A stretch of DNA of 32,035 nt from Pseudomonadota bacterium (GTDB taxonomy: Bacteria > Pseudomonadota > Alphaproteobacteria > Rhizobiales > Xanthobacteraceae): NCBI GenBank assembly GCA_021811945.1, contig JAKAPE010000005.1:10883-42917 (forward strand), written 5' to 3'. A program made the translations under genes and the position numbers. The number at the start of each line of letters is the position of its first letter. Position 1 is the stretch's first letter. Shown here in pieces: positions 1 to 32,035 of this stretch. The notes under the pieces are model-generated. The model worked only from the letters and a program-made list of their open reading frames with translations, was not told where the DNA came from and did no database searches.

Positions 1-38
1 ACCTCCGAAAATCATTGCCCGCGGGTCGACGGCGGCGC

Positions 39-383
39 TCAGTATTCCAAATTCACCAGCTTGTGCGGCGCGACGGCGGACGCGTCATCGGCTTGCTCGG
101 CTCGCGGCAGCACCGTCGCAGGCTTGCGCCCGTTGGCCCGCCGCGGCGCGGCGAGAACGCGGACCAGTTGTCCGATCTCCGCCATCTGTTTCTCTACGAG
201 GTGCAGGCGACGCTCGGTGACTTGCCGCTTCTGCGTCCACACCGCGAGTTGGCGCTCGAGCAAGCAGCGTTGATGGTCGAGACGCGCCAACCTGGCGGTG
301 AGCTTGGCAGGCTGCGATCGAGCCCGCAGGATACGGAGCGCGTGCAACCCGCCGGTTTCGTGGAGCCCCCTGAGATGCGTCAT
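39..383 (-). CDS. GvpV-like gas vesicle protein
   Basis: This is a basic protein of 114 residues that follows gvpN in a gvpA-gvpC-gvpN-x order. In Serratia and Ancylobacter-type gas-vesicle clusters the gene at that position is gvpV, an accessory protein of vesicle assembly. The middle (about residues 25-75) is rich in Leu, Arg, Gln and Glu in a heptad-like pattern and probably forms a helical hairpin or coiled coil; the C-terminal third is Ala/Arg/Pro-rich and looks disordered. I chose the ATG at 383 because AGGAGA lies 7 nt upstream. An in-frame ATG at 449 overlaps the gvpN stop (ATGA) and would add 22 residues. The family call rests mainly on gene order, with no catalytic motif to confirm it. 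The operon continues beyond the left edge, where gvpF, gvpG, gvpK and other assembly genes would be expected. Confidence 0.6.
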   Translation of the reverse strand: MTHLRGLHETGGLHALRILRARSQPAKLTARLARLDHQRCLLERQLAVWTQKRQVTERRLHLVEKQMAEIGQLVRVLAAPRRANGRKPATVLPRAEQADDASAVAPHKLVNLEY

Positions 384-445
384 CTTTCCATCTCCTGGCG
401 ATTTCTTGCGGAATCGCCTTGCGTCGGCCACGCGGCGCGGAGCCG

Positions 446-1459
446 TCATTCGGCTGCGCTTTGCGTCAACTCGCCTCCAGCACGTGGTTGCCCGCCGTCA
501 TCATCAGCCTTGTTTCGTCTCGCGCCGCAGTGATGATCGATCAGGCTCAACAACATCTTGCGCTGCTGGAGCCGGTCATCCTTCGACCGGCTGTTGAAAG
601 ACGCCCGCGCGCCGAGCAGATCGAGGCAGGTCTGTACGAAGCGGGGATCGTCCGATGACACCCGCAGGTTCTGGCCGGCAACGATGCGCGCGATCATGAT
701 GCTGCCGCGCAATGTCGGGGCCTGATCGTATTCGCCCGACGCCCGATAGTTGCGCACCAGGTCGACGATGCGCTCGACCTGGGATTGATGCAGACCGGAC
801 CGCGCCGCGGTGATCGCCAATTCAGTCTCGCGGTCCAGATCATCGACATCGATCATGACCATGCGGTCGCTCAAGGCGTCCTGCGCGTCGTGAACGCCGG
901 AATATTCCTGCGGATTGCTGGTGAAGATCGCGCGGAAGTCGGGATGGACCCGGACATAGCTCTCGTTTCGATTGGCCGCCGGCAGGACCAGCAGCCGCTC
1001 CTCCAGCACGCCAAGCAGAATATTGTTGGCTTCGGGCCGCGAGCGCGTGAATTCGTCGTAAATGAGCGTGTGGCCTTCCCGGCAGGCCGTGGTCAATCGA
1101 TGGTCCGACCAGTTCCGCGTGGCATCCTCCTCGTATTTCGTCACCGTGTGGATGAAACGGTCCACAACCTTGCGATACTGGTAGCCGAACTGTCCGCCGA
1201 CCAGGTTCGAGGTCGTCATCTCATCATCGCCGGTGAGAAACACCACGGGCCGCCCCAACTGGGCGGCCACATGACAGGCGAGCGTCGTCTTGCCGGAACC
1301 GGCGGGGCCGCGAAAATGCACGGGAAACCCGGCTCGCAGATAGCCCAGCGCCCGGTTTCTCAGATCCTGCACCGCAGGAGTCTCGACGAAATTCTGGCTC
1401 GGACGCAGAGAGATCGTGGTCCCGGCAAGCTGGGCAACTGAGCGTGACGCCGACGGCAT
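446..1459 (-). CDS. gvpN: Gas vesicle protein GvpN (MoxR-type AAA+ ATPase)
   Basis: GvpN is a cytoplasmic AAA+ ATPase of the MoxR/NorQ type needed for efficient enlargement of gas vesicles. In this 337-residue protein the Walker A motif GPAGSGKT is at residues 51-58, Walker B (TLIYDE) at 131-136, sensor 1 (TSN) at 180-182 and an Asp-Arg arginine-finger pair near 198-199. The conserved GvpN stretch around TGDDEMTTSNLVGG (about 77-89) is also present. The frame opens with a GTG at 1483, but the ATG at 1459 gives the usual GvpN N-terminus. The C-terminal 35 or so residues after the AAA core are basic and low in complexity. It lies 83 nt downstream of the gvpC-like gene and its stop overlaps an ATG of the following frame, so co-transcription from gvpA is likely. 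Confidence 0.93.
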   Translation of the reverse strand: MPSASRSVAQLAGTTISLRPSQNFVETPAVQDLRNRALGYLRAGFPVHFRGPAGSGKTTLACHVAAQLGRPVVFLTGDDEMTTSNLVGGQFGYQYRKVVDRFIHTVTKYEEDATRNWSDHRLTTACREGHTLIYDEFTRSRPEANNILLGVLEERLLVLPAANRNESYVRVHPDFRAIFTSNPQEYSGVHDAQDALSDRMVMIDVDDLDRETELAITAARSGLHQSQVERIVDLVRNYRASGEYDQAPTLRGSIMIARIVAGQNLRVSSDDPRFVQTCLDLLGARASFNSRSKDDRLQQRKMLLSLIDHHCGARRNKADDDGGQPRAGGELTQSAAE

Positions 1460-1542
1460 GTTTGCATCTCTATGGAGGTTCACCGATATGCGGCGCCAAT
1501 TGGTCGCCGTGCGGCTGCTTCCCGACTTCGCTTGTTCGTTTC

Positions 1543-2115
1543 TCAGGCAGCCGTGCCGCCTTTGAAGTCACGCCAGACCTCGTGCGCCTTCATGCGGTCG
1601 GCATGCATCGCATCGATGAATTTGACGGTAGCGGCGCGCAACCGGCGGCGACTCGACCGGAGCTCCGCTTTTTGCTTGTTGGCCATTTTCCGGTGCGCGC
1701 GGGAAAGCTCCGCGACCGCGCGCGCCGCGGCACCGCGCAATTCAGCGACCTGATGCTGCAGAGCACTGCGCAGCCGGCTCGCCGCCCGGGCGCGGCTATC
1801 CCCAATCCGCGCCATCTCGCTCATCGTGGCATTGCGTTGAGACGCCACGTTCCTGGCCTGGACGCCGAGGAAGTTCCGCGTTTGCGCCACCTGATGCGCC
1901 ACCGCGCGGCGATGGGCGGCAACGTCCCTGCTCAACGCCGAAAGAAATTTGTGCATCCGCGCTCTATAGGCCCGCATCATTTCTCCGCGCATTTCCGCGC
2001 AGGCGGCCAAAGCCGCTTCCGTCGTGTCGCGCATCGTGTCGATAGCGGCGCGGCGCAGATTCGACGTTCGGGAAAGCTCTTGTGTCAGACGCGCCATTTG
2101 CCGTGATCGCAACAT
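1543..2115 (-). CDS. GvpC-like gas vesicle reinforcing protein
   Basis: This 190-residue, strongly basic, almost entirely helical protein sits between gvpA and gvpN, the usual place of gvpC. GvpC coats the outside of the GvpA shell and stiffens it. Cyanobacterial GvpC is built from 33-residue repeats containing an F-L-S/x-x-T/A-x-x-R signature. Here related segments are visible at about residues 57 (FLSALSRD), 82 (FLGVQARN) and 166 (FIDAMHAD), and the end (AHEVWRDFKG) resembles the F-R-x-D ending of cyanobacterial GvpC. The repeats are irregular and Arg/Ala-rich, so simple similarity searches may miss it. The ATG at 2115 has GAGGAG a few bases upstream. Confidence is moderate because repeat-based coiled proteins resemble each other by composition. 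Confidence 0.62.
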   Translation of the reverse strand: MLRSRQMARLTQELSRTSNLRRAAIDTMRDTTEAALAACAEMRGEMMRAYRARMHKFLSALSRDVAAHRRAVAHQVAQTRNFLGVQARNVASQRNATMSEMARIGDSRARAASRLRSALQHQVAELRGAAARAVAELSRAHRKMANKQKAELRSSRRRLRAATVKFIDAMHADRMKAHEVWRDFKGGTAA

Positions 2116-2202
2116 TGTTGCTCCTCATGTGCCTTCGTCGTCTTCGAGCGCTTTGGCCGCTGCCAAAGGATGGCGGGATCGAAGTGACTGCTTCGCGATT
2201 GG

Positions 2203-2244
2203 CCAAGACAACCACGCCAAGACAACCACGCCAAGACAGCCACC
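2203..2244. repeat. 14-bp tandem repeat, three copies, in the gvpA-gvpC spacer
   Basis: The unit CCAAGACAACCACG occurs twice without change (2203-2216, 2217-2230), followed by a third copy with two substitutions (2231-2244, ending in CAGCCACC). It lies between the gvpA stop and the gvpC-like start, so it would be transcribed in the operon mRNA, where it reads as a GU-rich, purine/pyrimidine-biased repeat. Nothing in the sequence shows what it does. Confidence 0.95.
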
Positions 2245-2262
2245 TCGCTCCGCACCCGTCAC

Positions 2263-2472
2263 TTATGCTTCCGCGGCCGCGGTGAGACCGATGGCCTCGG
2301 CATATTTCAGATAGGTGTCGACGCCGGCCACGACGATGCGAGCCTCGATCGCCAGCAATTCGATGCCGACCAGCGAAACGCGGGCCCACGCGTCGATAAC
2401 GACGCCCTTATCGAGAATGCGGTCGACAACCTCGGCAAGGCTGGTCGACGCGATGGTCTTTTCCACTGCCAT
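2263..2472 (-). CDS. gvpA: Gas vesicle major structural protein GvpA
   Basis: The 69-residue product is a near-canonical GvpA, the small amphipathic protein that polymerises into the ribbed, gas-permeable vesicle wall. The hallmark core is intact: [13 protein letters not shown] (about residues 11-23), [17 protein letters not shown] (24-40), [10 protein letters not shown] (41-50) and [13 protein letters not shown] (51-63). The family length is about 70 residues. I chose the ATG at 2472 because GAGGAG lies about 6 nt upstream; the longer open frame (to 2673) is upstream leader. It is the first gene of the minus-strand operon and has a 221-nt upstream gap to the response-regulator gene, where its promoter should lie. 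No second gvpA/gvpJ paralogue is visible in this window. Confidence 0.97.
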
Positions 2473-2565
2473 GTTTTTCTCCTCAGTAGCATGCAGTCGA
2501 TGGACGACGCGACGACAGCACAGCCGCGGCGCCGATGTTAGTTGGGTCGAATATGTGCGCGGCGA

Positions 2566-2577
2566 AGGGTTTTCCCT
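2566..2577. promoter_or_regulatory. Candidate operator upstream of gvpA
   Basis: AGGGTTTTCCCT is a perfect inverted repeat (AGGG-N4-CCCT) about 95 nt upstream of the gvpA ATG. On the minus strand it is followed, after about 18 bases from its 5' flank, by CATATT, which could serve as a -10 element with no good -35. A site at that position would suit an activator such as the neighbouring FixJ-type regulator. This is inference from symmetry and position only. Confidence 0.3.
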
Positions 2578-2693
2578 AATACGGCGCCGGTGCGGCGCGA
2601 GCGGCACGAGTGCCCGCAAGCGGCGGGCTCGGATATCGGCGCGGTGCATGGCGGCGCGCCTTGCTGCAAACATCCGAGGCGGCAGCCGTCAAA

Positions 2694-3383
2694 TCAGTCG
2701 ATGGTGTCTTCGCGGCCCATTCGTTGCAGGCACGGCGGTGTGAGGAGAGGATGGCCGGCGAATTTCAGGCAGCCGGCGATCTGCCCGACCAGCTTGACGA
2801 CATTGTCGGCTTCCATCTTCTGCATGAGATGGCCGCGATAGATCTCGACTGCCTTGGGACTGACGCCAAGGTGGCGCGCCGTCTCCTTGTTCGACATACC
2901 GTCGAGCACGCATTCGAGGACCTGCCGCTCCCGCCGCGACAAGGTGGCTATCCTATCCAACATTCGCCTGTGCCGACGCCACGCTTGACAGGCTGCCACA
3001 TCGCGGCGCACCCAGTGCTGGACCGTCTCGATCAGCAGTTCCTTGTTGAGCGGCTTTTCAAAGAACTCGACGGCGCCAAGCTTCATGACGCGGACGACGG
3101 TCGCCAGATCGCCGTAGCCGGAGATGAAAATCACAGGAACGGCCCTCGCGCGCGATTGCAACCAAGTGAGCGTTTCCACGCCGTTCGCTTCGGGCATGCG
3201 CAGATCGAGAACAATGCAGCCCGGTTGGGCCGGATCGAAGTTGTCGATGAACATGGAAGGCAACGCATAGGTTGCCGCCTTCAATCCGACTGTTTTGAGC
3301 AGCAGCGGCAACAGGCTTCGTATGCCCTCATCGTCATCAACCACATGGACGACGGCATCGGTCGCCGCCAACTTGCCGCTCAT
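2694..3383 (-). CDS. FixJ/NarL-type response regulator
   Basis: This 229-residue two-component response regulator has an N-terminal receiver domain (about residues 10-125) with the acidic cluster DDD at 16-18, phosphoacceptor Asp60 (VLDLRMP), Ser88 in ISGYGD and Lys110 in EKPLNKE. A LuxR-type helix-turn-helix output domain occupies about 145-205 (LSRRERQVLECVLDGMSNKETA). This is the FixJ architecture. No sensor kinase gene is adjacent, so it is an orphan in this window. It is transcribed in the same direction as, and just upstream of, the gas-vesicle operon, which makes it a candidate regulator of gvpA. Serratia gas-vesicle clusters also carry dedicated regulators. The ATG at 3383 begins right before the receiver domain; the ribosome site there is weak and an upstream in-frame start cannot be excluded. 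Confidence 0.88.
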   Translation of the reverse strand: MSGKLAATDAVVHVVDDDEGIRSLLPLLLKTVGLKAATYALPSMFIDNFDPAQPGCIVLDLRMPEANGVETLTWLQSRARAVPVIFISGYGDLATVVRVMKLGAVEFFEKPLNKELLIETVQHWVRRDVAACQAWRRHRRMLDRIATLSRRERQVLECVLDGMSNKETARHLGVSPKAVEIYRGHLMQKMEADNVVKLVGQIAGCLKFAGHPLLTPPCLQRMGREDTID

Positions 3384-3628
3384 CGTCCTGTTATGGAGGG
3401 GCAGCAACCTTGTTCTCCATACACACCGGAGTGGCGCCAGCGAGCCTGTCGCGTATGTGCGATTTGTTGCCGGATAGGCGTGCCCCGCAGCGGTCCGCAA
3501 TTCACGCAGTGCGCTCGAAACGCCGGCTCTCAATCGTTACGGAGCCATAAACGGAAATTGTGCGCCTCGGCATCCGGAAGAATACGTGCCTCGACCGCGC
3601 GTGCGCCCACGCCGCCCCGCTCGCATAA

Positions 3629-4276
3629 TCACTGCGCGTCGGACTTTTTGCCGAAAATGTCGCCGAGCGATTGTTGCGGGTACGGCATCATGGCGGCGGG
3701 CGCCGAACCGGAATCCGCGGCGGGCGGCGAAGCAGCGGCCGTTGCGCCCGCCCCGGAGTCACTGGCCGGGGTATAGGTGCCAGGCGGATGCGGCGCGCTT
3801 GACACCTCGGCGGACCGCGCGGGGTGGGATTTAAACAGATCGAACAGGGACTCCGAGGGATGGACGCCGTCCGATGGCGCGGCTGATGGCGGCGAGGCCG
3901 CCGAAGCCGTCGCGACCGTTCCCTGCTGTGCCGAGGGCTGAGGCGCCGGAGCGGAAGCAGAGGCGACTGTGGCGATGTTTGTGGATGTGGACACTGCCGC
4001 AGAAGCGGGCGAACCGGTCGCCGCAACCTCGGATGCGGATGGCGCACGCTGGCCCGCCCCCGACCCCGAATTTACCGGCGGCGCAGGGGCGGCCTGCTGA
4101 GCGGTCGGCGACGCCGTGAAAAAATCGGCGAGCTGGTCGTGATAAGGATGTATGGAACCCGAGCACGCTGCGAGCGCCGGCAAGGCGCCAATCGAGGCGA
4201 CGATCATCGACAGACGCGTGCGCCGACGGCTGACTCGCCGACGAACCCTCACACCGCCACGCCCGTCCGCTCTCAT
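3629..4276 (-). CDS. Ala/Ser/Pro-rich putative lipoprotein with repeated L-x-D-x-F motifs
   Basis: I do not recognise a family. The N-terminus has an Arg-rich n-region, a short hydrophobic stretch and a lipobox-like LPALAAC-S, so the mature protein probably starts at a lipidated Cys (residue 38 of 215). The rest is a low-complexity Ala/Ser/Pro/Thr linker interrupted by three similar short motifs: QLADFF near residue 49, SLFDLF near 143 and SLGDIF near 205. Conserved L-x-D-x-F spots in a disordered chain look like repeated docking motifs. A TTGAGA-N18-TATACT promoter on the minus strand ends 7 nt before the ATG at 4276, so either the mRNA is nearly leaderless or translation starts at the in-frame ATG at 4207, which would shorten the n-region. 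Low-complexity composition makes this less certain than its neighbours. Confidence 0.6.
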   Translation of the reverse strand: MRADGRGGVRVRRRVSRRRTRLSMIVASIGALPALAACSGSIHPYHDQLADFFTASPTAQQAAPAPPVNSGSGAGQRAPSASEVAATGSPASAAVSTSTNIATVASASAPAPQPSAQQGTVATASAASPPSAAPSDGVHPSESLFDLFKSHPARSAEVSSAPHPPGTYTPASDSGAGATAAASPPAADSGSAPAAMMPYPQQSLGDIFGKKSDAQ

Positions 4277-4283
4277 AGCGGAG

Positions 4284-4313
4284 AGTATAGCTTGTCCCTC
4301 ATATCGATCTCAA
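4284..4313 (-). promoter_or_regulatory. Sigma70-like promoter for the lipoprotein gene
   Basis: Read on the minus strand, TTGAGA (4313-4308) and TATACT (4289-4284) are separated by 18 bp. The -10 box lies only 7 nt before the ATG at 4276, implying a leaderless or very short-leader transcript unless the ATG at 4207 is used. Confidence 0.45.
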
Positions 4314-4334
4314 GGGCGGCAGCCATGGTCGGCA

Positions 4335-4448
4335 GATTCCGACGAGATTGTCGATGTCGTCGAGCGCGGCCGCCAGACCGGCGCCGAGCGCAAGGATTTG
4401 TTGGCCCGCCTGATCGTCGCACGCGATGACGAGACAGGCGGTGATTAG
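4335..4448 (+). pseudogene. Fragment resembling a bacterial cytochrome P450
   Basis: A plus-strand reading of about 37 codons contains the G/H-helix pattern typical of bacterial P450s: an E-x-x-D-x-V-E-R stretch, then ERKDLLARLI and VARDDETG, followed by a stop where the family continues with SDxxLRDE. No heme-binding Cys region or I-helix follows, and the downstream DNA belongs to a minus-strand hydrolase. If the match is real, this is a decayed remnant. It is short, so chance similarity remains possible. Confidence 0.38.
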
Positions 4449-5161
4449 CGTTCCGCCTCTCGCCGCCGGCCTCGCTGGCGCCTCGTCGAATCCGCCGGCT
4501 CGGCGACATTCGCTCGATGGTTGCCGCGCGACAAAGCGGGGGCGTGGTGAATGTGCGCCACTGAGGCGGCACTGCGATGTCGCACACCAACGACCGCGAG
4601 AATAGCGCCGATTGCCCGCGCGTGCAGGCGCTCGGATTTGTCGATATTGAGGTGGTTGATGTTCGCGTCGGAGGTCACATCGACGTTGGCGAGCAAGCCG
4701 TGGAAACCCCGCCCGCGCCGTATAAAGGCATATTTCCGCTGGGTGAAGTTGATCACGCGGCCTATGTTCCCGGATGCTGCGAGGGATTTGGTGCCATCAA
4801 ATGCAATGACGAGCGCTACCGGAACGCCTTTTTTGCCAAGATAGGCGGCCATTTCCATAACCGCGTCGGCGCCCAGCGAATGACCGACGAGAATGATCGG
4901 GCCTTCGGTGCCTGCCCTATAAGCGGCTGCGACGTGGTCGGCGAGCGTTTGCCAGTCCGCATAATTGTCCACGGTCGCATTGATGCCGTGGCGTTCGATC
5001 TGCGCGGCTAGCGTATCCATACCAAGCGAGAAAATGTTCATCAGTCCGCGCAGCAGGTAAACGTGCGCGCGCGGGCCGGCCATGCCCGGGCCCGTCCCGG
5101 CGCCGAGCATTATCAGGGCTGCCGTCACGCCGATCATCGCGAACCGCCGCATGTTGTTCAT
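4445..5161 (-). CDS. Exported alpha/beta-hydrolase (lipase/thioesterase-like)
   Basis: The 238-residue product has a signal-peptide-like N-terminus (residues 4-28, ending in GMAGP) and an alpha/beta-hydrolase core with the nucleophile elbow GHSLG (Ser95) after strand IILV. This is the serine-hydrolase arrangement of lipases and thioesterases; an Asp near VIAFDGT (about residue 121) and the His in INHLNID could complete the triad. The ATG at 5161 was chosen because AGAGG precedes it and the signal peptide starts there; the open frame runs to 5200. After about residue 195 the sequence turns into an Arg/Ala/His-rich tail unlike a folded domain, and it ends at the P450 relic, so the original 3' end may have been replaced. 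The substrate is unknown. Confidence 0.75.
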   Translation of the reverse strand: MNNMRRFAMIGVTAALIMLGAGTGPGMAGPRAHVYLLRGLMNIFSLGMDTLAAQIERHGINATVDNYADWQTLADHVAAAYRAGTEGPIILVGHSLGADAVMEMAAYLGKKGVPVALVIAFDGTKSLAASGNIGRVINFTQRKYAFIRRGRGFHGLLANVDVTSDANINHLNIDKSERLHARAIGAILAVVGVRHRSAASVAHIHHAPALSRGNHRANVAEPADSTRRQRGRRREAER

Positions 5162-5346
5162 AAGCGCCTCTTTGCTGGCCCAGACCGGTGACCCTTGCAC
5201 CGACTCCGCTTTGCATTTTAGGGAATCGAGATCGTCCCACCAGATCTAACCTGCGTATTCCCCCGCTCGATTTCGCGTTCAAGCGCAAATCTGTGCCGAT
5301 CTGTGGCAAAGATGCAACATCGGCATCCCGAATAACCCGTTAGAAC

Positions 5347-5931
5347 TCAATAAAGCCACGGAACCACACGGGCCGTGCGCTGCATATAGGATCGGTACTC
5401 CTCCCCAAAGGCGGCGATCATCATGTCCTCCTCCCGTTGCACGCGGCCGAAGAATAGGGCTCCGAAGCCGGCAAGGCCGGCCGGCCCTACAATCCAATTG
5501 GACAAGAGCAGGAGCTGGGCCAGCGCCATCAGCCAAAAGCCCGCATACATCGGATGCCGCACCCGCGCGTAAATGCCCGTTGTGACCAGGGTGTGACGCT
5601 CGCGCAGATCGAGACTGACCGACCAATTGCGGCCGAGATCGCGATGTGTGCGATAAATCACCCAGAGTGCCCCCAAGAAGACGACAGTCCCCAAATAGCC
5701 CTGCAGGGGAACGAACGGGTAGTCAGCGAAACGCGGAAACCCCGCGGCAACGTAAGCCAAGGGAAGAATGCCGAGTCCGCCGAGCGAACACGCGAGCAGG
5801 ATGATCTCGCGGGTGTTACGCGCCGAGTGCCGCACTGCCGTCTTGCGCGCGCGCCGGCGCGGCTCCAGTCGAACGGCGAACCAGAGAACGCTGCAGGCGA
5901 GCCAGAGGAATTTCGCCACCGTCGCGGTCAC
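5347..5931 (-). CDS. Isoprenylcysteine carboxyl methyltransferase (ICMT)-like membrane protein
   Basis: This 194-residue integral membrane protein has about four to five hydrophobic segments (near 5-20, 43-63, 78-93, 131-160). The C-terminal signature of the ICMT/phospholipid-methyltransferase superfamily is present: TTGIYARVRHPMYAGF (118-132) and the REED-x-x-x-x-x-FGEEYRSY block (166-182), which form the S-adenosylmethionine pocket in characterised members. Bacteria lack prenylated CAAX proteins of the eukaryotic type, so the acceptor is unknown; lipids or small isoprenoids are plausible. The start overlaps the stop of the upstream membrane hydrolase (ATGA, 5928-5931), so the two are probably translationally coupled and work together. 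Confidence 0.85.
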   Translation of the reverse strand: MTATVAKFLWLACSVLWFAVRLEPRRRARKTAVRHSARNTREIILLACSLGGLGILPLAYVAAGFPRFADYPFVPLQGYLGTVVFLGALWVIYRTHRDLGRNWSVSLDLRERHTLVTTGIYARVRHPMYAGFWLMALAQLLLLSNWIVGPAGLAGFGALFFGRVQREEDMMIAAFGEEYRSYMQRTARVVPWLY

Positions 5932-7166
5932 AGGCTCGGTTCCCGCGCGCCCGCGGCCAAGGCGATTTGCCCGGCCTCGGTCAATGCGCCATCTGCGGCA
6001 AATGCTGCCACCGCTCCTTCGCTGTCGGCGACCCGCTTGGCGAGCGGGACCGGTCCGCAGCAGAGCATGTAATAGTCGTAGAAATAGCGGCGCTCGTTGC
6101 CCATGATAGCCTGTCGGTGGATGCGTAGAAAATTGAGGTGGAACCTTTTGTAGGTTGCCTCTTCCACCATGCGACGGATACGGATGATTTTGATGATCGG
6201 CTTGCCGGTCGCCGGCATGCCGAGCGCTGCCACCGGGTCGACCTTATACATGTTGATGATGTCGGCGAGCGCCTGGAACTCCACCCAATAGATCGACGGC
6301 GCGTTAGACACGCTGCCGACGGCCTCGCGCAGCCACCCGGCCGCGGGATGCAGCGCGAGCTTGAGCAGCGAGGAGCCGCTGGAAACAAGATGCAGCGGCT
6401 TGCCGCGGCGGCCGAGTTGTGGATCAAGCCGCAGGGCGCGGTCGACGACCACAAGCGCAAGCGGCGCGCCGAGACTGTGGCCGTCGACGACGATTTCATC
6501 GGCATCGGTGTCACGCGCGATGCGGACGAGTTCGCGCGCGAAACGGTCGAGCCGCTCGTCAAAGCCGGGTCGCACGCGATGCACGATTTGGCGTGCCAAA
6601 TGCCAGTCGTCGAGCGCATAACGGATGAACAGCATCCGTCCGAATATCAACCGCAGCACGACGAAAACGCCGAGCGCCAGGGGAGCGACCCACAGCGCCG
6701 AGTGCGGCTGGCCGCTGTAGCGGACGACAACGCGAGCAAGCGAGATGGCGAGCCAGACCATGCCGAAGACGTACATGAGGGGCGAAAGAAAGAAGATGCC
6801 GTAACGCCAGGCGACGATAAAATATTTTATCGCCGTGCCTGTAAGGACGAACTCGAGCAGGGCGAAAGTGCCCAGCGGAAAACGCCACCAGTCGTTTACT
6901 TTTGCGTCCGCGGCGACGAAGTCGTCCCAGCGAAAATAATAATAATCGGTGGTGACGTGCCAGTTTGGCCCCCCGGTCTCGACCGTCCAATTGGCCACCG
7001 TTCCGTCGCCAGAAACGGCTGCGGGCGAGACTTTGCCCCGCACGCTCCAAGCCTTCTGGAACCGTGCCATCTCACGAATGAAACGGTGATGCTGGTGCTC
7101 TACGCCGACCGGCTCATAGCCGATCATCTGCACGAAACAACGTTTGCGCACGAGCGCCGGCGGCAT
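5928..7166 (-). CDS. Membrane-associated alpha/beta-hydrolase (lipase-like), function unknown
   Basis: This 412-residue protein has an N-terminal soluble part (1-100), two hydrophobic segments (about 118-145 and 157-181), and then an alpha/beta-hydrolase domain with nucleophile elbow DGHSLGAPLAL (Ser231). A large conserved-looking C-terminal region follows, with YWVEFQALADIIN near 292 and a basic, aromatic RxxFHLNFLRIHRQ block, and the end is Ala-rich. The layout suggests a serine hydrolase facing a membrane surface. I chose the ATG at 7166, preceded by a GGGGGTGG stretch; the frame opens at 7286. It is the first gene of a two-gene operon with the ICMT-like gene. I do not recognise a named family, and the substrate cannot be inferred. 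Confidence 0.72.
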   Translation of the reverse strand: MPPALVRKRCFVQMIGYEPVGVEHQHHRFIREMARFQKAWSVRGKVSPAAVSGDGTVANWTVETGGPNWHVTTDYYYFRWDDFVAADAKVNDWWRFPLGTFALLEFVLTGTAIKYFIVAWRYGIFFLSPLMYVFGMVWLAISLARVVVRYSGQPHSALWVAPLALGVFVVLRLIFGRMLFIRYALDDWHLARQIVHRVRPGFDERLDRFARELVRIARDTDADEIVVDGHSLGAPLALVVVDRALRLDPQLGRRGKPLHLVSSGSSLLKLALHPAAGWLREAVGSVSNAPSIYWVEFQALADIINMYKVDPVAALGMPATGKPIIKIIRIRRMVEEATYKRFHLNFLRIHRQAIMGNERRYFYDYYMLCCGPVPLAKRVADSEGAVAAFAADGALTEAGQIALAAGAREPSL

Positions 7167-7332
7167 GGAGCCACCCCCTGTGGTCGGTTTATTAGGGAAT
7201 ACGACGCCGCGAATCAAGCGAAGCGACAGGTAGGAACGGGATGAACAAGTTCCGATAACCTGCCGACCGCGGGAGGTAATCGGCACTTCCGGCCGCTGAG
7301 CCGCAAGCGCATTTTCCCGGCGGAAGCCGCCG

Positions 7333-7361
7333 TTGAACTTGGCGTCGTCCTTGGCTATACG
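7333..7361 (+). promoter_or_regulatory. Candidate promoter of the acpXL-lpxXL operon
   Basis: TTGAAC (7333-7338) and TATACG (7356-7361) are spaced by 17 bp and lie about 97 nt upstream of the acpXL ATG in the 291-nt gap (7167-7457) separating it from the divergent hydrolase gene. No other structure was seen in that gap. Confidence 0.45.
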
Positions 7362-7457
7362 GGGCGTTCACGACCTGAGGGGCCCATTACGGCCTGGGCT
7401 TGTTCGCGTCGTCTTCGCGCCGCCGCCATTCGTGCTGCCCGAAAATGAGCGTGCCTG

Positions 7458-7760
7458 ATGTCCGTTACATTCGATAAAGTGGCTGAGATCATTGCGGAAA
7501 CCTGCGATATTCCGCGTGAGAACATCAAGCCGGAAAGTCACGCAATCAACGATCTCGAGATCGATAGTCTCGACTTCCTCGACGTTGCTTTCGCCATCGA
7601 CAAGGCGTTCGGCATCAAGCTTCCGCTCGAGCAATGGACCCAGGAAGTCAATGACGGCAAGGCCACGACGGATCAGTACTTCGTCCTCAAGAACCTGAGC
7701 GAGCGGATCGACGAACTGATTGCAGCCAAAGGCGCCCGAGGCGCCGCGCATGCGTCTTGA
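7458..7760 (+). CDS. acpXL: Acyl carrier protein AcpXL
   Basis: AcpXL is the specialised acyl carrier protein that holds the 26-28-carbon hydroxy fatty acid made for lipid A in rhizobia and relatives. The 100-residue product has the phosphopantetheine attachment motif EIDSLDF with Ser37. It also has the AcpXL-specific continuation [36 protein letters not shown], which separates it from housekeeping AcpP (about 78 residues). It is the first gene of the cluster, and its last codons overlap the start of the dehydratase gene by 11 nt. The gene order that follows is the same as in Rhizobium, which makes the assignment secure. Confidence 0.97.
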
Positions 7761-8220
7761 ATATTTTCAGATGATCGACCGATTCGTTGCGGTCGACCTC
7801 GACCAGCGCACAGTGCGATCCGAGTGCACCGTGCCGAGCAAAAGCACGGTCTTCGAGGGCCACTTTCCCGGCTATCCGCTGATGCCGGGCGTGCTTTTGA
7901 TCGAATGCATGGCGCAGACGACGGGTTGGCTGGTCAGCGCCCTCACCGGCTTCACCGGCTTGCCGGCGCTGGCCGGAGTCAAGGAAGGCAAGATCCGCGC
8001 TGCCGTATTTCCCGGCGATGCGCTCGAATTCGAAGGCAAGGTTGTGCACGAAGGCTCCGGCTTTGCCGTTGGCGAAGCCAGGGGATGGCGCAAGGGCGCG
8101 GCGGTTTGCGATGCCACGCTCACCTACCGCATCGTCCCCTATCCGGGCCCGCATTTACGCGATTCGCTTCGGGAATGGGCGCAACGGCTCAATTTTCCTC
8201 TCAAGGAGTCCATCACGTGA
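7750..8220 (+). CDS. fabZXL: FabZ-type 3-hydroxyacyl-ACP dehydratase of the VLCFA cluster
   Basis: This 156-residue hot-dog-fold dehydratase removes water from 3-hydroxyacyl-AcpXL during elongation of the very-long-chain acyl group. The FabZ active-site helix is intact: [20 protein letters not shown], with His38 and Glu52 as the expected catalytic pair. The ATG at 7750 lies inside the end of acpXL; an earlier in-frame ATG at 7720 would overlap it more. The stop overlaps the GTG start of fabF2XL. Compared with housekeeping FabZ (about 150 residues) the length is normal, and the C-terminus carries an extra basic tail. Confidence 0.93.
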
Positions 8221-9401
8221 CCGAACGCGGCGAGGTGTTGATCACCGGCGTCGGTCTTCTCACGTGTCTGGGCGAGGGGCTCGATGCGTCCTGGAGTGGC
8301 CTCGAAAAGGACGGCCCGCCCCGTTATGACGACAAGAGCTTTGCGCCATATATCGTGCATCCAGTCGGACCGATCAGCTTTGACAAGCAGATTCCGAAAA
8401 AAGGCGACCAACGGCAAATGGAGGCCTGGCAGCGTTTCGGGGTCTACGCCGCCGGGCTGGCCCTAGCCGATGCCGGCGTCGCCGGCAACGCCGATCTCCT
8501 CGACCGTACTGACATGATCGTGGCTGCCGGCGGCGGCGAGCGTGATATCGACGTCGACACGGCGATCATCTCCGGCGCGCGCGCAGCGGAAAACCCCGGC
8601 GCCTTTCTCAACGAACGCCTGATGAGCGATCTGCGCCCAACCCTGTTTCTGGCCCAGCTTCCCAACCTCCTTGCCGGCAACATTTCGATCGTGCACGGCG
8701 TCGTCGGCTCCTCGCGCACGTTTCTGGGGGAAGAGGCAGCGGGCATCGATGCGGTGCGCGTCGCGCAGGCGCGCATCGCCGCCGGGCAGAGCGAGTTGAC
8801 GTTGGTGGGCGGCGCTTTCAGCGCGCGCTGGGATGTCCTGCTCGCCTTCGCGCGAGGCGGTCTGCTGGCGACAGGCACGTTAGCCCCGGTTTGGAATCGC
8901 GGCCCGCGGGGAAGCGTTGCGCTCGCGAGCATGGGGGCGTTCCTGATGCTGGAAAGCCGTGATCACGCCCAAGCGCGCGGCGCCCGCGCACGGGCGCGGA
9001 TCGTCTCGATTTGCTCCGACCGCAGCCGGCGGCAACCGGGAGAGATCGAAATGACGCTGCGCCGCCAATGGCAGACGATTGCGGATAAAGTAGACCACGC
9101 CCATGCCGCGGTCATTTCCGGCGCCTGCGGGCTCGAACCGGCGACGGCGGCAGAACTCGCGGTGCTGAGGGACATCGGACTTCCCGTGCGCAATACCGGC
9201 TCTTATATCGGGCACGGGATTGAGGCCCAGTTCATGGCCAACCTGGGGATCGCCTGCGCAGTGCTCAAACATGGCAAGCTGTTTCCGCCGACGGGAAGCG
9301 GTGACACGGGCGCAACTCCGCCTGCGCTGTCGCAGATCGTTGTCACCGGCGTCGGCAATTGGCGCGGCGAAGGGTTGGCGTTGGTCGAACGGGGCGATTG
9401 A
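8217..9401 (+). CDS. fabF2XL: Ketosynthase-like protein FabF2XL lacking the active-site cysteine
   Basis: This 394-residue thiolase-fold protein is the first of two adjacent FabF homologues in the VLCFA cluster. The N-terminus (VLITGVGLLTCLG) and overall length fit the KAS II family, but the nucleophile motif TACxSG is replaced by a GSSRTFLGEEAAGIDAV stretch (about 164-180) with no Cys. The AHGTST histidine is also missing (SGACGLEPAT instead), and only a SYIGHG histidine remains near 314. Loss of the Cys with retention of the fold is what chain-length factors of type II polyketide synthases show, so I infer a non-condensing partner of FabF1XL. Translation starts at GTG 8217, supported by AAGGAG at 8203-8208 and by overlap with the fabZXL stop. 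Confidence 0.9.
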   Translation: MTERGEVLITGVGLLTCLGEGLDASWSGLEKDGPPRYDDKSFAPYIVHPVGPISFDKQIPKKGDQRQMEAWQRFGVYAAGLALADAGVAGNADLLDRTDMIVAAGGGERDIDVDTAIISGARAAENPGAFLNERLMSDLRPTLFLAQLPNLLAGNISIVHGVVGSSRTFLGEEAAGIDAVRVAQARIAAGQSELTLVGGAFSARWDVLLAFARGGLLATGTLAPVWNRGPRGSVALASMGAFLMLESRDHAQARGARARARIVSICSDRSRRQPGEIEMTLRRQWQTIADKVDHAHAAVISGACGLEPATAAELAVLRDIGLPVRNTGSYIGHGIEAQFMANLGIACAVLKHGKLFPPTGSGDTGATPPALSQIVVTGVGNWRGEGLALVERGD

Positions 9402-9412
9402 GGGAGAACACG

Positions 9413-10690
9413 ATGGCCGCGGCAAGTCGCGACAAGGCCGGTCGTCCCATCGTCGCCGTGACCGGGATGGGCATGGTGACTTCGCTCGGCGTCGGCACGT
9501 CAGACAACTGGGCGAAACTGACCGGCAGCGTCTCCGGCATCAAACGCATCTCGCGCTTTCCGATCGAGGGCCTGCGCACCACGATCGCAGGAACCGCCGA
9601 TGATGTTTACCGGGACCACATGTCCCCGGCGCAACTCTCCGAGCGCATGGGGCTCATCGCCGGCGAAGAAGCGATTGCGCAATCGGGTATCGGCGCCAAG
9701 AGGCGTTTCCCCGGGCCGCTCTATCTTGCGCCGCCGCCGCTCGAAGTCGAGTGGGCCGACCGCCTGAAAATGGCGGAAATGGCCGGCACCGACGGCGACA
9801 CCGGATACCCTGATCTCGTGCGCGTCGCCGGCGACTTCGGCGCCGTTCACGGACCATTCAAGTTCGATATCATTGGCGACCGTCTCGCCGAGCATTTCGG
9901 CACCGCAGGCTCGCCGGTCTCGCTGACCACCGCCTGCGCATCCGGCGCCAGCGCCATCCAACTCGGCGTGGAAGCCATACGGCGCGGCGAGTGCGAAGCC
10001 GCGCTTGCGATCGGCGCCGACGGCTCGCTGACGCCGGAATCGCTGATCCGCTTCTCGCTGCTCTCCGCATTGTCGACGCAGAACGACCCGCCGGAACGGG
10101 CCTCAAAGCCGTTCTCGAAAAACCGCGACGGCTTCGTGCTTGCCGAAGGCGCCGCCGCGCTTGTCCTCGAAAGTCTCGATCACGCGCGCGCACGCGGCGC
10201 CCGCGTCATCGGCGTCATCGAAGGTTGCGGGGAAAAATCCGACTCGTTCCATCGCACCCGGTCGAGTCCCGACGGCAAGCCGATCATCGCCTGCATGCGC
10301 AACGCACTCATCGATGCCGGTGTGGGTCCCGAACAGGTCGACTACATCAACGCTCACGGCACCTCGACTCCCGAGAACGACAAGATGGAATACCTCGGCG
10401 TGTCGGCGGTTTTCGGCGAGCACATCCGCGGCATCCCAATCTCGTCGAACAAATCGATGATCGGTCACGCCTTGACCGCCGCGGGCGCGGTGGAGGCGGC
10501 ATTCACGCTGCTCACGCTCGAGCACCAGCGCATCCCGCCGACCATCAATCACCAGATTCCCGACCCCACCATCGTGCTTGACGTAGTGCCCAACGTCGCG
10601 CGAGACGCGAATGTGCGTCGCGCCATATCCAATTCCTTCGGCTTCGGCGGCCAGAATGTCTGTCTGGTGATGACGCGGGAGCCGGCGTGA
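9413..10690 (+). CDS. fabF1XL: Beta-ketoacyl-ACP synthase FabF1XL
   Basis: This 425-residue KAS II enzyme condenses malonyl units with acyl-AcpXL during very-long-chain fatty acid synthesis. The full Cys-His-His set is present: Cys175 in SLTTACASG, His315 in NAHGTSTPEND and His352 in SNKSMIGHALTAAG, with Lys347. The ATG at 9413 follows GGGAGAA, 11 nt after the fabF2XL stop; the frame itself opens earlier. The region around residues 93-150 is longer than in E. coli FabF and may help shape the acyl tunnel. As the catalytically complete partner, it probably pairs with the Cys-less FabF2XL. Confidence 0.95.
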   Translation: MAAASRDKAGRPIVAVTGMGMVTSLGVGTSDNWAKLTGSVSGIKRISRFPIEGLRTTIAGTADDVYRDHMSPAQLSERMGLIAGEEAIAQSGIGAKRRFPGPLYLAPPPLEVEWADRLKMAEMAGTDGDTGYPDLVRVAGDFGAVHGPFKFDIIGDRLAEHFGTAGSPVSLTTACASGASAIQLGVEAIRRGECEAALAIGADGSLTPESLIRFSLLSALSTQNDPPERASKPFSKNRDGFVLAEGAAALVLESLDHARARGARVIGVIEGCGEKSDSFHRTRSSPDGKPIIACMRNALIDAGVGPEQVDYINAHGTSTPENDKMEYLGVSAVFGEHIRGIPISSNKSMIGHALTAAGAVEAAFTLLTLEHQRIPPTINHQIPDPTIVLDVVPNVARDANVRRAISNSFGFGGQNVCLVMTREPA

Positions 10691-10773
10691 CCCGCGTCGC
10701 GGCGACCGCCGTTGGCGGCGCTCCCACCGTTGCCGCATTCCCCACAGGCGTGGGGGAAGAGAGAGGATGGCGA

Positions 10774-11826
10774 ATGCGCGCGCTCACCCTCGTGGCGGAC
10801 CGCAAGATCGAGCTGCGCGATGTCGCCGCCCCGCCTCGGCCGGCACCCGGCGAGGTACAGATCGGCATCAGGGCCGTCGGGCTCAACCATCTCGATGTGT
10901 GGGGCTGGCGCGGCATGGCCTTCGCCAAACGCAAGCTGCCGCTCGTGGTCGGTGTCGAGGCGGCGGGCGAAGTCGTTGCCATCGGCCCTCCTTCCCGCGC
11001 TTCCCAACCCGCAACGGGTAGCGCAGGAATCAAGATCGGCGACCGCGTCGTCGCCTATGGCGCGCTGACCTGCGACAACTGCAAAGCCTGCCGCGAGGGC
11101 CGCGACAATCTCTGCGAGAACGTCGGCGGCATCATGGGCTTTCATGTCGACGGTTTTGCCCGTGATCGCCTCAATATGCCGGCACGGCTGGTGATTCCCG
11201 TTCCGGCCGGCGTGAGCTTGCGCGACGCGGCCTGCGCGCCCGTCGCTTTCGCCACCGTGCAGCACATGTTGTTCGACAATGCCAAACTCGAGCCTGGCGA
11301 GACGATTCTGGTTCAAGCCGGCGGCTCCGGGATCGGCAGCGCGGCCATCAAAATGGCGAAGGCGATCGGCTGCACCGTCATCACGACCGTTGGCGACGAC
11401 GACAAGGCGGCCAAGGTCAAGGCCCTCGGTGCCGACCACGTCATCAATTACCGCACCGAGCGCTTTGAAGGCGTCGTGCGCAAGCTCACGGGGAAACGCG
11501 GCGTCGATGTCGCCTTCGAGCATGTCGGGCCGGAAACGTTCAACGGCTCTCTCCTCTGCCTCAAGCGCGGCGGCCGGCTCGTCACCTGCGGCTCAACGTC
11601 GGGGCAGTCGACCACGATCAACCTGTTTCAGCTCTACTTGCAGCAATACCGCATCTTCGGCTCGTTCGGCGCCTCGCTCCGCAACGTGCGCGAAAGCCTC
11701 GCCAAGATGGCGACCGGCATCACCCCGGTGATCGACACGGAGGTTTCGCTTGCAGAGTTCGAGCGTGGCCTAGCGCGGCTCGAAAGCCGGCAGGTGTTTG
11801 GCAAGATCATCGTCACGTTCCAATGA
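10774..11826 (+). CDS. adh2XL: Zinc-type medium-chain dehydrogenase Adh2XL
   Basis: This 350-residue medium-chain dehydrogenase/reductase occupies the adh2XL position of the VLCFA cluster, where it is thought to serve as the enoyl- or ketoacyl-reducing step; its exact reaction is not settled. Four cysteines for the structural zinc are at residues 100, 103, 106 and 114 (TCDNCKACREGRDNLC), and the nucleotide-binding GGSGIG is at 183-188. The usual catalytic-zinc Cys is replaced in GLNHLDVWGW (about 36-45). An insertion of about 15 residues rich in Ser/Ala/Pro (71-86) lies just before KIGDRVV. The ATG at 10774 has GAGAGGA upstream; a GTG at 10687 overlapping the fabF1XL stop would add 29 residues of unlikely sequence. 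The stop overlaps the lpxXL start (ATGA). Confidence 0.92.
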   Translation: MRALTLVADRKIELRDVAAPPRPAPGEVQIGIRAVGLNHLDVWGWRGMAFAKRKLPLVVGVEAAGEVVAIGPPSRASQPATGSAGIKIGDRVVAYGALTCDNCKACREGRDNLCENVGGIMGFHVDGFARDRLNMPARLVIPVPAGVSLRDAACAPVAFATVQHMLFDNAKLEPGETILVQAGGSGIGSAAIKMAKAIGCTVITTVGDDDKAAKVKALGADHVINYRTERFEGVVRKLTGKRGVDVAFEHVGPETFNGSLLCLKRGGRLVTCGSTSGQSTTINLFQLYLQQYRIFGSFGASLRNVRESLAKMATGITPVIDTEVSLAEFERGLARLESRQVFGKIIVTFQ

Positions 11827-12773
11827 CCGCACGGCGGTTCAAGGTCGTCTCTGATGCCGTAATCGGCGCCAGCGCCGTCGGAGCGCTGCAGGCGCTCAAA
11901 GTCGCCGACCGCCGCCGGGCGGCGGATTTCGTCGGCGCGATGATGCGCAAGATCGGTCCCTTGCTCAAGGAACACCGCGTCGGCCGCGACAATCTGCGCG
12001 CCGCCTTTGCCGACAAATCCGACGCCGAGATCGAAACCATCCTCGGCGGGGTGTGGGACAATCTCGGCCGCATCGCGGTCGAGTTCGCGCACCTCGACGA
12101 ATTGCGGGTCGCCGGCCTCGGCCCGCCGACGGCGGACGACGTCGTCTATTCGCCGCAAGTCAAGGAGCGCGCAGCGCGCATCCTCAAGAGCGGCAAGGCG
12201 ATCATTGGCTTCGCCGCCCACCTCGCCAATTGGGAACTCCCCGCGGTCTGCACGAAACTCATCGGCAGCAAATCGGCGGTGCTGTACCGGCGGCCGAATA
12301 TCCATGCGGTCGGCGATCTCGTGGCCAGGCTGCGCGCACCGCTGATGGGCGAACTTGTTGCAACGGGCCTCGACGCGCCCGTGCGCTTGGCGCGTTTGCT
12401 GCAAGACGGCGTCCATGTCGGCATGCTGGTCGACCAGTTCTTTGTCAAAGGCGTTGAGGTGACCTTCTTTGGCCGGCCGTGCCGAACCAACCCGCTCGCC
12501 GCGCTCCTCGCCCGCCAGACCGAATGCCCGATCCACGGCTTGCGTGTCGTGCGGCTTGCCGACCGCAACAGCTTCTCGGTCGAAATCACCGAGGCAATCA
12601 TGCCCGCGCGCGACGCCGATGGCCGCATCGACGTTAAGGGCACGATGCAACGAATCACTTCGGTCGTCGAGGGCTGGGTCCGCGAGCATCCGGAGCAGTG
12701 GCTTTGGTTGCATCGGCGCTGGCGGCCGGACGATCGCCGGTTTAGCGCGCTTTCTCGCGGCCGTGCCCAATGA
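11823..12773 (+). CDS. lpxXL: Lipid A very-long-chain acyltransferase LpxXL
   Basis: LpxXL belongs to the LpxL/HtrB lysophospholipid-acyltransferase-like family and transfers the 27-hydroxyoctacosanoyl (or similar) chain from AcpXL to the lipid A precursor at the inner membrane. The 316-residue product has the catalytic H-x4-E motif (HLANWE, His133 and Glu138) and the later conserved DQFF...FFGRP block (about 206-219). The N-terminus lacks the strong transmembrane helix of E. coli LpxL and is only moderately hydrophobic. It is the last gene of the translationally coupled cluster, which places the enzyme that uses AcpXL cargo directly behind the genes that make it. Confidence 0.93.
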   Translation: MTARRFKVVSDAVIGASAVGALQALKVADRRRAADFVGAMMRKIGPLLKEHRVGRDNLRAAFADKSDAEIETILGGVWDNLGRIAVEFAHLDELRVAGLGPPTADDVVYSPQVKERAARILKSGKAIIGFAAHLANWELPAVCTKLIGSKSAVLYRRPNIHAVGDLVARLRAPLMGELVATGLDAPVRLARLLQDGVHVGMLVDQFFVKGVEVTFFGRPCRTNPLAALLARQTECPIHGLRVVRLADRNSFSVEITEAIMPARDADGRIDVKGTMQRITSVVEGWVREHPEQWLWLHRRWRPDDRRFSALSRGRAQ

Positions 12774-12890
12774 TAGGATCGGCGTCGCCCGCGGGCTGAG
12801 GCGAAGTCATCATTGACCAATCTCGTTTCGCACCCCCCAGCCACCGTGAAGCAGAGCGAAGGCAGACCGCCGGCCGCGCGGGAGAACCCG

Positions 12891-13587
12891 ATGAGCAAGC
12901 TGCTGCGCGAATTCGCGCCAGCCATCTGGACCGGCGAAGGTCCGAAATTGTCGTTCTATGGTTTCGCCTACTCCACGCGCATGGTGCTGATCAGACTGTC
13001 GGACGCAAGTCTGTTCGTCTGGTCGCCGATCGCGCTCTCGGCCGGCGCTCAAGCGCGAAGTCGACGCGCTGGGACCGGTGCGCTTTCTTGTTTCGCCCAA
13101 CCGTCTACATCATCTGTTTCTTGCCGAATGGAAGTCGGCCTATCCGCGGGCGCGCCTCTGCGCTTCGCCCGGCTTACGCAGGAAACGCCGTGACCTCGCC
13201 TTCGACGCTGAGCTTGGCGAGGTGCCCGCGCCGGAATGGGCGGCCGACATCGATCAGGTTCTCGTGCGCGGCAGTCCGTTAACCGAAGTGGAATTCTTTC
13301 ACCGTGCGAGCCGCACAGTGATCTTCGGCGACCTTATTCAAAATTTTCCGCGCGGTTGGTTTACGGGGTGGCGCGGCGTTTACGCCCATTTCGACGGCAT
13401 CTGCGCGCCAAACCCCGGGACGCCGCGCGAATGGCGGGCGATGTTCCTCAATCGCCGCGCGGCCCGTGCCGCCTTGCAACGCATCCTGGCCTGGTCGATA
13501 GAACGCGTGTTGATCGCCCATGGCGAACCGGCAATGACCGACGGCGCACTGTTTGTGCGCAATGCTTTCGCTTGGTTGTTGACGTGA
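12891..13587 (+). pseudogene. DUF4336 protein gene, frameshifted
   Basis: Two readings together make one DUF4336-type protein (a metallo-beta-lactamase-like fold family of unknown function). The N-terminal part from ATG 12891 (preceded by GGAGAA) runs through LSFYGFAYSTRMVLIRLSD to LFVWSPIALS. The rest continues one frame later as ALKREVDALGPVRFLVSPN, then HHLFLAEWK and a C-terminal half with VFGDLIQNFP and a GEPAMTD end. The switch falls within 13041-13045 (GCCGGCG), where a single extra G would explain it. Either the gene is newly broken or the base is a sequencing error; the sequence downstream of the shift is well conserved with no further stops, which fits a recent event. It lies 117 nt behind lpxXL. 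Confidence 0.75.
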
Positions 13588-13644
13588 AATCGTCTTCGCA
13601 ATGCGCCTTAACGCGGGATGATTTCAGCTCGAACCACGCGAAAT

Positions 13645-13663
13645 CGTCATTGCGAGCCAACGG
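13645..13663. repeat. Copy 1 of a rhizobial intergenic repeat
   Basis: CGTCATTGCGAGCCAACGG matches 18 of 19 positions of the sequence at 15801-15819. From memory this is the beginning of a dispersed intergenic repeat common in Bradyrhizobium-type genomes. Here it directly precedes the IS110 relic and its usual continuation is missing, so it appears truncated. Confidence 0.7.
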
Positions 13664-13693
13664 ATCCTGTGTCAGGGCATCATGCAGCCTCGT

Positions 13694-13975
13694 CGATGGG
13701 TTAAGTTGGACCCAGAATCCAAGCTTGGTGAGCTGTGCGACGAGGCACTTGGCCTTGAGTTCGGGTGGGCGCCGGTCGAAGTAGTTGATCCCCATCGTGG
13801 TGTTCGGTGTCGTTCTTGAGGATGTGATAAACGGTGGTATGGATCGAGACGGCGACGGCACAGATGGCTTTCTGTGGGTCGCCGCGACTTTGCTGCCGGA
13901 AGAACTGGGCTTTGTGCAGTAGCTGTCTTTCTTGCGATTGGCCGCCCAGGCGCTTTGCACCAGCGCTGTTTGCTT
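13694..13975 (-). pseudogene. IS110-family transposase C-terminal relic
   Basis: The minus strand carries the C-terminal (Transposase_20-side) part of an IS110-family transposase split over two frames: QSAWAANRKKDSY in one, then QFFRQQSRGDPQKAICAVAVSI and YHILKNDTEHHD in another, then YFDRRPPELKAKCLVAQLTKLGF back in the first. The N-terminal RuvC-like DEDD half is absent, so it cannot transpose. It occupies the middle of the 699-nt gap between the DUF4336 gene and bioD (13588-14286); I see no gene in the rest of that gap. Confidence 0.72.
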
Positions 13976-14286
13976 GTTTTTGCTAGTATTTTCCGACATA
14001 CGGGGCTTTCATGCCGCGTGAGGACTGCCATTGTGCCTCTTAAGCCGGCTGAGGTCACGATGGATCCCAGGACTCTGTCGTCGGAATCCGGACGGAGAAA
14101 TGATGCGTTCGCTCGATGAATTCGCGTGCGGAAAGCTCGGCGTGATCGGCCGTGCACCGCGACGCCGTAGACCCGTGACGATGCCGGGCTGCGCATTGCC
14201 TTCACGGCACAGCATTCGGATGCCAAAGTTGAGCGGCTTGCCGGAATCGTGCGAAGCCGCGTGTTGAGGCGTTAGGACGTTGGGTC

Positions 14287-14997
14287 GTGACCGCGATCTT
14301 CATCACCGGCACCGGGACTGACGTCGGCAAGACTTTCGTCGCCGTCTCGCTCATCCGTCACTTGCGGCACCTGGGTCATCATGTCGATGCCATCAAGCCG
14401 GTCGTGAGCGGATTCGATCCGGCGCAAGCTGCGGCGAGCGATCCGGGCCTGCTGCTCGCGGCTTTGGGCCTGCCCTTTTCCCCGGAGCAGATCGATCGCA
14501 TTTCACCCTGGCGCTTTCGCACGGCCGTTTCGCCTGACCTCGCGGCGCGGCGCGAAGGCCGCCGCATCGACGTCGAGCGGGTGATCGCGTTCTGCCAAAA
14601 TGCCATCAAGCAACACCGCGGCATCCTGCTGATCGAAGGCATCGGTGGCATCATGGTGCCGCTGGACGAGCACCGGACGATCCTCGACGTGATGATGGCG
14701 CTGCAGCTGCCGCTCCTTCTTATTTCCGGCAGTTATCTCGGCAGCATCAGTCATACGCTCACCGCGCTTGACTCGCTGTTTCGGCGCGACATGAACCTTC
14801 TCGCCACCATCGTCAGCGAGACACCGGGCAGCGACGCGCCCCTCGACGACGTGATTGCCACGATCGGCCGCTTCACTGAGCCGGTCATCGGGTTGCCGCG
14901 CCAGCGCGGCCAAGGCGGCGAGCCAGGCGCTCGGTCACCCTTCGCCCGCCTTTTTGGTTCGCGGCCGGCACCTGGCGGACCGCAGCGTTCCTCGTGA
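14287..14997 (+). CDS. bioD: ATP-dependent dethiobiotin synthase BioD
   Basis: BioD closes the ureido ring of dethiobiotin from 7,8-diaminopelargonic acid, CO2 and ATP in biotin synthesis. The 236-residue product has the P-loop GTGTDVGKTF (residues 7-16), the substrate-binding KPVVSGFD (37-44; usually KPVQTG), and the switch II-like EGIGGIMVPLD (about 118-128) where E. coli BioD has EGAGG. The last 35 residues are Gly/Arg/Pro-rich and extend past the usual end. Translation starts at GTG 14287; no ATG gives a better N-terminus. No other bio gene is near, and an IS110 relic lies about 300 nt upstream, so the gene has been separated from, or never belonged to, a bioBFDA operon. Confidence 0.9.
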   Translation: MTAIFITGTGTDVGKTFVAVSLIRHLRHLGHHVDAIKPVVSGFDPAQAAASDPGLLLAALGLPFSPEQIDRISPWRFRTAVSPDLAARREGRRIDVERVIAFCQNAIKQHRGILLIEGIGGIMVPLDEHRTILDVMMALQLPLLLISGSYLGSISHTLTALDSLFRRDMNLLATIVSETPGSDAPLDDVIATIGRFTEPVIGLPRQRGQGGEPGARSPFARLFGSRPAPGGPQRSS

Positions 14998-15008
14998 GCG
15001 GCAAAGCC

Positions 15009-15716
15009 TCAGCGGAAAAAGTGGAGCTGCACCATGGTCTCCATCGTGGCTTCGAGATTGAATAGGGCGTGCAGCAGGAAGGTCAGCAGGGTCGATGCGC
15101 TGCGCCAGCGCATCCAGCCGAGAAACAGGCCGACGATGAAGATTTGCAGAACGCCGGTCCAGTCGTATTGAACGTGCAGCGCCGCCCATAGCGCCGAGAT
15201 GGCGACGATTGCCGGCCAGGCGGCGCGCTCCGAACGGATCCAGCCGCGGAACAGAAATCCACGGAATACGATCTCCTCGCCTGCCGGCGCGACGACAATG
15301 GCCGCGACCAGCATGCCTGCGAGCCATCCCTGCGCCGCGGCCGTTGTGAATGATTGCAGCTCAAATGGAGGAACCAGCGCTTGGCCGCTGAAATAGAGGA
15401 TGGCGTCGCCGACGGCGATGAGGCCGAAGAGCGCAATCACCCCGATCGCCAGCCAACGCCGCCGCGGCCAGGTCAGCGCCAGGTAGGCGAAAAGATCGCT
15501 TCGCGCCAGCCGCACCGCGAGCGCGGTCACCGCGATCATCATCGGGTTGGCGACCAGCACGGTGAAGGTGACGAGGACGCCGTCGTAGGGGCTCGCCATC
15601 ACCGCGTTCAGCGAGGTCGCGCGCCACCAGACATATATCGCGGCACCGGCGATTTGGCCGACGAGAAAGGCGAGAACCGCCCAGCCAAGCGTCGTCCAAT
15701 AGCCCCAAATCTTCAT
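15009..15716 (-). CDS. CPBP-family intramembrane metalloprotease (Rce1/CAAX-protease-like)
   Basis: This 235-residue polytopic membrane protein belongs to the CPBP (CAAX protease and bacteriocin-processing) family. The three signature motifs are present: EEIVFRG with Glu147-Glu148 and Arg152, the second motif histidine in ALWAALH (His181), and HALFN (His216, Asn220). About six to seven hydrophobic segments surround them. Bacterial members cleave membrane or signal peptides and sometimes act in immunity to bacteriocins, but the substrate here is unknown. The gene is convergent with bioD, with 11 nt between the stops and no terminator hairpin visible. An ICMT-like methyltransferase occurs elsewhere in the window (5347-5931), the other half of the eukaryotic CAAX pathway, but it is not adjacent. 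Confidence 0.9.
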   Translation of the reverse strand: MKIWGYWTTLGWAVLAFLVGQIAGAAIYVWWRATSLNAVMASPYDGVLVTFTVLVANPMMIAVTALAVRLARSDLFAYLALTWPRRRWLAIGVIALFGLIAVGDAILYFSGQALVPPFELQSFTTAAAQGWLAGMLVAAIVVAPAGEEIVFRGFLFRGWIRSERAAWPAIVAISALWAALHVQYDWTGVLQIFIVGLFLGWMRWRSASTLLTFLLHALFNLEATMETMVQLHFFR

Positions 15717-15800
15717 GGCCGCGATCTTTATGGCCTCAATCTTGATAGCCCAGGCTCTCGTGGCCCACGACGCTTAGAGCAAATCACGGTCAAATTGAAC

Positions 15801-15848
15801 CGTCATTGCAAGCCAACGGGTACCGGGCCGATGGTCACGACCCGGCCC
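15801..15848. repeat. Copy 2 of the intergenic repeat with adjoining dyad
   Basis: CGTCATTGCAAGCCAACGG (15801-15819) repeats the sequence at 13645-13663 with one change. It is followed by an inverted repeat, GGGCCG (15825-15830) and CGGCCC (15843-15848), which could form a 6-bp stem with a 12-nt loop. It lies in the 269-nt gap between the CPBP and NUDIX genes, in which I see no gene. Confidence 0.65.
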
Positions 15849-15985
15849 TTCGGCATCCTCGCCTCCTTGCGTTAAGGCGGCGGGAATGTAAATGACTTAT
15901 CGATCAGGACACTGGCGATCGTTCGCCTTGCGCGGGCGCGTGGGGCTGGAATTGCGCTGCACCAAACTGTCCGGTATCAACCCGA

Positions 15986-16618
15986 ATGCTTTACCGGTTC
16001 GATGAGACCTTCCGCAGCCTGGTGGTCCGGCGCTGCGCGGCGTTCACGCGCGCGCCTGCAATCGATAACACGCGCGGCCTCAAACCGGCCGCCGTCGCAG
16101 TCACGCTCGTGGAGAGCGAGAACAGATCGGGCGAGGCGGCTTTCGTGTTAACGAGGCGCAGCCGCAACTTGCGCAGTCATAGAGGTCAATACGCGCTGCC
16201 GGGCGGGCGCTGCGAGGAAGGCGAGACAGCTGTTGCGGCAGGGCTGCGCGAGGTTCAGGAGGAGCTCGGGCTCTGCCTCAGCGCCGACGACATGCTCGGC
16301 ATACTCGATGACTATCCGACACGCTGCGGCTACCTGATTACGCCGGTGGTGTTCTGGGCGGCGCAAACGCAGCGGCTCGTTCCCAATCCCCAAGAGGTCG
16401 TCTCATTATATCGCATTCCGCTCGCCGAGATCGCGCGCGCCGACGCCATCGACTTCACCATTATTCCAGAAAGCGACCGGCGGATCATTCGCATCCGCAT
16501 GAATGGTTCGCTGGTGCATGCGCCGACGGCGGCCATGATTTATCAATTTCACGAAGTGCTGGCTGGCCGCAATACCCGCGTTGCGGACCTGGAGCAGCCC
16601 GTCTTCGCCTGGCGTTAA
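15986..16618 (+). CDS. NUDIX hydrolase, CoA pyrophosphatase-like
   Basis: The 210-residue product has a complete Nudix box, G-x5-E-x7-REVQEELG (residues 74-95), preceded by the CoA-pyrophosphatase signature LTRRSRNLRSHRGQYALPGG (55-74). Such enzymes (NudL/YeaB, Nudt7 type) split coenzyme A into 3',5'-ADP and phosphopantetheine. Length is usual for the group. The ATG at 15986 begins at MLYRFDE; a later start would cut into the domain only after about residue 30. The stop lies at the edge of an IS630 relic on the other strand. Confidence 0.9.
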   Translation: MLYRFDETFRSLVVRRCAAFTRAPAIDNTRGLKPAAVAVTLVESENRSGEAAFVLTRRSRNLRSHRGQYALPGGRCEEGETAVAAGLREVQEELGLCLSADDMLGILDDYPTRCGYLITPVVFWAAQTQRLVPNPQEVVSLYRIPLAEIARADAIDFTIIPESDRRIIRIRMNGSLVHAPTAAMIYQFHEVLAGRNTRVADLEQPVFAWR

Positions 16619-16857
16619 GTGGTGCCCAAGTGTCTAACGCTCGTTTCGTTCGGACGACTTTTTGGGAGTTCGCCTTCGGCTTTGGTCCACATGAAGGATT
16701 TTTGGATCGGCATTGTGATTGTCCAGACATTCCATGATGGCGCTGTTGAGTTCAGCGAAGCATTTGAAGACGCCGCGGCGGATGCGATTGCGGGTGATTT
16801 CGGCGAAGAAGCGCTCAACCATGCTGAGCCAGGACGCTCCCGGAAAAATCGGGGAAG
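16615..16857 (-). pseudogene. IS630-family transposase C-terminal relic
   Basis: The minus strand encodes the end of an IS630-type DDE transposase: SWLSMVERFFAEITRNRIRRG, containing the final catalytic Glu region, then a stretch ending in NHNADPK. The match continues in the next frame as SFMWTKAEGELPKS to a stop, so there is a frameshift near 16695. The DNA-binding domain and first two Asp are missing. It fills the gap between the NUDIX and LysR genes. Confidence 0.78.
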
Positions 16858-16890
16858 TGGCAGCATTTGTTAGGATCTCGACACGCGCTG

Positions 16891-17898
16891 TCACTTGCGC
16901 GTGGAGGCTCGCCGCGTCCGCTTTTGGCCGCGCGTTGCGAATGCGCGGGGCTCACGAGAGCCTTGTGGTTGCGAAGCTTGTATGAATTCGATCAAACGAC
17001 GCTGCATTTCCGATAGCAGCTTGCCACGCCTGTGGACGAGGAATAATGGCACGCTTAGATTTAAACCCGGCGTCGAGATACAACGAAGCGCACCACGATC
17101 AAGATCAGCGCGTACGGCCGATTCCTCGATAAACGAGACGCCGGCGCCCATCGCGACCGCGCGCTTGATCGCCTCGGGATGACCCAATTCAATCCCGACA
17201 TCGCGATGAATGATGCCGTGGAGTTGCAGCAATTCATCTTCGAATTCGCGCCGCACCAGGCCTCTCGGGGCGCAGACGTAAGGAAGAGTCGATAGGGTCT
17301 TAACGTCGGCCATTGTGACAGTCGGCATAAAGTCGTTCGCTGCTACGAGGAGCAAGTGATCTTCCCATAATCCTTCGACAAGCAGATCGTCGAGCTCCTG
17401 CCTTGGATCAAGCGTGAGCATTCCGAAATCACAAACGCCGGTTCGTACCGCCTCTGTCGCACCCGGCGTACTGAATATTTTCGTGGTTATGCGGCTGTTG
17501 GGAAAGAGCGCGCGAAAGGCAACAACCAGATCGGTTAGCAAGTATGTACCGAACGTCATCGATCCGGCTATCACTGCTTGTCCAGCGGTGCCGTCCGTCA
17601 GTCCAGCAATCTCGCGACGCATCTCAAGGCTGCGCGTCAATATTTCCGTCGCCCAACGGTGAACACGTTCGCCGGCTTCGGTCAGGATGATGTTGCGCCC
17701 GTTCCTGGCGACGAGCTTGGTGTTGAGCTTCTCCTCGAGATCCCTCAAGTGCGCGGTTACCGCAGGCTGAGCGATTCCAAGGCTCTCTGCAGCGCGCGTC
17801 ACATTCGACAACTCTGCGACCCTGCAAAAAACGTCGAGCTTGAACAGGGTAATGTGCGGGCCGAATATTCGCTCGCGACGATTGGCGGAAAGGTGCAT
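16891..17898 (-). CDS. LysR-type transcriptional regulator
   Basis: This 335-residue LysR family regulator has a winged helix-turn-helix at about residues 16-76 (LDVFCRVAELSNVTRAAESLGIAQPAVTAHLRDLE split over its helices) and a periplasmic-binding-protein-like effector domain from about 100 to 310. The C-terminal 25 residues are Arg-rich and beyond the family core, ending beside the IS630 relic. The ATG at 17898 was chosen because the open frame to 17958 adds only unlikely sequence; the ribosome site is weak. It is divergent from the SDR-transporter-carboxylase unit, the usual arrangement for a LysR activator that responds to a pathway substrate or intermediate, so it is the probable regulator of that unit. 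Confidence 0.92.
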   Translation of the reverse strand: MHLSANRRERIFGPHITLFKLDVFCRVAELSNVTRAAESLGIAQPAVTAHLRDLEEKLNTKLVARNGRNIILTEAGERVHRWATEILTRSLEMRREIAGLTDGTAGQAVIAGSMTFGTYLLTDLVVAFRALFPNSRITTKIFSTPGATEAVRTGVCDFGMLTLDPRQELDDLLVEGLWEDHLLLVAANDFMPTVTMADVKTLSTLPYVCAPRGLVRREFEDELLQLHGIIHRDVGIELGHPEAIKRAVAMGAGVSFIEESAVRADLDRGALRCISTPGLNLSVPLFLVHRRGKLLSEMQRRLIEFIQASQPQGSREPRAFATRGQKRTRRASTRK

Positions 17899-17956
17899 TG
17901 ACCGAAACCTGCGCGGGTCGGCGCCGTCATTGGCGGCCAGCCGGGAAGACCACAAC

Positions 17957-17997
17957 AATAAGCAATTTATTATCGGTTCGCTACCAATTCATATTGG
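17957..17997. promoter_or_regulatory. Candidate LysR operator pair in the divergent spacer
   Basis: Two inverted repeats lie close together: AATAA-GCAAT-TTATT (17957-17971) and CCAAT-TCAT-ATTGG (17984-17997). They are 58-100 nt upstream of the LysR start, in the only A/T-rich stretch of the spacer. LysR-type regulators bind such partly symmetric, A/T-rich sites between divergent genes. The rest of the 416-nt spacer (17899-18314) shows no gene; it gives the SDR operon a leader of up to about 300 nt. Confidence 0.42.
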
Positions 17998-18314
17998 ATC
18001 GGCAGTTCCAACACCGATAGGGTTTTCATTCAACCAAGCGCGGCCAGTTCGCGCACTGCCGAAGGCGATGTGGGGGCGCGCGGTATAGCGAGAAACAGGG
18101 AGGAGCTTCATCACGCGGGCCGGCGCCCGCGGTAAGCCAAGGCATCGCGTGCCCATGCTGCAGCTCCAGCGCGAATCTAGTTGCAGGCCGGTCTTCGACT
18201 GGAGCGAACCTGCTGTGGCCAATGCGGAATGCCACTCAAAAGCGGGAGTCCGTAAGAGGCGCAAGGAGTCGGCATCGCTGTCAACGAGCTTCGCCGAAAT
18301 GGGAGATGATTGGA

Positions 18315-19070
18315 ATGACCCTGCGAGGCAAGGCTTTTGTCGTCACCGGCGGAGGACAAGGCATTGGACGCCGCACTGCTTTGACGCTCGCCAAACGGGG
18401 AGCGGCAGTTGTCGTCGTCGACGTCAACGGCGAGCGCGGTGGAAACGTCTGCCGTGAGATTACCGACGGTGGTGGGCGCGGCCTATATGTGGATGGCAAT
18501 GTTGCAGTAGCCGATGATTGCCGGCGCGCGGTTGCCCAAGCGGTGATGGCTTTTGGCGCTCTCCATGGCGTCGTCAACAACGCCTCGATCTTTTCCACGA
18601 TCAAGATGAAACCGTTCTGGGAAATTGACGATGCCGAGTGGGATGCGCTGATGGCGGTCAACCTCAAGGGAGTCTGGCAGATGGCCAAAGCGGCCCTGCC
18701 TGCTCTGCTCAAGGCGCCGACGGCAAGCGTCGTCAACATATCTTCGAGCACAATGTTGTTCGGCCGGCCCAACTACGCCCATTACGTCTCCTCTAAGGCC
18801 GGAGTCGTCGGGCTCAGCAGGGCCCTCGCACGCGAGCTCGGCGCCAAGAATATACGCGTAAACTCGATCTTGCCGGGCCCGATCTTCACCGAAATCCCGC
18901 GCGAGACGGTGACCGAGGAGCAGAAGCGAGTATTGATCGCAAATCAATGTCTGCACCGACCCGGAGCACCTGAAGACATCGCCAATATGGTCGCATTTCT
19001 GCTCAGCGACGACAGCAGTTTTATCACGGGCCAGTCATTCAATGTCGATGGCGGCTACGTCATGCATTGA
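18315..19070 (+). CDS. Short-chain dehydrogenase/reductase (SDR)
   Basis: This 251-residue classical SDR has the cofactor loop TGGGQGIG (11-18), an Asp at the end of the second strand (VVVVDVN, about residue 36) that favours NAD over NADP, NNAS (88-91), a catalytic serine in NISSS (about 141-145), and the Tyr157/Lys161 pair (YVSSK). The C-terminal ITGQSFNVDGGYVM block is the usual family ending. It likely oxidises a secondary alcohol to a ketone, or the reverse; the substrate is not readable from sequence. ATGs at 18306 and 18315 are in frame. I prefer 18315 because GGGAG (18301-18305) is then correctly spaced. It is first in the unit, 18 nt before the aldehyde dehydrogenase. Confidence 0.9.
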   Translation: MTLRGKAFVVTGGGQGIGRRTALTLAKRGAAVVVVDVNGERGGNVCREITDGGGRGLYVDGNVAVADDCRRAVAQAVMAFGALHGVVNNASIFSTIKMKPFWEIDDAEWDALMAVNLKGVWQMAKAALPALLKAPTASVVNISSSTMLFGRPNYAHYVSSKAGVVGLSRALARELGAKNIRVNSILPGPIFTEIPRETVTEEQKRVLIANQCLHRPGAPEDIANMVAFLLSDDSSFITGQSFNVDGGYVMH

Positions 19071-19088
19071 GAAATGTGAGTTTGTGTA

Positions 19089-20603
19089 ATGGCTGCGATG
19101 GCGACAAAAGCCTGCCACATGTTGATCGGCGGCGAACTGGTCGAAAGCGAAAGCGGCGCCTGGGACGAGTCGCTTAACCCTGCCAATGAAGAAGTCATCG
19201 GCAGGACGCCAGCGGGTACCGCGGCCGATGTCGATAAGGCCGCGCGAGCCGCCGAACGGGCATGGCCGGCCTGGGCGGCCATGGGAGTGATCGGCCGTGC
19301 CGAGATCTTGCGCACGTTCGGTGCGCGCCTGCTGGAACGAGCCGACGAGCTGCTGAGTGTCGAGGTGATGGATACCGGCAACACGATCGGACCCATGCGC
19401 GGCGACGTTCGAATGGCTGTGGATAGTCTCAACTATTATGCAGGGCTCGGTTACGAGCTGAAGGGTCAGACCATTCCGTCAACACCCGGCAATCTGCACC
19501 TGACGGTTCGCGAACCCTACGGCATCGTCGTCCGAATTGTTCCATTCAACCATCCCGTGATGTTTGCAACCGCGCGCACGGCGGCCGCCCTGACGGCCGG
19601 CAACGCGGCGATCATCAAGCCCCCCGAGACCAGTCCGCTGTCGGCAATGGTTCTGGCGCAGATTGCGCGCGATGTTTTTCCGCCCGGCGTTTTCAATATC
19701 GTAACCGGCAGTGGCGCTACCGCCGGCGACGCCCTCGTGCGCCATCCGATGGTCAAGCGCATCGCCTTTATCGGTTCGACGGCCACCGGCCGCGCGATAC
19801 AGATGGCGGCTGCGGAGAGTGCGGTAAAACATGTGAGTCTGGAGCTGGGCGGGAAAAATCCGATGATCGTCTTTCCCGACGCGGATCCCGACGCGGTCGC
19901 AAAGGCCGCCGTGGCCGGAATGAATTTCAGTTGGCAAGGCCAGTCGTGCGGCTCGACCAGCCGGCTGCTGTTGCACGATTCACTCCATGACCAAGTTCTC
20001 GAGCGGGTGGTCGATCTCGTCTCGTCGCTCCGCGTCGGAGACCCATTGGACGAGGACAGCCAGATGGGGCCGATCAACTCCGCACGTCAATTGGCCAAGG
20101 TCGAACATTACGTCCGCATCGGCGAAGCCGAAGGCGCGCGTCTTCTCACCGGCGGCCGGCGGCCGCAGGGAAGCATGTTTGCACGCGGCTATTGGATTCG
20201 GCCCGCCGTATTTGGCGGCGTGACTTCGAACATGCGCATTGCCAAAGAGGAAATATTCGGCCCGGTCCTCTCCGTGCTGCGCTGGTCGACTGTCGATGAA
20301 GCGATCGCGATGGCCAATACGGTCGATTATGGACTGACGGCGGCGATCTGGACCAACGATATCGACACCGCATTCTCGACGGCGCGGCGCGTGCGCGCCG
20401 GGCACCAATGGATCAACGGCTATGGCGCCCATTACATGGCGGTCCCCTTCGGCGGTGTGAAGGCCAGCGGCATTGGCCGCGAGGAAGCGCTGGAGGAAAT
20501 GCTCGATTACACGGAGATCAAAACCATCAACGTGATCTTGAGAGGGCCGCGCGCAACCGGAGCCCGAGGCGAACCGAAAGCCGATCTGACAGGCAGCAGG
20601 TAG
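19089..20603 (+). CDS. NAD(P)-dependent aldehyde dehydrogenase
   Basis: This 504-residue member of the aldehyde dehydrogenase superfamily oxidises an aldehyde to its acid. The active-site set is complete: Cys287 in GQSCGS, Glu252 in LELGGKNP, Asn154 in VPFNHP and Lys177 in IIKPPE, with the EEIFGPVL block late in the protein. It resembles the betaine-aldehyde/aromatic-aldehyde type in length and motif spelling, but the substrate cannot be fixed. The ATG at 19089 is used; the next in-frame ATG is three codons later. It follows the SDR by 18 nt, so alcohol-to-acid oxidation by the pair is possible. The C-terminal 20 residues after KTINVIL are an unconserved Arg/Gly-rich tail. A 137-nt gap follows before the transporter genes. 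Confidence 0.95.
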   Translation: MAAMATKACHMLIGGELVESESGAWDESLNPANEEVIGRTPAGTAADVDKAARAAERAWPAWAAMGVIGRAEILRTFGARLLERADELLSVEVMDTGNTIGPMRGDVRMAVDSLNYYAGLGYELKGQTIPSTPGNLHLTVREPYGIVVRIVPFNHPVMFATARTAAALTAGNAAIIKPPETSPLSAMVLAQIARDVFPPGVFNIVTGSGATAGDALVRHPMVKRIAFIGSTATGRAIQMAAAESAVKHVSLELGGKNPMIVFPDADPDAVAKAAVAGMNFSWQGQSCGSTSRLLLHDSLHDQVLERVVDLVSSLRVGDPLDEDSQMGPINSARQLAKVEHYVRIGEAEGARLLTGGRRPQGSMFARGYWIRPAVFGGVTSNMRIAKEEIFGPVLSVLRWSTVDEAIAMANTVDYGLTAAIWTNDIDTAFSTARRVRAGHQWINGYGAHYMAVPFGGVKASGIGREEALEEMLDYTEIKTINVILRGPRATGARGEPKADLTGSR

Positions 20604-20740
20604 ACGGAAAATCCAAATCGAATGAGCCAGAAGGAGAATTCGCGTCGTTCGGCTACGGTTTTTCATGCATCTGGAGGGTCAACAACGCGAGTGCGGCTAC
20701 TGAGAGCACCAATGAGCTGCAACATCAACAGGAGGAAACA

Positions 20741-21733
20741 ATGACCAAGATACTGAGTTTCGTTCGATTGCTGGCCGCTGTGCTGGCCTTGCTGATGGTC
20801 GGTCAGATTTGCGAGGTCTCTGCTGCTCAGCAGAAGCGGGTCGCGCTGCTGGTGGGTCCGACGCAGGACCGCTTCATCGGCACCTGGGCCAAGACATATT
20901 CCGATGCGGCCGCGGCCAAAGGATTGGCGGTCACCGTATTTTCCAGCCCTTGGGATCCGGCCCTGCAGTCGCAACAGATCGACGAAGCAGTGGCACAAAA
21001 ATACGACGTGTTGGTGGTTCAAACGCTGAGCCAGAAAGCCGTCATCCCCGCGCTGATACGCGCAAAAAACGCACATATTCCCGTCATCACGGTCATCGCC
21101 CAGTTTCCCAAGAATGAGGCGCAGAGCCTGTACGTAACCTATGTCGGCGAAGACTCCAGGACGCTTGGGCGGCTCGCTGGTGAGGCGCTGGGGCAGGCCC
21201 TCGCCAAGGCCGGCCGCCCCAACGCTAAGGTTGCCGCGCTGGTCGGCACCCTCTCCGAGGGAACCGGCTCGCTGCGTCTCGAAGGCTTTAAAGCTGCCGT
21301 CGCCAAATACCCAGGGCTCAAGATTGTCGTTATCCAGGACGTGCAGTGGAATCCGACCAAAGCCGAACAGGCATTCGGGCAAATTCTCGCGCGCTTTGGC
21401 GGCACGCAAGGGCTGGATGCCGTTTACGGGATGAACGATACAGTCGCCAACGGAGCCGTCCAGGCTGCCGAGTCGGCGGGCGTGAAGCTAGGTCTCGCGA
21501 AGGGTTCCTTAGTCGTGGTCGGCGGCAATTGCATGGATCCGGGCGTCAAGAACATCGAGAGCGGCAAGCAGGCGGCGACCGTGCTCATGCTGCCGCAAGT
21601 GTCGGCGAAGAACGCCGCCGACGCGACGGTCGAAGTCCTCGCCGGCAAGCAGGTCCCGCGGGCGATCTACGAGAAGCACCAAATCATCACCAAGCAGAAC
21701 GTGGCGGAGTTCGCCAAGCGGTGCTCATATTGA
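20741..21733 (+). CDS. RbsB-like periplasmic substrate-binding protein of an ABC importer
   Basis: The 330-residue product begins with a Sec signal peptide (basic MTK, hydrophobic core about 8-24, probable cleavage after VSA at 28) and continues as a type I periplasmic binding protein of the sugar-binding Peripla_BP_4 group: KRVALLVGPTQDRF at the mature N-terminus, then YDVLVVQTLS, IPVITVIA and a DAVYGMNDTVANGAVQA hinge region. Such proteins capture sugars, polyols or autoinducer-like solutes and deliver them to the membrane complex. A perfect AGGAGG (20730-20735) precedes the ATG, the strongest ribosome site in the unit, consistent with the higher expression binding proteins need. Seven bases separate it from the ATPase gene. 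Confidence 0.92.
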   Translation: MTKILSFVRLLAAVLALLMVGQICEVSAAQQKRVALLVGPTQDRFIGTWAKTYSDAAAAKGLAVTVFSSPWDPALQSQQIDEAVAQKYDVLVVQTLSQKAVIPALIRAKNAHIPVITVIAQFPKNEAQSLYVTYVGEDSRTLGRLAGEALGQALAKAGRPNAKVAALVGTLSEGTGSLRLEGFKAAVAKYPGLKIVVIQDVQWNPTKAEQAFGQILARFGGTQGLDAVYGMNDTVANGAVQAAESAGVKLGLAKGSLVVVGGNCMDPGVKNIESGKQAATVLMLPQVSAKNAADATVEVLAGKQVPRAIYEKHQIITKQNVAEFAKRCSY

Positions 21734-21740
21734 AGCCGCG

Positions 21741-23336
21741 GTGAGTGAAGTCGTGACCTCGGCGGGCCTGGCCATGCACGCCGTGCCGGAAAATCAACGG
21801 ACGGAGAGCGCGGCTTGCGCCGGGCTCTCAGCCTCCTTTTTCCCTGGCAGTCCGATTCTTTCGGTGCGCGACTTGTCCAAGAGTTTCGGAGCGGTCAATG
21901 CGCTTAAGCATTTGAACGCGGATTTCTACTCCGGAGAGATCCAGGCCATTTGCGGTGAGAACGGTGCCGGCAAAAGTACGCTGGTCAAGATACTCGCCGG
22001 CGTCGATCGGCCCGATACGGGGACGACCTGTTTTGACGGCAAGGTTTGCACGCTGTCCTCATCAAAGGAAGCGCAGCGCCTTGGCATTGCCATGGTGGCG
22101 CAGGAGCTGAGCGTCTGCCCTGACCTATCGGTGTTGGACAACATTTGGCTCGGTTCGATGGACGTTCCATTCCTCCCGCGGCGCAAGGATCTACGCCGCC
22201 GCGCCGCCGAAGCGCTTAGCCTGCTCGGCGCGGAGCATATTGCTCTGAATGCGACGGTCGGACAGTTGACGATCGGGGAGCGTCAGCTTGTTGAAATTGC
22301 GCGCATGCTGACGAGAAATGCGCGCGTTTTCATACTTGACGAGCCCACCGCCACGCTATCGGACAACGAGATCGACAGGATCTTCGTGGCGCTTGCACGC
22401 ATCAAACGCCAAGGACGCTCGGTCATCTACATTACGCACCGTCTGGCCGAGGTGTTCAGGATCTGTGACTCGGTCACTGTATTGCGCAATGGCGAGATGG
22501 TAGGGGTGTCGAGGACAGCCGATATCGATCGCAAGAAATTGATAGAAATGATGCTGGGGCGTCCATTCATCGAGATGTATCCCGAGCACGGCTACACAGA
22601 AGGAGAGCCCATTCTTCGGATTGATGGACTTTGCGTTCCCGGCGCCGTCAGGGATTTCAGCGCCGTCGTTCCGCGAGGTGACATTGTGTGCATCGCCGGA
22701 CAGGTCGGTTCGGGAGCGGAAAGTGTGGTCAGGACAGTTGCCGGCTTGGTCTACAACGCGACTGGATCGGTGCGCGTGAACGGCAATCCGATGCGACTCG
22801 GCTCGGCGGAAGAAGCCTGCCAGCACAATATCCACTTCGTTTCCGGCGACAGGGCCGAGGAAGGCATTTTTAGCAGTCTCAGCGTCACCGATAACCTGGT
22901 CGCCACCCGGCTTCGCGCGTTGTCCCGATTTGGCTTTCTCAATCCGAAATCGCTGCAGGCAGAGGCGCTCAGATTGGCGGGGTGGGCTGGCGTCGATCAG
23001 CGGCGATTGCGGGCGCGGGCCGATGATCTGAGCGGGGGCAATCAGCAGAAGCTGGCGTTCGGCCGCTGTTTGGGCGGAACGCAGGCCGGCGTGCTCGTCT
23101 TGATCGAGCCGACGCGGGGCATCGATATCGGAGCGCGCGCCGAAATCTATCAGCTGATGCGCGGACTATGCGCCGAGGGCTACGGCTTGCTCGTGGCATC
23201 GACCGACCTGGAGGAAGTGATCGGCCTGGCGGACGCCATCATCACTATGTATCGCTCTCGGCAAGTGGGCAGCTACCGCGGCAAGGCGATCAACATGCAG
23301 GATATCATGGCCGACATCACCCATCCGCTCAAATAG
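21741..23336 (+). CDS. Tandem-domain sugar-type ABC transporter ATPase (RbsA/MglA-like)
   Basis: This 531-residue protein has two ABC domains in one chain, as in RbsA, MglA and AraG. Domain 1 is complete: Walker A GENGAGKST (72-80), a signature written LTIGERQ rather than LSGGQ, and Walker B FILDEPTATLSD. Domain 2 has the degenerate Walker A usual for the group (GQVGSGAES), an intact signature LSGGNQQK, and VLVLIEPTRGID, in which the Walker B Asp is Ile although the Glu is kept. One productive ATP site is therefore expected. The start is GTG 21741 without a clear ribosome site, probably by coupling to the binding-protein gene; ATG 21774 is the alternative. The N-terminal 38 residues are an extra segment. 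Confidence 0.93.
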   Translation: MSEVVTSAGLAMHAVPENQRTESAACAGLSASFFPGSPILSVRDLSKSFGAVNALKHLNADFYSGEIQAICGENGAGKSTLVKILAGVDRPDTGTTCFDGKVCTLSSSKEAQRLGIAMVAQELSVCPDLSVLDNIWLGSMDVPFLPRRKDLRRRAAEALSLLGAEHIALNATVGQLTIGERQLVEIARMLTRNARVFILDEPTATLSDNEIDRIFVALARIKRQGRSVIYITHRLAEVFRICDSVTVLRNGEMVGVSRTADIDRKKLIEMMLGRPFIEMYPEHGYTEGEPILRIDGLCVPGAVRDFSAVVPRGDIVCIAGQVGSGAESVVRTVAGLVYNATGSVRVNGNPMRLGSAEEACQHNIHFVSGDRAEEGIFSSLSVTDNLVATRLRALSRFGFLNPKSLQAEALRLAGWAGVDQRRLRARADDLSGGNQQKLAFGRCLGGTQAGVLVLIEPTRGIDIGARAEIYQLMRGLCAEGYGLLVASTDLEEVIGLADAIITMYRSRQVGSYRGKAINMQDIMADITHPLK

Positions 23337-23350
23337 GGACAGTCTTGCTG

Positions 23351-24325
23351 ATGAACTCCATCGGGGGACAGGCGTCCGAACAACCGGCGAGTGTGGTTTC
23401 GCGGCTTTGGTCGATCCGCCTTGACAAAGCCTCGTTAATTCAAGGCATCGCCGCGGTCGCTGTGGTGATATTTGCCGTTTCCACGCCCGGGTTTCTTTCT
23501 GCGACGAGCATTCGCTCGTTGCTGACGACGGTATCCTTCGTCGGTTGCGTCGCGGTCGGCATGACGTTCATCACGTTGAGCGGCAACATCATGTCGTTCA
23601 GCATCGGGGCGTCGATGTCGGCGACAACTATCGTGTTCATGGTAAGCGTCGTGCTGGGACTCGTCCCGGCCCTGATTCTTGCTTTTTTGTTCTGTGCCGC
23701 CCTTAACGGCATTCAGGGCTGGTTGATCGGCGTTTTCCGGGCAAATCCGCTTATCATCAGCATGGCCGCGTATTCGATGATTATCGGCAGCGCGATCTAC
23801 ATCACCGGCGGACGCGGTGTCTACCCGCTGACTAACAAGGCCAATATCCTGACGGCCAATATTGGGCCCCTCCCCGGACCGCTGGCCGCGTTCCTGTTCG
23901 TCGCGATCGTCGGTCAATTGATCCTTTCCTTCACGCGCTTCGGCCGGAACATTTATCTCGTGGGAGCCAATCCGCGTGCGGCCAAGGCTTCAGGTCTAGA
24001 GCCGTGGCGCACCGTCTTGTGGGCATATGTGGCGGCTGGTTTGTGTACAGCCGTCTCCGCCGTGCTGGTCGCAGCCCGTTACCGCTCGGGCGACATGGAG
24101 CACGGCATCGGTTACGAATATCACGCCATCAGTGCCGTCCTCGTCGGAGGGACTGCAATCCAGGGCGGCGCGGGATCGGTGATCCGCACTTTAGTCGGCA
24201 CTGTCTTCATCGCGTTGATGCAAGGACTGCTGATCCTGCGTGGCTTTGGAATCGAGATGCAGTATTTGCTGATCGGATTGATCGTCCTGGCCGCCGTCAT
24301 GCTGCAGTGGAAGGGCCGGACATGA
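23351..24325 (+). CDS. ABC transporter permease 1 (RbsC/BPD_transp_2 type)
   Basis: This 324-residue inner-membrane permease of the branched-chain/ribose family has about nine hydrophobic segments. It shows family marks GMTFITLSGNIMSFSIGASMS (about 74-94), the conserved transmembrane start characteristic of sugar permeases, and the cytoplasmic coupling region TRFGRNIYLVGANPRAAKASGL (about 197-218) that contacts the ATPase. It starts at ATG 23351, 14 nt after the ATPase stop, and its own stop overlaps the start of the second permease (ATGA). Two different permeases in one operon suggest a heterodimeric channel, as in the Lsr or Ytf/Yjf systems rather than the RbsC homodimer. Confidence 0.92.
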   Translation: MNSIGGQASEQPASVVSRLWSIRLDKASLIQGIAAVAVVIFAVSTPGFLSATSIRSLLTTVSFVGCVAVGMTFITLSGNIMSFSIGASMSATTIVFMVSVVLGLVPALILAFLFCAALNGIQGWLIGVFRANPLIISMAAYSMIIGSAIYITGGRGVYPLTNKANILTANIGPLPGPLAAFLFVAIVGQLILSFTRFGRNIYLVGANPRAAKASGLEPWRTVLWAYVAAGLCTAVSAVLVAARYRSGDMEHGIGYEYHAISAVLVGGTAIQGGAGSVIRTLVGTVFIALMQGLLILRGFGIEMQYLLIGLIVLAAVMLQWKGRT

Positions 24326-25362
24326 CTGGATATTTGCGCGCGTTCTTCGCAAACCGTACCGCTCGACCCTTCGCGGTACTCGTGCTGATCGTGATCGTTC
24401 TCGGTATCGGCGATGACGGTCATGGCCGCGTCCTGACCACGAGCACCGCCTATGATGTCTTGCAACAATTCGCCACCATCGGTCCCGTCGCGCTCGCGCT
24501 CGGCCTGTCGATGATGGTGGGAGAGTTCGACCTATCGGTGGGCGGCATCCTCAGTCTCGCGGGCTGCGTCGCGGTGATGGCAGGCTCGGGTAGTCCGGCG
24601 GCGGGATTGCTGCTCGCGGTGACCGTGGGTGCGCTCGGCGGGCTCTTGCAAGGCACGATCATGACATGGCTCAATCTGAGCTCGATCGGCGTGACGCTTG
24701 GCGGCTTGCTCACTTTCGGCGGGCTTTCGTATTTCCTGACCGGAAATACCACGATCGGCTATGATCGATTGGACGTGGCGTTGGGCGTCAACGCGCCGCT
24801 TCTGGGGATTTTCTCGGCACGTTCCCTGACCGCAATCATTCTCTTCCTGGTCGCAACCTTCGTTGTGTCCTGGACGCGTTTTGGCCGCGATCTCCTCGCA
24901 GTCGGCAGCGACCGTCGCGCCGCGACCATTGTAGGCATCCGAGTGGATAGGATCCTCATTGCGGTGTTCGTCATTTCGGGCTTGCTCACCGCGATCGGAG
25001 GCGGGCTGCTGAGTTACGGCTTGGCGGCGGCCTCGCCGACCGCGCTGGCCGATACGCTGGTCCCAGGTGCTGCAGCCGCCATTCTTGGCGGCGTATCGCT
25101 CTCGGGCGGAAAAGGCCGGCCCATCGGCATCGCCGGCGGCGTGCTTGTTCTTTCGATGTTGCATTCCGGCTTGACGGCTATCGGCGTGCCGCCGTTTGCG
25201 CACTGGATCGTGACCGCTGCGGTTCTGTTCACGGTGGGGATTCTCGACGGCGAGGAACTGAGTCGTCGCGTCTATTCGTTCCGCCGCGCGGTCGGTCAAC
25301 GCCCGGACACTCCTCCTCCCAGCGCCTCTTCAATTCTTGTCCGACAGCAGGCCGATCATTAG
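24322..25362 (+). CDS. ABC transporter permease 2 (RbsC/BPD_transp_2 type)
   Basis: The second permease (346 residues) is a paralogue of the first with low but clear similarity: GLSMMVGEFDLSVGGILSLAG (about 62-82) is the textbook signature of ribose-type permeases, and TRFGRDLLAVGSDRRAATIVGI (about 188-209) is the ATPase-coupling stretch. About nine hydrophobic segments are visible. The C-terminal 35 residues are hydrophilic with Pro/Ser. Translation is coupled to the preceding permease by a 4-nt overlap, and the HyuA-like gene follows after 23 nt, tying uptake to the carboxylase in one transcript. Confidence 0.93.
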   Translation: MTGYLRAFFANRTARPFAVLVLIVIVLGIGDDGHGRVLTTSTAYDVLQQFATIGPVALALGLSMMVGEFDLSVGGILSLAGCVAVMAGSGSPAAGLLLAVTVGALGGLLQGTIMTWLNLSSIGVTLGGLLTFGGLSYFLTGNTTIGYDRLDVALGVNAPLLGIFSARSLTAIILFLVATFVVSWTRFGRDLLAVGSDRRAATIVGIRVDRILIAVFVISGLLTAIGGGLLSYGLAAASPTALADTLVPGAAAAILGGVSLSGGKGRPIGIAGGVLVLSMLHSGLTAIGVPPFAHWIVTAAVLFTVGILDGEELSRRVYSFRRAVGQRPDTPPPSASSILVRQQADH

Positions 25363-25385
25363 CGGATCACAGGAGTGGCTAGCAC

Positions 25386-27488
25386 ATGCCTTACGTCATC
25401 GGAGTCGATACAGGCGGCACGTTTACCGACGGCTTTGTCGCTGATCATTTGGGACGCATCGCTTCGGCAAAATCGCCGTCGACGCCGCCGGAGTTCGCCG
25501 TCGGAGCTCTCAACGTCATCGATGAGTTGGCAAAGTCGCTCGGCGTGACGACGAGGAACTTTTTGCACGATACAAGCTATATCGTGCACGGGACCACCTC
25601 GACGCTGAACGCGTTGGTCACCGGCGATGTTTGCAAGGTGGGTTTCCTGACCACCAAGGGCCACGCCGACTCCATTTCGATCATGAACGCGGAGGGGCGT
25701 TACGCCGGCCTCGATCCCGATCAGATTCAGAACATGTCGCGCACCAACAAGCCGCCACCGCTGGTGCCGAGGGCCTTGGTAGCTGAAATCAACGAGCGCA
25801 TCGACTACAAGGGAGCGGAGATCGTGCGCCTCGACGAAAACGAAGTGCGGGCCGCGACTCGGCACCTCATGTCGCAAGGAGTGGAAGCGATTGCGGTGTC
25901 CTTCCTTTGGTCGTTTCGTAATCCGACGCACGAACTGCGAGCACGGGAGATCATCGCCGAGGAATCTCCGTCGATCTACATTGCGTTGTCGAGCGAAATC
26001 AGCCCTCGCATCCGCGAGTTCGCGCGCAGCGCGACGACCATTGTCAACACGCAGATCGCGCCTCGATTGCGCGGCTATCTTATTCCGTTGGAGAACGAGC
26101 TGCGCAATCGCGGGTTTGAAGGTGCGCTGTTGGTGATGCAAGGCTCCGGCGGCTGCGTTAAGGCCCGGGAAGCGCCGCGTCACGCCGTGTCCACACTGGG
26201 GTCGGTGCTGACCGGCGGCATCGTCGGCTGCACCAATCTGGGCGTTGCCCTCGGACACAAGAACATCATCTCAACCGATATGGGCGGCACCACCTTTCTG
26301 GTGGGGCTGGTCGTCGATGGCAAGCCGGTAAGTTCCACCAGCACGGTGATCAATCAATATACGATTTCGACCTCGATGGTCGATGTCCACACGATCGGCG
26401 CCGGCGGCGGAGCCATTGCCTGGATCGATCAAGGCGGCAATTTGCGGGTCGGGCCGAAAAGCGCCGGCGCTCGTCCGGGTCCCGCCTGCTACGGGGCGGG
26501 CGGCGGGCAACCGACGGTGACCGACGCCGACCTGGCGCTTGGCATCATCAACCCGGATAATTTCCTCGGCGGTCGGATGAAGCTGTCGGTCGAACTCGCG
26601 CGCGACGCGTTAGAACGCCATGTTGCTCGACCGCTGGGTATGAAGGTCGACGACGCGGCGGCTGCGGTCTATGCGATCCAGAACGCGCAAACGGCCGACC
26701 TCGTACGCAAGGTCGTCGTCAACAGCGGACGCGATCCGCGCGATTTCGTAGTCTTTTCGTTCGGCGGCGCTGGACCCGTTCATTGCGCCAATTATGCCGC
26801 GGATTTAGGGGCATCCGGGGTCGTCGTTCCACTCGGCGCGACGGCAGCCGTGTTCTCCGCCTACGGCCTAGCGAGTTCCGACATCGTTCTGACCGTCGAG
26901 CGATCCCAGCCTGACAATTTTCCGCCAGAGCCTGCACGGGTCAAGCAGGCCTTTGCCAAGCTCGACGAGGAGCTCAAGGCTCAACTGCAGGAGCAGGCGC
27001 TTCCATTTGCGAGCGTCGCATTTGAGCGGGAGGTCGACATGCGCTTTACCATGCAGTTGGCTGAAGTCACGACGCCGGTGGCGCCGGGTCCGATCGACAA
27101 GGATGCCGTCGCAAATGTTGGGAAAACGTTTGAGGCGGCTTACGCGAGCCTTTACGGCAAGGACGCGGGCTTTCGCGACGCCGGCATGCAGATAATCACC
27201 TACCGGATGCGCGCCCGTGCGCGTCTGCCGATTCATCCGGAACTACCGCACTTCGAGCATGGCGATAGGCGGGTAAAACCGAAAAACATGCGCCGGGCTT
27301 TTCTCGATGTCCGACGCGGCTGGCAGGACACGGCGGTCTATGACTATCGCGACCTCGGTCGTGACGATCGGCTCGTTGGTCCGGCGGTAGTGGAAACGCC
27401 GACCACAACGGTGGCCTTGCCCGAAGGTTGCACCGCCACGCTCGATCAACTCGGCAATATGGTTATCCGTTATGCGGATGCGATTTAG
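25386..27488 (+). CDS. HyuA-like ATP-binding subunit (acetone carboxylase beta / hydantoinase A family)
   Basis: This 700-residue member of the HyuA/oxoprolinase family has the N-terminal ASKHA-type phosphate loop GVDTGGTFTD (5-14), a HGTTSTLNAL block (about 75-84) and the second phosphate loop STDMGGTTF (about 298-306), followed by the GAGGGAIAW and GARPGPACYGAGGGQPTVTDA stretches typical of the family. These subunits use ATP to activate a carbonyl as an enol or acyl phosphate: ketones in acetone and acetophenone carboxylases, cyclic amides in hydantoinases and 5-oxoprolinase. AGGAG lies 9 nt before the ATG. With a HyuB-like and a four-Cys small subunit directly downstream, the carboxylase reading is favoured. 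The transporter genes upstream suggest the substrate, or its precursor, is imported. Confidence 0.9.
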   Translation: MPYVIGVDTGGTFTDGFVADHLGRIASAKSPSTPPEFAVGALNVIDELAKSLGVTTRNFLHDTSYIVHGTTSTLNALVTGDVCKVGFLTTKGHADSISIMNAEGRYAGLDPDQIQNMSRTNKPPPLVPRALVAEINERIDYKGAEIVRLDENEVRAATRHLMSQGVEAIAVSFLWSFRNPTHELRAREIIAEESPSIYIALSSEISPRIREFARSATTIVNTQIAPRLRGYLIPLENELRNRGFEGALLVMQGSGGCVKAREAPRHAVSTLGSVLTGGIVGCTNLGVALGHKNIISTDMGGTTFLVGLVVDGKPVSSTSTVINQYTISTSMVDVHTIGAGGGAIAWIDQGGNLRVGPKSAGARPGPACYGAGGGQPTVTDADLALGIINPDNFLGGRMKLSVELARDALERHVARPLGMKVDDAAAAVYAIQNAQTADLVRKVVVNSGRDPRDFVVFSFGGAGPVHCANYAADLGASGVVVPLGATAAVFSAYGLASSDIVLTVERSQPDNFPPEPARVKQAFAKLDEELKAQLQEQALPFASVAFEREVDMRFTMQLAEVTTPVAPGPIDKDAVANVGKTFEAAYASLYGKDAGFRDAGMQIITYRMRARARLPIHPELPHFEHGDRRVKPKNMRRAFLDVRRGWQDTAVYDYRDLGRDDRLVGPAVVETPTTTVALPEGCTATLDQLGNMVIRYADAI

Positions 27489-27502
27489 AAGGAGGCTTTG
27501 CA

Positions 27503-29479
27503 ATGCCGCTCATTCACGTTGCTGGTTCTGAGAAATTCGTATTCGAGGAACGTGCGAGCGACGAACTGTGCGCGATTGCATCGAAGTTCGTCCCCCTGCA
27601 TACGGTCGATGCCGCCGCCGAGCTCGCCATCGATCCCTTGACCTATGAAGTCATCCGCCACCGTTTGTCGGCGATTACCGACGATATGGGCGATGCGTTG
27701 AAGCGTATGTCGGGGTCCGTGGTGGTCACGGACTGCAATGACTTCAATGCCGCTATCGCCGATGAGGCTGGCGATCTCATCCTGGTGGGGCAATACAATA
27801 TGCAACTCGCCGCCTCGCTGGACATGGCGATCAAGTGGACGCTCGAGCATCGCAGTGAAAATCCCGGCCTGCGCCCTGGCGACATGTTCTTCTGCAACGA
27901 TCCGTGGATCGGCGGCGGGCTGCACCAGAATGACGCCAGCGTGTTCGCTCCGCTGTTCTATGACGGGGAGCTGTTCGCCTGGAGCGGCGCCGTTTGTCAT
28001 CAGGTCGATCTTGGCGGCGTATCGCCGGGAAGCTGGTCCGTTGCCGGCACCGATGTTTTCTGGGAGTCGACGCCGGTGCCGCCGGTGAAAATCGTCGAAA
28101 ACGGCACTCTGCGGCCGGATATCGAAGACATGTATCTACGGCGTTCGCGCGTGCCGAAGCTCATCGCGCTTGATCTGCGCGCCAAATTGGGCGCCAACAA
28201 TGTGGCCCAGCAACGCTTGACGCAGCTCATCGACAAATACGGCCCGCGCGTCGTCAAGGCCGTCATGAAAAAGATGATGCACGACGCCGAGCATCGGCTG
28301 CGCAGCAAGCTGCGGAGCCTGCCGGACGGTACGTGGGGTGCCGTCGCCCACCAGGACGGCGCGCGGGCCGGCGACAGCAACATCTACAAGATTGTGCTGC
28401 AAATGACCAAGCACGGCGACAAGCTGACCTTCGACTTCACCGGCACCGACGCGCAGGTGGAGGGTTTCGTCAATTGCACCTTCGCCGGCGTTCGCGGCGG
28501 CATCATGCCGATCATATTGACGATGCTGTGCAACGACATTCCCTGGGCGCCCGGCGGCATCTATCGCTGCGTGGAAATCATCAGCGAGCGCGGCACGATC
28601 AACAACTGCACCTTCCCGGCCGGCATCGGCAAAGCCTCCGTCGCCTCCGCCTGGGCGACGCAGAACGCCGTTTCGGAATGCGTAGCGCAGATGGTGGGAA
28701 CGCACCCACAGCACCGAAAGGCGGCGATGTCCTGTTGCCAAGGCACCTGGGATCTGGCGCTGCTGGCCGGGGTGGACCAGCGCGGCGCACCCTTCGTGAC
28801 CATGCTGTGCGACCCGATGGCCGGCGGTCTCGGCGCCCGGGTCGATCAAGACGGCGTCGACACCGGCGGACAAATGCCCATTCCGATGGGTCGCATCGCC
28901 GACGTGGAGATCAATGAGTTCAGTTTTCCGATGCTTTACTTGTGGCGGCGGGAAGAAATGGATTCCGGGGGTCCCGGGCGTTACCGCGGCGGTCTGGGCG
29001 GATCGAGTTGTTTTGTTCCGCACGATTCGCCCTTGCACGGCGTGCATCTCGTCGTCTCGGCGCCCGGCAAGGCTTTGCCGTTGGCGCCGGGGCTCGCTGG
29101 CGGCTACCCCTCGGCCACGAGCTACGACGTGCTCATGCGCGGCACCAATGTGCAACAGATGCTGGCGCAGGGCTTCATCCCCGGCGATCTCGACGAGATC
29201 GACGGTCGGCATGAGGTTCTTCCGTCGCATGTCGAGACCAATATGGCCGCCAACGATGTCTATTTTACGCACTGGCAGGGTGGCGGCGGCTATGGCGATC
29301 CGCTGCGGCGCGATCCGCACGAGGTCGCCTTGGACGTGGCGTCATTCAGGGTATCGCCGCGCGCTGCTTCGGACGTTTATGGTGTGATGCTCAAAACAGA
29401 CGGGACGCCGGACGCGGGCGCCACCGAAGCGCGCCGTCGTGATTTGCGACGCGATCGTATTGGCGCAGGCGCCGCGTGA
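27503..29479 (+). CDS. HyuB-like subunit (acetone carboxylase alpha / hydantoinase B family)
   Basis: This 658-residue hydantoinase B/oxoprolinase-type subunit is the partner of the HyuA-like protein. Family marks are DPLTYEVIRHRL (about 44-55), GDMFFCNDPWIGGGLHQNDASVF (about 126-148, the likely metal-site region), DFTGTDAQVEGFVN (about 312-325) and the C-terminal GGGGYGDPLRRDP. In acetone carboxylase the corresponding alpha subunit carries the manganese site where the activated ketone is carboxylated. The protein is shorter than acetone carboxylase alpha (about 775 residues) and closer to hydantoinase B. A perfect AGGAGG (27490-27495) precedes the ATG at 27503, 14 nt after the hyuA-like stop. 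Confidence 0.9.
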   Translation: MPLIHVAGSEKFVFEERASDELCAIASKFVPLHTVDAAAELAIDPLTYEVIRHRLSAITDDMGDALKRMSGSVVVTDCNDFNAAIADEAGDLILVGQYNMQLAASLDMAIKWTLEHRSENPGLRPGDMFFCNDPWIGGGLHQNDASVFAPLFYDGELFAWSGAVCHQVDLGGVSPGSWSVAGTDVFWESTPVPPVKIVENGTLRPDIEDMYLRRSRVPKLIALDLRAKLGANNVAQQRLTQLIDKYGPRVVKAVMKKMMHDAEHRLRSKLRSLPDGTWGAVAHQDGARAGDSNIYKIVLQMTKHGDKLTFDFTGTDAQVEGFVNCTFAGVRGGIMPIILTMLCNDIPWAPGGIYRCVEIISERGTINNCTFPAGIGKASVASAWATQNAVSECVAQMVGTHPQHRKAAMSCCQGTWDLALLAGVDQRGAPFVTMLCDPMAGGLGARVDQDGVDTGGQMPIPMGRIADVEINEFSFPMLYLWRREEMDSGGPGRYRGGLGGSSCFVPHDSPLHGVHLVVSAPGKALPLAPGLAGGYPSATSYDVLMRGTNVQQMLAQGFIPGDLDEIDGRHEVLPSHVETNMAANDVYFTHWQGGGGYGDPLRRDPHEVALDVASFRVSPRAASDVYGVMLKTDGTPDAGATEARRRDLRRDRIGAGAA

Positions 29480-29492
29480 CGAAGGGGACATC

Positions 29493-29786
29493 ATGATTCA
29501 TCTCGACGACAATCTCATGCTCACCGACGACGGCGCCGTCATGTGCGCGCACTGCCAAACGCGCCTTGGCGAGAATAGTCATGAGCCCTTGGCCCATGCC
29601 GTAAGGCGCGAGCGCCCTTCGCGCGACGCCGGTCCGGGGGTGCATGCCGACCCGAAGACCTTCACCACACGCGAGATCGTTCTGCGGCAACTCTTCTGCC
29701 CGGGCTGCAGCACGGTGCTTGCGACGGAAATCGTGCCGCGCGATGAGCCGTCGTTTCGCCACTGGAGCCTTGGTGCCAAGGCCTGA
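29493..29786 (+). CDS. Small four-cysteine subunit resembling acetone carboxylase gamma
   Basis: This 97-residue protein has two CxxC pairs, Cys18/Cys21 (VMCAHC) and Cys69/Cys72 (LFCPGC), that could hold a zinc ion. The second block, VLRQLFCPGCSTVLATEI, is spelled like the C-terminal metal-binding part of the acetone carboxylase gamma subunit (about 168 residues) and of the small acetophenone carboxylase subunit; the N-terminal helical part of AcxC is missing. The start at ATG 29493 has GAAGGGGA upstream and lies 13 nt after the HyuB-like stop, so it is the third subunit of the same complex. Its presence is the main argument for a carboxylase rather than a hydantoinase. Confidence 0.8.
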   Translation: MIHLDDNLMLTDDGAVMCAHCQTRLGENSHEPLAHAVRRERPSRDAGPGVHADPKTFTTREIVLRQLFCPGCSTVLATEIVPRDEPSFRHWSLGAKA

Positions 29787-29880
29787 CGGGGCTCAACGCT
29801 CCTACTACATACCTACCGATCGGAGGTTGGATTCGGGTTGTCCTTCTATCTGTTTGGCCAGCGCGGCGCCGCCAGCGCCA

Positions 29881-29940
29881 TCATCTCCGATTATGCGTGG
29901 GGTCTCCACGCAGTACTTCGACGAGAACTGGATCAGCCAT
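29881..29940 (-). pseudogene. Possible N-terminal scrap of an asparaginase-type gene
   Basis: On the minus strand an ATG at 29940 opens MADPVLVEVLRGD and stops after 19 codons. The opening resembles the P-V-L-V-E-V-x-R-G start of AnsA-type asparaginases in rhizobia, but the match is only about 12 residues. This is a weak call in a 379-nt stretch (29787-30165) that holds only decayed sequence. Confidence 0.2.
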
Positions 29941-29951
29941 CCGGGCCGTCA

Positions 29952-30101
29952 TCAGGCGGTGGCGCGCGGATGCGCCGTCAGCCAAAGTACCGCACCCGCG
30001 CGCCGGCCGGCACTACGGAGATGGCTCACCGGCGAGACGACGATGCGGTTCGCAAGATTGAGATCGGCAAGGCGCAGCGGCGTGAACGAGGCGCTCGTCA
30101 T
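29952..30101 (-). pseudogene. N-terminal relic of an Old Yellow Enzyme family oxidoreductase
   Basis: The minus-strand ATG at 30101 opens a 49-codon frame beginning with SFTPLRLADLNLANRIVVSP. That is the FMN-binding N-terminus of NADH:flavin oxidoreductases of the Old Yellow Enzyme family (consensus LFxPLxLGxLxLxNRIVxAPM). After the SP the sequence loses the MCQYSA continuation and stops. No later part of the gene is present downstream, so this is a truncated remnant. Confidence 0.5.
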
Positions 30102-30165
30102 GATTTCTCATATCGGCTGAGGTGAGGATCGAGCAAGATGCGCGGCGAGCGCCGCCATGCAACGC

Positions 30166-30390
30166 TCAGAGCAGCGCCTGCCCTTCGTCCGGCCACAGGC
30201 CCGCTATCCTCGCCCACCGATCGCGCGTGGCGACGGCTTCCTGCATCGCCTCGAGGAGTTCTGCCGTCGAGTAGTAATGTCTCCAGCGCCCGCTGTCGCG
30301 AAGTTCGACGATATGTTTGCGGCGACGTTCCGCCAGCGCGAACCATTTGCGCGCGACACTGTCGTACGGACCTGGCTGCCGTTCCGACAT
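30166..30390 (-). CDS. TIGR03809-family small protein, function unknown
   Basis: The 74-residue hydrophilic protein has the pattern of the TIGR03809 family, which is found in Bradyrhizobium-like bacteria and has no assigned function: VARKWFALAERRRKHIVELRDSGRW, then RHYYSTAELLEAMQE and a TRDRWARIAG ending. It is mostly helical, rich in Arg and aromatic residues, with no signal or membrane segment. The ATG at 30390 fits the family N-terminus, although no strong ribosome site precedes it. It stands alone in a stretch of decayed genes, divergent from the broken vapB. Confidence 0.72.
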   Translation of the reverse strand: MSERQPGPYDSVARKWFALAERRRKHIVELRDSGRWRHYYSTAELLEAMQEAVATRDRWARIAGLWPDEGQALL

Positions 30391-30593
30391 GAAAGGGCCG
30401 AAATGAGAAGGCCGGAAATGCCCGCCGAATCGCGGGTTTGGCCATGCTCACGGACGGACACCGCCGCGGCAACGAAAATGCAGCGGTAAATGCATACGTC
30501 CTGTGCATGAACAGCGGCCAACCGGTCGCGGGGTGTGGATAACTGCCCGGAGAATACGCGCAGACTGAAGGAATTTGCCATTTCCGATCAGTG

Positions 30594-30609
30594 ATATGTT
30601 TTGCCATAT
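30594..30609. promoter_or_regulatory. Candidate antitoxin operator at the vapB start
   Basis: ATATG-TTTTGC-CATAT is a perfect inverted repeat that overlaps the vapB ATG at 30608. Autoregulation through a palindrome at the start of the operon is typical of RHH-type VapB antitoxins. This is an inference from symmetry and position. Confidence 0.35.
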
Positions 30610-30860
30610 GAAGACGACGCTGAACATCCACGACACGATTATGACAGAACTTAAGCGCGAAGCCGCGCGGCAACGCCTGACCATGTCGGAACTGGTCGAA
30701 AGCGCGCTGCGGCTGTTCGTGCGTGCGCAACGCAAGCGCACAAAAGTCCCGCCGCTTCCGAAGTTTCACAGTGGGCGTAAGCTGATCGACATTGCCGACC
30801 GCAAAGCTCTCCATCGACGATGGCATGGATCGTCTGTACGGCCTCGGGAAAGGTCGGTAG
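30608..30860 (+). pseudogene. VapB-type ribbon-helix-helix antitoxin, frameshifted
   Basis: The N-terminus (MKTTLNIHDTIMTELKREAA, then MSELVESALRLFVRAQ) is a ribbon-helix-helix DNA-binding antitoxin of the VapB/CopG type, and the toxin-binding tail LPKFHSG...LIDIADRKAL follows. After HRR the frame is lost: removing TGGC (30821-30824), apparently a small duplication next to ATGG, restores MDRLYGLGKGR and a stop at 30858-30860. Without the correction the frame runs on into the toxin relic to 30943. The antitoxin is therefore probably altered at its C-terminus, although its DNA-binding domain is intact. Confidence 0.65.
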
Positions 30861-30891
30861 TGCCCGTCGTCGACACCAATGTGCCGCTCAC
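30860..30891 (+). pseudogene. VapC toxin N-terminal stub
   Basis: A GTG overlapping the restored vapB stop opens [11 protein letters not shown], the start of a PIN-domain VapC toxin with its first catalytic Asp (VVDTNV). It is cut off after about 11 codons, where the 3' end of the CoA-transferase gene begins on the other strand. No further PIN-domain residues are present, so no toxin can be made. Confidence 0.6.
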
Positions 30892-31563
30892 TCAGCCTGC
30901 TGCATTTCGCGCCTCTTGCCTGAGCATATCGGCGACCTTGTAGCTTGCTTCGGTCTTGGCCTTGATCTCGTCGAGCGTCACGTCGGGAGCGAGCTCGATC
31001 AAGATCATGCCGCCGCCTTTCTTGTCGATGGTAAAGACGCCAAGGTCGGTAATCACCATATCGACAACGCCGGCGCCGGTGAGCGGCAGCATGCAGTGGT
31101 GCAGGAGCTTGGGCTCATCCTTGGCCGAGTGTTCCATGACCACGACGACTTTCTTGACGCCGCCGACGAGATCCATGGCGCCACCCATGCCCTTGACCAT
31201 TTTTCCCGGAATCATCCAGTTGGCGAGATCGCCGTTCTCGGCCACTTGCATGGCGCCGAGGATCGCGAGATCGATGTGACCGCCGCGGATCATGGCGAAG
31301 GAATCCGCCGAGTTGAAATAGCTGGTGGTCGGCAGTTCGGTGACAGTCTGCTTGCCGGCATTGATGAGATCGGCGTCTTCCTCGCCCTCGAACGGGAACG
31401 GGCCGGTGCCGAGCATGCCGTTTTCCGACTGCAGCTGCACGCTCATTCCCTCCGGAATGAAGTTTGAGACCAGCGTCGGGATGCCGATGCCGAGATTGAC
31501 GTAAAAGCCGTCTCGCAGCTCCTTGGCGGCGCGCGCCGCCATTTGTTCGCGCGTCCAGGGCAT
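30892..31563 (-). CDS. scoB: 3-oxoacid CoA-transferase subunit B
   Basis: This is the beta subunit of a two-subunit family I CoA-transferase of the succinyl-CoA:3-ketoacid type, which moves CoA from succinyl-CoA to acetoacetate or a related 3-oxoacid. The 223-residue protein has the catalytic SENG motif with Glu47, the preceding [11 protein letters not shown], and the GGAMDLVGG stretch (about 125-133). Length is usual for ScoB/AtoA. The ATG at 31563 overlaps the stop of subunit A (ATGA). In context, acetoacetate-like products of the nearby carboxylase would be natural substrates, but the two loci are on opposite strands and separated by decayed DNA. Confidence 0.95.
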
Positions 31564-32035
31564 CAGACTTCTCCCCCTGTTCCCGCGGGCGCGTCAGCCG
31601 TCTGGCGTTTGCGCACCGTGCGCTGTTCGATGTGCTTGGTCGCATTCGCCACGTGGACAATGCGTTGGACATAGATGCCAGGCGTGACGATGTGATCGGG
31701 ATTGATGTCGCCCGGCTGAACCAGATGCTCGACCTCGGCCACCGTCACTTTGCCGGCGGTGGCCATCACCGGATTGAAATTGCGCGCCGTCTTCCGATAG
31801 GCGAGATTGCCTTCGGTATCGCCCATAAAGGCGTGAACGATCGACAGGTCGGCGACAAGGCCGCGTTCCATCACATAGCGCTCGCCATCGAACTGGCGCT
31901 CGTCCTTGCCCTCGGCGATCGTGGTGCCGACGCCGGTCCTGGTGAAGAAGGCCGGAATGCCGGCGCCGCCGGCGCGGATACGCTCGGCGAGCGTGCCCTG
32001 CGGGTTGAATTCGATCTCCAGTTCGCCGAGATCGG
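31563..32035 (-). CDS. scoA: 3-oxoacid CoA-transferase subunit A (partial, N-terminus beyond window)
   Basis: The visible 157 codons are the C-terminal two thirds of subunit A of the CoA-transferase. Reading inward from the right edge there is an [18 protein letters not shown] stretch, then [50 protein letters not shown] and [11 protein letters not shown], all standard for ScoA/AtoD. The start lies past base 32035, which truncates the gene by the window and not by mutation. The last 20 residues are a poorly conserved Arg/Gln/Ala tail, and the stop overlaps the scoB start. Confidence 0.93.

Follow-up and report, generated by a model that had tools for sequence, protein, structure and literature searches.

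The window, that is, the whole stretch of 32,035 nucleotides analysed here, extends to the end of its contig (C365) in a genome of 4.55 Mb and 399 contigs. It encodes a HyuA-like and a HyuB-like protein followed by a very small protein that is most likely a third subunit, downstream of two dehydrogenase genes and an ABC transporter (Table 1).

Table 1. Genes of the window surrounding the 97-residue protein, in order of position.
Feature	Coordinates	Strand	Remarks
LysR-family regulator	16891..17958	-	divergent, upstream
Short-chain dehydrogenase/reductase	18222..19070	+	
Aldehyde dehydrogenase	19089..20603	+	
Periplasmic binding protein (Peripla_BP_4)	20408..21733	+	listed ORF, true start probably later
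ABC transporter ATPase, sugar-type (RbsA/AraG-like)	21741..23336	+	
ABC transporter permease (BPD_transp_2)	23168..24325	+	start uncertain
ABC transporter permease (BPD_transp_2)	24004..25362	+	listed ORF, true start probably later; 23 bases upstream of alpha
HyuA-like (alpha), 700 aa, ASKHA ATPase	25386..27488	+	PF01968, PF05378, PF19278
HyuB-like (beta), 658 aa	27503..29479	+	ATG 27503; PF02538, 418.6 bits
Short gamma subunit (most likely), 97 aa	29493..29786	+	predicted zinc-site core, four cysteines, Acetone_carb_G / Apc-gamma fold
3-oxoacid CoA-transferase subunit B (pcaJ/scoB family)	30892..31563	-	TIGR02428, 318 bits, above cut-off
3-oxoacid CoA-transferase subunit A	31563..32033	-	truncated by contig end; TIGR02429, 177 bits, above cut-off

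The gene for the 97-residue protein, whose extent and length the earlier note had given correctly, starts with an ATG at 29493, stops at 29784-29786, and has conserved relatives; a ribosome-binding-like GAAGGGG lies five bases 5' of the ATG. The plus-strand gaps from the last permease through alpha and beta to gamma are 23, 14, and 13 bases, the last separating the beta stop from the gamma start. G+C by codon position is similar in gamma (0.66/0.50/0.77) and beta (0.65/0.47/0.77) and, since it favours the plus-strand frame, short antisense or out-of-frame ORFs across the gene (for example 29391-29762 on the minus strand) were rejected. Relatives are encoded at 23 loci of other genomes, and the alignment of 24 gamma domains has 16 invariant columns that include all four cysteines of the protein (residues 18, 21, 69, and 72, its only ones, forming two CxxC pairs), a degree of conservation that rules out a chance ORF.

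As a single sequence the protein scores 18.2 bits with PF08882 (Acetone_carb_G), under the 21-bit gathering cut-off, with residues 4-87 placed on positions 11-97 of the 113 in the profile; fused relatives pass the cut-off (for example with 48.2 bits). Its best phmmer match among solved structures is 5l9w_C (E 0.11), the acetophenone carboxylase gamma subunit ApcB, a protein of 129 residues deposited under the name 'beta subunit'. No match to the ApcB model (cut-off 250 bits) is listed for the protein alone, and the scores of L101 (35.2), L091 (25.5), and a true acetone carboxylase gamma (31.5) with that model are weak. A profile search, as proposed in the earlier note, supports membership in the gamma family: profile A1, made from 24 gamma sequences (the window protein and 23 relatives), matches 5l9w_C at E 2.6e-6, and the acetone carboxylase gamma is not among its matches to solved structures up to E 10. 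The predicted structure (mean pLDDT 85.2) also has 5l9w_C as its best match (Foldseek E 1.0e-3; Z 7.8 over 87 residues at 3.3 Å), in a tie with three acetone carboxylase gamma entries at Z 7.0-7.3 and with the next family at Z 3.8, it being noted that values below 8, such as these of 7-8, can on their own reflect a common arrangement. With the profile, the fold, and the four-cysteine site of the Apc and Acx gamma subunits all present, the 97-residue protein is most likely a genuine gamma subunit of the acetone/acetophenone carboxylase-related family. The neighbouring families in the fold search, Mis18/yippee and cereblon domains (Z about 3-4), were taken to reflect nothing beyond a general yippee-like fold. 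Weak zinc-ribbon matches of the sequence and the Pfam score under the cut-off are what would speak for an unrelated zinc ribbon of other function that merely lies inside the operon, a reading that we regard as extremely improbable in view of the A1 match to ApcB and the Z of 7.0-7.8 to ApcB and AcxC versus 3.8, and that is practically refuted by the fusion of the core to HyuB at 21 of the 23 loci.

The predicted fold aligns to residues 7-102 of the Apc gamma and 54-151 of the Acx gamma, and the protein thus represents the core common to both. The N-terminal region of the usual gamma is missing, as the earlier note had stated, the first ~53 residues of AcxC being skipped, and so are the C-terminal tails. 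The accompanying claim that it keeps both CxxC pairs holds for the protein itself, which has two, but fails as a likeness to acetone carboxylase, whose gamma is described in a passage of PMC5543143 as having CxC plus CxxC (Cys74, 76, 124, and 127); it is the acetophenone type that matches, with Cys22, 25, 75, and 78 in the corresponding passage of PMC5214803.

In the HyuA-like subunit the motifs DTGGTFT (8), DMGGT (298), and GARPGP (361) are intact, and its best solved match is ApcC (5l9w_B, 376 bits), followed by CapA at 367. Among NCBIfam models the caprolactamase model (519.5 bits) scores above ApcC (399.9), all of these scores being far below the equivalog cut-offs. The metal tetrad of the HyuB-like subunit (D80, H141, D144, and H166) is invariant in 25 of 25 aligned sequences, and its best solved match is ApcD (5l9w_A, 212 bits); as the earlier note had observed, it is shorter than the metal subunit (alpha) of the solved acetone carboxylase (658 vs 776 residues). 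The ApcC and ApcD equivalog cut-offs (1500 bits each) lie well above the scores obtained (399.9 and 250.8 bits), and what the two subunits do carry are the HyuA ATP motifs and the HyuB D/E-H-D-H site of the broad hydantoinase/ketone carboxylase family. Among the window ORFs scanned there is a single HyuA-like gene and no second ATPase (alpha').

Scanning GTDB genomes yielded the 23 loci that encode relatives of the protein. At 21 of 23 actinomycete loci (L003-L023) the HyuB protein ends in the gamma core as a C-terminal domain, and Nocardia (L002) has, like the window, a separate gamma gene, with identities of 66% for HyuA and 69% for HyuB. The Goodfellowiella locus L024 lacks a HyuA or HyuB match among its ORFs and contains a gamma remnant (L024:9830-10174), apparently a decayed fusion gene. 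Actinomadura madurae carries, apart from its fused gamma, a second divergent gamma-like ORF (L006:16202-16762, minus strand) without the first cysteine pair. When the window's own genome and its relatives were searched (n=151), two had a match, the own genome and G021 (fused), and in a class sample of 385 genomes, the own one counted, 18 match profile A1 and 25 match PF08882. Within the own genome, A1 finds the window gamma only and PF08882 finds only a second gamma fragment (L001, G000:C8:82-174), which is above the cut-off and truncated by the contig end; a whole-genome search also gave 16 matches to the window HyuB on 12 contigs.

Twenty further regions were fetched, 19 from places in the A1 and PF08882 class lists and one from G021. 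Fusions account for seven: the window-type profile shows them in L081-L086, and PF08882 together with a broader profile shows one in L100, whose short fused gamma has a CxC first pair. Another seven (L089-L094, L096) are arrangements of alpha, beta, and a free short gamma. L095 and L099 are in Apc gene order, and L099 also has a long gamma of 174 residues. L097 and L098 are acetone carboxylases whose gamma frames span 172 and 205 residues, and L088 is a fragment. In the remaining region, L087, a partial beta comes first, then a long gamma (193-residue frame) and then alpha, an order unlike those described. A motif scan did not find a CxC-type motif in two long gammas, that of L106 and the second of L099. 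In the former, a 167-residue acetone carboxylase gamma from a Rhodovulum plasmid (L106:5735-6238), SHAGHEFC and CPLSG replace the two cysteine pairs and, with most of the zinc cysteines missing, zinc is perhaps dispensable. Against 72,556 plasmid records the 97-residue protein had a sole match, on a haloarchaeal plasmid with the free gamma arrangement.

The repeated fusion of beta and gamma provides independent evidence of a partnership between gamma and HyuB. According to the passage on the Apc structure in PMC5214803, gamma 'partly envelops' beta, whose C-terminal arm embraces it, and the position of the fusion point agrees with that arrangement. The predicted fold of one natural fusion (L017, 774 residues; mean pLDDT 74.8, pTM 0.81) has a beta part that matches 5l9w_A with Z 25.6 over residues 6-661.

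Trees were built from the window and 31 chosen loci, leaving out the solved-structure sequences, with reference labels assigned by gene order and gamma length. Matches of <400 residues (such as the incomplete alpha of L083 and beta of L087) were dropped, and four of the 21 fused actinomycete loci (L003, L007, L014, and L017) were used as rows so as to keep down the number of near-identical ones; two rows for Apc alpha' were present in the quick alpha tree and omitted from the careful one. In the beta tree (33 rows) the window and Nocardia pair at 100/100 within 7-row and 13-row short-gamma clades (100/99 each), a second clade (97/95) unites the acetone with the acetophenone carboxylases, and a third (100/100) consists of five Hyd rows. 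The trees contain long branches. An AU test on beta rejected the grouping of the window clade with the acetone carboxylases (p 0.0143) and with the acetophenone carboxylases (p 0.00249), these p-values being weakened because the naming of the groups followed the inspection of a first tree. The suggestion in the earlier note that the system lies between acetone and acetophenone carboxylases is contradicted by these rejections and by the alpha tree, in which the window clade is again separate (8 rows, 95/95). The backbone of the alpha tree is not well supported, and the short-gamma rows join Hyd at 74/83 only. The fused L081, L082, and L084 fall with the window on beta, in the 13-row clade, and outside the 8-row window clade on alpha. 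At least three changes between free and fused gamma are required on the beta tree. As judged from these sequences, the window system belongs to a separate lineage of alpha, beta, and short gamma that is often fused.

The same beta tree bears on the question of whether the window protein is a reduced form of AcxC, as the earlier note had supposed. The five rows with a long gamma form a single clade, so that the N-terminal extension needs only one change, the direction of which depends on where the root lies, and the window protein is accordingly the core and not evidently a reduction; a gamma without this extension has, moreover, been published for the acetophenone type. An acetone carboxylase gamma that had degenerated by losing its N-terminal helical region would have the gene order of acxABC, as the window does, and would retain the fold shared with AcxC 54-151. 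The presence of the same core in 23 aligned relatives shows that this is not decay, however, and the reading is further disfavoured by the first cysteine pair (CxxC and not CxC), by the single long-gamma clade, and by the AU test against grouping with the long-gamma beta clade (p 0.014), and we consider it very unlikely. The cysteine argument is not a clean one, given that L100, with a short fused gamma, has CxC and that the motif scan showed no such pair in the long gamma of L106 or in the second gamma of L099, also a long one.

We propose that the 97-residue protein, with nothing beyond the zinc-site core, would act as a structural gamma subunit and join the HyuA-like and HyuB-like proteins in an alpha-beta-gamma complex. 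It most likely binds one zinc through C18, C21, C69, and C72, and would be clasped by the arm at the C-terminus of the HyuB-like subunit, where the relatives fuse gamma covalently. In acetone carboxylase the C-terminal helix of gamma makes a small contact to the ATPase subunit, as a passage of PMC5543143 describes, and without the extra N- and C-terminal parts the window gamma should not reach that subunit. By analogy with the solved relatives, the ATPase subunit would use ATP to phosphorylate the carbonyl (enol) of the substrate, and the activated intermediate would then move on to the HyuB-like subunit, at whose D-H-D-H metal site biotin-free carboxylation with bicarbonate most likely yields a 3-oxo acid. 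The substrate may be a ketone formed by the operon dehydrogenases from an imported compound, and the 3-oxo acid could then be activated by the 3-oxoacid CoA-transferase. This transferase is a possible pathway partner, on the opposite strand; its genes are about 1.1 kb away, which counts against the link, and such genes occur at two of the 25 loci compared, near the window system and near L003. A CoA ligase and a thiolase lie near L007 and a thiolase near L101, and a route from ketone through 3-oxo acid and CoA ester to thiolysis would fit the genes at L007.

The gene clusters of the 25 loci, each named from one representative, include a PRK06126-type ring hydroxylase (19 loci), an HsaC/BphC-like extradiol dioxygenase (14), and an HsaD/BphD-like hydrolase (16), the last pooling alpha/beta hydrolases. 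The Nocardia neighbours include gentisate dioxygenase-like, FAA-hydrolase-family, mycothiol maleylpyruvate isomerase-domain, and 3-hydroxybenzoate hydroxylase-like genes, and L007 and L101 have salicylyl-CoA 5-hydroxylase-like flavoproteins with thiolase, most of these aromatic-catabolism assignments being below equivalog cut-offs. The aromatic genes seen near the relatives are absent from the window operon.

Any assignment of the reaction must weigh ketone carboxylation against ATP-dependent hydrolysis of a cyclic amide. Weidenweber et al. (2017) distinguished carboxylases from hydrolases of this family by the presence or absence of gamma, and gave beta lengths of ca. 720 residues for acetone carboxylase, about 50 fewer for Apc, and about 150 fewer for Hyd (PMC5214803). 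The link of gamma with carboxylation, a beta subunit of 658 residues, and the nearby CoA-transferase favour ketone carboxylation, and we give even chances, from sequence comparison, to the window system being a biotin-free, ATP-dependent ketone carboxylase with a core-only structural gamma. Somewhat less probable, in our estimate, is a cyclic amidohydrolase of the lactamase or hydantoinase type that has a gamma subunit, in which case gamma would be no mark of carboxylation. The window alpha is nearer to CapA than to ApcC by NCBIfam, the alpha-tree backbone leaves Hyd among the short-gamma groups with no clear placement, and ring hydroxylase and dioxygenase neighbours are also compatible with a lactam such as oxindole. 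In the other short-gamma lineage, an isochorismatase-family hydrolase gene directly follows gamma at six loci (L089-L094) and lies one ORF further in the seventh (L096), which suggests amide hydrolysis with a gamma subunit there. The two of these genes that were tested match the RutB and biuret hydrolase models weakly, and three of the seven loci have genes that we take to be of the xanthine dehydrogenase type. Among the 25 loci compared, six have an isochorismatase-family gene, all actinomycete. Against a hydrolase in the window stand the published Hyd enzymes, which have no gamma and the shorter beta, the 100/100 split of gamma-bearing from Hyd rows in the beta tree, the lack of a gamma beside the Hyd pair at the loci of the five Hyd rows, and the lack of an amidohydrolase family among the window ORFs scanned. 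We tentatively entertain, with less than even confidence, the view that the short-gamma systems comprise one carboxylase-like group, in aromatic catabolism, and one amidohydrolase-like group, with gamma serving as a general clamp on the metal subunit and not as the mark of a carboxylase. The short-gamma finding calls into question the published rule that the hydrolases of the family are without gamma.

A gamma without the N-terminal extension is already known from Apc. Our literature search covered titles, abstract starts, and passages, with few subscription journals, and within that coverage we found no paper on a fused or core-only gamma and no description of a separate core-only-gamma lineage in acx gene order that is repeatedly fused to HyuB. 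The role of gamma in acetone carboxylase is described as unclear in the passage of PMC5543143 that deals with it. The core-only gamma and its natural fusions display the minimal piece and its attachment site, so that deletion in a small system could test what gamma does. In an actinobacterial microcompartment, too, HyuB and HyuA lie near a ring-opening enzyme, with a role described as unclear in a passage of PMC10470539. The acetovanillone carboxylase HpeCBA was considered as a relative and dropped, as it is a biotin enzyme by the account in a passage of PMC9618137.

Among known systems, the core complex of Apc from Aromatoleum aromaticum provides the best solved match for all three window subunits, and its gamma shares with the window gamma the CxxC plus CxxC arrangement and the absence of an N-terminal extension. 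Apc differs from the window system by an additional ATPase (alpha') and by an epsilon subunit, its genes run alpha', gamma, alpha, beta, and ApcB has a C-terminal tail that the window gamma lacks. Acetone carboxylase (5svb, 5svc, and 5m45) and the window have in common a set of three genes that begins with the single ATPase and continues with the metal subunit and gamma, and the Acx gamma core is as close in fold as ApcB. AcxC has, however, CxC as its first pair and ca. 50 extra N-terminal residues, as reported by Weidenweber et al. (2017) for acetone carboxylase gammas relative to the acetophenone type (PMC5214803), whereas the window gamma has CxxC and 17 residues before its first cysteine. 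CapAB (6yra) and other Hyd enzymes (hydantoinases and oxoprolinases) have homologous ATPase and metal subunits with the same motifs, and CapA is the best NCBIfam match of the window alpha, but these enzymes have no gamma and a shorter beta. The haloarchaeon Natronosalvus halobius carries on a plasmid (NGM15_RS17070-17080) alpha, beta, and a free 93-residue gamma in the same order as in the window, next to a salicylyl-CoA 5-hydroxylase-like flavoprotein, a thiolase, and acyl-CoA dehydrogenases; the annotation of its gamma as 'acetone carboxylase subunit gamma' illustrates why caution is needed before every cluster of HyuA, HyuB, and gamma is named an acetone carboxylase. The window system itself combines the gene order of acetone carboxylase with gamma and beta lengths that are nearer to those of the acetophenone type.
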